DNA of 51,149 nucleotides from the NCBI RefSeq assembly GCF_900114655.1, contig NZ_FOTT01000022.1, positions 1 through 51,149 on the forward strand, given 5' to 3'. Shown piece after piece: positions 1-51,149 of the stretch. Below the pieces are notes generated by a model. That model ran no database searches. It saw only the letters and a program-made list of their open reading frames with translations, and was not told the origin of the DNA. Numbering within the stretch: the stretch's first letter is position 1; each line of letters starts with the position of its first letter. Source of the DNA: Candidatus Frackibacter sp. WG13. Lineage in GTDB: Bacteria; Bacillota; Halanaerobiia; Halobacteroidales; Acetohalobiaceae. Both the position numbers and the translations under genes were made by a program.

Positions 1-390
1 CAAGCCCGGCTCTATGTCTGTGATGGTGCAAAATTGCAATGTAATCAAGGCGATAAAAAGAGCACATTTAAAGTAATCGATATCCATAATGTCTATATTC
101 AAGGTAAGCCGATGGCTACTATCCAAGATAGTAAACCGATGGTCAATATTAAGCCCTTCGGCAAGTGCAAGAGTATGGCGAATCCTACGGTAGCAGCAGC
201 CACCGCAGCTAATCATGGTAATTTAAAGAAGATGCCTTGTCAGCCGAATATATCTGCGCCATGGCAAGGAGGAAAAGATGATGTAACAATCACCGGCATT
301 CCAACTGTATTAGAGACTTCAAAATTAAACTGCGCTTACGCTGGGGTGATAAAGGTGGTTGACCCCGGGCAGGATTTAGTTAGAGAGTAG
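1..390 (+). CDS. DUF4280 PAAR-like protein, 5' end outside window
   Basis: The reading frame is open from base 1, giving QARLYVCDGAKLQCNQGD before the TTG at 34, so the real start lies upstream and TTG 34 is not the start. The pattern of an early glycine-alanine-x-leucine-x-cysteine stretch, a middle segment (TVAAATAANHG) and a late proline-tryptophan stretch (PWQGGKDDV) followed by a cysteine resembles the DUF4280 family, which is related in shape to PAAR spike-tip proteins of contractile injection machines. The visible 129 residues are close to the full family length. Cysteines lie in CDG, LQCNQ, GKCKS, MPCQP and LNCAY. No injection-system genes follow; any partners would lie upstream. A terminator follows directly. 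The family call is from memory of motifs. Confidence 0.7.
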   Translation, partial: QARLYVCDGAKLQCNQGDKKSTFKVIDIHNVYIQGKPMATIQDSKPMVNIKPFGKCKSMANPTVAAATAANHGNLKKMPCQPNISAPWQGGKDDVTITGIPTVLETSKLNCAYAGVIKVVDPGQDLVRE

Positions 391-420
391 GAGGGCAGAA
401 ACTTGCTGCTCTTTTGTTTT
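391..420 (+). terminator. Rho-independent terminator after the DUF4280 gene
   Basis: GAGGGCAG (391-398) pairs with CTGCTCTT (406-413), counting two G-U pairs, around a 7-nt loop, and a T-rich tract TTGTTTT follows. It begins immediately after the stop codon and separates the DUF4280 gene from the HD-GYP gene. Confidence 0.7.
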
Positions 421-422
421 AT

Positions 423-450
423 TTGAAAAGTAAATAACATATGGTATAAT
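423..450 (+). promoter_or_regulatory. Sigma-A promoter of the HD-GYP gene
   Basis: TTGAAA (423-428) and a perfect TATAAT (445-450) are separated by 16 bp, preceded by TG two bases before the -10. It lies 49 bp upstream of the ATG at 499, after a terminator, so a new transcript probably begins here. Confidence 0.7.
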
Positions 451-498
451 AGTAATGATGAAAAGCAAAACGTATGATTCAGAATTGGAGGCCAAGTA

Positions 499-1590
499 AT
501 GAGGAAAGTTTTAACAGAAGATTTGGAGCCGGGGATGAAGGTTGCTAAGACTCTTTACTTATCTGATGGTAGAGTATTATTAAATGCGGGAGTTATACTT
601 AAAGATAGTTATATTGATCGATTAAAAAAGAAGGATATACCGGCTTTATTTATTGCTGATGAGTCTTTACCGGAAGTAGAGATTCCTGAGGTTATTTCAG
701 ACCAGACGAGATTGGAGACTTCTAAATTATTACGAGAATGTATGAACGATATTGAGCTAGGGAATGAACTAAATTCACGCAAAATTAAGAAAGCGGTCAA
801 TGAAATGGTTGACGAGTTGACTTCTAAGCGCCATGTCATAGTACACTTAAATGATATTAGAGCTTATGATGATTATACTTTTGGACATTCAGTTAATGTA
901 ACCGCGCTATCTATTTTAACAGGTATCAGTTTAGGTTATAATAAGCTAGAATTACGTGATTTAGGAGTAGGCTCTCTATTACATGACGTCGGGAAGACAT
1001 TTGTTGACGACTCTATTCTATTGAAACCAGGTCGCTTAACAGATGAAGAATTTAAAGAAGTGCAAAAACATTCTAAAAAGGGTTACGATATTGTCAAAGA
1101 TGCTGAAGGGATTAGTATGCCGTCGGCACATATAGCCTACCAGCATCATGAAAAATATAATGGGACTGGTTATCCTCGAGGACTAAAAGGTGATGAAATA
1201 ATTGAGTTTGCACAGATTGTTACTGTGGCTGATGTTTATGATGCGATTACGACTGATCGAGTCTATCGTAATGCAATGCCCGCCCATGAAGCGTTACATG
1301 TACTAGAGGATATGATGCAAGCAGAACTTAACCCCGATATTGCTCAGACTCTATTTAAGAATATAGCAATTTATCCAATCGGTAGTTTAGTGGAGTTGAA
1401 TACAGGAGAGGCAGGATTAGTAGTAGATGTAAATAAAGAAGACTTATCATCGCCAGTAGTACGGATTATTAGTAGTAAAGGAGATAAATCAGATCAGCAA
1501 GAACATGATAAAATTATTGAAGTAGACCTAATGCACAATGAAGAAGTAGAAATTAAAGATGTAATTACAGATAGAACGAGAAAATTTTAA
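499..1590 (+). CDS. HD-GYP domain protein, probable cyclic-di-GMP phosphodiesterase
   Basis: This is a 363-residue soluble protein with no signal peptide or membrane segment. Residues 1-55 form an N-terminal domain (LEPGMKVAKTLY) often found ahead of HD-GYP domains. The HD-GYP domain spans about 120-290: H130, the HD pair in LLHDVGK (162-163), HHEK (216-219) and GTGYP (222-226) are all intact, so metal binding and hydrolysis of c-di-GMP to pGpG or GMP are expected. A small beta-rich tail follows (SLVELNTGEAGLVVDV). A ribosome site GGAGG precedes the ATG by 8 bases. No receiver domain is fused, so its input is unknown. In this window c-di-GMP could plausibly affect the Tad pilus or flagella, but no direct link is visible. 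Confidence 0.88.
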   Translation: MRKVLTEDLEPGMKVAKTLYLSDGRVLLNAGVILKDSYIDRLKKKDIPALFIADESLPEVEIPEVISDQTRLETSKLLRECMNDIELGNELNSRKIKKAVNEMVDELTSKRHVIVHLNDIRAYDDYTFGHSVNVTALSILTGISLGYNKLELRDLGVGSLLHDVGKTFVDDSILLKPGRLTDEEFKEVQKHSKKGYDIVKDAEGISMPSAHIAYQHHEKYNGTGYPRGLKGDEIIEFAQIVTVADVYDAITTDRVYRNAMPAHEALHVLEDMMQAELNPDIAQTLFKNIAIYPIGSLVELNTGEAGLVVDVNKEDLSSPVVRIISSKGDKSDQQEHDKIIEVDLMHNEEVEIKDVITDRTRKF

Positions 1591-1619
1591 AATAACAAAT
1601 TATTTAGGAGGAAATTGAG

Positions 1620-2168
1620 ATGAAAAAGAAGATTGTAATTTTTACATTAGTAATGGCTTTTATGTTAGCAAATACTAGTATGAGTTGGGCAATTCAACAG
1701 GCTGAAATTAGACAAGGTAAAGATTCGATAGCCTATAATGTACAGAAGTTGAATGGAGAGATTAAAGCATTGAATTTAGAAGGTGATTTTGGATTAACAC
1801 CGACTTTAGGCGTAAGCACAAACTTCTCTTACTTAAATGATGATGATAATATCTTAGACATTAATCTAAAGTTAAAGATAGTTGACGAATATGATTTTAA
1901 CTTAACAGGTTTGGTGGGGTACCATACAAGGTTCAATGGTGAAGGAAAGAATCAGATTGGAATGTTATTTTCTAAACGACAATCAGAATTTGTGAATTTA
2001 AACGCTGGTTTTAATGTTTTATTAGATCAACCTCATGATTCATTAGGTTACGAAGTAGGCGCTGACTATATGCTTTCTAATGATTGGTTTTTAGAGTTTG
2101 GCTTTAAAAAGATAGCAGGTGAGGAAGATACAGGTGGATTAACTTTTGGATTAAGAAATTATTTATAA
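1620..2168 (+). CDS. Small secreted beta-rich protein, probable outer-membrane beta-barrel
   Basis: This 182-residue protein starts at an ATG 8 bases after AGGAGG. Residues 1-24 are a classical signal peptide (MKKK, hydrophobic core, then SMSWA as the likely cleavage region). The rest alternates polar and hydrophobic residues in short strands ending in aromatic or leucine residues (GVSTNFSYL, DFNLTGLVGYHTRF, NLNAGFNVLL, WFLEFGFKKI, GLTFGLRNYL), the texture of an eight-stranded barrel. I do not recognise a named family; YfaZ-like or OmpX-like barrels are candidates. It lies 29 bp after the HD-GYP gene and 43 bp before gmhB, probably in the same transcript. It supports a diderm envelope, but strand prediction by eye is only suggestive. 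Confidence 0.55.
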   Translation: MKKKIVIFTLVMAFMLANTSMSWAIQQAEIRQGKDSIAYNVQKLNGEIKALNLEGDFGLTPTLGVSTNFSYLNDDDNILDINLKLKIVDEYDFNLTGLVGYHTRFNGEGKNQIGMLFSKRQSEFVNLNAGFNVLLDQPHDSLGYEVGADYMLSNDWFLEFGFKKIAGEEDTGGLTFGLRNYL

Positions 2169-2211
2169 AGAAGATTTAGGTTAATAATTTATATTAATAA
2201 GGAGAATTAAG

Positions 2212-2817
2212 ATGGATACAGATAATGTAGGAGTATTTATGGATCGTGATGGAACTGTAAGTAAAGAGATAGGTTATGTTAATCATGCTGCCAGATACGA
2301 GTTACTACCAAGAACAGCATCAGCTATTAAGTTGTTGAATGAAAACGGAATTAAAGCGTTCTTAGCGACTAACCAAGCTGGAGTAGCACGAGGATATTTC
2401 CCGGAAGAACGGATTCATGAAGTACATGAAAAGTTAGAAAGACTACTAGAAGATGATGGTGCATACTTGGATGCTATCTATTATTGCAAGCATCATCCAG
2501 AAGTTGGCGAAGGTGAGTATTGTAAAGATTGTGATTGTCGCAAGCCTAAGCCAGGGATGCTAGAAGAAGGTGCTGAGGAATTCGATTTAAATTTAGAAGA
2601 ATCGTATATGATTGGTGATAAGATCAGTGATGTAGAGACAGCTAAAAGAGTAGGAGCTAAAGGAATATTAGTTTTAACCGGTTATGGACGAGGAGTCTAT
2701 GAATATGAACAAGATTCGTGGACAGTAACCCCCGAGTATATAGCTGAAGATCTATATGATGCAGTAGAATGGATCTTAGATGATTTGAATAAAGATATAG
2801 AGATTACGACCTCTTGA
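2212..2817 (+). CDS. gmhB: D-glycero-D-manno-heptose 1,7-bisphosphate 7-phosphatase
   Basis: This 201-residue HAD phosphatase removes the 7-phosphate of heptose 1,7-bisphosphate on the ADP-heptose route. The HAD nucleophile motif is DRDGT (residues 11-15), followed by ATNQAG (52-57), the lysine region RKPKPGM (110-116) and GDKISD (135-140). The zinc site typical of GmhB is seen as CKHH (92-95) with CKDCDC (104-109), which separates it from histidinol phosphatases. Length fits the family. GGAG lies upstream of the ATG. It is followed by hldA and hldC, the next two enzymes needed, so the three form an ADP-heptose unit. The isomerase gmhA is not in the window. Confidence 0.93.
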   Translation: MDTDNVGVFMDRDGTVSKEIGYVNHAARYELLPRTASAIKLLNENGIKAFLATNQAGVARGYFPEERIHEVHEKLERLLEDDGAYLDAIYYCKHHPEVGEGEYCKDCDCRKPKPGMLEEGAEEFDLNLEESYMIGDKISDVETAKRVGAKGILVLTGYGRGVYEYEQDSWTVTPEYIAEDLYDAVEWILDDLNKDIEITTS

Positions 2818-2835
2818 AAATAGTGACCATATTTA

Positions 2836-2843
2836 GCCGATAA
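2836..2843 (+). promoter_or_regulatory. Possible sigma-28-type -10 element before hldA
   Basis: GCCGATAA matches the flagellar sigma factor -10 consensus exactly, but the element about 16 bp upstream is GAAA rather than TAAA. It lies in the 59-bp gap between gmhB and hldA. One half-site by itself is weak evidence. Confidence 0.25.
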
Positions 2844-2876
2844 TATTTGTATTTTAGAAAGGGGTTAAGACTAAAG

Positions 2877-3863
2877 ATGGAAGAGTTGTTAGCTTATTTA
2901 CCGGAATTTTCACAGCAAAAGATCCTAGTTTTAGGAGATATGATTGCTGATGAGTTTATAGTTGGCCAACCAGAACGATTATCACGAGAAGCTCCTGTAC
3001 TTATCTTACAGCATGATGACCATTCTATTCTACCAGGTGGAGGAACTAATGCTGCTAATAATGTAGCTGCATTAGGGGGACAGGTCCATGTAGCTGGAGT
3101 TATCGGTGATGATAATGTTGGTCAGCGATTAAATGATTATTTACAGCAACAGAGTATTAAGACTGAGGGATTAATTATAGATAAAAGTCGTCCTACGTCA
3201 GTCAAGACTAGAATTTTAGCCGGGGGAGGACAGACTGTTAAACAACAGGTAGTAAGAATTGATAAGCTAGAACAAGATGATATTGACCAAGAGATTGAAG
3301 ATCAATTATTAGCATATATTGAAAGAATTATTCCTGAAATGGATGCTATTATCTTATCTGACTATGGTAATGGTGTCTTTACGCCACGAATTAAAGAGGA
3401 AGTTATTCGCTTAGCGAATAAGTTTGGTAAGATAACAGCGGTTGATTCTAGATATGAATTATTTACATTCAAGGATATAACAATTGCGACGCCTAATAAA
3501 GAAGAGACTGAAAAAGCATTAGGAATGAAGTTAGATAGTAAAGAGAAAGTGAGTGAAGCAGGAAGACGACTACTAGACGAAATGAATGCTGAGGCAATGT
3601 TAGTAACTCTCGGTGGAGATGGAATGACTATCTTTGATCGAGAAGGATTAGAAGAACATGTGCCAGCATCGAACTTTACAGAAGTCTTTGATGTTACCGG
3701 AGCTGGAGATACAGTAATTGGTACTTTGGCATTAGCATTAGCTAGTGATGCCGATTTAGTTTCAGCCATGAAGTTAGCCAATTATGCAGCAGGTATCGTA
3801 GTCAGAAAGACTGGAGTAGCAACGACCAATCAAGAAGAATTAAGTGCGGTGCTTAGTGAATAG
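2877..3863 (+). CDS. hldA: D-glycero-beta-D-manno-heptose-7-phosphate kinase
   Basis: This 328-residue PfkB/ribokinase-family kinase corresponds to the N-terminal half of HldE and makes heptose 1,7-bisphosphate. Visible signatures are ILVLGDMIADEFIVG near the start, the substrate loop PGGGTNAANNVAALGG (about 53-68), DYGNGVF, and the C-terminal ATP and anion-hole motif DVTGAGDTVIGT (near 270) containing the catalytic aspartate. The frame opens upstream at TTG 2847, but AAAGGGG (2857-2863) lies inside that extension and is suitably placed only for ATG 2877, so I use that start. Here the kinase and adenylyltransferase are separate genes, as in many Firmicutes and Campylobacter, unlike the fused E. 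coli HldE. It is followed 16 bp later by hldC. Confidence 0.93.
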   Translation: MEELLAYLPEFSQQKILVLGDMIADEFIVGQPERLSREAPVLILQHDDHSILPGGGTNAANNVAALGGQVHVAGVIGDDNVGQRLNDYLQQQSIKTEGLIIDKSRPTSVKTRILAGGGQTVKQQVVRIDKLEQDDIDQEIEDQLLAYIERIIPEMDAIILSDYGNGVFTPRIKEEVIRLANKFGKITAVDSRYELFTFKDITIATPNKEETEKALGMKLDSKEKVSEAGRRLLDEMNAEAMLVTLGGDGMTIFDREGLEEHVPASNFTEVFDVTGAGDTVIGTLALALASDADLVSAMKLANYAAGIVVRKTGVATTNQEELSAVLSE

Positions 3864-3879
3864 AGAAAGGATGCTATTG

Positions 3880-4350
3880 ATGCTCAAGAAAGTAGTTGAA
3901 TTAAGAGAATTAAAAGAAATCTTACAGAGTAAAGTTGATAAAGAGATAGTCTTTACTAACGGTTGTTTCGATATCTTACATGTAGGTCATGTGCGTTATC
4001 TACAAGCAGCAAAAGTTAAAGGTGACCTCTTAGTAGTAGGATTGAACAGTGATTCCTCTGTAAAAGAGCTTAAAGGTGAAAAGAGACCAATTGTCCCTGA
4101 AAAAGAAAGAGCAGAAATGTTAGCAGCTTTGGAGGTCATAGACTATGTAGTTATCTTCGATGAATTGACTGCTAAAGGAGTAATTGGAAAACTGCAGCCT
4201 GATATTTATGTTAAAGGTGGCGATTATCAAGTAGAAGAACTTCCAGAAGCAGAAGTAGTCTATAAATATGGTGGTAAGATAGAGTTGGTTAAAGAAGTAA
4301 AAGGTGCTTCTACTACTAATATAGTAAAAGAAATTTCAAAAAGGTATTGA
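3880..4350 (+). CDS. hldC: D-glycero-beta-D-manno-heptose 1-phosphate adenylyltransferase
   Basis: This 156-residue nucleotidyltransferase couples ATP and heptose 1-phosphate to ADP-heptose, the donor for the LPS inner core or for other heptose glycans. The cytidylyltransferase-fold motif reads FTNGCFDILHVGHVRYL (residues 25-41) with H34 and H37 as the HxGH pair, and STTNIVKEI lies at the C-terminus. Earlier in-frame starts (GTG 3844, ATG 3871) overlap hldA or abut the ribosome site; AAAGG at 3866-3870 is 9 bases from ATG 3880, which I prefer. It is the last gene of the gmhB-hldA-hldC run and ends 5 bases before a strong terminator. A heptosyltransferase is not in the window. Confidence 0.93.
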   Translation: MLKKVVELRELKEILQSKVDKEIVFTNGCFDILHVGHVRYLQAAKVKGDLLVVGLNSDSSVKELKGEKRPIVPEKERAEMLAALEVIDYVVIFDELTAKGVIGKLQPDIYVKGGDYQVEELPEAEVVYKYGGKIELVKEVKGASTTNIVKEISKRY

Positions 4351-4355
4351 AAGCC

Positions 4356-4387
4356 AAAGTCTGCATCAATATGGTGCAGACTTTTTT
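4356..4387 (+). terminator. Rho-independent terminator after hldC
   Basis: AAAGTCTGCA (4356-4365) pairs perfectly with TGCAGACTTT (4375-4384) around a 9-nt loop and runs into a T tract. This rules out the 72-residue frame that overlaps it as a gene. Confidence 0.9.
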
Positions 4388-4412
4388 ATTGAAGTATATT
4401 TGCGATAATTTG

Positions 4413-4441
4413 TTGACAAGAGTCGAAAAATACTATATAAT
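4413..4441 (+). promoter_or_regulatory. Consensus sigma-A promoter of the hydrogenase operon
   Basis: A perfect TTGACA (4413-4418) and a perfect TATAAT (4436-4441) with 17-bp spacing give the strongest promoter in the window. The predicted start of transcription is near 4448, giving a leader of about 210 nt before hndB, with an operator just downstream. The leader is AT-rich and no riboswitch was recognised in it. Confidence 0.88.
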
Positions 4442-4455
4442 CTACATGAAAACAG

Positions 4456-4473
4456 TTGTGAAAGTTATCACAA
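4456..4473 (+). promoter_or_regulatory. 18-bp palindromic operator, Rex-type or Crp-type
   Basis: TTGTGAAAGTTATCACAA is a near-perfect inverted repeat. It differs at one position from the Rex pattern TTGTGAA-N4-TTCACAA and matches the Crp pattern TGTGA-N6-TCACA exactly. It overlaps the predicted transcription start region of the hydrogenase promoter, a position suited to repression. Rex senses NADH/NAD and often controls fermentation and hydrogenase genes; a Crp-like protein is encoded at 12373. The sequence alone does not decide between them. Confidence 0.75.
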
Positions 4474-4656
4474 TAACAAAATGTTTGAAATTTAATCTTT
4501 TTTCAGACAATTATACAATTAGTAATGAAAAATTACCATGCTTAAGAATTATGCAAGAGGTTTAATTATATAATTTACTCATAAATTTAGTTTTGAATGA
4601 ATTAAATAGTTTATGTATCTATATTACTTAACAATTAGTTCAAGGAGGCGATATTA

Positions 4657-5016
4657 ATGAAATCATTAGCAGAATTACAGAAACTAAAAGAAGAAGTCGA
4701 AAGCAAGATTAAATTACGACATCAAGAAGAGAGAATTAGAGTAATAGTTGGGATGGGGACTTGTGGTATAGCAGCAGGAGCTAGAGATATAATTAATAAG
4801 TTATCTGATGAGATTGATAAAAGAAACTTAGGTGATATAACTCTAACTCAAGTAGGTTGTATGGGGTTATGTGAGAAAGAACCGATTATTAAAATTGAGA
4901 AAAAAGATGGTTCTGAAAGAACTTATGGTAATATTAAGGCAGATAGAGTACAGAAGTTAGTTAGTGAAGAGTTAGTTAACGAACGAGCAGTTGAAAATTG
5001 GTTAATAACTAAGTAG
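4657..5016 (+). CDS. hndB: Thioredoxin-like [2Fe-2S] hydrogenase subunit HndB
   Basis: This 119-residue protein resembles HndB of the four-subunit NADP-reducing hydrogenases: an N-terminal helical stretch with alternating charges, then VGMGTCGIAAGARDI (about 31-45) and QVGCMGLCEKEPIIKI (about 68-83). Only three cysteines are present, in GTC and CMGLC, so a conventional four-cysteine [2Fe-2S] site is not complete within this chain. As far as I know the family is usually like this. It probably docks to the HndC or HndA subunit and passes electrons. GGAGG precedes the ATG at good spacing. It is first in the hydrogenase operon, 188 bp before hndC, the longest gap inside the operon. Confidence 0.85.
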   Translation: MKSLAELQKLKEEVESKIKLRHQEERIRVIVGMGTCGIAAGARDIINKLSDEIDKRNLGDITLTQVGCMGLCEKEPIIKIEKKDGSERTYGNIKADRVQKLVSEELVNERAVENWLITK

Positions 5017-5126
5017 AAATTAGTATTATAAATGCTAGCATAATTATTAGATACAGTTTGTAAGTTTGATGCCATCTTTCTTTGATTTAAAGATACAACA
5101 GTAGATTAATGTTTTTAAAATTGATA

Positions 5127-5144
5127 ATTGTCAACTGTCAATTG
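5127..5144 (+). repeat. Dispersed 18-bp intergenic repeat, copy 1
   Basis: ATTGTCAACTGTCAATTG occurs here between hndB and hndC and again, identically, at 33671-33688 between yviE and fliW. It contains overlapping TGTCAA units. Distant inverted 7-mers ATGCTAG (5032-5038) and CTAGCAT (5149-5155) bracket this part of the hndB-hndC gap. Confidence 0.75.
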
Positions 5145-5204
5145 ATAACTAGCATCCATTCCAGTAATAGCAATTTAAATCAAATAATATAGGAGGTAGT
5201 GAAT

Positions 5205-6992
5205 ATGGAATTCCAAAGAGCCCATATTTTGATTTGTGGAGGAACAGGCTGTAACTCTTCTGGCTGTAAAGAGATAGAAGAAGAGTTTAAGATAGAGCTA
5301 CAGGAGCATGATATGGAAGAAGAGATTAAATTAATTCAGACCGGTTGTTTTGGTTTTTGTGAAATAGGACCGATTGTGGTAGTCTATCCGGAAGGAGCTT
5401 TTTATTGTCAGTTAGAAGCCGATGATGTGTCAAGAATTGTAGAGGAACATCTTTTAAAAGGTAGGATTGTGAAAGATTTATTATTTACAGAGCCAACGAC
5501 TAAAGAACAGGTTGCTGAATATAAGGAGATAGGATTTTATAAACACCAAGAAAGAATAGCGCTTAGAAACTGTGGGAATATCAATCCTGAGGATGTCGAA
5601 GAATATATTGCAGCCGATGGTTACCAAGCCTTAGGAAGAGTAATAACTGAATTAAAACCGCAGGAAGTTATCGATATAATTAAGGATTCGCAGGTCCGTG
5701 GTCGCGGTGGTGGTGGATTTCCTAGTGGGCTTAAATGGCAGTTTACTGCGGATGCAGATAGTGAGCAGAAGTATATAATCTGTAATGCTGATGAAGGTGA
5801 CCCAGGTGCTTTTATGGATCGGAGCATTTTAGAAGGAGATCCTCATAGTGTTTTAGAAGCTATGGCGATTGCCGGTTATGCAGTAGGAGCAGACCAAGGG
5901 TATATCTATGTTCGGGCAGAATATCCGATAGCTGTAGAAAGATTAAGAATTGCTATTGAGCAAGCCCAAGAATATGGTCTATTGGGAGAGAATATCTTTG
6001 GTTCGGACTTTGACTTTGATATTGAGTTAAGGTTGGGAGCCGGAGCATTCGTCTGTGGAGAGGAGACAGCCTTGATCACTTCGATTGAAGGTAACCGAGG
6101 AGAACCAAGACCAAGACCGCCTTATCCAGCAAGCAAAGGTCTATGGGAAGAACCGACTCTAATTAATAATGTGGAGACCTATGCTAACATACCTTTAATC
6201 ATCTTAAAAGGAGCCGATTGGTTTAAGAGTTTAGGAACAGAAAATAGTAAAGGAACGAAAGTATTTGCTTTAGCTGGAGATATCAATAATACCGGTTTGG
6301 TCGAAGTACAGATGGGAACTACACTACGCAAAGTTATCTATGATATCGGTGGTGGGATTCCTGAAGGAAAAGAATTTAAAGCTGCTCAGACTGGTGGACC
6401 ATCGGGTGGTTGCCTGCCGATAGAATATTTAGATACGCAGATAGATTATGATAATTTAATGGATGCCGGCTCGATGATGGGTTCCGGTGGTTTAATCATC
6501 ATGGATGAGGATACATGTATGGTAGATATTGCTCGTTTCTATTTAGACTTTACTAAAGAAGAGTCCTGTGGTAAATGTGTGCCATGTAGAGAAGGAACTA
6601 CTAGAATGTTAGAGATCTTAGAACGAATCACAGAAGGAGAAGGTCAGCCCGGAGATATTGAATTATTGGAGACACTAAGTGATATGATTAAAGAGATGTC
6701 ACTTTGTGGCTTAGGTCAGACAGCACCTAACCCAGTATTGAGTACTATTGAACACTTTAGAAGCGAGTACGAAGCCCATATTAATAATCAAGAATGTCCA
6801 GCCGGGACTTGTACAGCTTTAGTGAAATATGAAGTCATAGAAGACTTATGTAAGGGCTGTGGATTATGTAAACAGGCTTGTCCAGTAGATGCAATTAATG
6901 GAGAGAAGAAGGAAACTCATCTTATCGACCAAGAGACTTGTATTAAGTGTGGAGCCTGTGTTGATAAATGCCCGTTTAATGCAATAGATTAA
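5205..6992 (+). CDS. hndC: NAD(P)-binding flavoprotein subunit HndC of the hydrogenase
   Basis: This is a 595-residue NuoF-like subunit. Residues 1-95 form a thioredoxin-like [2Fe-2S] domain (CGGTGCNSSGC and TGCFGFC). The NADH- and FMN-binding region follows with GRGGGGFPSGLKW near 165 and NADEGDPGAFMDR near 192, then the [4Fe-4S] motif ESCGKCVPCREGT near 453. Two ferredoxin clusters end the protein (CKGCGLCKQACP and CIKCGACVDKCP). It exchanges hydride with NAD(P)H and passes electrons to HndD. The frame also opens at GTG 5199, but AGGAGG at 5191-5196 is 8 bases from ATG 5205, so I choose that. With HndA, B and D it forms a soluble complex that may be electron-bifurcating. Confidence 0.93.
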   Translation: MEFQRAHILICGGTGCNSSGCKEIEEEFKIELQEHDMEEEIKLIQTGCFGFCEIGPIVVVYPEGAFYCQLEADDVSRIVEEHLLKGRIVKDLLFTEPTTKEQVAEYKEIGFYKHQERIALRNCGNINPEDVEEYIAADGYQALGRVITELKPQEVIDIIKDSQVRGRGGGGFPSGLKWQFTADADSEQKYIICNADEGDPGAFMDRSILEGDPHSVLEAMAIAGYAVGADQGYIYVRAEYPIAVERLRIAIEQAQEYGLLGENIFGSDFDFDIELRLGAGAFVCGEETALITSIEGNRGEPRPRPPYPASKGLWEEPTLINNVETYANIPLIILKGADWFKSLGTENSKGTKVFALAGDINNTGLVEVQMGTTLRKVIYDIGGGIPEGKEFKAAQTGGPSGGCLPIEYLDTQIDYDNLMDAGSMMGSGGLIIMDEDTCMVDIARFYLDFTKEESCGKCVPCREGTTRMLEILERITEGEGQPGDIELLETLSDMIKEMSLCGLGQTAPNPVLSTIEHFRSEYEAHINNQECPAGTCTALVKYEVIEDLCKGCGLCKQACPVDAINGEKKETHLIDQETCIKCGACVDKCPFNAID

Positions 6993-7008
6993 TAAAGGAG
7001 TGTTGATT

Positions 7009-8727
7009 GTGGTAGTTAATATAACAATTAATGATCAAGAGTTTGAAGTTGAAGAGGGAAAGACGATATTAGCAGTAGCTCAAGATTTAGGGATTAAGAT
7101 TCCAAAGCTTTGTTATCTTAAGGATAAAAATGAGATTGGCGCTTGTCGTGTCTGTATTGTAGAAGTGGCAGGTAACGGTTATCAGCCGGCTTGTACTTTT
7201 CCTGTAACTGATGGCTTAGAGGTTAAGACTAATACCCCACGACTTAGAGAATTAAGAAGGTTAAATATGGAGCTCATTTTGGCTAATCATCCTCAGGATT
7301 GTTTACATTGTGAACGGAGTACGAATTGTGAATTGCAGAGTTTAGCTAAGGAATTAGGGGTGGAAGAGGTAAGATTTAGTGGAGAGACTATCGATTATGA
7401 ACTGGATGATCTGACACCTTCTATTGTACGTGACCCTAATAAATGTATCCAATGTCGGCGTTGTGTAAGTGTCTGTGATAAGGTGCAGGGAGTAAAGGCT
7501 CTTTTCCCTAATCATCGTGGGTTTGATACTTTAATTTCACCGGCTTTTAATAAGTCTTTGGATGAAGTGGCCTGTGCACTCTGTGGACAATGCATTCATG
7601 CTTGTCCGGTGGCAGCAATTAAGGAGAAGGATAGTACTGAAGAGGTCTGGGAAATATTGAATGATGAAGATAAACAGGTCGTAGTTCAAGTAGCACCAGC
7701 AGTAAGAGTCTCCTTAGGTGAAGAGTTTGGATTGGAACCGGGGACTTTGGTAGCAGATAAGTTAGTAACAGCCTGTCGTCGATTAGGCTTTGACCAAGTC
7801 TTTGATACCGTCTTTGGAGCTGATTTGACTATTATGGAAGAGGGTAATGAATTATTAGCTCGTTTAGAAGGTGAAGGTCCTTTGCCGATGTTGACTTCCT
7901 GTAGTTCAGGATGGATTAAATATATCGAACATTTCCATAGTGACTTTTTACCTAATCTATCAAGTTGCAAATCACCACAGCAGATGTTCGGGGCTATGGC
8001 TAAGAGTTACTATGCTGAAACGGAGAATATTAATCGAGAAGATATTGTTGTTGTATCGATTATGCCTTGTACAGCTAAGAAGTTTGAGGCAGCTAGAACA
8101 GAGATGGAGGTAGACGGAGTTAGAGATGTAGACCATGTAATTACTACTCGAGAATTTGCTAAGATGATAAAGATGGCAGGTATTGATTTTGTGAACTTGC
8201 CTGGTGAGGAATTCGATGCACCGCTAGGGATTACCACTGGAGCTGGAGATATATTTGGAGTAACCGGTGGGGTGATGGAAGCAGCTTTAAGAACTGTTTA
8301 TGAAGAAGTAACCGGAGATGAATTAGCTAAATTAAAGCTTACAGATGTTCGTGGCTTTGATGGAGTTAGAGAAGCAAGTATAGAACTTAACGGACAGGAA
8401 ATAAAAGTAGCGATTATTAACGGATTAAATAACGCTAATGAAGTATTAGAAGCAGTTAAGAATGGTAAGAAAGAGTATCATTTCATTGAAGTAATGGGTT
8501 GCCCTGGTGGGTGTGTTGGCGGTGGTGGTCAGCCAATTCCAACAAATGATGAGATTATAGCCAAACGAGGTGCTGGATTGTATAGTATTGATGATAAGAA
8601 GAAGATTAGAAAGTCTCACCAAAATCCAGTAATCAATAAAATATATAACGATTATCTAAAAGAACCAGGTAGCAAAAAAGCACATCATTTATTACACACA
8701 ACTTATAAAGCAAGAGATAGATATTAA
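7009..8727 (+). CDS. hndD: [FeFe]-hydrogenase catalytic subunit HndD
   Basis: This 572-residue protein has the M3 layout: an N-terminal [2Fe-2S] ferredoxin domain (CRVCIVEV), a His-Cys [4Fe-4S] site (HPQDCLHCERSTNC, near 93), two ferredoxin [4Fe-4S] clusters (CIQCRRCVSVC near 146 and CALCGQCIHACP near 187), then the H-cluster domain. The three signatures are L1 LTSCSSGW (near 295), L2 IMPCTAKKFE (near 350) and L3 EVMGCPGGCVGGGGQP (near 489). L1 differs from the usual TSCCPGW in having one cysteine instead of two. A small C-terminal domain with HHLLH closes it. I use GTG 7009, which is 8 bases after AAAGGAG, because earlier starts overlap the ribosome site. Confidence 0.93.
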   Translation: MVVNITINDQEFEVEEGKTILAVAQDLGIKIPKLCYLKDKNEIGACRVCIVEVAGNGYQPACTFPVTDGLEVKTNTPRLRELRRLNMELILANHPQDCLHCERSTNCELQSLAKELGVEEVRFSGETIDYELDDLTPSIVRDPNKCIQCRRCVSVCDKVQGVKALFPNHRGFDTLISPAFNKSLDEVACALCGQCIHACPVAAIKEKDSTEEVWEILNDEDKQVVVQVAPAVRVSLGEEFGLEPGTLVADKLVTACRRLGFDQVFDTVFGADLTIMEEGNELLARLEGEGPLPMLTSCSSGWIKYIEHFHSDFLPNLSSCKSPQQMFGAMAKSYYAETENINREDIVVVSIMPCTAKKFEAARTEMEVDGVRDVDHVITTREFAKMIKMAGIDFVNLPGEEFDAPLGITTGAGDIFGVTGGVMEAALRTVYEEVTGDELAKLKLTDVRGFDGVREASIELNGQEIKVAIINGLNNANEVLEAVKNGKKEYHFIEVMGCPGGCVGGGGQPIPTNDEIIAKRGAGLYSIDDKKKIRKSHQNPVINKIYNDYLKEPGSKKAHHLLHTTYKARDRY

Positions 8728-8755
8728 AGGAAATCTAGCAAAGGAGGTAATGATG

Positions 8756-9262
8756 ATGACAACAGTTAAAGATAGATGTCCAGGATGCGATGGTAACGAA
8801 CAGGATGAAAGATATGATGAATTAGATAAAGTAATAGCTGAATATAAGGGTAAGCCAGGCGCTTTGATTCCAGTCTTACATGCAGCTCAAAAGATATTTA
8901 AGTATTTACCAGAGGAGGTACAGGATTATGTAGCGCGAGGGTTAGAAATGTCTCCAAGTGAAGTATATGGAGTAACTACCTTTTATTCTTTCTTCTCGAC
9001 TACTCCCCAAGGAGAGTATAAGATCGGTGTCTGTATGGGAACTGCTTGTTATGTAAAAGGTGCAGGCAAATTAATCGAAGAGATCGAAAAAGAATTAGGT
9101 ATTTCAGTTGGTGAAACGACACCAGATGAAAAGTTTACACTAGTGCAAACCCGTTGTATTGGAGCATGTGGATTAGCACCGGTTTTAACGGTTAATGATG
9201 ATGTCCATGGTCGTCTCACCCCCGATGAGATTCCAGGAATTTTAGCTAAATATCGTGATTAA
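8756..9262 (+). CDS. hndA: NuoE-like [2Fe-2S] hydrogenase subunit HndA
   Basis: This protein of about 168 residues belongs to the NuoE/HndA family. A four-helix region (IAEYKGKPGALIPVLHAAQKIF) is followed by a thioredoxin-fold [2Fe-2S] domain with CMGTAC and CIGACG, giving the C-x4-C and C-x3-C cysteine pairs of the family. An extra CPGC pair sits at the N-terminus. It transfers electrons between the flavin subunit HndC and the other clusters. Three ATGs in a row (8750, 8753, 8756) follow AAGGAGG at 8741-8747; the third has the best spacing. Placing hndA last (B-C-D-A) differs from the A-B-C-D order I recall for Desulfovibrio. A terminator follows. Confidence 0.92.
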   Translation: MTTVKDRCPGCDGNEQDERYDELDKVIAEYKGKPGALIPVLHAAQKIFKYLPEEVQDYVARGLEMSPSEVYGVTTFYSFFSTTPQGEYKIGVCMGTACYVKGAGKLIEEIEKELGISVGETTPDEKFTLVQTRCIGACGLAPVLTVNDDVHGRLTPDEIPGILAKYRD

Positions 9263-9269
9263 AAAGAAG

Positions 9270-9296
9270 CACCTACGGATAACGTAGGTGTTTTTT
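9270..9296 (+). terminator. Rho-independent terminator of the hydrogenase operon
   Basis: CACCTACG (9270-9277) pairs perfectly with CGTAGGTG (9283-9290) around a GATAA loop and is followed by six T residues. Confidence 0.93.
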
Positions 9297-9342
9297 CGTC
9301 GTATAGGGAATTATACTTAATTTCAAATTGCGGATAACTTCT

Positions 9343-9389
9343 AGTCAATATACCTATATTGACTTTGTTCTTATATAGGTATACTGACT
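9343..9389 (+). repeat. Palindromic repeat cluster upstream of the adenylate cyclase
   Basis: AGTCAATATA (9343-9352) and TATATTGACT (9355-9364) form a perfect 10-bp inverted repeat with a CC spacer. A third arm, TATAGGTATACTGACT (9374-9389), is the reverse complement of AGTCAATATACCTATA with one mismatch. It lies about 115 bp before the cyclase start. It could be an operator cluster or an RNA hairpin; no T tract follows, so it is not a terminator. Confidence 0.6.
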
Positions 9390-9503
9390 TCCTTCTAAGT
9401 ATGCATCTCAATTATTATTTATTAATTTTGTAGCAGGAAGATTGATGATTAGAATAGAATTAATTTGAATAAGAGCGAAAAATCAAATTATAAAGGGGCA
9501 AAG

Positions 9504-11270
9504 ATGATGAGGCAGATGAGTAAAAAAAGGTTATGGTTAGTAATTAGTGTTTCTATTAGTTTGCTTATCATCATTACTTTTTATTTAGGTTTTTTTAATA
9601 ATTTAGAATTAATGACTATCGACTATAGATTTATAGGAAAGTATTTATTAAGTGGTTCGAATTTTAATACAGATGTAGTCTTAGTAACTGTTGACCAAGC
9701 ATCTTTGCAGCAGTTAGGAGACTGGCCGTGGTCAAGAGAGAAGCATGCTAAAGTAATAAATAATTTAACAGCAGCTGGTGCCGAAGTTATTGGAGTAGAT
9801 TTTATTTTTAGTAATGGGAATCCAAAAGAAGAAGCAGCGGACCAGGAATTAATAGAAGCTACTAAAGAAGCAAAAAGAATCGTTTATCCTGTTATTCTAG
9901 ATCTAAAGATTAGTCGCGGCTGGTTACCTTTCCAAAAGGACAACTTAAAGATAAAAGAGATAAAGCTGCCATTTAAAGAGTTATTTAAGCAGGCAGATAA
10001 CTTAGGATATATTAATTTAATATTAGATAAAGACGGGTTAGTTAGAAGAATACCTTTAATTACAAGAGGGAAAAATGAATATCGTTCTTTTAGTGCAGTG
10101 ATAGTTAGAGAATATTTGCAAAGTGATAAGTATTTAGATAATAATTTAAATGAAGGGGATTTAATTAATTATTTAGGACCTGCTAAGACGTTTCCCCAGT
10201 TATCTTATTATCAAATTTTAAATAATAAATTTGCAAAGCAGTTAGTTGAAGATAAGGTTGTTCTATTAGGTGCAACAGCAATAGGGTTAGGAGATAAATA
10301 TATGACACCTTATGCTAATTTTGGTCCTATGTCTGGAGTTGAGATTCATGCAAATCTAATTCAAGCACTAATAGATAAGAATCAAATTAATAAGATGAAC
10401 TCTAAAGTAACTGCTTTCATAATATTACTTACTGGAACACTAAGCACTTATATATTTATAAGATTAAAGCCTAAAATAGGGATATTAATTTTAGTAATTG
10501 AAATTGTTCTTTTAATATTCACATCATTCTATTTATTCATATATAATAATATTTTGTTGAATATAGTACCAATCTTAGTTAATATGTTATTAGTCTATTT
10601 AGCTTCATTAGGGAGCCATTATTTTCTAGCCGATCCAAAGCGATTACAGTTAAAGGAAATCTTTAATCGTTATTTGCCAGAGGAGCTAATAGTAGAGGTC
10701 TTAAATAATCCAGCGGCCATTAAATTAGGAGGACAACGAAGAGAAGTGGCGATCCTATTTGCTGATATTAGAGGCTTTACTGCTTATACAGAAAGACATG
10801 AGCCAGAGAAGGTAGTCAGACAAGTAAATCAATACTTAACAGTAATGGCTGAAAGCATTTTAAAAAATGGTGGAATGTTGGATAAATATACTGGTGATGG
10901 AATTATGGCTGTCTTTGGGGCTCCATTAGAGGATGAAGAATACTTTATAAAGGCGATTAAAACAGCATTAGAGATTCAGAAGAATAGTCAAGAATTAGAG
11001 TCTGAATTTGATATAGGGATTGGAATCGGGGCCGGAGAGGTAGTGGCTGGTAATATTGGTTCTCAAAAGAGGATGGACTATACCGTTATTGGAGATCCTG
11101 TTAATTTAGCAGCTAGATTAGAAGGAATGGCTAAATCAGGAGAGATTTTAATAACAGCTGAAGATTATAATAAAGTAGAATCAGATGTAAAAGGAGTTAG
11201 CTTAGGAGAGACTAAGCTTAAAGGAAAAAAGAGAAAGGTTGAAGTCTATAATTTAATAGATTTAAAATAG
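9504..11270 (+). CDS. CHASE2-domain class III adenylate cyclase
   Basis: This is a membrane protein of about 588 residues. A first transmembrane segment (residues 12-35) leads into a CHASE2 extracytoplasmic sensor domain (DVVLVTVDQASLQQLG, WPWSREKHAKVI, GVDFIF), then three more membrane segments (about 300-375), then the class III cyclase domain (about 415-580). The cyclase shows both metal aspartates (FADIRGF and GDGIMA), the lysine of DKYTGD that favours ATP over GTP, and DYTVIGDPVNLAARLEG with the transition-state asparagine and arginine. It should make cAMP. The frame opens at TTG 9465, but AAAGGGG (9492-9498) fits ATG 9504 or 9507. The FecR-domain and Crp-like genes follow directly, suggesting one signalling unit. 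Confidence 0.9.
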   Translation: MMRQMSKKRLWLVISVSISLLIIITFYLGFFNNLELMTIDYRFIGKYLLSGSNFNTDVVLVTVDQASLQQLGDWPWSREKHAKVINNLTAAGAEVIGVDFIFSNGNPKEEAADQELIEATKEAKRIVYPVILDLKISRGWLPFQKDNLKIKEIKLPFKELFKQADNLGYINLILDKDGLVRRIPLITRGKNEYRSFSAVIVREYLQSDKYLDNNLNEGDLINYLGPAKTFPQLSYYQILNNKFAKQLVEDKVVLLGATAIGLGDKYMTPYANFGPMSGVEIHANLIQALIDKNQINKMNSKVTAFIILLTGTLSTYIFIRLKPKIGILILVIEIVLLIFTSFYLFIYNNILLNIVPILVNMLLVYLASLGSHYFLADPKRLQLKEIFNRYLPEELIVEVLNNPAAIKLGGQRREVAILFADIRGFTAYTERHEPEKVVRQVNQYLTVMAESILKNGGMLDKYTGDGIMAVFGAPLEDEEYFIKAIKTALEIQKNSQELESEFDIGIGIGAGEVVAGNIGSQKRMDYTVIGDPVNLAARLEGMAKSGEILITAEDYNKVESDVKGVSLGETKLKGKKRKVEVYNLIDLK

Positions 11271-11295
11271 GTAATTCTTAATGGAGGGAATAATA

Positions 11296-12348
11296 GTGAA
11301 AAAGATTATAATGTTGTTCTTTATATTAACCTTATTAGGAGGTCAAGTAATTAGTTATGCCCAAAACGAAGTGCAACATACTGAGTTTGAGGCTAAAGTG
11401 ATTGAGGTAAAGAAAGATGTTAAATATCGTAAAGCTAGAGATTGGTGGAAGTTTTGGCAATGGGAAGATTTAAGTTCTGAAGTTAAATTAAAAGCTGGAG
11501 CTTTATTGAAGGTAGGAAAAGATAGTCAATTAGAATTGGAATTTATAAATGGTACTAGAGTTTTAGTAAAAGCTAATAGTAATTTAGAGATAGCTAATGG
11601 TAAGGCAGGCAAGAATAAATCACCTTATTTTAGAAGTCAATCTCTAAAACTGACTTTAGGTGAAGTTTGGGTAAAGACGATCGAATCATTATCTGGAATT
11701 ACTAGATTTGAGGTTAGGACTCCTAATGCAGTTGCTGGAGTGAAAGGTACGCTGTTTAATGTTAAAGTTAATTCTAAACAAGAAACAGAGGTAAGAGTAG
11801 ATGAAGGAAGAGTCTTAGTTACTAATAATAATGATGGAAGAATAGTTGATAAACTACAAAGGCTAAAGGTAAATAGAGAAGGTGAATTTGAGGAAATAAA
11901 GAAAGGTCAAGAGGTGTCTAAAGATTGGAAGAGTGTTAAACCTTGGATGAAAGAGTTAGAGGATTGGGTTGAAAAGAAGAAGCGTGAAATTGAAGAAAAG
12001 AAAGAAGATTGGAAGGAAGAAAGAGAAGAAAGAGAAGAAAGAGAAGAAAGAGAAGAAAGGGAAGAGCAAAGCGAAGAAGAAGGGCATAAAGATAATGACC
12101 AATATGAAGAACGAGATGAAGAATTAGATGAGGATGATAGAAATCATGATAAGAATGATAATGAAAGTAACAATGATCATAGACGGGATGATAATATGAG
12201 CGATGATGATCATGATAAAGATGATCGTGATAATCATGATAGAGATGACCATGACAGGGCTAAGCACGATAGAGGAGATAATGTAAGTGATGATAATCAT
12301 GATAGAGAGGGTCGTGACAGTGATAATCATGACAAAGATGATGATTAA
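11296..12348 (+). CDS. Secreted FecR-domain protein with acidic, histidine-rich tail
   Basis: This 350-residue protein has a signal peptide (residues 1-23, KKIIMLFFILTLLGG then SYAQ), then a FecR-like domain (about 30-190) with LKAGALLKVGKDSQLEL, LTLGEVWVKT and FEVRTPNAVAGVKGTLFNV. A long charged helix (KKKREIEEKKEDWKEE) leads into tandem REE units encoded by repeats of AGAGAAGAA at about 12021-12060. About 85 residues at the end are mostly Asp, His, Asn and Arg (HDRDDHDR-like units, about eight His), which could bind divalent cations. The frame opens at ATG 11281, but the ribosome site GGAGGG at 11283 indicates GTG 11296. It sits between the cyclase and the Crp-like gene; its role in that system is unknown. 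Confidence 0.8.
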   Translation: MKKIIMLFFILTLLGGQVISYAQNEVQHTEFEAKVIEVKKDVKYRKARDWWKFWQWEDLSSEVKLKAGALLKVGKDSQLELEFINGTRVLVKANSNLEIANGKAGKNKSPYFRSQSLKLTLGEVWVKTIESLSGITRFEVRTPNAVAGVKGTLFNVKVNSKQETEVRVDEGRVLVTNNNDGRIVDKLQRLKVNREGEFEEIKKGQEVSKDWKSVKPWMKELEDWVEKKKREIEEKKEDWKEEREEREEREEREEREEQSEEEGHKDNDQYEERDEELDEDDRNHDKNDNESNNDHRRDDNMSDDDHDKDDRDNHDRDDHDRAKHDRGDNVSDDNHDREGRDSDNHDKDDD

Positions 12349-12372
12349 GAGTCTAAAGAAGGGGGGATGTAA

Positions 12373-13026
12373 ATGACAACATTAGATTTTTTATCAGAAA
12401 CATCTCTTTTTTCTAACCTTTCGCAAGAACAATTGAAGAAGATTGAGATGATAACTTCAACTAAAGAAGTCCCTGCTGATAAAATGTTATTTTTTGAGAA
12501 TGAACCAGGGGATGTTGTATATTTAATAGTTAGTGGTAGAGTAAAGATTAGTAAGATATCAGCTAGTGGACGAGAAAAGACATTAGCTATTTTAGAAGAC
12601 GGTGATATTTTTGGTGAAATCTCTTTATTAGATGGAGGGCTTCGGTCTGCTACTGCCCAGGTATTAAAGAATACGAAATTATTAATTATTCATCGTCAAG
12701 ATTTTTTAAAAGTAATACATAAATATCCGGAGATAGGTAGTAAAATTATAGCAGTATTAAGCCAAAGATTAAGAGATACTAATCGTCAGTTAAGTAATGC
12801 TCATTTTAAGACAGTAACTGAAAGAACTAAAGATTTATTACTTAAGTTAGTTGATGAAGAAGGTAAAGAGGTAACAGAAGGAATTATGATTGAGAAAAGC
12901 CTGACTCATGAAGAGTTAGCTGGTTTAATAGGAACTTCACGGGAAAGTATGACGCGGACTTTAAATAAACTTCAGAAGCAAGGGTGGCTTCGAACTACTA
13001 ATAAAGGAATAATAATATTCGATTAA
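12373..13026 (+). CDS. Crp/Fnr-family regulator, probably cAMP-responsive
   Basis: This 217-residue protein has a cyclic-nucleotide-binding beta barrel (about 10-125), a long dimer helix, and a winged helix-turn-helix (about 165-217). The phosphate-binding cassette reads DIFGEISLLDGGLRSATA, retaining the glycine-glutamate and arginine-serine used for cAMP. The recognition helix, GTSRESMTRTLNKLQ, has the RExxxR pattern that E. coli Crp uses to read TGTGA. It contains no cysteine, so it is not an iron-sulfur Fnr sensor. A GGGGGG ribosome site precedes ATG 12373. Its position after an adenylate cyclase, and Crp-type palindromes at 4456 and 13154, make a cAMP-Crp circuit plausible. That circuit is inference. 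Confidence 0.88.
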   Translation: MTTLDFLSETSLFSNLSQEQLKKIEMITSTKEVPADKMLFFENEPGDVVYLIVSGRVKISKISASGREKTLAILEDGDIFGEISLLDGGLRSATAQVLKNTKLLIIHRQDFLKVIHKYPEIGSKIIAVLSQRLRDTNRQLSNAHFKTVTERTKDLLLKLVDEEGKEVTEGIMIEKSLTHEELAGLIGTSRESMTRTLNKLQKQGWLRTTNKGIIIFD

Positions 13027-13153
13027 ATGTCGAGTATAATCTAAAATAAATATTTTTTCGTAAAATTAGTTTAAATTTTCCAGATTATGTGGTATAATTA
13101 GTTTAATGATAATTGTCATATTTTGAAGCAGTGGGTTTGTTTTATTCCTTTTT

Positions 13154-13169
13154 CGTGATAAAAATCACA
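13154..13169 (+). promoter_or_regulatory. Crp-type palindrome upstream of the histidine kinase
   Basis: CGTGA-TAAAAA-TCACA matches TGTGA-N6-TCACA except at the first base; its core GTGAT-AAAA-ATCAC is a perfect inverted repeat. A TATAAT at 13093-13098 is a likely -10 upstream, so the site lies about 50 bp downstream of the probable transcription start and 29 bp before the kinase ATG. It follows directly after the crp-like gene. Confidence 0.6.
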
Positions 13170-13197
13170 ATGACAGATTAAGGTAGATGATAATAGT

Positions 13198-14340
13198 ATG
13201 GATGAGAAATTAGGTGTTAACTCTTTAGACCAAGTAGTGGATAAGATGGTTACAGCTATTGATGATAGCCAAGGTGAAGTCTTTGAGATTGCGGAAGCAG
13301 CGAGACAGGAACACGAAGCAGCAGAAAAGGATTTAAAAGACATTAAAGAAGAGACTGTTAATATTATTCAGAAAGTAGATGACTTAAGAGAAGCTAATCG
13401 AAAAGCTAGGATGAATTTAATGAAGGTTAGCCAAGATTTAGACGATTATAGTGAAACTGATATTAAAGAAGCTTATGAGAAGGCCAAGGATATTCAAGTT
13501 GAGTTATCTTTATTTGAAGAGAAAGAGAAACGAATGCGGCAAAAGAGAGATGAACTAGAAAGAAGATTGAAAGGAATTGAAGAGACTGTAGAGAGAGCTG
13601 AAAATTTAGTTTCTCAAATTAAGATTATGAAAGATTTTTTAGCTAATGACTTACAGGAGTTCTCTTCACAAATGGAAGGTCTAAAGCAGAAAGAACAGTT
13701 AGGAATTAAGATCATTAAAGCACAAGAGGAAGAAAGAAAGAGAGTTGCCCGTGAGATTCATGATGGACCAGCCCAATTACTAGCCAACGTTGTTTTCAAA
13801 GTCGATTATTCACAAAAATTATTGGATAATGATGTTGGACAAGCTAAGGAAGAATTACAAGAATTAAAGAAGTTGGTTAGAAAGAGTCTTCAGGATGTGC
13901 GAAAGATAATTTTCGATTTGAGGCCAATGACCTTAGATGATTTAGGATTAATTCCAACAGTTAGAAAATATATTGAAGATTTCATGGAAAAAACAGGTTT
14001 AGATATTCAAATTAAAGTTTTGGCTGAAGAAGTAGATTTAAAGTCTTCACATGAAGTAGTTATCTATCGAATAATACAAGAAGCGCTCAATAATATTAAC
14101 CAGCATGCTCAGGCTAAGCGAGTTGATATTAAGTTAGAATTAAAACATAATTTAGCTAATGTAGTTATAAAAGATGATGGTTGTGGCTTTAATGTGGATG
14201 AAGTTTTGGAGAACCAAGTAGGCAAGAGTTCGTTTGGCTTGTTAAGTATGAAAGAGAGAGTCGAATTGGTACAAGGAAGTATTAAATTTGAGTCGCAAAG
14301 AGGTAAAGGGACGAAAATAACCCTTAAAATTCCTGTTTAA
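13198..14340 (+). CDS. degS: DegS-like cytoplasmic sensor histidine kinase
   Basis: This 380-residue soluble kinase has no membrane segment. Residues 1-165 are a long coiled coil typical of the DegS sensor region. The dimerization and phosphoacceptor motif of the HisKA_3 class reads EEERKRVAREIHDGPAQLLAN with the histidine near 186. The ATPase domain follows with IQEALNNINQHAQA (N box), IKDDGCGF (G1) and GLLSMKERVELVQG. Length and layout match Bacillus DegS. The ATG is preceded only by a weak ribosome site. No degU-like response regulator follows; the next genes encode the Tad pilus. A Crp-type palindrome lies upstream, suggesting control by the adjacent regulator. Confidence 0.87.
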   Translation: MDEKLGVNSLDQVVDKMVTAIDDSQGEVFEIAEAARQEHEAAEKDLKDIKEETVNIIQKVDDLREANRKARMNLMKVSQDLDDYSETDIKEAYEKAKDIQVELSLFEEKEKRMRQKRDELERRLKGIEETVERAENLVSQIKIMKDFLANDLQEFSSQMEGLKQKEQLGIKIIKAQEEERKRVAREIHDGPAQLLANVVFKVDYSQKLLDNDVGQAKEELQELKKLVRKSLQDVRKIIFDLRPMTLDDLGLIPTVRKYIEDFMEKTGLDIQIKVLAEEVDLKSSHEVVIYRIIQEALNNINQHAQAKRVDIKLELKHNLANVVIKDDGCGFNVDEVLENQVGKSSFGLLSMKERVELVQGSIKFESQRGKGTKITLKIPV

Positions 14341-14388
14341 CCTGTTGCTTTAACATTGTAAAATAATTGCATGTGAAAACAGGAATTT
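14327..14388 (+). repeat. 12-bp perfect inverted repeat spanning the degS end and pilin promoter region
   Basis: AAATTCCTGTTT (14327-14338, in the last degS codons) is the exact reverse complement of AAACAGGAATTT (14377-14388), with a 38-nt gap. No T tract follows, so it is not a standard terminator. The right arm overlaps the likely -35 region of the pilin gene. Confidence 0.55.
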
Positions 14389-14413
14389 GTAGGTTGCTGT
14401 AGAATAATATAAT
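14386..14413 (+). promoter_or_regulatory. Probable promoter of the Flp pilin gene
   Basis: A perfect TATAAT (14408-14413) lies 16 bp after a weak -35 TTTGTA (14386-14391). It is 36 bp upstream of the pilin ATG. Confidence 0.5.
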
Positions 14414-14448
14414 ATAAGGGTGATAATATCAATAAGGGGGGTGAAACC

Positions 14449-14610
14449 ATGTTACAATTACTAACTAATTTATTAAGAGATGAAGAGGGGCAGGGCATGG
14501 TAGAATACGGATTAATTATTGCTTTAATTGCAATTGCAGTTATTGCTGCTTTAACAGCAATGCAAGGAAGTCTAAGTGATGTTTTTACACAAATCTCTAA
14601 TAGCTTATAG
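14449..14610 (+). CDS. flp: Flp-type major pilin
   Basis: This 53-residue pilin is too short for most ORF filters. It reads MLQLLTNLLRDEEGQGMVEY and then GLIIALIAIAVIAALTAMQG, followed by a short polar tail. The Flp features are clear: a short basic-acidic leader, GMVEY with the glutamate at +5 and tyrosine at +6 of the mature pilin when cleaved after the glycine, and a hydrophobic helix. The prepilin peptidase encoded next should cut between G16 and M17. AGGGGGG sits 8 bases before the ATG. It is the first gene of the Tad locus, and a hairpin between it and the rest probably keeps pilin mRNA in excess. Confidence 0.93.
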   Translation: MLQLLTNLLRDEEGQGMVEYGLIIALIAIAVIAALTAMQGSLSDVFTQISNSL

Positions 14611-14624
14611 GTATGGGCTTACAT

Positions 14625-14657
14625 AAAACCCTACTTGATCACATCAAGTAGGGTTTT
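14625..14657 (+). terminator. Strong hairpin between pilin and Tad machinery genes
   Basis: AAAACCCTACTTGAT (14625-14639) pairs perfectly with ATCAAGTAGGGTTTT (14643-14657) around a 3-nt loop. The stem itself ends in four T residues. It probably acts as a partial terminator and 3' mRNA stabiliser, allowing much pilin and less machinery. Confidence 0.85.
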
Positions 14658-14693
14658 AATGCCTAAATAAGTTAAGAAGAGGGGTAAAGTTAG

Positions 14694-15182
14694 ATGTTAA
14701 ATTTATTCTTAGGCATTAGTTTATTAATTCCGTTATGGACTGATATTAAGGAAGGAATCATTCCTAATTATTATACTGGGTCTTTAATTGCTTTTGGAAT
14801 TATAATTAATTTATATTTACATAGTTGGTCAGGAGTTATATTTAGTTTAAGTGGTTTTTTTGTGGGGCTATTTATATTCTTAGTTCCTTATGTACTAGGT
14901 GGTTTAGGAGCCGGAGATGTGAAGTTATTAGCTGCCATTGGAGCAGTAAAAGGGGCTAAATTTATCTTTATAGATTCTTTGGTAGTTGCAGTAGTAGGTG
15001 GTTTGATTTCACTCTTTATTTTGGTTATGAATAAAAGATTAAATATCTTAATTAACAAGTTACTATATAAAAGTTCTTTGGAAGATTTATCACATAAGAA
15101 TGGTAAGAATTCTTTTGCTTATGGTGTAGCGATAACAACCGGAACGTGGATAATTATTCTTTATGATAAGTTCCAATTGTAA
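14694..15182 (+). CDS. tadV: Tad prepilin peptidase (TadV/CpaA, A24 family)
   Basis: This 162-residue membrane protein has about five hydrophobic segments. The two catalytic aspartates of A24 peptidases are in WTDIKEGIIPN (residues 16-26) and GGLGAGDVKLLAAIG (near 75-90). It lacks the N-methyltransferase domain of type IV pilus PilD, as expected for TadV/CpaA. It should process the Flp pilin and the TadE/TadG-like pseudopilins. It starts 37 bp after the pilin hairpin with an AAGAGGGG ribosome site, and tadE follows 23 bp later. Confidence 0.92.
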   Translation: MLNLFLGISLLIPLWTDIKEGIIPNYYTGSLIAFGIIINLYLHSWSGVIFSLSGFFVGLFIFLVPYVLGGLGAGDVKLLAAIGAVKGAKFIFIDSLVVAVVGGLISLFILVMNKRLNILINKLLYKSSLEDLSHKNGKNSFAYGVAITTGTWIIILYDKFQL

Positions 15183-15205
15183 TATAAGTAAGGTGGTGGC
15201 TGCTA

Positions 15206-15604
15206 ATGGTTATACAATTATTAAGACAGAAGAGAGGTCAAGCTCTAGTTGAATTAGCTTTGGTTTTACCGGTTATATTGTTGATTTTATTTGGTATTGT
15301 AGAGTTTGGGCGGGTCTTTCATGCTTACTTAGTAATTACTAATGCAGCCAGAGAAGGGGCTAGAGAAGGAGCAATTAGTAATAGTGATTCACAGATTCAA
15401 AGTACTGTTGAGACGGCAGTTGATCCTAGTTTAGATTTAAATAATCTTAATATTAAGATTAGTCCTAGTCAGGCCAACCGTAGTCGTGGTGATTCAGTAA
15501 AGGTAGAAGTGAAATATAATGTTGACCTCTTTACTCCAGTGGTTACACAATTATTACCGGACCCTTTTCCTATTAGTAGTGCGTCAGTAATGAGGATTGA
15601 ATAG
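15206..15604 (+). CDS. tadE: TadE-like pseudopilin
   Basis: This 132-residue protein has the TadE signature: a basic start with QKRGQALVELALVLPVILLI, in which GQALVE is the prepilin cleavage region with a +5 glutamate, then a single transmembrane helix and FGRVFHAYLVITNAAREGAREGA. The rest is a small periplasmic or surface beta domain (VKVEVKYNVDL). It is needed for Flp pilus assembly in characterised Tad systems. It lies between tadV and the tadG-like gene with short gaps and an AAGGTGG ribosome site. Confidence 0.9.
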   Translation: MVIQLLRQKRGQALVELALVLPVILLILFGIVEFGRVFHAYLVITNAAREGAREGAISNSDSQIQSTVETAVDPSLDLNNLNIKISPSQANRSRGDSVKVEVKYNVDLFTPVVTQLLPDPFPISSASVMRIE

Positions 15605-15643
15605 AAAATTAAGGCTAAAAAGCTGTTAAAAGGAGGGAGCTAG

Positions 15644-16597
15644 ATGGATTTTTTTAGGTCAGAAGAAGGGACAGTTATTGTGTTGGTAGCTTTATTATTA
15701 ACTATCTTTTTGTCTTTTTTGGCCTTGGTAGTAGATGTAGGCTTCTTATACCTAGCTCGGAATAGATTAATTAATGCTTTAGATGCAGCTGCTTTAGCCG
15801 GAATACAAAAGTTACCAGATCATCCAACTGAAGCGAAACAGGTTACTTTAGATTATGCTGATAAGAATAACCTAGATACTAATAAGGTGTCTATTCAAAT
15901 TACAGATAATAATCATCAAATTACAGTAGGGACTAGTCGACAGGTAGAAATGAATTTTGCTTCTGTCTTTGGTGTTGACCAAGTAAAAGTTACAGCTGAA
16001 TCAGGGGCAAAGGTAGGACAAGTAACTGCTATTAGGGGAGCAGTTCCTTTTGGTATTGTTAACCAACAGTTTAGTTATGGTGAAGAATATTATTTGCGAT
16101 ATGGCTCCGGACAAGCAGATGAAGAGGATGGGGCTAGAAACGGAAACTTCGGTGCTTTAGCTTTAGGAGGACAAGGGGCAAGGAATTATGAGCAGAATTT
16201 AAAGAATGGTTATGATGGTCAACTAGAGATAGGTCAGGCAGTAACTACTGAACCTGGTAATATGGCAGGACCAACTTTGCGAGGAATTAATGAAAGGTTA
16301 GATGGTTGTCAAGAATTAATACCTTGTACTTATAATACAGTTGAGAGAGGCTGTCCAAGGCTATTATTTGTACCGGTTATTGATCAATTGGGGAATGGAA
16401 GAAGTGAAGCAACTATTGTAGGTTTTGCTGCTTTCTTTCTAGAAGGAACAGATAGTAAGCAACAAGGGAAGAAAGGTAAGAGCAAAGGACAGAGCACCTA
16501 TGTAGAAGGTAGATTTATTAACTGGTTATCGACGACCGGTCAATTAGGCTCAGAAGGTCAAGATTTTGGGTTAAGAACGGTTAAATTAGTTGAGTAA
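15644..16597 (+). CDS. tadG: TadG-like Flp pilus-assembly protein
   Basis: This 317-residue protein begins with FRSEEGTVIVLVALLLTIFL, a TadE/G-like N-terminal helix, and then FLALVVDVGFLYLARNRLIN and ALDAAALAGIQKL, the conserved block of the Tad domain that follows the helix. The remaining 230 residues are outside the cytoplasm and include three cysteines (LDGCQELIPC and ERGCP). I see no von Willebrand MIDAS motif, so it is the short form of TadG. An AAAGGAGGGAG ribosome site precedes the ATG. It lies 26 bp before cpaB in the same operon. Confidence 0.85.
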   Translation: MDFFRSEEGTVIVLVALLLTIFLSFLALVVDVGFLYLARNRLINALDAAALAGIQKLPDHPTEAKQVTLDYADKNNLDTNKVSIQITDNNHQITVGTSRQVEMNFASVFGVDQVKVTAESGAKVGQVTAIRGAVPFGIVNQQFSYGEEYYLRYGSGQADEEDGARNGNFGALALGGQGARNYEQNLKNGYDGQLEIGQAVTTEPGNMAGPTLRGINERLDGCQELIPCTYNTVERGCPRLLFVPVIDQLGNGRSEATIVGFAAFFLEGTDSKQQGKKGKSKGQSTYVEGRFINWLSTTGQLGSEGQDFGLRTVKLVE

Positions 16598-16623
16598 GAG
16601 TAGCGTCTAAGAGGGGGATGGAG

Positions 16624-17550
16624 ATGAAACCAAAAGTTATTCTAATCATAGCTCTTGTTTTAGGATTAATTACCTCCGGAGCAGTCTATTTTATGATGGA
16701 TAATATGCAAGGGGAGCCGGTAGCTAAGAAGACAGTATCGGTAGTAGTAGCGACTAAGGATATTCAACCGAGAATGACAATTGAAGAAGGTTTAGTGAAA
16801 GTTAAACAGATGCCAAAAGAGATGGTGCATCCCCAAGCAATAAATTCACTTTCGGAAGTGAAGGGTAATTTAGTATTAAAGAAGATTATTGCTGGTGAAC
16901 AGATTCTAAAACCTAGATTGTTAAATGAAAAAGAAGATAGTCCAGGCTTAGCTTTTAACTTGGAGCCTAGCCAAAGAGCGGTCACCGTAGCTGTCAATGA
17001 AGTCATTGGAGTAGCTGGATTCTTAACACCTGGTGACCACGTTGATGTTGTTGGTGTTTTTACTTCTAATTCAGGTGATGAAGCCATAGCTAAGACAGTA
17101 TTGCAGAATATAAAGGTATTAGCGGTAGCTCAAGATATGGTAAATGGTAAAGATCAAGAGCCAAAGGTAACAAAGAGTGTTACTTTAGCTGCTGACTTAA
17201 AAGATGCAGAAAAATTAATCTTAGCTGATGCAAGAGGTGATATCAGATTGGCATTACGCTCAGTTAAGAATAAGAGTAATGTAGTAACTGATGGAATTAA
17301 AATTGCAGAAATAATCAAACAGGAAGATGAGCCTACCGAACGATACCAAGAAGTAAGTCCTAAAGTTAAAGATGCACCTATAAGCAAGGAAGTAAATAGG
17401 GACCAAAGCACCAAACAAAACGAAGAAGTCACTAAAGAGAACCAAGCTAAATCATTTGCTACTAAAGTTAGAAAGAAAAGAGAGATAAAGAAAGAGATAG
17501 AGATAATTCGTGGTGCTAAGAAGAATTACATTCAAGTGCCAATGCAATAG
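16624..17550 (+). CDS. cpaB: Flp pilus assembly protein CpaB/RcpC
   Basis: This 308-residue protein has an N-terminal transmembrane anchor (VILIIALVLGLITSGAVYF) followed by a SAF domain (about 40-105; VVVATKDIQPRMTIEEGLV) and then the RcpC/CpaB beta domain (GFLTPGDHVDVVGVF). The last 80 residues are charged and look disordered. The upstream ATG at 16618 directly touches GAGGGGG (16611-16617); ATG 16624 has a workable 6-base gap and is preferred. CpaB works with the secretin in the envelope. The secretin gene follows 14 bp later. Confidence 0.9.
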   Translation: MKPKVILIIALVLGLITSGAVYFMMDNMQGEPVAKKTVSVVVATKDIQPRMTIEEGLVKVKQMPKEMVHPQAINSLSEVKGNLVLKKIIAGEQILKPRLLNEKEDSPGLAFNLEPSQRAVTVAVNEVIGVAGFLTPGDHVDVVGVFTSNSGDEAIAKTVLQNIKVLAVAQDMVNGKDQEPKVTKSVTLAADLKDAEKLILADARGDIRLALRSVKNKSNVVTDGIKIAEIIKQEDEPTERYQEVSPKVKDAPISKEVNRDQSTKQNEEVTKENQAKSFATKVRKKREIKKEIEIIRGAKKNYIQVPMQ

Positions 17551-17564
17551 AGGGAGTGATGCTG

Positions 17565-18869
17565 ATGAAAAAGAGGGTCGCTATACTTTGGCTGATTATT
17601 ATAATCTGTTTATTATTAACGACTAATGTAATTGCTCGTCAAGGTACAAAGTTAAAGATCCCTACTGGCCAGTCTCAGTTGCTAAAGATTAACGGCTTAA
17701 AGAGAGTGGCAATTACTGAACCGGAGATTGCTGATGTAATAGCTATTTCTACTGATCAACTCCTAGTCAATGGGAAGCAAGTAGGCGAGACAACCCTACA
17801 TATTTGGGATAAGCAAGGGCATAAGGTCTATCAACTACAGGTTATTAAGGATGAACAGAATATAATTAATAAGGTTGAAAAATTAATCAGTATAGATACA
17901 GTTAAAGTTGCTAAGGTTGACCAGTCTATTATTTTAACTGGTCAAGTAAAGAATCAGAATCAACTACAGAGAGCTAAGGAGATAGCTAGTGTTTTTGGGG
18001 AAGAGGTAGTTAATCATTTAGTTGTGCAGAATCCACAACAAATTTTATTAGAAGCACAAGTATTTGAAATCAGTAAAACGTCCAGCGATGACCTAGGCTT
18101 TGATTGGTATAGTGTTGATGGGACAGGTGCAAACTTAGGTTCAGGAACAGCCTTGTTAGGTGAAAGACTATATCATAAGGACGCTAATGATAATATTATT
18201 CGAAATTCCACTCCTCGATTTGGGTTAGGATACTCAGAACGGCTAAGTGAATTAAGGGTCAAACTAAAGGCTTTAGTTCAATCAGGAGATGCAACATTAT
18301 TGGCTAAACCAAAGCTAGTAGCGAAGAGTGGAAAAGAAGCTAAATTTGCTACTGGTGGAGAAATTCCGATTGTAACTACTAATAACTCAGGAGAGCAGAC
18401 AGTGATTTGGAAGCAGTATGGAGTTCAGTTTAAGATAAAGCCAACTGTGACTAAGAACGGAAGATTGAAAGCATACTTAAATCCTAAAGTTAGTCGGTTA
18501 GATTGGGCTAATGCTGTCGAATACGGCAATGGGAGGCTACCGGCTATTAAAAGTAGTGAAGTAGCTACCGAAGTAGTTATAGATGATGAAGCTACATTAG
18601 CTATTGGCGGATTAATCCAGCAGTATAAGTCGCGCGAAGTGAATAAAGTACCGCTTTTAGGAGATTTACCTATATTAGGAGCTCTCTTTAGGAGTAAGTC
18701 ATTTAAAGAAGGGAAATCTGAGTTAGTTATATTAGTAACACCTAAGATTATTGACTCATCTTTAAAGAGTAAAGAAGCGATAGGGTTAGATAGCACATTC
18801 AATAAAAAAGAGAAGTTGGAAAAGAAGGTAAAACATAAGGCTGAGGGTAAGGGTAAGGCTGAGGAGTGA
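17565..18869 (+). CDS. cpaC: Tad pilus secretin CpaC/RcpA
   Basis: This 434-residue protein starts with a signal peptide (residues 1-26, ILWLIIIICLLLTTNVIA). The pilus secretin N-domain follows (LKINGLKRVAITEPEIADV and VNGKQVGETTLHIWD), then a BON-like domain, and then the secretin domain (about 165-400), with VLLEAQ-type LLEAQVFEI, ALVQSGDATLLAKPKLVA, GGEIPIV and the C-terminal VPLLGDLPILGALFRS. A secretin forms an outer-membrane channel, so the organism should be diderm. AGGGAG at 17551 fits ATG 17565 with 8 bases, better than GTG 17556. A lysine-rich tail ends the protein. Confidence 0.92.
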   Translation: MKKRVAILWLIIIICLLLTTNVIARQGTKLKIPTGQSQLLKINGLKRVAITEPEIADVIAISTDQLLVNGKQVGETTLHIWDKQGHKVYQLQVIKDEQNIINKVEKLISIDTVKVAKVDQSIILTGQVKNQNQLQRAKEIASVFGEEVVNHLVVQNPQQILLEAQVFEISKTSSDDLGFDWYSVDGTGANLGSGTALLGERLYHKDANDNIIRNSTPRFGLGYSERLSELRVKLKALVQSGDATLLAKPKLVAKSGKEAKFATGGEIPIVTTNNSGEQTVIWKQYGVQFKIKPTVTKNGRLKAYLNPKVSRLDWANAVEYGNGRLPAIKSSEVATEVVIDDEATLAIGGLIQQYKSREVNKVPLLGDLPILGALFRSKSFKEGKSELVILVTPKIIDSSLKSKEAIGLDSTFNKKEKLEKKVKHKAEGKGKAEE

Positions 18870-18928
18870 AGCTCAAGTGATCTTATTTAGCTGATAACAT
18901 TTTAAGTTTAAAGTGAGGTGATTTGTAG

Positions 18929-20146
18929 GTGTCGAAGATGATTAAAATTCTATTAGCTGACGATATTGATGAGACTAGAGCTAATATAAGAAAGCTGATA
19001 AGTTTAGAAGAAGATTTAGAGGTAGTGGCTGAGGCAGTAGATGGTGAAGATGCGATAAAGAAGGCTAAGAAGATTAAACCGGATATAATATTAATGGATA
19101 TTAATATGCCTAATATGGATGGTATTCAAGCGACGGAGATAATTAGTCGTGAGGTTCCGGGTTCTCCTATTATTATGATGTCGGTACAGGAGGAGCAGGA
19201 CTATTTACGCCGGGCAATGATGGTGGGGGCAAGAGAGTATTTGATTAAGCCTTTTGGTGATGATGAATTGATTAATACGATTAAACAGGTCTATGATTTA
19301 GAGTCTAAAAGAAAGAGTTATCAGACTCAATGTGAAGTAGAAGTAGAGTCTAAAGAAGAGAGAGTCATCTCGGTGTTTAGTAGCAAAGGTGGCGTAGGCA
19401 AGACACTTTTGGCTACTAATTTAGCAGTTGCCTTACAACAGGATGAAGAGAAAAATGTAGTCTTAGTAGACTTAGATTTACAATTTGGTGATGTAGCGGT
19501 GATGTTGGATTTAACACCGCGAATTACTATTTCTGATATGGTTAATGAGCTGCAGAGTCTTAATCCTGATAATATTGATGATTATTTATTAAGTTATGAA
19601 AATGGTTTGCGAGTATTGGCATCGCCACTAAGACCAGAACAGGCTGAGATGATCAGTGGTGAAGAGATTAAGCAAGTGATTAGCATCTTAAAAGAGAGGT
19701 TCGATTACATTATTATCGATACTGACCAGTCTTTTTCGGGAGAGACGTTGACAGCACTTGATAATTCGGATTTAATATTATTAATTGCAATGTTAGACTT
19801 ACCTACGATTAAGAATGTCAGGCTCTGTTTAGAGGTTATGGAAAACTTGAATTATCCAGAAGAGAAGATAAAGCTAGTTTTAAATCGTTCCTCTAATGAT
19901 GTAGGAATTAAAGTTAGTGATTTAGAAGATAACCTTAATTATTCTGTTGATATTCATATTCCGAGTGAGGGGAAGGTTACTGTAGATGCTATTAACCAGG
20001 GGGTTCCATTTGTAATCTCGAGACCACAAGCAGATATCTCTAAGCAGATTAATGAACTAGTAAAGTTAGTAACAGGTGATGAAGAAGTTCCAGAGACTAA
20101 AGAAGGTTGGTTGAAGAAGATAAGTAGCTTTTTGAATAAAGAGTAG
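18929..20146 (+). CDS. cpaE: CpaE/TadZ-like receiver-ATPase fusion
   Basis: This 405-residue protein has an N-terminal response-regulator receiver (1-125) and a ParA/MinD-like ATPase (about 147-385). The receiver keeps the acidic pair D11-D12, the phosphoacceptor aspartate in MDINMPNMDG (D57), and the lysine in LIKPFG, so it can probably be phosphorylated; many CpaE/TadZ receivers are degenerate. The ATPase has the deviant Walker A motif SSKGGVGKT (about 150-158) and VDLDLQFGD. It should place the pilus machine at the membrane. GAGGTG is 8 bases before GTG 18929. It lies 59 bp after the secretin gene. Confidence 0.88.
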   Translation: MSKMIKILLADDIDETRANIRKLISLEEDLEVVAEAVDGEDAIKKAKKIKPDIILMDINMPNMDGIQATEIISREVPGSPIIMMSVQEEQDYLRRAMMVGAREYLIKPFGDDELINTIKQVYDLESKRKSYQTQCEVEVESKEERVISVFSSKGGVGKTLLATNLAVALQQDEEKNVVLVDLDLQFGDVAVMLDLTPRITISDMVNELQSLNPDNIDDYLLSYENGLRVLASPLRPEQAEMISGEEIKQVISILKERFDYIIIDTDQSFSGETLTALDNSDLILLIAMLDLPTIKNVRLCLEVMENLNYPEEKIKLVLNRSSNDVGIKVSDLEDNLNYSVDIHIPSEGKVTVDAINQGVPFVISRPQADISKQINELVKLVTGDEEVPETKEGWLKKISSFLNKE

Positions 20147-20166
20147 AGATAGATTAAGGTGGTGAG

Positions 20167-21543
20167 ATGATGTCTTTACTAGAACGTTTAGCACAAGAAC
20201 AGGAGAAACAAGCGAAGGAAGAGTTTGAGCAGGAGAGTAGTTCTAAGGGTAGTAATTCTGTTTTACCACAGGATCCTTACCGGGAATTAAAGACGAAGAT
20301 TCATAATTATTTACTTAATGAACTAGATCTACAGATAATCTCTAATGCTGATGCAGATGACTCGAATGATCAATTACGGGAAGATATTAAGGAATCAGCA
20401 ACTGAGGTAATTGAAGCAGAAGAAGAGAGAATCTCTCCTGGTGATAAGCAGAAAGTGATTAAAGAGATTATAGATGAAATTATCGGTTTTGGCCCGATTA
20501 ATGGGGTTCTAAATGACCCAGAAGTATCAGAAGTGATGGTCAATGGTCCAGATCAGATCTATGTAGAACGTGATGGGAAATTAGTTTTGACCGATGTTAA
20601 ATTTCGTGATGACGACCATGTGATTCATATTATTGAGAAGATTGTCTCTCCTCTCGGGAGAAGAATAGACGAGAGTAGTCCGATGGTAGATGCTCGGTTG
20701 CCGGATGGCTCAAGAGTAAATGCTATTATCCCGCCTTTAGCTTTAAACGGACCGACAATTACTATTCGAAAGTTTTCAGAGGATCCTTTTACGGTTAAAG
20801 ATTTAGTTAATTTTGGGACCTTAACTGAAGAGATGGCACAATTTTTAGAGGCTTGCGTTGAAGTAAGGCTTAATGTAGTCGTTTCCGGAGTAACAGGTTC
20901 TGGTAAGACGACTACGCTTAATGTTCTTTCCTCTTTTATTCCTGATGATGAACGGATTGTAACTATTGAGGATGCAGCTGAGTTGCAGTTAGCTCAGGAT
21001 CATGTAGTCTCCTTAGAAACAAGGCCTCCAAATGTAGAGGGTAAAGGCGCTATCACTATGCGTGAGTTGGTTAAGAACTCACTACGAATGCGTCCCGACC
21101 GAGTTGTAGTCGGTGAGGTTCGTGGTGGAGAAGCTTTAGATATGTTACAGGCGATGAATACAGGACATGATGGTTCTTTGACCACCGGTCACGCTAATAG
21201 TCCACGGGATATGTTATCTAGATTAGAGACGATGGTAATGATGGCAGGAATGGAGCTGCCGGTTAGAGCAATTCGTGACCAGATTGCTTCGGCAGTAGAC
21301 TTAATTGTTCAACAGACTAGATTAAGAGATGGAAGTCGTAAGATAGTTAAGGTGACAGAGGTACAGGGTATGGAAGGAGATGTAATTACTCTCCAAGACA
21401 TATTTTCATTTGAACAAGAAGGATTAGACCAAGACGGTAATATTATCGGTGAATTTAAACCAACAGGAATTAGACCGAAATTTATTGAACGTTTCAAAGC
21501 AGAAGGAATAGAGTTGCCAGCCAATATTTTTGCTGCTTATTAA
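20167..21543 (+). CDS. tadA: Tad secretion ATPase TadA/CpaF
   Basis: This 458-residue cytoplasmic hexameric ATPase drives Flp pilus assembly. It shows an N-terminal helical region, the EVMVNGPDQIYVERDGK motif of CpaF ATPases (about 120-137), the Walker A motif GVTGSGKTTTLN near 239, the Asp box TIEDAAELQL, Walker B near VVGEVRGGEALDMLQAMNTG, and the His box TTGHANS. Two ATGs (20167 and 20170) follow AAGGTGGTGAG; either could start the protein. It overlaps no gene, and tadB starts 19 bp after its stop codon. Confidence 0.94.
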   Translation: MMSLLERLAQEQEKQAKEEFEQESSSKGSNSVLPQDPYRELKTKIHNYLLNELDLQIISNADADDSNDQLREDIKESATEVIEAEEERISPGDKQKVIKEIIDEIIGFGPINGVLNDPEVSEVMVNGPDQIYVERDGKLVLTDVKFRDDDHVIHIIEKIVSPLGRRIDESSPMVDARLPDGSRVNAIIPPLALNGPTITIRKFSEDPFTVKDLVNFGTLTEEMAQFLEACVEVRLNVVVSGVTGSGKTTTLNVLSSFIPDDERIVTIEDAAELQLAQDHVVSLETRPPNVEGKGAITMRELVKNSLRMRPDRVVVGEVRGGEALDMLQAMNTGHDGSLTTGHANSPRDMLSRLETMVMMAGMELPVRAIRDQIASAVDLIVQQTRLRDGSRKIVKVTEVQGMEGDVITLQDIFSFEQEGLDQDGNIIGEFKPTGIRPKFIERFKAEGIELPANIFAAY

Positions 21544-21562
21544 GTTGAACGGGGGGGTAGGG

Positions 21563-22540
21563 ATGGTAATAGCAGTTATTATCTTAGTCTTTTTAACGGT
21601 TACTTTAGGAACTTTAGCTCTTTATAGCCTATTAACTGCAAAACAGGAAAGATTAAATAATCGATTGAATAAGTATTTAGAAACAGAAGAGTATATTATA
21701 AATGAAGCAAAAGATGCTAAAGAAGAATCAGTTGATGGTCAAAAAAGGGTTTTGGACTACTTAAGTGGTTTTAGTAAGGTCTTTGCTTCTTTTTCATTAA
21801 CTAGCGGTTTAGAGGATGAATTGAAGAAGACTAGTCTCCCAATTAAAGCTTCGGAATTTATAACTCTTAATTTAATAATAATTTCTGTCTTAGGAATTGG
21901 TGGTCTATTAATTCTTAAAAGTTTAATACATGTTGTTCTATTGGCAGTAATAGGTGCAATAGGGCCTTACTTATACTTAAGATATAGTCAAAAGAAGAGA
22001 TTGAATAAATTTAATGACCAAATAGCAGATTCACTTACGATTATTTCTAACTCATTAAAGGCAGGTTATAGCTTCTTTCAAGCATTGGAGATGGTAGCTA
22101 AAGAGATGGCACCGCCTATTTCCGAAGAGTTCACTCGAGTATTAAAGGAAGTAAACTTAGGTGCTCCTGCCGAAGAAGCACTGGTAGCGTTAACAGAACG
22201 CGTAGAGAGCGATGACCTTGATTTGGTAATTACAGCCGTTGTTATTCAGCGCCAAGTAGGAGGGAACCTATCAGAGATTTTAGATAGTATATCACATACT
22301 ATTCGCGAACGAATCAAAATACAAGGTGAAATTAAGACCTTAACAGCACAAGGAAAAGTTTCCGGAATCATTATCGGTATCCTACCTGTCGGTTTAGGCT
22401 TAGTCTTAGGCTTAATCAATCCCGGTTATATGTTACCGTTACTTACGCATCCATTAGGTAAGACGATGATAGGTATAGCTTTGATTTCACAGTTGATAGG
22501 CTTACTCTTCATTAAAAAGATTATTAGTATTAAAGTGTAA
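21563..22540 (+). CDS. tadB: Tad platform protein TadB
   Basis: This 325-residue inner-membrane protein of the type II secretion F family has an N-terminal transmembrane segment, two in the middle (LIIISVLGIGGLLILKSL and VVLLAVIGAIGPYLYL), and a C-terminal pair. The T2SSF motif is NSLKAGYSFFQALEMVAKEM with GGNLSEILDSISHTIRER. The longer frame from TTG 21530 overlaps tadA; GGGGGGG at 21551-21557 supports ATG 21563. With TadC it forms the platform that couples the ATPase to pilin extraction. Confidence 0.92.
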   Translation: MVIAVIILVFLTVTLGTLALYSLLTAKQERLNNRLNKYLETEEYIINEAKDAKEESVDGQKRVLDYLSGFSKVFASFSLTSGLEDELKKTSLPIKASEFITLNLIIISVLGIGGLLILKSLIHVVLLAVIGAIGPYLYLRYSQKKRLNKFNDQIADSLTIISNSLKAGYSFFQALEMVAKEMAPPISEEFTRVLKEVNLGAPAEEALVALTERVESDDLDLVITAVVIQRQVGGNLSEILDSISHTIRERIKIQGEIKTLTAQGKVSGIIIGILPVGLGLVLGLINPGYMLPLLTHPLGKTMIGIALISQLIGLLFIKKIISIKV

Positions 22541-22576
22541 ATGAGATAGGGGCTAAAAAATGGGAGTGATATCACG

Positions 22577-23494
22577 ATGTTAATACCAATTGTAGTCTTC
22601 ATAGTAGTAGTCGGGTTGACCCTATTAATAACTAATTATGCTAATCTTCGTGAACGAAAGATTAAGGATAGATTACAGAAGTATGCTCAATTACAGAAAG
22701 AAGTTTTACCACGGGAGGTTGAATTACAGCAGTCTTTTTGGGAGAGGTTAATTAGACCTATCTTGCAGAAGGTTGCTGTAATTTTTGTAAAGTTGACTCC
22801 TATTGGATTCAAGGATAGCTTAAGAAAAAAATTGGTCTTAGCAGGTCATCCTTTTGACTTAGAAGCAAAAGAAGTTTTAGCAATTCAAGGGAGCATGATG
22901 GTGATTTTGCCGATTGTGGTCTTCTTAATAGTAGTTCAATTTGCTTGGCAACAGGCCATCTTATTAGCTATTGTATCTGCTGTGGCTAGTTATTTAATGC
23001 CGCAATTCTTATTAAGTAAGAAGATTACAGAGAGGCAGCAAGAGATACAGCAGACACTACCAGATGTTTTGGATCTATTAACTGTTAGTGTCGAAGCAGG
23101 ATTAGGTTTTGATTCGGCTTTAGTTAAGGTTGTAGATAAGATTAAAGGGCCTATTAGTGAAGAATTTGAAAGGCTATTACAAGAGATTAGAATGGGTAAA
23201 CCACGGCGAGATGCAATGCGTGATTTAGGTAATAGAACTAATGTGGAAGATTTAGCAAACTTCATAACGGCCATCGTGCAAGCAGATAAATTAGGAGTGA
23301 GTATTGGTAAGGTATTGCGAGTGCAGTCTAATCAAATTCGCCTTAAACGAAAACAGCGAGCCGAAGAAGCGGCAATGAAAGCGCCGATTAAGATGCTTTT
23401 ACCTCTAGTATTCTTTATCTTTCCTACAATCTTTATCATCCTTTTAGGTCCGGCTGTCATTAAAGTTATTAATTCATTTACAAACTTGAATTAA
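22577..23494 (+). CDS. tadC: Tad platform protein TadC
   Basis: This 305-residue T2SSF-family membrane protein is paired with TadB. Its hydrophobic segments lie at 1-20, about 110-150 and 275-300. The family motif is LTVSVEAGLGFDSALVKVVD, followed by GKPRRDAMRDLGNRTNVEDL and LGVSIGKVLRVQSNQIRLKR, characteristic of TadC. It starts 36 bp after tadB. The palindrome GTGATATCAC lies across its ribosome-binding region but is probably chance. The gene ends the pilus machinery; no TPR-type tadD is present. Confidence 0.92.
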   Translation: MLIPIVVFIVVVGLTLLITNYANLRERKIKDRLQKYAQLQKEVLPREVELQQSFWERLIRPILQKVAVIFVKLTPIGFKDSLRKKLVLAGHPFDLEAKEVLAIQGSMMVILPIVVFLIVVQFAWQQAILLAIVSAVASYLMPQFLLSKKITERQQEIQQTLPDVLDLLTVSVEAGLGFDSALVKVVDKIKGPISEEFERLLQEIRMGKPRRDAMRDLGNRTNVEDLANFITAIVQADKLGVSIGKVLRVQSNQIRLKRKQRAEEAAMKAPIKMLLPLVFFIFPTIFIILLGPAVIKVINSFTNLN

Positions 23495-23522
23495 ATGAAA
23501 ATAAAGATAAGGAGTTAATGAG

Positions 23523-23864
23523 ATGATCTTACTTAACCAAAGTAAAGACTTAATAGTAGCAGATCAGGTGAGAGAAGCTAATACTTTTAGGCAGCGTTTG
23601 ATTGGGCTTTTGGGTAGAGAAGAGCTTAAAGTAGGAGAAGGTCTATTAATTAATCCTTGTAAGATAGTGCATACCTTTTTTATGAAATTTGCTATAGGGC
23701 TTATATTCTTAAATGAAGATGATATTGTAGTCGAAGTAATACCTTCTTTAAGACCAAATCGCATCTCCTCTTTTGTATCATCAGCCACTAAAGTTATCGA
23801 ATTAAAAGCAGATAGGGAACTAAAAGAGAAGGTAAGCATAGGAGATACGGTTAATTTACAATAA
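23523..23864 (+). CDS. DUF192 family protein
   Basis: This 113-residue soluble protein has the DUF192 motif set: REANTFRQRLIGLLGR near the start, LLINPCKIVHTFFMKFAIGLIFLN in the middle (the conserved C-x-x-H-T-x-x-M), and VIELKADRE near the end. Members are often secreted or sit beside pilus and competence genes, but their function is unknown. This copy has no signal peptide. It follows tadC by 28 bp and is the last gene of the Tad transcript. Confidence 0.85.
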   Translation: MILLNQSKDLIVADQVREANTFRQRLIGLLGREELKVGEGLLINPCKIVHTFFMKFAIGLIFLNEDDIVVEVIPSLRPNRISSFVSSATKVIELKADRELKEKVSIGDTVNLQ

Positions 23865-23867
23865 GGT

Positions 23868-23897
23868 TTGATTAAAATGGTCTAAGCAATGTATAAT
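23868..23897 (+). promoter_or_regulatory. Probable sigma-A promoter of the DUF362 gene
   Basis: TTGATT (23868-23873) and a perfect TATAAT (23892-23897) are 18 bp apart, 73 bp before the DUF362 ATG. Confidence 0.55.
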
Positions 23898-23970
23898 AAG
23901 GGTAGGAAGTTAAGTGGCTTCTAGCATAATTATAAATTTATTTAGGTTATGAAGGGAGTATTATTTAGAT

Positions 23971-25128
23971 ATGAGTACTGTAGCATCGATTAGTTGCTCA
24001 AAATATGAAGAGGAATTGGTGATTAAGGCTGTAAAGCGGGCTGTGTCAGAGTTAGGTGGCTTGAGTCAGTGGATCGATGAAGGAGACCGAGTCTTAATTA
24101 AACCTAATCTTTTAAGCCCGAAAGCCCCAGAACAAGCTGTAACAACTCATCCTTTAGTATTAAAAGCTACAATTCAGTTAGTAAAGGAAGTAGGGGCTAT
24201 TCCAATAGTAGGTGAGAGCTCAGGAGGTTTTTTAGCAGAGGAGTCTTTGACAGCTAAGGCATTTGATAAAACAGGTACTCAGACTGTATGTGAAGAGATG
24301 AATGTTGAAATGATTAATTTTGATCGAGTGGAGACTGAAGTAGTTGCGAATTCAGGTAGCACTGTTGCGGAGTTTAACCTTCCCTTGCCGGTCTTAGACG
24401 CTGACTTTATTATTTCTTTGCCTAAAATGAAGACTCATAGTCTAACTCTATTTACAGGAGCGGTTAAGAATTTATACGGTGTTATCCCTGGTTTAAAGAA
24501 GATGGAATATCATCGTCAATTTCCTAATCCGAATAATTTTGCCGAAGTAATTGTTGATATCTTTGCTACGGTAGGAGCAGACTTAGCAATTATGGATGGT
24601 ATAATCGGTTTAGCTGGCGATGGCCCAGGTAGCTCTGGTGTCCCTTGTGCTGTAGGGACTATCTTAGCTAGTGATGATTTAGTAGCTCTAGATACAGTAG
24701 CTGCTAATTACTTAGGTTATAAAGACAAGCAGGTCCAGATCTTAAATTTGGCTGCTAAGCGAGGCTTAGGTAAGGCTTCATTAAGAATGATTGAAATTAA
24801 AGGTGATTTTGAGCAACCGGATTATAGGCGTTATGACTTGCCATCTAATGCTTTTTTGTCACATCTACCTAACTTCCTTCTTAAGCCTTTTTTAGAATTG
24901 ATGATGTCTAAACCGATTATCAATCAAAAAAATTGTACTCACTGTAGGACCTGTCTTAAAAGCTGTCCACAGTTAGTGATCGAAGAGATAGACCAGGGCG
25001 AAGACTATCATTTAGAAATTGATCAAGAAGGTTGTATTAAATGTCTTTGTTGTCAAGAAGTATGTCCTTATGATGCAGTTGATTTGAAAGAACATTTATT
25101 AATTAAATTAATTCGACAATTATCCTGA
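23971..25128 (+). CDS. DUF362 iron-sulfur protein
   Basis: This 385-residue protein has a DUF362 domain (about 1-300) with VLIKPNLLSP, TTHPLVLKA, GESSGGF, SLPKMKTHSLTLFTGAVKNLYG and MDGIIGLAGDGPG, followed by a two-cluster ferredoxin domain with CTHCRTCLKSCP and CIKCLCCQEVCP (about 315-370). DUF362-ferredoxin proteins are common in anaerobes and are thought to be redox proteins, but I know of no defined reaction. There is no signal peptide. It has its own promoter and stands alone between the pilus locus and the sigma factor gene. Confidence 0.88.
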   Translation: MSTVASISCSKYEEELVIKAVKRAVSELGGLSQWIDEGDRVLIKPNLLSPKAPEQAVTTHPLVLKATIQLVKEVGAIPIVGESSGGFLAEESLTAKAFDKTGTQTVCEEMNVEMINFDRVETEVVANSGSTVAEFNLPLPVLDADFIISLPKMKTHSLTLFTGAVKNLYGVIPGLKKMEYHRQFPNPNNFAEVIVDIFATVGADLAIMDGIIGLAGDGPGSSGVPCAVGTILASDDLVALDTVAANYLGYKDKQVQILNLAAKRGLGKASLRMIEIKGDFEQPDYRRYDLPSNAFLSHLPNFLLKPFLELMMSKPIINQKNCTHCRTCLKSCPQLVIEEIDQGEDYHLEIDQEGCIKCLCCQEVCPYDAVDLKEHLLIKLIRQLS

Positions 25129-25148
25129 AAGTTCGTGCTGGTTCTATT

Positions 25149-25177
25149 TTGACGAGCCCTATAAATTGTGGTATAAT
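25149..25177 (+). promoter_or_regulatory. Sigma-A promoter of the SigH-like gene
   Basis: TTGACG (25149-25154) and TATAAT (25172-25177) are separated by exactly 17 bp, with TGTGG before the -10. The gene start is 40 bp downstream. Confidence 0.8.
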
Positions 25178-25216
25178 GGTAATGGTCAAAAATCGCACAG
25201 GGGTGGGGATAACTAA

Positions 25217-25882
25217 ATGGGTAAGCCTAAGAAAAAATTCAAAAGTAAATTTGATGATATGCCTGAGCAACAAGTAATTGATTTAGCCCAGAATGGAGAC
25301 AAGCTGGCTGAGGAGTATTTACTAGACAACAATATTGACATCGTTTATGCTAAGTCTAAGTTATTCTACATTAAAGGACTCGACAAAGATGATGTAATTC
25401 AGGAAGGTTTAGTAGGGCTTTACAAAGCAATTAGAGATTATCGAGAAAAACGGGCGGCTTCTTTTCGGGGTTTTGCTCATTTGTGCGTAAGTCGACAACT
25501 TATATCAGCTATTAAGACTGCTAATCGTCAAAAACATATGCCTTTGAATACGTCGACTTCAATCGATAAGAAATTAAAGTATTCTAAAGATGATGGAGGT
25601 CGAGGGCGAACTTTATTAGATGTACTACCCGATGAGAATAATGATCCAGAGAAAGACTTAATTAATCGGGAATTAGTTGACGAAGTTACATATGAATTAA
25701 GAGAGATGTTAACTGAATTAGAATGGGAAGTATTCAGTAGTTATCTACAGGCAAAGTCATATAAAGAAATAGCTGATGAGATCGGTAGTAGTGTAAAGAC
25801 TGTAGATAATGCTTTACAGAGAGCAAGAAGAAAGATCGATGAATTAAAAGCAAAATTACAAGACGAAGTGGATAACCACTAA
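25217..25882 (+). CDS. sigH: SigH-like RNA polymerase sigma factor
   Basis: This 221-residue sigma-70-family factor is most like Bacillus SigH, the early stationary-phase and competence or sporulation factor. Region 2 reads GLDKDDVIQEGLVGLYKAIR and FRGFAHLCVSRQLISAIKTA, followed by NRQKHMPLNTSTSID, which closely follows the SigH pattern. Region 4 contains LTELEWEVFSSYL and SYKEIADEIGSSVKTVDNAL, a helix-turn-helix. GGGGTGGGG precedes the ATG. In many Firmicutes sigH sits near secE-nusG; here it precedes comFA-comFC and the flagellar block, so a special family member is possible. A terminator follows. Confidence 0.85.
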   Translation: MGKPKKKFKSKFDDMPEQQVIDLAQNGDKLAEEYLLDNNIDIVYAKSKLFYIKGLDKDDVIQEGLVGLYKAIRDYREKRAASFRGFAHLCVSRQLISAIKTANRQKHMPLNTSTSIDKKLKYSKDDGGRGRTLLDVLPDENNDPEKDLINRELVDEVTYELREMLTELEWEVFSSYLQAKSYKEIADEIGSSVKTVDNALQRARRKIDELKAKLQDEVDNH

Positions 25883-25907
25883 CTTATGTTTTTTAGTATG
25901 CGCTAGG

Positions 25908-25947
25908 AGTTGCCTTCTTAATAAGATTAAGGGGGCAGCTTTTTTTA
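25908..25947 (+). terminator. Rho-independent terminator after sigH
   Basis: AGTTGCCTTCTTAAT (25908-25922) pairs with ATTAAGGGGGCAGCT (25926-25940), counting three G-U pairs, around AAG, followed by seven T residues. Confidence 0.85.
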
Positions 25948-25988
25948 GTTATAGGCTAAGGCTAAGACATAAAACCTTAAAATAACTG

Positions 25989-26220
25989 GACACAGACTTA
26001 CACAGACAAACACAGACTAAAGATAATTGATAATTAAAAGATTTTAAAACTTTAAACGATTAGATTTGAAAATAAGGTTGTGGTTGGGAATTTCATGAAT
26101 AAAAATTATCACTTGTCAATTAATATGAAATAAGCTTACATTTAATTATTTTTGAAAGCTAATTATGAAGTTTGTTTAATTTAAAAAGTCTTGTGTATAG
26201 TCTTGTGAAAGTCTCGTGTC
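25989..26220 (+). repeat. Intergenic element with three-unit imperfect inverted ends, copy 1
   Basis: The left end holds ACACAGAC three times at an exact 10-bp period (25990, 26000, 26010). The right end holds GTCTTGTGT, GTCTTGTGA and GTCTCGTGTC (26188, 26200, 26211), roughly the reverse complement of the left. The AT-rich interior has no reading frame of note. A related element is at 31958-32111. It fills most of the 399-bp gap between sigH and comFA; apart from the sigH terminator nothing else is recognised there. Confidence 0.7.
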
Positions 26221-26281
26221 TAATAATTTTATAATTTTGACTTATTTTAATATTATTTTTAATAAGTAAGTAGGGGATTAA

Positions 26282-28114
26282 ATGAAGGGAATAGGGTTTG
26301 TTATCTATATCTTGATAATTAACAACAAAGAATATCGGGTTGGTTTAACTTCTGACCTTGAGGTTGAGTTGAGTTATCTTAAGAGGCGAAGGGGCTTTAC
26401 AGATGAAGAGTTACAGGTTTATAGCTTAACGAAGCCTTTGCCGATTGGATTAGCTAAATATATTTATGAGGAGATTACTGCTAGATATGAAAGACAAGGA
26501 GCTTTGATTGATGATTTAGCAGGAGGAATTAAGGCTTTGTTGCTAGAATATAGTAAGCGGGTAGAAAGATTGTTAGAGTATTATTCTTTATTGGATTATA
26601 GTCAAGTTGAAGAAGTAGAAGCAAGTGATTATAATAATCTACCTGATTTACAGGAGTTAGAAGAAGTACATAAGATTTTAGCTGGTAGATTACTTTATTA
26701 TAGTGAGATTAAACAGGCGCTAGCAGAGAACCAGGTTCTTCTTAAATCGCCATTAAGATTATTGTTACAAGGATTAAGATTGGAATCTAAACTAGAAATT
26801 GGAGCAAGCCTAGCTTATCAAGATAGGAATTACTTAGTATGTCAGCGTTGTGGAGAAGATGAAAAGTTAGTTGAGATAGATTGTAATTATTGTGGTTTAA
26901 CTGACTATTACTGTGACTGTTGTCTTTATATGGGTAAGGCTAGAACTTGTCGACCATTATATGCTTTTAATTCAGATTTTCAATTAAGTGCAACACGATT
27001 AACAGAAGAAGAGCAAAAAGTAGAACCTAAATTAGAGTTTTCACTGACTGCTGCTCAGAGAGATGCTAGTCAACAGTTAGTTGATTTTATAGCTAGTGAT
27101 GGGAAAGAGGCATTAGTTTGGGCGGTATGTGGAGCTGGTAAGACTGAAGTTTCGTTTCAAGCAATTGGTGAGGTCTTATCCCAAGGAGGAGAAGTATTAT
27201 TTGCTATTCCAAGGAAGGATGCGGTAGTTGAGCTAGCACCGAGATTAAAAGCTAGCTTTCCTGATTTTGAGTTTAGCCTCCTTTATGGTGGCTCAGAAAG
27301 AAAATACAATGTAGCACCAATCACTGTAGCAACAACTCATCAGGTTTTGCGATTTATTAATAAATTTGATTTAATTATATTAGATGAGGTAGATGCTTTT
27401 CCTTATCAAGGTAGTAAGATGCTTGCAGGAGCCGTAGAAAGAGCTTGTCATCCGCAAGGGAAGATCATAAATATGACAGCTACTCCTGGGGAAGAGTTAA
27501 GTAGATTTAATGATGATAAGCAAAGAAGATTAATTAAGATCCCGGCACGTTATCATGGTCATCCGGTACCAACCCCTAAGCTCTTAACCGCAGAAATAAG
27601 TTATAATAAGGAGAGTAAGAGAGTAGATATAACACAAAAGGTATTAAAAATAATTAAGGATTCAATCTATAGAGACTTAGCTCAACTATTCATCTTCTTG
27701 CCGACTAGAGAATTAGTAGAGATAGTTGGGAAGAAGTTACAGAGGTCTCTGCCAGAGATAGAGGGAGAATCATGGGTGCAATATAGTCATGCGCAAGACG
27801 CGCATCGTGATAGAAAACGAGAAGAATTCTGTCAGGGGAAGTATCCGATTTTAGTCTCTACGACAATTATGGAAAGAGCTATCACAGTTCCCAAGGCTAA
27901 TGTATTAGTTCTATTTGCTGATTGGGACTTTGTCTTTGACGTGCCGACTCTAATTCAAATGGCTGGTCGAGCCGGTCGCTCTCTTGAATATCCACAAGGA
28001 GAAATTTGGTTCGTAGGACAGATGATAAGTAAAGCTATGAAAGAGTCTAAAGAGCGAATTGAAGATCTAAATCAAGAGGCGGATAAGAAAGGATATCTCA
28101 AGAGTGGAAGTTAA
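26282..28114 (+). CDS. comFA: ComFA-like DNA helicase for DNA uptake
   Basis: This is a 610-residue superfamily 2 helicase. An N-terminal region of about 190 residues precedes a zinc finger (CQRCGEDE, CNYCGL, CDCCLYMGKARTC at about 190-225). The helicase core shows Walker A AVCGAGKTE (near 282), the TTHQVLRF motif, Walker B LDEVD, TATPGEE, STTIMERAITVPKANVLV and QMAGRAGRS. In Bacillus, ComFA is the ATPase that pulls transforming DNA into the cytoplasm. AGGGG precedes the ATG. It is followed by comFC; comFB is absent. It starts the comF-flagellar block seen also in Bacillus. Confidence 0.9.
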   Translation: MKGIGFVIYILIINNKEYRVGLTSDLEVELSYLKRRRGFTDEELQVYSLTKPLPIGLAKYIYEEITARYERQGALIDDLAGGIKALLLEYSKRVERLLEYYSLLDYSQVEEVEASDYNNLPDLQELEEVHKILAGRLLYYSEIKQALAENQVLLKSPLRLLLQGLRLESKLEIGASLAYQDRNYLVCQRCGEDEKLVEIDCNYCGLTDYYCDCCLYMGKARTCRPLYAFNSDFQLSATRLTEEEQKVEPKLEFSLTAAQRDASQQLVDFIASDGKEALVWAVCGAGKTEVSFQAIGEVLSQGGEVLFAIPRKDAVVELAPRLKASFPDFEFSLLYGGSERKYNVAPITVATTHQVLRFINKFDLIILDEVDAFPYQGSKMLAGAVERACHPQGKIINMTATPGEELSRFNDDKQRRLIKIPARYHGHPVPTPKLLTAEISYNKESKRVDITQKVLKIIKDSIYRDLAQLFIFLPTRELVEIVGKKLQRSLPEIEGESWVQYSHAQDAHRDRKREEFCQGKYPILVSTTIMERAITVPKANVLVLFADWDFVFDVPTLIQMAGRAGRSLEYPQGEIWFVGQMISKAMKESKERIEDLNQEADKKGYLKSGS

Positions 28115-28130
28115 TAAAGAGGTGAGTTTT

Positions 28131-28871
28131 ATGGGAGTATTAAATAATATCTGGAATGGCTTTTTAGGGTTAGTCTATCCAGAAGTAGAAGGTTGTCTCT
28201 ATTGTGAGGTAGACGAATTAGTAACAGATGAGGTTCAGCTCTGTGAAGACTGCTTAAGTCGAATTAATTATATTACCGACAATTATTGTGAGAAATGCGG
28301 CAGATTAATAATTGATGAAGAAGAGTGTAAAAATTGTGAGGAGTATAATTACCAATTTAATAAAGCAAGAGCGGTAGCAACCTATAATCAAGCATTAAGT
28401 GATTATATTTATGATATGAAGTATCAAGGTAGACAGGCTTTAGCCAAGCCATTAGGACAGATATTAGGAATCTATGGTTTAGAATTTTATAAAAGAGAAG
28501 ACTTAGATGTAATTATTCCTGTGCCATTAGCTAAAGAGAAGTTAAAGACGAGAGGTTTTAACCAAGCATACTTATTAGCAAGGGAAGTGAGTAAAAAGCT
28601 AGACCTGCCAATAAACGACCAAGTCTTAAAACGAGCAGTGAATACAGTTAGTCAGAGCAAGTTATCTCCATTGAAACGGAAAGAGAACGTAAGCAACATC
28701 TTCTATTGTGAACCCGAATATGTAAAAGAGATTAAGGGTAAGTATGTACTGTTAATCGATGATATCTATACCACCGGAGCTACGGTTAATGAATGCTCCA
28801 AAGTCCTACTGCGCGCAGGAGCTAGGGATGTATCAGTGTTAACTTTGGCAACAGGAGAGCAGGGGCAATAG
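28131..28871 (+). CDS. comFC: ComFC-like phosphoribosyltransferase-fold competence protein
   Basis: This 246-residue protein has N-terminal zinc-binding cysteine pairs (CLYC, CEDC, CEKCG, CKNC) and a type I phosphoribosyltransferase domain (about 90-246) with IIPVPLAKEKLKTRGFNQA and the PRPP loop LLIDDIYTTGATVNEC. ComFC/GntX proteins are needed for efficient transformation. The frame opens at GTG 28104 inside comFA, but AGAGGTGAG lies just before ATG 28131, which I use. A short GC-rich inverted repeat (AGCCC-AGAAAA-GGGCT) begins at 28870 and may be a weak terminator. Confidence 0.9.
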   Translation: MGVLNNIWNGFLGLVYPEVEGCLYCEVDELVTDEVQLCEDCLSRINYITDNYCEKCGRLIIDEEECKNCEEYNYQFNKARAVATYNQALSDYIYDMKYQGRQALAKPLGQILGIYGLEFYKREDLDVIIPVPLAKEKLKTRGFNQAYLLAREVSKKLDLPINDQVLKRAVNTVSQSKLSPLKRKENVSNIFYCEPEYVKEIKGKYVLLIDDIYTTGATVNECSKVLLRAGARDVSVLTLATGEQGQ

Positions 28872-29048
28872 CCCAGAAAAGGGCTTTCGAATTAGAAGTA
28901 GAGGTGTTGTGAGGTTAAGTTTGTAGATGCCTATCGAAAAAGATGACATTATTAGTAACTCAAGCAGGAAATATGCATTCGTTTGGCGAATTATGAAAGT
29001 AAGGATTAAGCATATAAAGGAAGATTGAAATATAAGAGGTGAATGCAG

Positions 29049-29450
29049 ATGGGGTTAAGAAATTGCAAGCTTTGTGGTCAAGTCTTTGTGTCAGATTCGT
29101 ATAAGATTTGTTCCCAGTGTAGGGAAGAAGAAGAACAGGATTTTTTAACGGTTAAAGAATATATTTATGATCATGGGAAACGATCAATTCCTGAGATTCA
29201 TGAAGGGACTGAGGTAAGTGTTAAGCGAATTAAAAAGTTCATTCGTGAAGGAAGATTAATGGAAACTGGTGTTGAATTAACAGTTGAATGTAAAAGATGT
29301 GGTGCTCCGATTACTGAGGGAGACTATTGTAAAGAGTGTAGAGATGCTTTGACTAATAGTTTAAGTCAAGGGAATAGTAAAGATAAAAAAGAAGAGCCTA
29401 AGAGAAAGAGTAATAGTAGGATGCATACTTCCATATGGAGGGATGATTAA
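29049..29450 (+). CDS. yvyF: YvyF-family flagellar operon protein
   Basis: This 133-residue protein has zinc-ribbon cysteine pairs at both ends (CKLCGQ and CSQCRE; CKRCGA and CKECRD) around a winged-helix-like middle (DFLTVKEYIYDHGKRSIPEI and KRIKKFIREGRLMETG). This is the TIGR03826/YvyF family found directly before flgM in Firmicutes, with a probable regulatory role. ATG 29043 directly abuts GAGGTGA, so ATG 29049, 6 bases away, is taken as the start. The C-terminus is basic and polar. The position between comFC and flgM matches Bacillus. Confidence 0.87.
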   Translation: MGLRNCKLCGQVFVSDSYKICSQCREEEEQDFLTVKEYIYDHGKRSIPEIHEGTEVSVKRIKKFIREGRLMETGVELTVECKRCGAPITEGDYCKECRDALTNSLSQGNSKDKKEEPKRKSNSRMHTSIWRDD

Positions 29451-29586
29451 ATAACCCGTAAAACTAAGTAAGACATAGTTAATCACCTTAGATTAGAAAT
29501 AAATATTGTTAATAGTGTATTATGGCATTTAAGAATAATTCATATTTTATCGAAGTATGTAATAAGATGTTCAGTTTAATATGAGA

Positions 29587-29639
29587 GTTATCCTATCCTT
29601 TTGCAGACCTTAAAAACAGTGTCAAAAAGGTTAGGTAAC
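29587..29639 (+). ncRNA. Predicted long hairpin in the flgM leader
   Basis: GTTA-T-CCTATCCTTTT (29587-29602) pairs with AAAAGGTTAGG-TAAC (29625-29639), giving about 14 pairs with one bulge and one mismatch; the 22-nt loop includes a possible inner GAC/GTC pairing. No T tract follows. It lies 55 bp before flgM in a 243-bp gap that otherwise shows nothing I recognise. It could be a regulatory leader or a mRNA processing site. Confidence 0.5.
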
Positions 29640-29693
29640 GGGATGAAGTAATTTCTTAAATGTGAGATTCTCTAAGAAAGCAGGTGGTTAATT

Positions 29694-29984
29694 ATGAAAA
29701 TCTCTAATGAACAACTCCATCGAGTATTAAAGACTTATAATCGTAATCAAAAGACTAAAGAAAATCTGGAATCTAAGCGAAAAGGCAAAGGAGACAGATT
29801 ATCACTTTCCGATGAAGTAAAAGAAGTACAGGTTGCTAAGAAGGCATTAAAGAGTCAGCCTAGTGTCAGAAAAGAGAAGGTAGCGGCTTTGAAGAAGGCT
29901 ATTAAGACAGGGAATTATAATGTATCCGGAGAAGAAGTGGCGGAAAAGATGTTAAATAGAACAATTGTCGATAACCTGGTTTAA
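29694..29984 (+). CDS. flgM: Anti-sigma-28 factor FlgM
   Basis: This 96-residue protein is short and charged. It has a disordered N-terminal half with DRLSLSDEVKEVQVAKKALK and a helical C-terminal half with RKEKVAALKKAIKTGNYNVSG, EEVAEKML and TIVDNL, the sigma-28-binding signature of FlgM. It holds the flagellar sigma factor inactive until the hook-basal body is complete. GCAGGTGG precedes the ATG. It lies 17 bp before flgN. A sigma-28-like promoter is seen ahead of flagellin, one likely target of this control. Confidence 0.92.
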   Translation: MKISNEQLHRVLKTYNRNQKTKENLESKRKGKGDRLSLSDEVKEVQVAKKALKSQPSVRKEKVAALKKAIKTGNYNVSGEEVAEKMLNRTIVDNLV

Positions 29985-30000
29985 TTAAGGAAGTGATCTG

Positions 30001-30501
30001 ATGAATATTGAAAGGTTAGTTCAAATTTTAGAGGCTGAATATAAAATGTATCAAAAGATTTATCAATTAAGTGGAGAAAAGAAGGAAATAATAGTTGATA
30101 ATCGTGTAGATGACCTTTTGAGTATTATCGAGGAAGAGAAAGAAGAGATTCTTAAGATTGATGAACTAGAAGCAGAACGGGTCGAAATTTTAAAAGGGCT
30201 TGCTTGTGAATACTCTTTAACTGAAGAAGAATTATCCTTTGCTAAGTTAATGGATTTGATTTCTGATCCAGCTAAAAGTGAATTGAAGGAGATACGACAA
30301 GAGCTTTTAGATATATTAGAGGAGATAAAAGCGGCTAATGAGACTAATGCTAATTTAATTAAAGAGTCATTAAAGTTGAATAATTATACATTACAGTTGT
30401 TGACTGAAAGTAATATTAGTAAAGATAATACTTATCAAAAACCAGGTAAAGAAGCAGCAAATAATCAGCAACAGCGACGAATTATTGATCAGAAGGCATA
30501 G
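30001..30501 (+). CDS. flgN: FlgN-family chaperone for hook-associated proteins
   Basis: This 166-residue, almost entirely helical and acidic protein begins MNIERLVQILEAEYKMYQKI and contains SIIEEEKEEILKIDELEAER, the FlgN-like coiled coil. FlgN binds FlgK and FlgL and keeps them export-ready. The C-terminal 30 residues are glutamine- and asparagine-rich. It lies between flgM and flgK, as in Bacillus (yvyG), with AAGGAAGTGAT upstream of the ATG and only 11 bp to flgK. The family is weakly conserved, so position carries much of the call. Confidence 0.85.
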   Translation: MNIERLVQILEAEYKMYQKIYQLSGEKKEIIVDNRVDDLLSIIEEEKEEILKIDELEAERVEILKGLACEYSLTEEELSFAKLMDLISDPAKSELKEIRQELLDILEEIKAANETNANLIKESLKLNNYTLQLLTESNISKDNTYQKPGKEAANNQQQRRIIDQKA

Positions 30502-30512
30502 GAGGGAGTACA

Positions 30513-31937
30513 ATGGGCTCAACTTTCGGAGGTATAGAGATAGGAAAACGAGCTTTACAGGTACAGAAGAAGTCCTTAGATGTAACAGGACATAATATAG
30601 CTAATGCCAATACCGAAGGGTATAGTAGACAAGAAGTAATTCAATCGACTACTAAACCACATACTATCTATCATGGTACTGGGGCTGGACAAGTAGGTAC
30701 CGGAGTTAAAATAGATGAGATCCGCCGTATTAGAAATGACTTTGTTGATACTCAAATTAGAGAAGAGACTAGTGCTAAAGGAAAATGGGAGATGCGGCGT
30801 GATGCGCTAAAAGAGATAGAGTTAATCTTTAACGAACCATCAGATAATAGTCTGCGAAGTACGATGGATGAGTTTTGGAACTCTTTACAGGAACTAAATA
30901 ATAATCCAGAAAGCCAAGCGGTACGAGCTACCGTAAGGCAGCGTGGTTTGGCTTTAACCGATACATTTAATAGTTTAGATGATCAGTTAAGTGATTATCG
31001 CTTAGCTCTTAATGATCGAATCAGAACTAAGGTAGAGGATATCAACTCTTATGCCCAGCGAATAGCCGATTTAAATGGGCAGATCAGTAGAATTGAAAGT
31101 ATGAATCAGAATCCTAATGACCTAAAGGATAAACGAGATCTTTTAATCGATAAATTATCTAAAATTACTAGTGTACAGGTTAAGGAAGATGAAAACGGCT
31201 TTGCTAATATTAGTATAGAAGGGCAATCCTTGGTTTGGCAAGATACAGCTAGTAAACTAGTAGCTGAAAAGGATAAGAGTAATAGTAATTTAGTAGAAGT
31301 TAAATGGGCTAGTAATAATGAAGAAGTTAAGTTTACTGACGGAGCAATTAAAGGTCTATTAGAAGCTCGAGATACAGAGATTCCTAAGTATATTAGTCAA
31401 TTAGATGCTATGGCAAAGAAGATGGTTACTGAGTTTAATAACGTACATAAAAATGGATATGGGTTAGGTAATAGTACTAATATAGATTTCTTTGATCCAA
31501 CAGGATTAACAGCTAAAAGCATGGATTTATCTGCGGCGATTAAGAATGATTTGAACAAGATAGCAGCAGCTTCTAAGTATAGTGATACCAATGGCGATGG
31601 GAAGAATGACTATGCCGGTGATGGTAGTAATGCATTAAAATTGGCTGACTTAGGAGACCAGAAATTATTTAATTCAGGCACAGCTACCTTTAATAGTTAT
31701 TATAGTTCTAATATTGCTCAATTAGGGGTAGATAGTCAACGAGCTAAGAGAATGGTTAATAATCAAGAAGTCTTAACAAGGCAGTTAAATAAGCAGCGAG
31801 ATTCAATCTCTGGTGTATCATTAGATGAAGAGATGGCTAAGATGATTAAGTATCAACATTCTTATTCTGCGGCTGCTAAGTTTGTTTCTACTATGGATGA
31901 GATATTAGGTGTGTTAGTTAACGGAATTAAAAGATAA
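30513..31937 (+). CDS. flgK: Flagellar hook-associated protein 1, FlgK
   Basis: This 474-residue hook-filament junction protein begins with FGGIEIGKRALQVQKKSLDV and TGHNIANANTEGYSRQEV, the rod/hook N-terminal motif. It contains FNSLDDQLSDYRLALNDRI and ends with SGVSLDEEMAKMIKYQHSYS and AAKFVSTMDEILGVLVNGI, the paired C-terminal coiled coil. The middle domain is compact, so the protein is shorter than enteric FlgK. AGGAGGG precedes the ATG. The intergenic space after it contains element copy 2 instead of leading directly into flgL. Confidence 0.95.
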   Translation: MGSTFGGIEIGKRALQVQKKSLDVTGHNIANANTEGYSRQEVIQSTTKPHTIYHGTGAGQVGTGVKIDEIRRIRNDFVDTQIREETSAKGKWEMRRDALKEIELIFNEPSDNSLRSTMDEFWNSLQELNNNPESQAVRATVRQRGLALTDTFNSLDDQLSDYRLALNDRIRTKVEDINSYAQRIADLNGQISRIESMNQNPNDLKDKRDLLIDKLSKITSVQVKEDENGFANISIEGQSLVWQDTASKLVAEKDKSNSNLVEVKWASNNEEVKFTDGAIKGLLEARDTEIPKYISQLDAMAKKMVTEFNNVHKNGYGLGNSTNIDFFDPTGLTAKSMDLSAAIKNDLNKIAAASKYSDTNGDGKNDYAGDGSNALKLADLGDQKLFNSGTATFNSYYSSNIAQLGVDSQRAKRMVNNQEVLTRQLNKQRDSISGVSLDEEMAKMIKYQHSYSAAAKFVSTMDEILGVLVNGIKR

Positions 31938-31957
31938 GTAAGATGAGGAAATAATTT

Positions 31958-32111
31958 GACACAGACGGACACAAGACCAAGCACAGACTAAAGATTAAAG
32001 GAAAATAAATAATAGTTAAAATTTAGTAATAATAGAATATAGTTTAATATTACTATGTTTATGAATTAAAGTTTTAAAGTCTTGTGTATAATCTCGTGTA
32101 AGTCTCGTGTC
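31958..32111 (+). repeat. Intergenic element with imperfect inverted ends, copy 2
   Basis: The left end reads GACACAGAC, ACACAAGAC and CACAGACTAAAGAT; the right end reads GTCTTGTGT, ATCTCGTGT and GTCTCGTGTC (32079, 32091, 32102). Both ends closely follow copy 1 at 25989-26220, while the interior is about 80 bp shorter. It ends 42 bp before the flgL start. Confidence 0.7.
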
Positions 32112-32152
32112 AAAAAAAGATTTTTAATGATTAAATTGTGAGGTGACAAGTG

Positions 32153-33022
32153 ATGCGTGTAACTAGTCGAATGATGACTAATAATTTATTGAAGAATCTT
32201 AGTGATAATATGGATAGATTAGATAAATTCAATCGCCAGTTGTCGACTGGTAAGAAGTTTAATATGCCGTCGCAGAATCCAACTGGGGTAGCCCGAAGTA
32301 TGCGGTTGGAAGAGACGATCGGTGATAATAAGCAATATGCTGATAATATAGACCAAGCTTTGACCTGGATGCAGACTACAGAAGATGGCTTAAAAAACGC
32401 CGGGAAGATATTGCAGAGAACTAGAGAGTTAGCTGTTTACGGTGCTAATGATTCTTTAAGTGATACTGATAGAAAAGCAATTGCTGATGAAGTAGAAGAG
32501 TTAAGAAAGAATTTAGCTGCGGTAGCTAATACGAAATACAATGATAAATATATCTTTGCAGGTCAGAAGACTCTGATTAAACCTTATCCGACTGCAAATT
32601 CTGCTTATCAGGGAGATAATAATAAGATTGTTCGAGAGATTGATCAAGGTGTGAAGATGAATGTTAATGTGAATGGCGACTTTTTTAAAGGTATTTTAGA
32701 CGAAATGCAGAACTTAGTGAACGATTTAAATGCAGGAAATACAGATGATATATCTAATGTGAGATTAGGTAATATAGATAAGCATTTAGACAAGGCAATT
32801 AGGTTGCGCTCAGAGGTTGGAGCTAAACAGAATCGTTTAGAATTAACTCAAAATCGTTTAGAAGAGAGTAAGATTAAATTTAAAAAGTTATTATCAGAGA
32901 ATGAAGATGTAGATATTGCTAAGACGATTATGGATTTAAAGATGAGCGAGAATGTATATCGAGCATCTTTAGCTTCGGGAGCTAGGATAATTCAGCCGAG
33001 TTTAGTTCAGTTTCTTAAGTAG
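32153..33022 (+). CDS. flgL: Flagellar hook-associated protein 3, FlgL
   Basis: This 289-residue protein begins MRVTSRMMTNNLLKNLSDNM and continues with QLSTGKKFNMPSQNPTGVA, a flagellin-like N-terminus specific to FlgL. It ends with VDIAKTIMDLKMSENVYRAS and LASGARIIQPSLVQFL, the paired C-terminal helix. It joins the hook-associated zone to the filament. GTG 32150 is also in frame, but GAGGTGA at 32140 is 6 bases from ATG 32153. Repeat-rich intergenic DNA flanks it on both sides. Confidence 0.94.
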   Translation: MRVTSRMMTNNLLKNLSDNMDRLDKFNRQLSTGKKFNMPSQNPTGVARSMRLEETIGDNKQYADNIDQALTWMQTTEDGLKNAGKILQRTRELAVYGANDSLSDTDRKAIADEVEELRKNLAAVANTKYNDKYIFAGQKTLIKPYPTANSAYQGDNNKIVREIDQGVKMNVNVNGDFFKGILDEMQNLVNDLNAGNTDDISNVRLGNIDKHLDKAIRLRSEVGAKQNRLELTQNRLEESKIKFKKLLSENEDVDIAKTIMDLKMSENVYRASLASGARIIQPSLVQFLK

Positions 33023-33072
33023 TGTCAGTGGTCAGTGACAGTTTCAGTTAACTGACACAGACAACAGACACT
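33021..33072 (+). repeat. Imperfect inverted repeat after flgL
   Basis: AGTGTC (33021) and GACACT (33067-33072) bound an imperfect palindrome centred on AGTTAACT (33046-33053), built from TGTCAG-like and CTGACA-like units. No T tract follows. Similar units occur at 34702-34725 and 35932-35975. Confidence 0.5.
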
Positions 33073-33110
33073 GAGAACTGAAATTGAAAACTGTTAAGCA
33101 GGTGATATAA

Positions 33111-33671
33111 TTGAGATTATCATTAAGAATCAATCAGATCTTTGGAGAGATTGGCTTGCAACTAAAAGACCCTCAGACGAGTGTTGAGCAAAGACCTGCT
33201 AATATTAGTTTGACACAGAAGCCAGGACGATTAAGTATTAAATCTCAATTTACAAAGGTTAAAATTGATCAGACTAAAGCGAGGGCCGATTTGAATTATA
33301 AGAATCATAAAATTTATAGTAAGGAAATTGCCCGAAAAGGACATCAAGCTGCTTTAAAAGCTATAGCTATCTATGCCCAAGAAGGAGACCAACTTGCGGC
33401 TATAGAAAAAGGTGGAAAATCGATAGTTAGTCAAGCAATTAAACACGCTTATGGAAACCAAAAAAAGCTTGGTTTAAAGTGGAAGCAAGGTCCTGAATAT
33501 AGAGTTGCTCCTGGTAGGCAAAATATAAGATTTAAAGTTAATGATTTAGATGGAATAGATTTTAAAGTCAAATCTAATAGGCCTAAAGTAGATTTTCAAT
33601 GGGGGAAAGTAGAGGTCTATCAAAATAAACAGCCAAGATTAGAGATTAAAGTAGTAGATACGAAAATATAA
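33111..33671 (+). CDS. yviE: YviE-like (DUF6470) flagellar-locus protein
   Basis: This 186-residue protein starts at TTG 33111, about 5 bases after AGGTGAT. It begins MRLSLRINQIFGEIGLQL, has PANISLTQKPGRLSIKSQFT and a helical middle (KEIARKGHQAALKAIAIYAQ EGDQLAAI), and ends in short beta-like segments. This is the DUF6470 family that lies between flgL and fliW in Bacillus (yviE); its function is unknown. The conserved position is the main support for the name. Repeat sequences lie on both sides of it. Confidence 0.75.
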   Translation: MRLSLRINQIFGEIGLQLKDPQTSVEQRPANISLTQKPGRLSIKSQFTKVKIDQTKARADLNYKNHKIYSKEIARKGHQAALKAIAIYAQEGDQLAAIEKGGKSIVSQAIKHAYGNQKKLGLKWKQGPEYRVAPGRQNIRFKVNDLDGIDFKVKSNRPKVDFQWGKVEVYQNKQPRLEIKVVDTKI

Positions 33672-33688
33672 TTGTCAACTGTCAATTG
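33671..33688 (+). repeat. Dispersed 18-bp intergenic repeat, copy 2
   Basis: ATTGTCAACTGTCAATTG begins at the last base of the yviE stop codon and is identical to 5127-5144. It continues with further TTGTCAATT units up to the fliW ribosome site; TTGTCAATTAATA is also shared with 26113-26125. Confidence 0.75.
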
Positions 33689-33722
33689 TGAATTGTCAAT
33701 TAATAAAAGGGGAGGAGAAGAA

Positions 33723-34163
33723 ATGGAGTTAAAGACTACTCGTTTTGGGAAGATAGAAATAGATCCAGATGAAGTAATCAGTTTTAAACAGGGGCTATAT
33801 GGTTTTAAAGATAATAAAGAATTTATTTTATTAATGGATGATGAAACACCATTCTGTTGGTTGCAAGCTATAGATAATCCAGATTTAGCTTTTGTAGTAA
33901 CAGAACCATGGAATTATTGTGAAGACTATGAATTTGATTTGGATAATGAAGTAAAGAAAGAATTAAAAATTGAAGAGAAGCAAGATGTATTAGTAGTTAA
34001 TATTGTAGTAGTTTCTGATAATCTTCAAGATATGACTATGAATTTAAAAGCACCAGTTATAATTAATAAAAACGAACAAATTGCTAAACAGATTATATTA
34101 GATGATGACGATTATTCAGTTAAATATAAGTTATTTAATGATGAAGAGAATATTTCTGCGTAA
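33723..34163 (+). CDS. fliW: Flagellar assembly factor FliW
   Basis: This 146-residue beta-barrel protein binds flagellin and, when free, CsrA. It reads MELKTTRFGKIEIDPDEVIS and FKQGLYGFKDNKEFILL, then FCWLQAIDNPDLAFVVTEP, all characteristic of FliW. When flagellin is scarce, FliW sequesters CsrA and flagellin translation resumes. A longer frame begins at 33672 but runs through a repeat; GGGGAGGAG just before ATG 33723 fixes the start. It lies 15 bp before csrA. Confidence 0.94.
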   Translation: MELKTTRFGKIEIDPDEVISFKQGLYGFKDNKEFILLMDDETPFCWLQAIDNPDLAFVVTEPWNYCEDYEFDLDNEVKKELKIEEKQDVLVVNIVVVSDNLQDMTMNLKAPVIINKNEQIAKQIILDDDDYSVKYKLFNDEENISA

Positions 34164-34178
34164 TTGAGGAGGCATATA

Positions 34179-34424
34179 ATGTTAGTTTTGACGAGGAAGA
34201 ATAATAAGAGTATTATGATTGGGGATGAAATAGAAATAAAAGTGGTAGGTATTGAAGGTAATCAAGTAAGATTAGGTATTGATGCCCCTCGTGATATAGA
34301 TATTTATCGTAAAGAGATTTATGAAGAGATAGAGGCTGAAAATAAAGAGGCAGCTAATGTTAAAGTTAAAGACTTAAGTGATATAATGGAGTTAGCTGAG
34401 AAATCAAGTAAAAAAGGGGAATGA
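34179..34424 (+). CDS. csrA: Carbon storage regulator CsrA
   Basis: This 81-residue RNA-binding protein reads [20 protein letters not shown] and [20 protein letters not shown], matching CsrA; the RNA-contacting N-terminal beta strand and the GIDAPR region are intact. A C-terminal extension of about 30 residues, as in other FliW-coupled CsrA proteins, may hold the FliW-binding part. The frame opens earlier at TTG 34164, but GAGGAGG lies inside that stretch and fits ATG 34179. Its likely target is the flagellin leader about 300 bp downstream, where a GGA-loop hairpin and a GGAGGA ribosome site are visible. Confidence 0.95.
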
Positions 34425-34489
34425 AAGAGTAATATGTTTATATTTTCACTTAATCGGTTTTATTTGGCTTTATATGCATTAAACAATGA

Positions 34490-34516
34490 TTAAGATATTA
34501 AATAAAATGTCGATAA
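34490..34516 (+). promoter_or_regulatory. Sigma-28-like promoter of the flagellin gene
   Basis: GTCGATAA (34509-34516) differs at one position from the sigma-28 -10 GCCGATAA, with TTAA (34490-34493) 15 bp upstream against the TAAA consensus. A TATAAT at 34518-34523 lacks a good -35. The flagellin leader would be about 255 nt. Confidence 0.6.
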
Positions 34517-34543
34517 ATATAATAGTAGATAGAAAAATAAAGG

Positions 34544-34643
34544 AAAGTTAGTATCGACGGGTGCTTTGAAACCAATTTAAAGTAGTTGTGGCTACTAACT
34601 TTTATCAGATATAACTAGAGCGGCCGACTAGTAATAGCTGATA
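34544..34643 (+). ncRNA. Structured 5' leader of flagellin mRNA, family not recognised
   Basis: Two adjacent stems are visible. AAAGTTAGTA (34544-34553) pairs perfectly with TACTAACTTT (34593-34602), enclosing 39 nt. Immediately after, TATCAG (34603-34608) pairs with CTGATA (34638-34643), and inside it ACTAG (34614-34618) pairs with CTAGT (34628-34632) around AGCGGCCGA. I compared it by eye with the c-di-GMP class I and II riboswitch motifs and did not find their conserved blocks. Confidence 0.6.
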
Positions 34644-34701
34644 AATAGTATCCAAATAGCGTGTGTAGCTAATGTGTTAAGGATTTAAATGGTTTTAATT
34701 G

Positions 34702-34725
34702 ACACTGACACTATACACTGACACT
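34702..34725 (+). repeat. Tandem ACACTGACACT units
   Basis: ACACTGACACT occurs twice exactly (34702-34712 and 34715-34725) in the flagellin leader. The units resemble the TGTCAG and CTGACA repeats after flgL and after hag. Confidence 0.6.
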
Positions 34726-34727
34726 AA

Positions 34728-34771
34728 TTTTTCAACACGGATGTTGAAAAATATAAAAAATTCAAGGAGGA
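34728..34771 (+). promoter_or_regulatory. CsrA-binding hairpin and ribosome site of hag
   Basis: TTTTTCAACA (34728-34737) pairs perfectly with TGTTGAAAAA (34742-34751), presenting CGGA in the loop. ACACGGATGT closely fits the CsrA consensus ACARGGATGT. A second candidate overlaps the ribosome site, CAAGGAGGATG (34764-34773). This two-site layout is the one described for Bacillus hag, where CsrA blocks translation. Confidence 0.75.
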
Positions 34772-34780
34772 TGATATATT

Positions 34781-35923
34781 ATGAGAATTAATACAAATGT
34801 TGCTGCGTTGAATTCATACAACCAGCTAAAAACTACACAGAGCAATATGAGCAAATCTTTAGAAAGGTTGTCAAGTGGTAAGAGAATTAACAGAGCTGCT
34901 GATGATGCTGCTGGTTTAGCAATTAGTGAGAAGATGAAGGCGCAAATTAACGGTTTAGCACAGGCACAGAGAAATGCACAAGATGGTATTTCTATGATTC
35001 AGACTGCTGAGGGTGCTTTGAAAGAGACTCACTCTATTTTACAAAGAATGCGTGAATTATCAGTTCAAGCAGCTAACGACACTAATACTAATGCTGATAG
35101 ATTTGAAATTCAAAAAGAAGTTAATAAGCTAACTGAAGAGTTGACAAGAATTGGTAATAACACCGAGTTTAATACTCAAAAATTATTAGATGGTAGCCTG
35201 AAAGCGGCAAAGTTTCAAATTGGTTCAAATGAAGGTCAAAACATATCATTAAAGATTAATGATATGAGAGCTGAGAGTTTAAGTGTTACAGCAGATAGTA
35301 GCGTTTCAACTTTTGATGCTGGGACAACTAATATGGCTGCTAGTGGAAACTCAACAACTAATTTACAGGGAGGGGCATATAGTGTATCTGTAACAGATAG
35401 TGGTGGCGCTGACCTTAAAGCTGCTGATGGTACTGTTATTGCCAGTGGAGCTTTGGCTAGTGGTGGTACAAGTGTGACATTTAGTGGTATTAATGGTGAC
35501 TCTTATACTGCAGATGATACTACATCAGGTTCTGTGACTATTGCAATTTCTGATGCTGCAACTTCAGGTATTTCTACTGACGCTGGAAATATTTCAATTA
35601 ATGTATTAGAAAAAGGCGAGGGTATCAGTGTTATGAATCAAGCAGATGCTGATGATGCTATTACTACAATAGATAATGCTATATCTAGAGTTTCGGCTGA
35701 AAGGTCTAAGCTTGGTGCATATCAAAATAGATTAGACCATACTATTAATAACTTGAGTACATCTAAAGAGAACTTAACTGCTGCTAACTCTCGAATTAGG
35801 GATGTTGATATGGCGAAAGAGATGATGAATTTGAGTAAGCAACGAATTCTTTCTCAAGCTGGTACTGCTATGTTAGCACAAGCTAACCAAAGACCGCAGG
35901 GAGTTCTTCAACTTCTAGGTTAA
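34781..35923 (+). CDS. hag: Flagellin
   Basis: This 380-residue filament protein begins MRINTNVAALNSYNQLKTTQ and contains LSSGKRINRAADDAAGLAIS near the N-terminus. It ends with SRIRDVDMAKEMMNLSKQRI and LSQAGTAMLAQANQRPQGVL, the D0/D1 domains typical of flagellins. The variable centre (about 165-285) is rich in Ser, Thr, Ala and Gly and beta-like, offering many O-glycosylation sites for the Maf glycosyltransferase encoded downstream. There is no cysteine. AAGGAGG precedes the ATG at strong spacing. A strong terminator follows. Expression is likely set by sigma-28 and FlgM at transcription and by CsrA and FliW at translation. Confidence 0.96.
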   Translation: MRINTNVAALNSYNQLKTTQSNMSKSLERLSSGKRINRAADDAAGLAISEKMKAQINGLAQAQRNAQDGISMIQTAEGALKETHSILQRMRELSVQAANDTNTNADRFEIQKEVNKLTEELTRIGNNTEFNTQKLLDGSLKAAKFQIGSNEGQNISLKINDMRAESLSVTADSSVSTFDAGTTNMAASGNSTTNLQGGAYSVSVTDSGGADLKAADGTVIASGALASGGTSVTFSGINGDSYTADDTTSGSVTIAISDAATSGISTDAGNISINVLEKGEGISVMNQADADDAITTIDNAISRVSAERSKLGAYQNRLDHTINNLSTSKENLTAANSRIRDVDMAKEMMNLSKQRILSQAGTAMLAQANQRPQGVLQLLG

Positions 35924-35931
35924 TACATTAG

Positions 35932-35975
35932 TGTCAGAAAGCAGTTTCATTACTCGGTGAAGGAATAGACTGACA
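35932..35975 (+). repeat. Inverted repeat after hag
   Basis: TGTCAG (35932-35937) and CTGACA (35970-35975) bound a short segment containing inner TTCA and TGAA units, resembling the element after flgL. It lies between the hag stop codon and the terminator. Confidence 0.4.
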
Positions 35976-35997
35976 TAAATAAAAAATAAATATGAAT

Positions 35998-36034
35998 AAA
36001 ATAGGCCGGCCGGTTTTCTGGCTGGCTATTTTAT
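35998..36034 (+). terminator. Rho-independent terminator of hag
   Basis: AAAATAGGCCGGCCGG (35998-36013) pairs with CTGGCTGGCTATTTT (36018-36032) around TTTT, with one bulged G, and ends in T residues. Its strength suits a highly expressed gene. Confidence 0.9.
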
Positions 36035-36058
36035 TAGTTTAAATTTGGGGGTGAGAAA

Positions 36059-37510
36059 ATGGCAGATTTAAGCATGGATGGTTTAGCTACTGGAATGGCA
36101 ACTGGAAATATAATTAATCAAATATTAAATGCAGAATATGGAACTAAGTTACAGAACTTAAGTAGAGAGAAGAGTAATTTAAAAACTGAAAAAGATGCTT
36201 GGCGGGATGTGAATTCTAGAATAAGTAATTTAGAAAATAAAATGGCTGATTTAAGACTAAGCTCTACCTTCGACTCCAATAAAACAACTAGTTCTTCAAA
36301 AGATGTAGCTGATGCGACAGCAACTACTGCTGCTGATGCTAGTAGTTATACTTTAGATATTAGTCAATTAGCTAAAAAGCATCGAGTTGCTTCTGCACAG
36401 CAGGTTGATTCTACGAGTGATTTAGGCTTAAATGGAGGGAATAGTGGTAGTTTTACTATTGAATTGGATGGTATTAGTAAAAGTTTTAATGTTAGCATAG
36501 ATGGGCCTGAATCATTGAATGATGTACGAGATGCAATTAATAATGCCAGTGGAAATGATGATGGTAATGGTAATAAATTAGTAGAATCGTCAGTAGTAGA
36601 CAATACTTTAATTATTGAAGGTGTAAACACAGGAACTAATAATATGCTTTCTTTTCAGGACCCTGATAATATTCTAGATAATGATGGGACTAATGATTTA
36701 GGTTTTGATTTAGATATTAATGGTAATGTTAATACTGCTAGTGAACTTCAGGCAGCTCAAGATGCCCAGTTTAGTGTAAATGGACTTGCTGTTACTCGGT
36801 CTAGTAATCAAGGGCTTGATGATGTAGTAAATGAAGTTACTTTTAATTTAAAAACGACAGGGGCTACGACTATTGAAGTTAGTAAAGATATAGATAAAGC
36901 TACCTCTGCTATTCAAGAGTTTGTAGACCAGTATAATAGCGTGCAGAGTTTCATTGGGAAAAAACTTGATTATAATCAAGAAACTGGAGAAGCAGGAGCC
37001 TTACAAGGTAGTGGAACTCTAATGAGATTACAGTCAAAATTGCGACAGATGATTACTAATAGCGTAGATAACAATAGTGACTATGATCAATTAGCAATGG
37101 TAGGAATAGAGATTAATCGTGATGGAACTATGGAGTTCGATTCTAATAAATTTAAAGAAAGTATTGCTGATAAGCCAAACGAAGTAAAGAAACTATTTAA
37201 TGCCGATACTGATGAGGGTGATTCTTTTAATGGCATTGCTACTAAAGTAGATGGCTATCTTGATTTATTGGTTCAAAGTAATACAGGAGTAATCCCGGAG
37301 AAAGTAGATTCTTATGAAATAATGGTGGAAAATGTTGATGAGCAAATTGATTCTGTAAATGATAACTTAGAGCAAGAAAGGGAAAGATTGCAGAGTGAGT
37401 TTACAGCTATGGAAACAGCTATTTCAAAAATGAATAGTCAAATGAGCTGGATGCAGAGCCAGTTAGCTAGTTTAGGTGGTAGTGCTAGTAGTATAAGTTC
37501 AATGCTTTAA
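36059..37510 (+). CDS. fliD: Flagellar filament cap protein FliD
   Basis: This 483-residue cap protein has the FliD N-terminal motif (GLATGMATGNIINQILNAEY) with a coiled coil (NLSREKSNLKTEKDAW RDVN), a variable middle, and the C-terminal FliD domain (SAIQEFVDQYNSVQSFIGKK). It ends with QSEFTAMETAISKMNSQMSW MQSQL, the conserved terminal helix. GGGGGTGAG precedes the ATG. It lies after the hag terminator. The flaG/yvyC gene that sits between hag and fliD in Bacillus is absent. Confidence 0.94.
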   Translation: MADLSMDGLATGMATGNIINQILNAEYGTKLQNLSREKSNLKTEKDAWRDVNSRISNLENKMADLRLSSTFDSNKTTSSSKDVADATATTAADASSYTLDISQLAKKHRVASAQQVDSTSDLGLNGGNSGSFTIELDGISKSFNVSIDGPESLNDVRDAINNASGNDDGNGNKLVESSVVDNTLIIEGVNTGTNNMLSFQDPDNILDNDGTNDLGFDLDINGNVNTASELQAAQDAQFSVNGLAVTRSSNQGLDDVVNEVTFNLKTTGATTIEVSKDIDKATSAIQEFVDQYNSVQSFIGKKLDYNQETGEAGALQGSGTLMRLQSKLRQMITNSVDNNSDYDQLAMVGIEINRDGTMEFDSNKFKESIADKPNEVKKLFNADTDEGDSFNGIATKVDGYLDLLVQSNTGVIPEKVDSYEIMVENVDEQIDSVNDNLEQERERLQSEFTAMETAISKMNSQMSWMQSQLASLGGSASSISSML

Positions 37511-37592
37511 TTTAATATATGCATTGACAATTAGTAGTAATTACTTAATAGATACGGATAATTTATTAATTAATAAAAGGGAGAGTTTAATT

Positions 37593-38027
37593 ATGGCTAA
37601 CAATCCTTATCAGAAATATCAAAACACTCAGGTGGAAACATCTAATCAAGAAAGATTAGTTTTAATGTTATATAATGGAGCGCTCAAATTTGTTAAACAA
37701 GCTAAGCAAGGGTTAAAGAATAATGATTATCAAGTTACAAATAATTGTTTAATTAGAACACAAAATATTATTAATGAATTAATGGTTACATTAGATATGG
37801 AGCAAGGCGGAGAGATTGCTCAGAATTTAGAGAGCTTGTATGATTATATGAATCGTCGTTTAATTGAGGCTAATATTAATAAAAGTATTGAACCAATGGA
37901 TGAAGTAATAGATATGTTGGAAGAGTTAAGTGATACTTGGAAGCAAGCTATGCAGAATTTAAAGAAAGAAAGAAAAGTTCAAAAGAAACAACAAGTGCCT
38001 TCTGGAGGTATTAGTGTTGAAGGATAA
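37593..38027 (+). CDS. fliS: Flagellin export chaperone FliS
   Basis: This 144-residue helical protein reads MANNPYQKYQNTQVETSNQE and RLVLMLYNGALKFVKQAKQG, matching FliS, which binds the C-terminus of flagellin. NCLIRTQNIINELMVTLDME and LYDYMNRRLIEANINKS follow. The frame begins earlier at 37524, but AAAAGGGAGAG sits before ATG 37593, and the conserved N-terminus begins there. Its last 14 bases overlap the next gene, indicating translational coupling. Confidence 0.94.
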   Translation: MANNPYQKYQNTQVETSNQERLVLMLYNGALKFVKQAKQGLKNNDYQVTNNCLIRTQNIINELMVTLDMEQGGEIAQNLESLYDYMNRRLIEANINKSIEPMDEVIDMLEELSDTWKQAMQNLKKERKVQKKQQVPSGGISVEG

Positions 38028-38478
38028 GTTAGATCATAAGAGTTTAATTAATGAAATAATAAATATTTATAAACAAGAGCTATTAATTTATAAGCAGATT
38101 TTTAAATTAACTAAAGATCAACAGCAAGCTATTGAAAAGAAAGAATGGCAAAATTTAAAACAAATAATAGAGGATAAAGAAAAGAAGATAGATAATATTG
38201 AACAATTAGAAGCTCAATTGATATCTTATAAAAAGCAATTAGCCCAGCAGAATAATTTGCAATTGGATGCAAACGAATTCAAGGAAGTTATTGAAAATAC
38301 TTATCAAGTCATGCACCGGATTAATAAGTTAGAAAAAGATAATAGAGAACAGATAATTAACCAAAAGAATAAAGTACAGAAGAAGATGAAAGATATCAAT
38401 ACAGGTTTAAATATTAATCGTGCTTATGATGGTGCTGTTAATAACTATGAGGGTAAATTTATCGATAATAAAAAATAA
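38014..38478 (+). CDS. Helical FliT/FlgN-like flagellar chaperone
   Basis: This 154-residue, highly charged and helical protein starts at GTG 38014, inside the end of fliS, 6 bases after GGAGG. It contains IINIYKQELLIYKQIFKLTK and repeated lysine/glutamate-rich coiled coil. In Bacillus fliT follows fliS, and this protein has the right size and position for a FliT-type chaperone of FliD. Its start also resembles the FlgN at 30001 (EYKMYQKIYQL against ELLIYKQIFKL), so a FlgN-superfamily protein is as likely. Confidence 0.6.
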   Translation: MLKDKLDHKSLINEIINIYKQELLIYKQIFKLTKDQQQAIEKKEWQNLKQIIEDKEKKIDNIEQLEAQLISYKKQLAQQNNLQLDANEFKEVIENTYQVMHRINKLEKDNREQIINQKNKVQKKMKDINTGLNINRAYDGAVNNYEGKFIDNKK

Positions 38479-38560
38479 ATTTCATATTTCCCTTAGATTT
38501 TTTAAGTAAGAATAGTTAATGAAAGAATAGATTTGAAGTAAAGAAAGATGGGGGATTAGA

Positions 38561-40525
38561 ATGGCTTTTTTTGATGAAAATATGCGGTTATTGAAACGGA
38601 AAAGCAAAATGGCTTATAATATAATGGATAATTACCATCAATCAGATAAAATCGTAGTAGATGATGAAGTTAGTGACCAAGATATTATAGCTCAAGTTAG
38701 AGATTTAGAAAATGATTTAATAATTAATATAGAAGAAACTAAAAATGATAGTTATACTATGCAGATAATCAAAGATGAAGAAAAAAATTATTTTCATAGT
38801 AGATATTATCCTGTTAAAGAGGCTAAAAAGTTAGTTGATAACTTACAATTAAAGTATAATAGTAAAGACCAAATTTTTGGTTTAGGAGTTGGTTTAGGAT
38901 ATCATCTAGTAGAACTATTTACTAAGGATAAATTTAGTAAGGTTTTCATTATAGAACCTTATTTATCAATATTTTATACCGCATTACTTTATAGTGATTT
39001 AACTCCTATTCTAAAGAGTAAGAAGTTTATTTTAGTTGTAGGAGACAAAGGGAATCTCTATTCTACTATAAGAGCTAATTATCAATTATCTTTAGCAAAT
39101 AAAATTAAATTCTTTGAACATCCTCCTTCACTTAGGTTATTTAATGAAGATTATGACCAAATTTATAATGAGATTAGAAATGCTATTGAGTATAAGAATA
39201 TTAGTAGAATGACTAATATTAAGGTAGCAAAACAATGGCGGAATAATATTATTTCAAATTTACCTTATATATTAAAGAATCCAAAAGCTGATGACTTTTT
39301 TAATTCTTTTCAAAACATACCAATAATCTGTGTTGCAGCTGGACCTTCTTTAGACAAGAATATTGATCAATTGAAACATGCCAAAGGGAATGCCCTATTG
39401 ATCTGTGTAGGAACGGCTTTAAAAGCATTACTAAAAGCTGGAATAGAGCCAGATATTGTAGTTTCTATGGATGGTAGTCAAAAAGTGTATAATCAGTTTA
39501 AAGGTATTGGAGATTTGAGTGATGTTTTTCTTTTTTCTGAAAAGGCTAATTCACCTTTAGTTAATGATAATTGGGTTGGATTTCAAGTCTTCTTTACAAT
39601 GAAGCGGAATTTAAGTGCTTGGGTAGAGAAGATGAAAGGGAAGTATACTGGAATTAATACTGGCGGTACTGTAGCTCATAGTATGGTTGACTTAGCTTAT
39701 AAGTTTGGAGGAAATCCAATTATTCTTGTAGGACAGGACTTATCATTTTCTGAGGATAAGACTCATGCTTCAGGAACAATATATGATAATAATAAAGTAA
39801 ATGACGAAGGGTTAATTACCGTAGAAGGAATTAACGGAGATCGAGTATATACAAATAAAAGCTTTAAAAGTTTTTTGAATTATTATAATGATTATTTTGC
39901 TAATCGGTCTAATAGATTATATATTGATGCAACAGAAGGTGGAGCAAAGATTGACCATACTAAGATTATGACTCTTCAAGAAGTAATAGCTAAGTATTGT
40001 GTAGAAGAAGTTGACCCTTTAATTACCTTGCAAGAGGTTTATAATAAAAAAGAAAAGCATAATGATTATTACAAAAATTCAAAAGAAGAAATAGATAAAA
40101 CTATTGAGGAATTAAATAGTTCAATTGAAATTTTAGAAGAACAGTTATCTTTCGTTAAGGGGATTGAAAAAAAATTAACTCAGGTTCAGCAAATAAATAA
40201 CGATAAATTAAAAGAAGTACAAGCTAAAGTACGGGAATATGAGTCTAAATTAAAACAACATAAAAGAATAAGTTATTTTACACAAAGGACTTTAATTATC
40301 GAGAAATTAAAGTATCAAGAAGTTAATAATAAATATTTCTTTAATAATAAACAGGAATTGGAAGAGAAAATGAAGTATTATCGAACTTATTGGACTAATT
40401 ATTGGCAACAACTTAAAACTTCTTTAGAATTATTGAAAAAAACATCTAAACAGATTGATGAAAATAAAGCGCTCTTTAATAAAGATAAGGCAATAATTAA
40501 AGACTGTAAAGTAGGTGGAAAGTAA
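38561..40525 (+). CDS. maf: Motility-associated glycosyltransferase Maf
   Basis: This 654-residue protein belongs to the MAF_flag10/DUF115 family. The central domain (about 230-450) reads IPIICVAAGPSLDKNIDQL, GNALLICVGTALKALLKAGI and EPDIVVSMDGSQK, then TGINTGGTVAHSMVDLA and PIILVGQDLSFSEDKTHASG. The C-terminal 170 residues are coiled coil. Maf proteins attach nonulosonic acids (pseudaminic or legionaminic) to Ser or Thr of flagellin. The legionaminic acid genes downstream and the flagellin upstream support that role. GGGGG precedes the ATG. Its final base overlaps the next start codon. Confidence 0.9.
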   Translation: MAFFDENMRLLKRKSKMAYNIMDNYHQSDKIVVDDEVSDQDIIAQVRDLENDLIINIEETKNDSYTMQIIKDEEKNYFHSRYYPVKEAKKLVDNLQLKYNSKDQIFGLGVGLGYHLVELFTKDKFSKVFIIEPYLSIFYTALLYSDLTPILKSKKFILVVGDKGNLYSTIRANYQLSLANKIKFFEHPPSLRLFNEDYDQIYNEIRNAIEYKNISRMTNIKVAKQWRNNIISNLPYILKNPKADDFFNSFQNIPIICVAAGPSLDKNIDQLKHAKGNALLICVGTALKALLKAGIEPDIVVSMDGSQKVYNQFKGIGDLSDVFLFSEKANSPLVNDNWVGFQVFFTMKRNLSAWVEKMKGKYTGINTGGTVAHSMVDLAYKFGGNPIILVGQDLSFSEDKTHASGTIYDNNKVNDEGLITVEGINGDRVYTNKSFKSFLNYYNDYFANRSNRLYIDATEGGAKIDHTKIMTLQEVIAKYCVEEVDPLITLQEVYNKKEKHNDYYKNSKEEIDKTIEELNSSIEILEEQLSFVKGIEKKLTQVQQINNDKLKEVQAKVREYESKLKQHKRISYFTQRTLIIEKLKYQEVNNKYFFNNKQELEEKMKYYRTYWTNYWQQLKTSLELLKKTSKQIDENKALFNKDKAIIKDCKVGGK

Positions 40526-41100
40526 TGAAGGTATATTTGAATGGTCAGGCAATTAAAGATTTATCTGATTTAAATAATATAGTGGAAGTATTAAATGGGA
40601 TATATTCCAGGTTAAATAATGAAATTATAAGTAATATTTTTATTAACGATGTAGAGGTGAATGAGTCCTATTTAATAGAAAATAATTATAACTTAGATCA
40701 GATATCTAATATTAAATTTAAAACAACGAAAGTTAATATATTAATACAAGAAACATTAGAGCAAGCTGATGAATATTTACCAAAGCTTAGAAAAGGGATA
40801 ATAGAAACAACAGAACTATTTAGACAAGGTAATATTGAGGAAGGGAATCAGAAATATCAACTATGTTTAGAAGGGTTGGAATGGTATACTGATGCTTTAG
40901 AAAGTATTTTATCTTTAATTTCTAATGATCAGTTAAAAGAGGAAGGGAAGAATAAACTTACTAATATTAATACAATATTAGTAGATATAATGAAAGCTTT
41001 TCAAAATGAGGATATGGTTTTTGTAGCAGACTTATTGGAATATGAAATATTAGATTATATAGATGATTTTATTAAATTTAATAAGAAGTTAATGGATTAA
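40525..41100 (+). CDS. Unknown protein coupled to maf
   Basis: This 191-residue protein is not one I recognise. Its ATG shares a base with the maf stop codon (TAATG), so the two are translationally coupled. Residues 1-70 look like a small beta-grasp domain (MKVYLNGQAIKDLSDLNNIV and IFINDVEVNESYL), while 75-191 are helical and acidic (LIQETLEQADEYLPKLRKGI and LEWYTDALESILSLI). No cysteine pair, membrane segment or catalytic motif is visible. The coupling suggests a Maf partner, such as a chaperone or an adaptor to flagellin, but that is inference. Confidence 0.75.
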   Translation: MKVYLNGQAIKDLSDLNNIVEVLNGIYSRLNNEIISNIFINDVEVNESYLIENNYNLDQISNIKFKTTKVNILIQETLEQADEYLPKLRKGIIETTELFRQGNIEEGNQKYQLCLEGLEWYTDALESILSLISNDQLKEEGKNKLTNINTILVDIMKAFQNEDMVFVADLLEYEILDYIDDFIKFNKKLMD

Positions 41101-41164
41101 TAGATATATTTTAAATTAATATTAATATAATTGATATAGTATTTTAATTAATGGGAGGTCTATA

Positions 41165-42556
41165 ATGAAAGTATTATTAATAGTATACGATAATGATTCA
41201 TATATACACTGGTTTCCTCAAGGTTTAGCTTATATAGCATCTGCTTTGCGTGATGCTGGTCATGAAATTACAATTTATAATCAAGATAAGTATCATTATT
41301 CAGAAGAACACCTAAAAGAATATTTAATAAAAAATAATTTTGATGTGATAGGTATTAGTGTGATAGCAGGTTATTATCAATATCAAAAGCTATTAGAAAT
41401 TTCTAAAGTAATTAATAGTGTTCCTAACAAGCCTTTTTATATGATTGGAGGACATGGTCCTTCACCAGAGCCAGAATACTTTTTAAATAAAACTAATGCT
41501 GATGCAGTAATAATTGGAGAAGGGGAAGTAACAGCAGTTGATTTATTAAATGCGTTAAAGAATAAAAGAAATTTATCTACTGTTAAAGGAATTGCTTATT
41601 TAGATGATGAGAGTGAATGTATAGTTACTGAGAGAAGGAATTTAATAAAAGATATAGACACTATTTCTTTTCCTGCTTGGGATTTATTTCCGATGGATTA
41701 TTATTCACTACTTAGAATGCCTCATATTAAAAATGATGAGAGGTGCATGCCAGTTCTATCTGCTAGGGGCTGTCCTTTTAAATGCAACTTTTGTTACCGT
41801 ATGGATAAGGGGATTAGATTGAGGTCTCCTGAAAATATCATTGAGGAGATTAAAATTTTAAAAGAAAAGTATAATGTTTCATATATAGCATTTTCTGATG
41901 AACTATTAATGTCATCCCCTGAACGAACCAAAGAATTATGTCATGCTTTTATTGAGGCGGATTTAGATATTAAGTGGGATTGTAATGGTAGACTTAACTT
42001 TGCTACCTCTGATGTTTTAGATTTAATGAAAAAAGCTGGCTGTGTATTTATTAATTATGGGATTGAGTGTATGGATGATGAAATATTAGAGGTAATGAAT
42101 AAGAAATTAACAGTACAACAAATTATTAAAGGTATTGAAGCAACTTTAGATGCAGAAATTTCTCCTGGATTTAATATTATATTTGGCAATATAGGTGAGA
42201 ATGAAGAGACATTAAAAAAAGGAGTAGAGTTTTTATTAAAATATGATGATCATTCACAATTAAGAACTATAAGACCTGTTACTCCATATCCTGGTTCGCC
42301 ATTATATTATTATGCTATAGATAATGGTTTGTTAGATGGTGTTGAAGATTTTTATGAAAATAAACATGTTAATTCAGATTTATTATCTGTTAATTTTACT
42401 GAACTGTCTGATGAAGAATTTCATAAAGCACTTTATGAAGCTAATAAAACTTTGATAGAAAATTATTATAAACATCAATTAGATAGTTCCATTGAAACGG
42501 CAAAAAAATTATATTTTGAATTAGATGAGACATTTAGAGGATTTAGACAATCATAG
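41165..42556 (+). CDS. B12-binding-domain radical SAM protein
   Basis: This 463-residue protein has an N-terminal cobalamin-binding-like domain (about 1-135; WFPQGLAYIASALRDAGHEI, FDVIGISVIAG, IGGHGPSPEPEYFL, DAVIIGEGE) and a radical SAM domain (about 190-400) with the cluster motif CPFKCNFC near 204-211, in the CxxxCxxC form. No DxHxxG is seen in the B12 domain, as in other base-off members. Such proteins include methyltransferases and ring-forming enzymes. Located between maf and the CMP-sugar genes, it could modify the flagellin sugar, for example by methylation. GGGAGG precedes the ATG. Confidence 0.88.
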   Translation: MKVLLIVYDNDSYIHWFPQGLAYIASALRDAGHEITIYNQDKYHYSEEHLKEYLIKNNFDVIGISVIAGYYQYQKLLEISKVINSVPNKPFYMIGGHGPSPEPEYFLNKTNADAVIIGEGEVTAVDLLNALKNKRNLSTVKGIAYLDDESECIVTERRNLIKDIDTISFPAWDLFPMDYYSLLRMPHIKNDERCMPVLSARGCPFKCNFCYRMDKGIRLRSPENIIEEIKILKEKYNVSYIAFSDELLMSSPERTKELCHAFIEADLDIKWDCNGRLNFATSDVLDLMKKAGCVFINYGIECMDDEILEVMNKKLTVQQIIKGIEATLDAEISPGFNIIFGNIGENEETLKKGVEFLLKYDDHSQLRTIRPVTPYPGSPLYYYAIDNGLLDGVEDFYENKHVNSDLLSVNFTELSDEEFHKALYEANKTLIENYYKHQLDSSIETAKKLYFELDETFRGFRQS

Positions 42557-42584
42557 ATAAAATTGATTTATTTGGAGGGTATAT

Positions 42585-43292
42585 ATGCTTGAGGGAAATC
42601 AAATATTAGCAATGATTTTAGCCCGTGGAGGGTCAAAAGGGATTCCGCGTAAAAATATGAAATTGTTAAATGGTAAACCTTTAATGACGTATACTATAGA
42701 AGAAGCAAGAGAATCTGATTATATTGATAGGTTAATTTTATCTACAGATGATGAAGAAATAGCAGAAGCAGGCAAACAATATGGGGCAGAAGTTCCTTTT
42801 ATAAGACCAGATGAGTTAGCTACAGATACTGCAAAGAGTGAAGACGCCATTATTCATGCTTTAAATTGGCTAAGAGATAATGAAGGATATTTACCTGATT
42901 ATATAGTACTTTTGCAACCTACTTCACCATTAAGAATAGTTGAGGATATTGATAGAAGTATTGAAAAATTAACTACTAGTAAAGCAGATTCATTAATAAG
43001 TATTTGTAAAACAGATAAGTCACCATATTGGATGAAAAAAATAAATGATGAAGGTCATTTAGAGCCAGTCATTAGTGAAAAGAAACATTATAGTCGTAGA
43101 CAAGATCTACCTGACACTTATCAGTTAAATGGAGCCATTTATATAGCTCAAGTAGAAGTATTTCTAAAATATAAATCATTTTTTACGGATAAAATAGTAC
43201 CATATATAATGCCTAGGAAACGGTCAATAGATATTGATGATATAATAGATTGGAAGTTAATTCAGTTGCTTTTGGAGGAGGAACTTATATGA
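42585..43292 (+). CDS. legF: CMP-legionaminic acid synthetase (NeuA family)
   Basis: This 235-residue cytidylyltransferase activates a nonulosonic acid with CTP. It has the N-terminal motif ILARGGSKGIPRKNMKLLNG (about 11-30), TDDEEIAEAGKQYGAEVPFI, and LLQPTSPLRIVEDID, all typical of NeuA, LegF and PseF. Assignment to legionaminic acid rests on neighbouring LegB and LegC/LegG homologues rather than on this sequence. The stop codon overlaps the start of legI by four bases (ATGA). The ribosome site is TGGAGGG. Confidence 0.9.
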   Translation: MLEGNQILAMILARGGSKGIPRKNMKLLNGKPLMTYTIEEARESDYIDRLILSTDDEEIAEAGKQYGAEVPFIRPDELATDTAKSEDAIIHALNWLRDNEGYLPDYIVLLQPTSPLRIVEDIDRSIEKLTTSKADSLISICKTDKSPYWMKKINDEGHLEPVISEKKHYSRRQDLPDTYQLNGAIYIAQVEVFLKYKSFFTDKIVPYIMPRKRSIDIDDIIDWKLIQLLLEEELI

Positions 43293-44338
43293 TTGAAATT
43301 GCTGGAAGAGGGATAGGACCAAATGAACCTACCTTCATAATAGCAGAAGCAGGAGTTAATCATAATGGTAGTTTAGATATTGCTAAGCAATTAGTAGATG
43401 CGGCTGTTGAGGCAGAGGTTGATGCAGTTAAATTTCAAACTTTTAGAGCTGAAAATTTAGTCTCTAAGCAAGCTCCAAAAGCTCAGTATCAGCTTCAAAC
43501 GACAGATAAAGAAGAGTCACAGTTTGATATGATAAAAAAATTAGAGCTTTCTCTAGATGATCATTTAAAGCTAAAAGAATATTGTGAAGATAGAGATATC
43601 TTATTACTTTCTACACCGTTTTGTTTTAAGTCTGTTGATATAATTGATGATTTAGGTTTAGAGTTGTATAAGGTTGGGTCTAGTGATACAACAAACTTAC
43701 CTCTTTTAAAATATATAGCTAAAAAAGGCAAACCGATAATTTTGTCTACAGGAATGTGTACTTTAGCTGAAGTAGAAGAAGCAGTTAATATGATATTAGC
43801 TACTGGAAATGATAGATTGATTCTACTTCATTGTGTTAGTAATTATCCAGCTAAGTACCAAAATGTTAATTTAAAAGCAATTAATACAATGAGACAAGCT
43901 TTTAAATTACCGGTTGGTTATTCGGATCATACTTTGGGAATAGAGATTCCAGTTGCAGCTGTAGCTATGGGAGCAGTAGTGATAGAAAAACATTTTACTT
44001 TAGATAATAATATGGAAGGTCCTGACCACAAAGCTTCCTTAGAACCAGATGAATTAAAGCAAATGGTACAAAGCATTAGAAATATAGAAAAAGCTTTAGG
44101 AGATGGGATTAAAAAGCCGGCTGAATCAGAAATTGCGAATATAAAAGTAGCCAGAAAAAGTTTAGTTGTAAATACGGAGTTGAAGTCAGGAGAAGATTTA
44201 AATAAAGAAGTCTTGGATATTAAAAGACCAGGGACAGGCATTAATCCTAAATTTTTAAATACTGTGCTAGGTATGGAAGTAAAAAAAGATTTAAAAGCAG
44301 ACCAGGTATTACAATGGGAGGACTTAAAGAATGGATAA
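43289..44338 (+). CDS. legI: Legionaminic acid synthase (NeuB family)
   Basis: This 349-residue protein condenses phosphoenolpyruvate with a six-carbon sugar. The TIM-barrel part (about 1-260) shows FIIAEAGVNHNGSLDIAKQL, DAVKFQTFRAENLVS, LLSTPF, VGSSDTTNLPLL, GYSDHTLGIEIPVAAVAMGA and IEKHFTLDNNMEGPDHKAS. A SAF antifreeze-like domain ends it (about 285-349; ARKSLVVNTELKSGEDL). The longer frame from 43250 overlaps legF; GGAGGAGG fits ATG 43289, which overlaps the legF stop codon. Its own stop lies inside the next gene, so legF, legI and legG are tightly coupled. Confidence 0.92.
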   Translation: MIEIAGRGIGPNEPTFIIAEAGVNHNGSLDIAKQLVDAAVEAEVDAVKFQTFRAENLVSKQAPKAQYQLQTTDKEESQFDMIKKLELSLDDHLKLKEYCEDRDILLLSTPFCFKSVDIIDDLGLELYKVGSSDTTNLPLLKYIAKKGKPIILSTGMCTLAEVEEAVNMILATGNDRLILLHCVSNYPAKYQNVNLKAINTMRQAFKLPVGYSDHTLGIEIPVAAVAMGAVVIEKHFTLDNNMEGPDHKASLEPDELKQMVQSIRNIEKALGDGIKKPAESEIANIKVARKSLVVNTELKSGEDLNKEVLDIKRPGTGINPKFLNTVLGMEVKKDLKADQVLQWEDLKNG

Positions 44339-45512
44339 ACGTAAAATCTGTGTAGTAACTGGAACTAGAGCAGAGTACGGGTTGCTTTATTGGTTAATGA
44401 AGGAGATAGATAGTGACCCAAATCTTGAGTTGCAAATTATTACTACTGGAATGCATTTATCACCTGAATTTGGCTTAACGTATAAGAAGATAGAAGAAGA
44501 TGGATTTAAGATAGATAAGAAAGTAGAAATGCTTATGTCTTCAGATACTGAGGTTGGAATTACTAAGTCAGTTGGTCTAGGATGTATAGGCTTTGCTGAT
44601 GCTTATGATGAATTAAAGCCAGATATAGTAGTGGTCTTAGGAGACAGATTTGAAGTTTTGGCTGCTGCTATTGCTGCTATGATAGCTAAAATTCCTATAG
44701 CCCACTTGCATGGAGGAGAAATAACGGAAGGTGCTATAGACGAATCAATTCGTCATTCTTTAACTAAAATGGCGTCTACACATTTTCCAGCTACTAAAGA
44801 ATATGCAAGAAGAGTTATTCAGATGGGAGAAAAACCAAGGCGAGTATTTAATTTTGGAGCTCCAGGGTTAGATAATATTCATAAATTAGATTTATTATCA
44901 AGGACGGAGTTAGAGAATGAGCTTAACTTTCAATTAGCGAGTAAGACTGCTATTGTTACATATCATTCGGTAACATTAGAGAACAATACAGCTCATAATC
45001 AGATTGAAAATTTACTAAAAGCAATTGAAAAGTTTGAAATGAATGTTATTTTTACAAAAGCAAATGCTGACACATCTGGTAGAGTAATTAATGAAAAGAT
45101 AGAAAAATTTACAAATAAAGAGCCTGAAAAATATAAGTTATTTGATAATTTAGGACAAGTGAGATATCTTTCAGCTTTAAAACATGTTGATATAATGATT
45201 GGTAATTCATCTAGTGGTCTTATAGAGGGGCCAAGCTTCAAAATTCCAGTAGTTAACGTAGGAGATAGACAGAAAGGAAGAATAAAAGCAGATAATGTAA
45301 TAGATTGTGGATATGGCTATCATGAAATTAAAGAAGCAATTAAAAAAGGGTTCTCAGTTGATTTTAAAGATAAAATTAAAGAAGTAGTAAATCCTTATGA
45401 TAAGCATGAAGATGGTAAAACAAGCTGTCGGATAAAAAATGTTTTAAAAGAAATAGAGATAAATGAGGAATTTATAAAAAAGAGTTTTTACGATATTAAT
45501 TTATCAATTTAA
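44331..45512 (+). CDS. legG: Hydrolysing nucleotide-sugar 2-epimerase (NeuC/LegG)
   Basis: This 393-residue enzyme of the UDP-GlcNAc 2-epimerase family removes the nucleotide while inverting C2, giving the sugar that LegI uses. Motifs include CVVTGTRAEYGLLYWLMKEI, VVVLGDRFEVLAAAIAAMIA, IAHLHGGEITEGAIDESIRH and MIGNSSSGLIEGPSF. The serine and glutamate residues of the GxSSSGxxE region bind substrate in the family. The ATG overlaps the end of legI by eight bases, suggesting translational coupling. The legB homologue starts 33 bp later. Confidence 0.92.
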   Translation: MDKRKICVVTGTRAEYGLLYWLMKEIDSDPNLELQIITTGMHLSPEFGLTYKKIEEDGFKIDKKVEMLMSSDTEVGITKSVGLGCIGFADAYDELKPDIVVVLGDRFEVLAAAIAAMIAKIPIAHLHGGEITEGAIDESIRHSLTKMASTHFPATKEYARRVIQMGEKPRRVFNFGAPGLDNIHKLDLLSRTELENELNFQLASKTAIVTYHSVTLENNTAHNQIENLLKAIEKFEMNVIFTKANADTSGRVINEKIEKFTNKEPEKYKLFDNLGQVRYLSALKHVDIMIGNSSSGLIEGPSFKIPVVNVGDRQKGRIKADNVIDCGYGYHEIKEAIKKGFSVDFKDKIKEVVNPYDKHEDGKTSCRIKNVLKEIEINEEFIKKSFYDINLSI

Positions 45513-45545
45513 TCTACTTATAGCTTGGTTGAAGGAGGGCAAGGT

Positions 45546-46532
45546 ATGAACTTAACTAATAAAAAGATATTAGTAACAGGTTCTTCAGGTTTCATTGGTT
45601 CACATTTAACTGAAAAATTAGTTGAATTAGGGTGTGATGTTAGAGCTTTTGTTAAATATAACTTTAAAAATGATTGGGGCTGGCTTGAACATTCAAAAGT
45701 TAAGGATGAGATAGAAGTATATACAGGAAATATTAGAGATTATGATGCTGTTTATGATGCATTGGATGGAGTAGACGTAGTTTTTCATTTAGCAGCTTTG
45801 ATTGGTATTCCTTATTCTTATAAATCCCCTTTGGCATATATTAATACTAATGTAGAAGGAACATATAATGTTTTACAAGCTAGTCGTCAAAGAGAGCTAG
45901 AAAAGGTTATTATTACATCTACAAGTGAAACTTATGGGACTGCACAATATGTACCGATCGATGAAGAACATCCTTTAGTTGGACAATCACCTTATTCTGC
46001 TAGTAAGATAGCAGCTGATCAATTGGCCATTAGTTATCATCGGAGTTTTGAAATGCCGATAGCCATTGCTCGTCCTTTCAATACTTATGGTCCAAGACAG
46101 TCAGCGAGAGCAATAATTCCTACAATTATTACTCAAATTTTAAATGGACAAAAGGAAATTAAGTTAGGTAATTTATCACCGACTAGAGACTTTAATTATG
46201 TTGAAGACACAGTTAATGGCTTTATTGAGATTGCTAAAAGTGAAGAAACGATAGGTGAAGCTACTAATATAGGCTCTAATTATGAGATTAGCATGCAAGA
46301 TACGGTAGATTTAATTATTGAGTTGATGGATGAAGAAGTAGAGATATTAACTGATGAAAAGAGGGTTAGACCTAATAAAAGTGAAGTAGACCGCTTACTA
46401 TGTAACAATAGTAAAATTAAAAAGCTAACAAACTGGACACCTCAATATACTATTGAAGAAGGGTTACAGGAAACAATTGATTGGTTAAGTGAGAATTTGC
46501 ATTTTTACAAGCCAGAGATTTATAATGTTTAA
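45546..46532 (+). CDS. legB: NAD-dependent nucleotide-sugar 4,6-dehydratase (LegB)
   Basis: This 328-residue extended SDR enzyme shows VTGSSGFIGSHLTEKL (about 10-25), the NAD-binding motif, HLAALIGIPYSYKSPLAYIN and the YSASK catalytic tyrosine-lysine (near 150-154). RPFNTYGPRQSARAIIPTII completes the dehydratase signature. LegB makes the 4-keto-6-deoxy sugar that begins the legionaminic acid pathway. The alternative start TTG 45525 precedes the ribosome site AAGGAGGG, which sits right before ATG 45546. The aminotransferase gene follows by 23 bp. Confidence 0.9.
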   Translation: MNLTNKKILVTGSSGFIGSHLTEKLVELGCDVRAFVKYNFKNDWGWLEHSKVKDEIEVYTGNIRDYDAVYDALDGVDVVFHLAALIGIPYSYKSPLAYINTNVEGTYNVLQASRQRELEKVIITSTSETYGTAQYVPIDEEHPLVGQSPYSASKIAADQLAISYHRSFEMPIAIARPFNTYGPRQSARAIIPTIITQILNGQKEIKLGNLSPTRDFNYVEDTVNGFIEIAKSEETIGEATNIGSNYEISMQDTVDLIIELMDEEVEILTDEKRVRPNKSEVDRLLCNNSKIKKLTNWTPQYTIEEGLQETIDWLSENLHFYKPEIYNV

Positions 46533-46555
46533 TTTAAAGAGGAGAGTCATAAAAG

Positions 46556-47677
46556 ATGGAGAAAATACCGTTATCAATACCATATCTTAACGGGAATGAA
46601 TGGAAGTATATTAAAGAATGTTTAGACACTAATTGGGTTTCATCTGTAGGTAAATATGTAGAGCAATTTGAAGAAGAGCTATCTGATTATGTAGGAGTAG
46701 AGCATGGAGTAGCAATGGTAAATGGAACGGCAGCAATCCATACTGCTCTTAAGGTTATAGGAGTAGAAGAAGGAGATAAGGTTTTAGTTCCTTCGTTAAC
46801 ATTTATAGCATCGGTTAATCCGATTAGATATTGTGGGGCAGAACCAGTTTTTATTGATTCAGAAAGAAGAACTTATAATATAGATCCCGAAAAAACAGTG
46901 ACTAAGATCGAAGAGATGGTTAATAATGGGGATAAGCCTAAGGCGGTTATTGTAGTCCATTTATACGGAAATCCTGCTGATATAGACCCGATTTTAAAAG
47001 TATGCAATGATTATGATATTAAGGTAATTGAAGATGCTACTGAGGCTTTAGGTTCTAAATATAAAAATAAAATGACAGGCTCTTTAGGAGATATTGGGTG
47101 TTTCTCTTTTAATGGTAATAAATTAATAACTACCGGTGGCGGTGGAATGATAGTAACAGATAATAGAGAATATGCAGAATATGCCAAATATCTTTCAACT
47201 CAAGCAAAAGATGATGCTGAAAATTACATTCATAATGAGGTAGGATATAACTATCGTTTGACTAATATACAAGCTGCTATTGGAGTAGCACAACTAGAAC
47301 AGATAGATACTTTTATTGCTAGAAAAAGAGAAATAGCTGAAAGATATACATTTGGGTTGAAAAAGATTGATGGAGTTAAAGTAAACAAGAAAAAAAATTG
47401 GGCTTATAATAATCATTGGTTATATTCAATTTTAATAGATGAAGATAAGTTTGGTATTACTTCAAAAGAGCTATATAAACTGCTTAATGAGGTAGGAATT
47501 ATGGCTAGACCTTTCTTTAAGCCAATTCATACTATGCCAATGTATCAAGACTATGAGGCTGATATTAAAATTGCCAATATACTCTGGGAGCAGGGTATTA
47601 ATTTACCTTGTAGTGTAGGGATAGAGAATAAAGAGGTTGAAGAAGTAATTACTAAAATAAGAAAATTGAAGGGGTAA
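46556..47677 (+). CDS. legC: PLP-dependent sugar 4-aminotransferase (LegC)
   Basis: This 373-residue DegT/DnrJ/EryC1-family aminotransferase adds the 4-amino group to the 4-keto sugar made by LegB. Visible motifs are TNWVSSVGKYVEQFEEEL, MVNGTAAIHTALKVIG, VLVPSLTFIASVNPIRY, VIVVHLYGNPAD, VIEDATEALGS and GCFSFNGNKLITTGGGGMIV with the PLP-binding lysine in the NGNK segment (near 188). EVGYNYRLTNIQAAIGVAQL follows. GAGGAG precedes the ATG. It lies 2 bp before legH. Confidence 0.92.
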   Translation: MEKIPLSIPYLNGNEWKYIKECLDTNWVSSVGKYVEQFEEELSDYVGVEHGVAMVNGTAAIHTALKVIGVEEGDKVLVPSLTFIASVNPIRYCGAEPVFIDSERRTYNIDPEKTVTKIEEMVNNGDKPKAVIVVHLYGNPADIDPILKVCNDYDIKVIEDATEALGSKYKNKMTGSLGDIGCFSFNGNKLITTGGGGMIVTDNREYAEYAKYLSTQAKDDAENYIHNEVGYNYRLTNIQAAIGVAQLEQIDTFIARKREIAERYTFGLKKIDGVKVNKKKNWAYNNHWLYSILIDEDKFGITSKELYKLLNEVGIMARPFFKPIHTMPMYQDYEADIKIANILWEQGINLPCSVGIENKEVEEVITKIRKLKG

Positions 47678-47679
47678 AA

Positions 47680-48339
47680 ATGTCAAGAAAAGTAGTTTTG
47701 ATTGGGGCAGGAGGACATGCTAAGGTTGTTATTGATCTTTTAAAAAGTAATAATAATATCAAGATTATAGGCATGATAGATAAGAATAAGAACAGATTAG
47801 GAGAAAAAATTTTAGATATTCCTATTATAGCATCTGATAAAGAATTAATTCAAACTAAGAAAAAAGTTAATAATACTTTAATAGCTGTAGGTGGCACAGG
47901 TGATAATAGGCTAAGAGTTAAGCTTTATAATAAAGTTAAAGAATTAGGTTATAACTTTATTAATGCTATTCATCCAAATAGTATTATTGGAGAAGAGGTT
48001 GATTTAGGAAATGCTAATACTATAATGGCCGGTGTAATTCTAAATTCTGGAGTAAAATTAGGAACTAATAATATTATAAATACCGGAGCTATTTTAGAAC
48101 ATGATGTAGAAATAGGGAATCATGTACATATTGCACCAGGAGTTAAGTTGTCCGGAGGAGTAAAAATAAGTGATTATTCTCATCTTGGAACTGGAGTTAC
48201 GGTAATCCAAGGTATTAATATAGGGGGAAATTCTTTAATTGGAGCTGGTTCTGTAATTATAGATGATGTGCCTGACAATTCGTTAGTAGTAGGGAATCCT
48301 GGACGAATTATTAAAAAGAGGAGGGGCATTAATGACTGA
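47680..48339 (+). CDS. legH: Sugar N-acetyltransferase (LegH/NeuD family)
   Basis: This 219-residue protein has an N-terminal Rossmann-like sugar-binding domain (VVLIGAGGHAKVVIDLLKSN) and a C-terminal left-handed beta helix (about 95-205) with hexapeptide repeats such as ANTIMAGVILNSGVKLG and NHVHIAPGVKLSGGVKISD. It ends in VVGNPGRIIKKR. LegH acetylates the 4-amino sugar of the pathway. It starts 2 bp after legC and its stop overlaps the next gene by eight bases. Confidence 0.9.
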   Translation: MSRKVVLIGAGGHAKVVIDLLKSNNNIKIIGMIDKNKNRLGEKILDIPIIASDKELIQTKKKVNNTLIAVGGTGDNRLRVKLYNKVKELGYNFINAIHPNSIIGEEVDLGNANTIMAGVILNSGVKLGTNNIINTGAILEHDVEIGNHVHIAPGVKLSGGVKISDYSHLGTGVTVIQGINIGGNSLIGAGSVIIDDVPDNSLVVGNPGRIIKKRRGIND

Positions 48340-49390
48340 AAAAGATTTAGCAGAAATTATGGTTAATCACAATAATACTATTAAGGAAACAATTGAAGCA
48401 ATTGATAAAGGTAGAAAGCAAATAGCCTTAGTAGTTGATAAAAACCGAAAACTATTAGGAACAGTAACCGATGGTGATATTAGACGAGGAATATTAAAAG
48501 GAATTGATTTAAATAAATCTGTTGATAAAATTATGAATATTAATTATATAGCTTTAAATAAAGACACTTCAAAGAGAAAGATTAAGAAAGTATTTCAAGA
48601 GAATAAGATGATTCATCAGATTCCTTTATTAGATTCTAAAAATAGAGTTATAGATTTAGTATTGTTTGATGAAATTTTAGAAGAGAGGAAAAAAGATAAT
48701 TATGTAATTTTAATGGCTGGAGGATTAGGAACTAGGTTAAGGCCTTTAACAGAAGATACACCTAAACCTATGCTAACAGTAGGGAATAAACCGATTTTAG
48801 AAATTATTATTGATCAGTTTAAAGAATATGGTTATTATAATATCTTAATTGCGGTTAATTATAAACGAGAGATAATTGAAAGTTACTTTGGAGATGGAAG
48901 TAAATTCGGAGTAAATATTGATTATATTAGAGAGAATAAAAGGTTAGGAACAGCAGGGGCTTTAAAGTTAGCTGAAGATAAACTAAACAGAGAACCTATT
49001 TTTGTGATGAATGGTGATATTTTAACAGAAGTAAATTTTAGAAGTTTTATGGCATTTCATCAAAGTAATGAATTTGATTTAACAATGGCAACTAGAAAAT
49101 ATGAATACCAATCACCTTATGGAGTAGTAAATATAGATGAAGCAAAGGTTATGAGTTTAGAAGAAAAGCCTAGTTATTATTATTTTATTAATGCAGGTAT
49201 TTACTGTTTAAATCCAGATATGATAAAGTATATTCCAGAAAATGAGTTCTTTGATATTACTGACGTTATTAATTCAGCTTTGAACGATGGCAATAATGTA
49301 GGAAGTTTTCCTATTAGGGAATATTGGATTGATATTGGTCAGAAAAAAGATTATTATCAAGCTAATGAAGATTATAATTTAAATTATTAA
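48332..49390 (+). CDS. ptmE: CBS-domain sugar nucleotidyltransferase (PtmE-like)
   Basis: This 352-residue protein has an N-terminal pair of CBS domains (about 1-118; VDKNRKLLGTVTDGDIRRGI) and a C-terminal nucleotidyltransferase (about 125-350) with GGLGTRLRPLTEDTPKPM, VGNKPILEIIIDQF and MNGDILTEVNF. This fusion matches Campylobacter PtmE, which makes the GDP-linked hexosamine used by that legionaminic acid pathway. PtmA and PtmF are missing, so the activated precursor may be made elsewhere. The name is by analogy; nucleotide specificity cannot be read from sequence. Confidence 0.82.
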   Translation: MTEKDLAEIMVNHNNTIKETIEAIDKGRKQIALVVDKNRKLLGTVTDGDIRRGILKGIDLNKSVDKIMNINYIALNKDTSKRKIKKVFQENKMIHQIPLLDSKNRVIDLVLFDEILEERKKDNYVILMAGGLGTRLRPLTEDTPKPMLTVGNKPILEIIIDQFKEYGYYNILIAVNYKREIIESYFGDGSKFGVNIDYIRENKRLGTAGALKLAEDKLNREPIFVMNGDILTEVNFRSFMAFHQSNEFDLTMATRKYEYQSPYGVVNIDEAKVMSLEEKPSYYYFINAGIYCLNPDMIKYIPENEFFDITDVINSALNDGNNVGSFPIREYWIDIGQKKDYYQANEDYNLNY

Positions 49391-49455
49391 TTAGTCAAAG
49401 TTTATGTATTTTAATTGATTAAAGTACAGTTTTTGAAAGGAGTAGGTGAAACTAA

Positions 49456-50404
49456 ATGGACGTTGTTTTTTTACACATAGGAATGCCGAAGACTGCTTCT
49501 ACATATATGCAAAATATATGGTTAAAAGATGAATCATATTCTTTATCATGGAAAGGCAATATTAAGTTTTTTGAACAATTACGATCTACTGTAAAAGAAG
49601 GTAATTTAAACAAAAATCTTAAAGTAGATATCAATACAGATATAAATTATCAGGAGGGACAGAAACTTGTTATAAGTAATGAAGGCTTTTCATCAGCATA
49701 TATGAATGAGGTTGAATTTCAGCATAAAATACCTGAATTTATTGATTATTCCAGTCGTATTCTTGGTCAATTATCAGTCAAACTTATTGATTGTTGTGAG
49801 GGAGCCAATTCCATGGGTGAAGTCTGTTTTTGTTCAAGCTATTAAACAGGGGTGGAATGGTTGTGCTGAAAATTTTGTTTATAAGCAGTATAACTTACTT
49901 AAGCATTCATTAGATCTTAAATTTATTTTAAAATGTTATAGAAGGTATTTTGATAATATTTTAATAGTTCCTTTTGAAATTTTAAAGGATGATGAAGATA
50001 AGTTCTGGGATATTATTTCTAAAAGATTTGAAGTACCTTTTGCAAAGACAAGAACTCAAAAAATTAATAAATCTTTTGATCTTAAAAGAGTATTTATATT
50101 ATCAAAATTAAATGAAATGTCTAGTGCTTTATTAAATACATTAGAAGATTCAAAAGAATATGCTCATAATTCTAGTCAAGAAAAAGATAAGTTATTAAAT
50201 ATGTATTCACATGGGAATCAGTGGGTTCCTAGGAGGTTTGTTGAATTTGCAAATGATGGACAGTTAGATGAAATTTATAATTTATTTAATATTTCAGGAA
50301 TTCCAAAAAAATTTCTGAATTTTAATATACCTGATGAGCTTATAGAAGTTATTAAATCAAAATATATTGAGGTTTTAAGAGACAATATAGTGGATAGGTT
50401 ATAA
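49456..50404 (+). pseudogene. Sulfotransferase-like gene interrupted by a frameshift
   Basis: Two overlapping frames make one protein of about 315 residues. The first (49456-49845) starts MDVVFLHIGMPKTASTYMQN, the 5'-phosphosulfate loop pattern of PAPS sulfotransferases (GMPKTAST). The second (about 49780-50404) continues with NLLIVVREPIPWVKSVFVQA, the 3'-phosphate-binding motif, and YFDNILIVPFEILKDDEDKF. The register shifts by one base around 49785-49800, with no long homopolymer there. The gene follows the glycan genes and is followed at once by an IS element, consistent with decay, but a sequencing error is possible. Confidence 0.75.
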
Positions 50405-50476
50405 TTAATTGTACAGAAATTTCTCGGACATGATATAATAGTAAGATAAAATCAATAATATGGAGGTATATATATC

Positions 50477-50749
50477 ATGCCGAAAAGATATAATGATGAA
50501 TTCAAAAAACAGATAGTAAGCTTAGTTGATAATGGCAAAAAGATAAGTGAAATAGTCAAAGAATATAATATTTCCAGATCTACTGTTCATAAGTGGGTAA
50601 AGGACTTTAATAATTCAGGTTCATTTAAGGCCAAAGACAATAGAACTGATAAAGAAAAAGAATTAATAAAATTACGCAAAGAAAATCAACAGCTAAAGAT
50701 GGAGAATGATATTTTAAAGCAAGCGGCGCTGATACTAGGACGAAAGTAG
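50477..50749 (+). CDS. IS3-family transposase OrfA
   Basis: This 90-residue protein has a helix-turn-helix (KRYNDEFKKQIVSLVDNGKK and SEIVKEYNISRSTVHKWVKD) and a leucine-zipper-like C-terminal helix (KEKELIKLRKENQQLKMEND). It is the DNA-binding OrfA of IS3-type elements. GGAGG precedes ATG 50477. Its end overlaps orfB, which is in the -1 frame. Confidence 0.92.
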   Translation: MPKRYNDEFKKQIVSLVDNGKKISEIVKEYNISRSTVHKWVKDFNNSGSFKAKDNRTDKEKELIKLRKENQQLKMENDILKQAALILGRK

Positions 50750-51149
50750 CTGTTATTAAGGCAAATAGGAATAAATACAGTATTAGCGCCATGTGTAGAG
50801 CATTAAATGTATCAAGAAGCCTTATTTATTATAAGCCCAAGAAAAAATCATCTGACAGTGATCTAGAAAACAAAATTATCTCTATTTTTAAAAAGAGTAG
50901 AAATAATTATGGAACAAGGAAAATCAAAAGAAAATTAGCTAAAAAAGATTATAAAGTATCTAGAAGAAGGATTGGCCGTATCATGAAAAAATATGGTCTG
51001 GTTTCTAGCTATACTGTCAAACAATACAAGGTTCATTCAACAAAATGTAATGAAGAAAAAATAGAAAATATTGTTGATAGAGAATTTAACAGAGAGCAAA
51101 CTCTAGATGTTGTAGTCAGTGATTTAACTTATGTAAATGTTAAAGGTAA
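50710..51149 (+). CDS. IS3-family transposase OrfB, N-terminal part
   Basis: The -1 frame relative to orfA is open from 50710 to the window end. It reads VAVIKANRNKYSISAMCRAL, then NVSRSLIYYKPKKK, then NNYGTRKIKRKLAKKDYKVS and RRRIGRIMKKYGLVS, the HTH_21 domain before the integrase core. It reaches the start of the DDE domain with VVVSDLTYVNVKG, where the aspartate in SDLTYV is the first catalytic residue. It has no clear own start and is probably made as an OrfAB fusion by ribosomal frameshifting. Confidence 0.9.
50713..50719 (+). other. -1 frameshift slippery heptamer in the IS element
   Basis: T-TTA-AAG is in the orfA reading phase and matches the X-XXY-YYZ pattern. It lies 28 bases before the orfA stop codon and 4 bases after the TGA (50707-50709) that closes the orfB frame upstream. 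Confidence 0.6.

Follow-up and report, generated by a model that had tools for sequence, protein, structure and literature searches.

In Candidatus Frackibacter sp. WG13, which belongs to a Firmicute lineage, we find a cAMP-Crp operon that is real, conserved and of a known kind, with cAMP production by its cyclase and cAMP binding by its regulator predicted from sequence. The operon encodes a putative CHASE2 adenylate cyclase, a FecR-domain protein and a Crp-family regulator (Table 1), which probably form a CyaD1-FecR-Clr type operon for cAMP signalling. We regard the circuit as real and of a known kind because it is conserved across the class and resembles a pathway in Sinorhizobium. Cyclases are reported to be absent from most Firmicutes, which agrees with the remark of the original prediction that cAMP-Crp control is unusual in this group, and whether Firmicutes use cAMP at all is debated (PMC5217690). 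Among the papers searched, none reports on Halanaerobi- names together with cAMP and adenylate cyclase.

The window, i.e. the whole stretch of 51,149 nucleotides that was analyzed, holds the three genes and the 16-bp site at the positions first proposed for them. The source organism is a salt-loving anaerobe. The cyclase reading frame (9465-11270) is open from a TTG at 9465, and the ATG at 9504, with AAAGGGG before it, is the better start; its Pfam scores are 5.8e-56 for CHASE2 and 1e-26 for Guanylate_cyc. A genome search (2.77 Mb) finds a single class III cyclase, the one in this operon. Metal-binding Asp421 and Asp465 and substrate residues Lys461 and Thr527 are invariant across 15 homologues, which bears out the ATP-type residues that had been claimed for the enzyme. 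Such a Lys/Thr substrate pair is that of adenylate-type class IIIb enzymes. The Asn-Arg pair of class III adenylate cyclases is also found (N534 and VNLAARLE), and the transition-state Arg is missing from some relatives. For the CHASE2 domain, we know of no ligand.

Table 1. Operon, site and promoter features in the window, with positions counted from its first letter (a dot marks features without a strand)
Feature	Positions	Strand	Basis or remark
Promoter of the [FeFe]-hydrogenase operon, perfect consensus, TTGACA-17-TATAAT	4413..4441	+	
Exact TGTGA-N6-TCACA site (predicted)	4457..4472	.	Centre ~+16 of hydrogenase promoter
CHASE2 adenylate cyclase (predicted)	9504..11270	+	Pfam CHASE2 and Guanylate_cyc
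CHASE2 extracytoplasmic sensor domain	9558..10427	+	Pfam, residues 19-308 of 588-aa cyclase
Catalytic domain of class III nucleotide cyclases, with K/T as substrate residues (ATP-type)	10740..11255	+	
Exported (predicted) FecR-domain protein with highly charged D/E/R/K/H C-terminal tail	11281..12348	+	Pfam FecR 1.7e-13
Crp-family regulator, cAMP cassette GEISLLDGGLRSA, recognition helix RESMTR	12373..13026	+	Pfam, cassette alignment
Predicted degS promoter, TTTAAA-17-TATAAT, TG before -10	13070..13098	+	
Crp-type site (predicted) CGTGATAAAAATCACA, between crp and degS	13154..13169	.	One mismatch to TGTGA-N6-TCACA
DegS-type sensor histidine kinase, adjoins site	13198..14340	+	Pfam DegS 3.4e-53, HisKA_3, HATPase_c

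The cyclase-FecR-Crp order is kept in 17 of the 59 Halanaerobiia genomes searched, spread over seven families, with crp cut by a contig end in two. These loci come from a protein search that, beyond this genome, retrieved cyclase relatives in 16 others with a Crp ~0.7-1.3 kb further down, the FecR gene being placed by reading each locus; i.e. the gene set of a CyaD1-FecR-Clr locus stands together in all 17 genomes. Pairwise distances of the cyclase, FecR and Crp proteins correlate at 0.92-0.96, which fits co-inheritance but could also be produced by shared species history alone. Other arrangements occur as well. For example, in G049 a CHASE2 cyclase adjoins a FecR protein of greater length, while the Crp with the cassette is encoded on a separate contig, and family f11 (G042, G043, G044, and G046) has a related cyclase, which in G044 is adjoined by FecR with no Crp beside it.

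The regulator (cNMP_binding 3.7e-24, HTH_Crp_2 8e-15) contains no cysteine, as had been noted from its translation, and is the only one among the 4 Crp-family proteins of the genome to keep the cAMP cassette. Across the class, all 12 operon Crps that were aligned carry the cassette GE...RS(A/G), as does the G049 Crp, vs 0/20 other Crps (Fisher 1.7e-9), these 20 being mostly the best matches in their genomes; a reading of the operon loci finds it in all 17 operon Crps. The cassette claimed for this regulator (GEISLLDGGLRSA) is thus present and strictly co-occurs with the cyclase gene, and this co-segregation is the strongest evidence that the Crp would read the cyclic nucleotide made by its neighbor. 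The recognition helix is less telling. The original prediction had taken RExxxR together with TGTGA as a mark of Crp, and RESMTR is indeed present, but the combination is not diagnostic, because the paralog L003 in this genome combines RETITR with a missing cassette, and HcpR1 is reported to bind TGTGA-N6-TCACA. Overall, the adenylate cyclase-Crp pairing originally proposed is well supported by synteny and cassette co-segregation, whereas the arguments from helix, site and FecR are weakened. TrmD residue 86, a reported indicator of cAMP in Firmicutes, was considered as a marker of cellular cAMP and rejected as uninformative because it follows phylogeny: it is Phe here, but Phe also in cyclase-less related genomes and Leu in several operon genomes.

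A Crp-type site had been placed just downstream of the regulator, and CGTGATAAAAATCACA is exactly there. Taken alone it is no better than chance, since the window holds 7 matches to TGTGA-N6-TCACA with up to two mismatches vs 18 expected. Its conserved position near the crp stop raises it above chance: within the 230-bp interval around that stop, 5 of 15 loci (window included) have a site that is exact or one mismatch away, vs 4 such sites in the remaining 227 kb of these loci (P ~3e-9, for loci that are not fully independent, the positive ones coming from three families). In G050, an exact TGTGA-N6-TCACA lies between crp and degS (L077:5368), while family f2 loci (helix RETITK, RATITK or RESITK) have no such site after crp. 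The window copy departs most from the other sites, without the inner GTGAYG..CRTCAC bases that mark the best of those linked to the operon, and its center lies ~56 bp past the point where degS transcription is predicted to start. Because the copy is imperfect and so placed, activation from it is unlikely, and repression or modulation of degS is the likelier role predicted for it.

degS follows crp in this genome (G000) and in G050. In four others (G016, G015, G040, and G045), crp is followed by a gene for a predicted secreted protein that is partly helical and ends in an acidic tail. The site ahead of this gene lies ~41 bp before the predicted start point, with a -10-like box ~21 nt on and a poor -35 match. 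This spacing is the geometry of a class II activator, as predicted from sequence, with the -10 boxes of G015, G040 and G045 placed by eye at nearly the G016 spacing, and with two mismatches in the G040 site. In G001, it is the cyclase gene that has the same spacing (site, 21 nt, -10) upstream. A gene located elsewhere in G000 (contig 38) and G050, for a secreted charged-tail protein built similarly to that of G016, is preceded by GGTGATGACCATCACA, 21 nt and TATAAT; BLAST gave no match between its product and the secreted proteins of the other families, and no relatives were found in six other genomes tested. Only operon genomes have the motif GTGAYG-N2-CRTCAC in noncoding positions (G000 and G050) or where crp ends (G016), and the matches in operon-less genomes, plus the one in G001, lie inside coding genes, although this test is not fully independent because the motif was partly derived from those sites.

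A second site in the window, exact in sequence, lies by the hydrogenase promoter at a 15-bp spacing that is identical in G050. This shared position suggests a roadblock repressor. The hydrogenase operon was considered as a cAMP-Crp target and dropped, as such sites also precede the hydrogenase operons of cyclase-less G053, G054, and G055. More generally, hydrogenase, hcp, nap and CO-dehydrogenase genes of cyclase-less genomes have TGTGA-N6-TCACA ahead of them, and an hcp site is present in G000 too. The predicted natural owner of this set is L003, a paralog on contig 16 that lies beside a CcdA gene, and the 4457 site is probably shared with, or owned by, this HcpR-like paralog. HcpR1 of Desulfovibrio desulfuricans is reported to bind TGTGA-N6-TCACA with an R,E,R recognition helix, as the window Crp has, but differs in controlling nitrate/NO genes and in being a proposed NO sensor (PMC5701242). 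The helix is unable to separate Crp from HcpR because both possess it; L003, which lacks RSA, is the better candidate for the HcpR role in this genome.

It is a real possibility, although we judge the balance to be against it, that both window sites (13154 and 4457) belong to this HcpR/FNR-like paralog, that the operon Crp has its targets elsewhere, and that the adjacency of site and crp is coincidental. The RETITR helix, the sites kept in cyclase-less genomes and the identical sequence bound by HcpR1 are all in keeping with such ownership, but against it stand the recurrence of sites near the crp stop in three families, with the exact one in G050, and the finding that GTGAYG-N2-CRTCAC, where it is noncoding or ends crp, is confined to operon genomes. 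Genome-wide, exact TGTGA-N6-TCACA outnumbers its reversed control by 46:10 in operon genomes vs 37:25 in others (p 0.009), an excess that leaves the two Crps undistinguished. We favor the operon Crp as the regulator that would use the sites near its own gene. Still, the paralog shares the recognition helix of this Crp and could bind at the degS site of the window.

The FecR protein, for which a GTG at 11296 is a likely alternative start, was modeled with AlphaFold (pLDDT 79, 29 sequences). In a fold search of the PDB, only two matches stand clear: the periplasmic signalling domain of PupR (VIA Z 13.9, rmsd 2.2, 121 aligned) and a putative Parabacteroides anti-sigma factor (Z 13.3). The N-terminal part somewhat resembles, at Z 7.0, a domain for cell surface anchoring, a likeness that may reflect a mere common arrangement, and Polo-box and OspA matches were disregarded for their low scores. 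Based on the PupR alignment, the model points to the periplasmic signalling-domain fold of FecI-FecR systems. The cytoplasmic anti-sigma domain before a membrane helix is absent, i.e. the protein starts with a signal-peptide-like helix and Pfam found FecR only.

This protein had been called unexplained, a description that no longer holds: a CHASE2 cyclase and FecR are a recurrent pair, with FecR nearby in 35/80 CHASE2 cyclase loci of many phyla and Crp in only 4, and S. meliloti carries an equal set. We find it rather unlikely that FecR has no signalling role, whether as a passenger unrelated to the circuit or as a protein of adhesion or of the cell wall. The S. meliloti counterpart, SMc02177, is a Clr target dispensable for signal perception ex planta (PMC5498481, PMC13001267), as such readings would have it, but FecR is the middle gene in 17/17 operons here, above the Pfam cut-off in all 6 proteins scanned, and accompanies CHASE2 cyclases across phyla. 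It is also present in the CHASE2 histidine kinase operon BiofilmReg of Burkholderia, which likewise joins a CHASE2 sensor to an exported FecR-domain protein (LysM-FecR) but has a histidine kinase and response regulator as output instead of cAMP (PMC5192318). A Campylobacterota cluster similarly combines a CHASE2 adenylate cyclase with a FecR-domain envelope protein, and differs in having a phosphodiesterase and a TPR protein rather than an adjacent Crp (PMC9239204). FecR as a signalling partner is the reading that we prefer, and these loci support it as a general partner of CHASE2 receptors.

As to the ligand, the best PDB relatives of the window Crp by sequence are M. tuberculosis CRP entries. 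In CRP, Thr127 and Ser128 of the C-helix contact adenine; the window Crp has Thr-Asn, as in M. tuberculosis CRP, and most relatives have Ala-Asn. We consider it improbable that the regulator does not respond to cAMP, or responds to cGMP or to both nucleotides, as does S. meliloti Clr, which both activate, or that the cyclase makes another product. The Asn in place of Ser after Thr and the Ala-Asn of most relatives would favor such a reading; against it, the Thr-Asn pair recurs in the best PDB match, the Lys/Thr substrate pair is invariant in the cyclases, and the cassette strictly tracks the cyclase gene.

The closest published parallel to a cAMP-reading operon of this type appears to be the S. 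meliloti locus clr-cyaD1-smc02177-smc02178, in which CyaD1 is SMc02176, Clr is SMc02175 and the FecR protein is SMc02177 (PMC5498481, PMC13001267). By gene content and locus tags, both encode a CHASE2 cyclase, a FecR-domain extracytoplasmic protein and a Crp together. Clr is cAMP-dependent, with smc02178 and smc02177 as targets and the secreted neighbor SMc02178 as reporter target (PMC5498481, PMC13001267); the role of this activated neighbor is uncharacterized, and the predicted Crp sites here precede comparable genes. The S. meliloti CHASE2 cyclases are reported to respond via the outer-membrane protein NsrA. By contrast, S. meliloti belongs to another phylum, uses a TGTTN8AACA site instead of TGTGA-N6-TCACA, and has 28 class III cyclases where there is one here; a legume signal acts there and none here, and the target protein here bears a charged tail.

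Under the scheme that we propose, the inner-membrane cyclase would carry its CHASE2 domain outside the cytoplasm, with the exported FecR protein as its probable periplasmic partner or signal carrier. Once stimulated, the cyclase would make cAMP, which would be bound by the Crp encoded two genes downstream, and this Crp would then bind TGTGA-N6-TCACA sites, activating secreted charged-tail protein genes from the class II distance and possibly affecting degS from the neighboring site. A wider version, which we offer as speculative and on the whole unlikely, is a class-wide envelope-sensing cAMP pathway of diderm Firmicutes, in which FecR, without anti-sigma duty, would pass a periplasmic signal to the CHASE2 cyclase, and cAMP-Crp would drive secreted charged-tail proteins similar in build to the tail of FecR (a possible feedback) along with, in this lineage, the DegS kinase. 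If true, it would tie cAMP to DegS-type control. The operon itself shows the arrangement known from S. meliloti a second time, in a distant lineage, and as a compact, conserved, single-cyclase pathway, it offers a direct test case for cAMP in a Firmicute lineage.

The exact site downstream of the hydrogenase promoter is separated from it by 15 bp, a spacing identical in G050, another genome of the class Halanaerobiia with the cyclase-FecR-crp operon. This site looks like a repressor roadblock, and its owner is uncertain. The inverted repeats before the cyclase may form a terminator, or they may serve as the operator of another regulator. The pilus-like cluster is conserved as a neighbour of the operon in G050.

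Features in the window and on other contigs of the genome (L003, L366 and L376, stretches of these contigs)
Feature	Position	Context
Perfect consensus promoter and exact TGTGA-N6-TCACA site	window 4413-4472	upstream of [FeFe]-hydrogenase operon
Overlapping inverted repeats TCAATATACCTATATTGA and TATATAGGTATAC	window 9340-9395	between hydrogenase operon and cyclase
Tad/Flp pilus-like cluster	window 14694-23494	immediately downstream of degS
Secreted protein, D/R-rich repeat tail	L366:1104-2097, reverse complement (contig 38)	class II Crp site
Exact Crp-type site, class II spacing	contig 13:412-427 (L376)	upstream of small-protein gene
HcpR/FNR-like Crp paralog	L003:1411-2088 (contig 16)	RETITR helix, no cAMP cassette

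The repeat tail of the secreted protein, whose gene is flanked on both sides by ABC transporter genes, is similar to the FecR tail; a search of six further genomes of the class turned up no relative. Behind the contig 13 site, the small protein carries the SQELD motif of Spo0E-like phosphatases, through which a link to sporulation is possible.

The Crp paralog adjoins a CcdA gene. Within the class, sites lie at hcp, nap, CO-dehydrogenase, formate/nitrite transporter and hydrogenase genes, which suggests what the regulon of this paralog may be.
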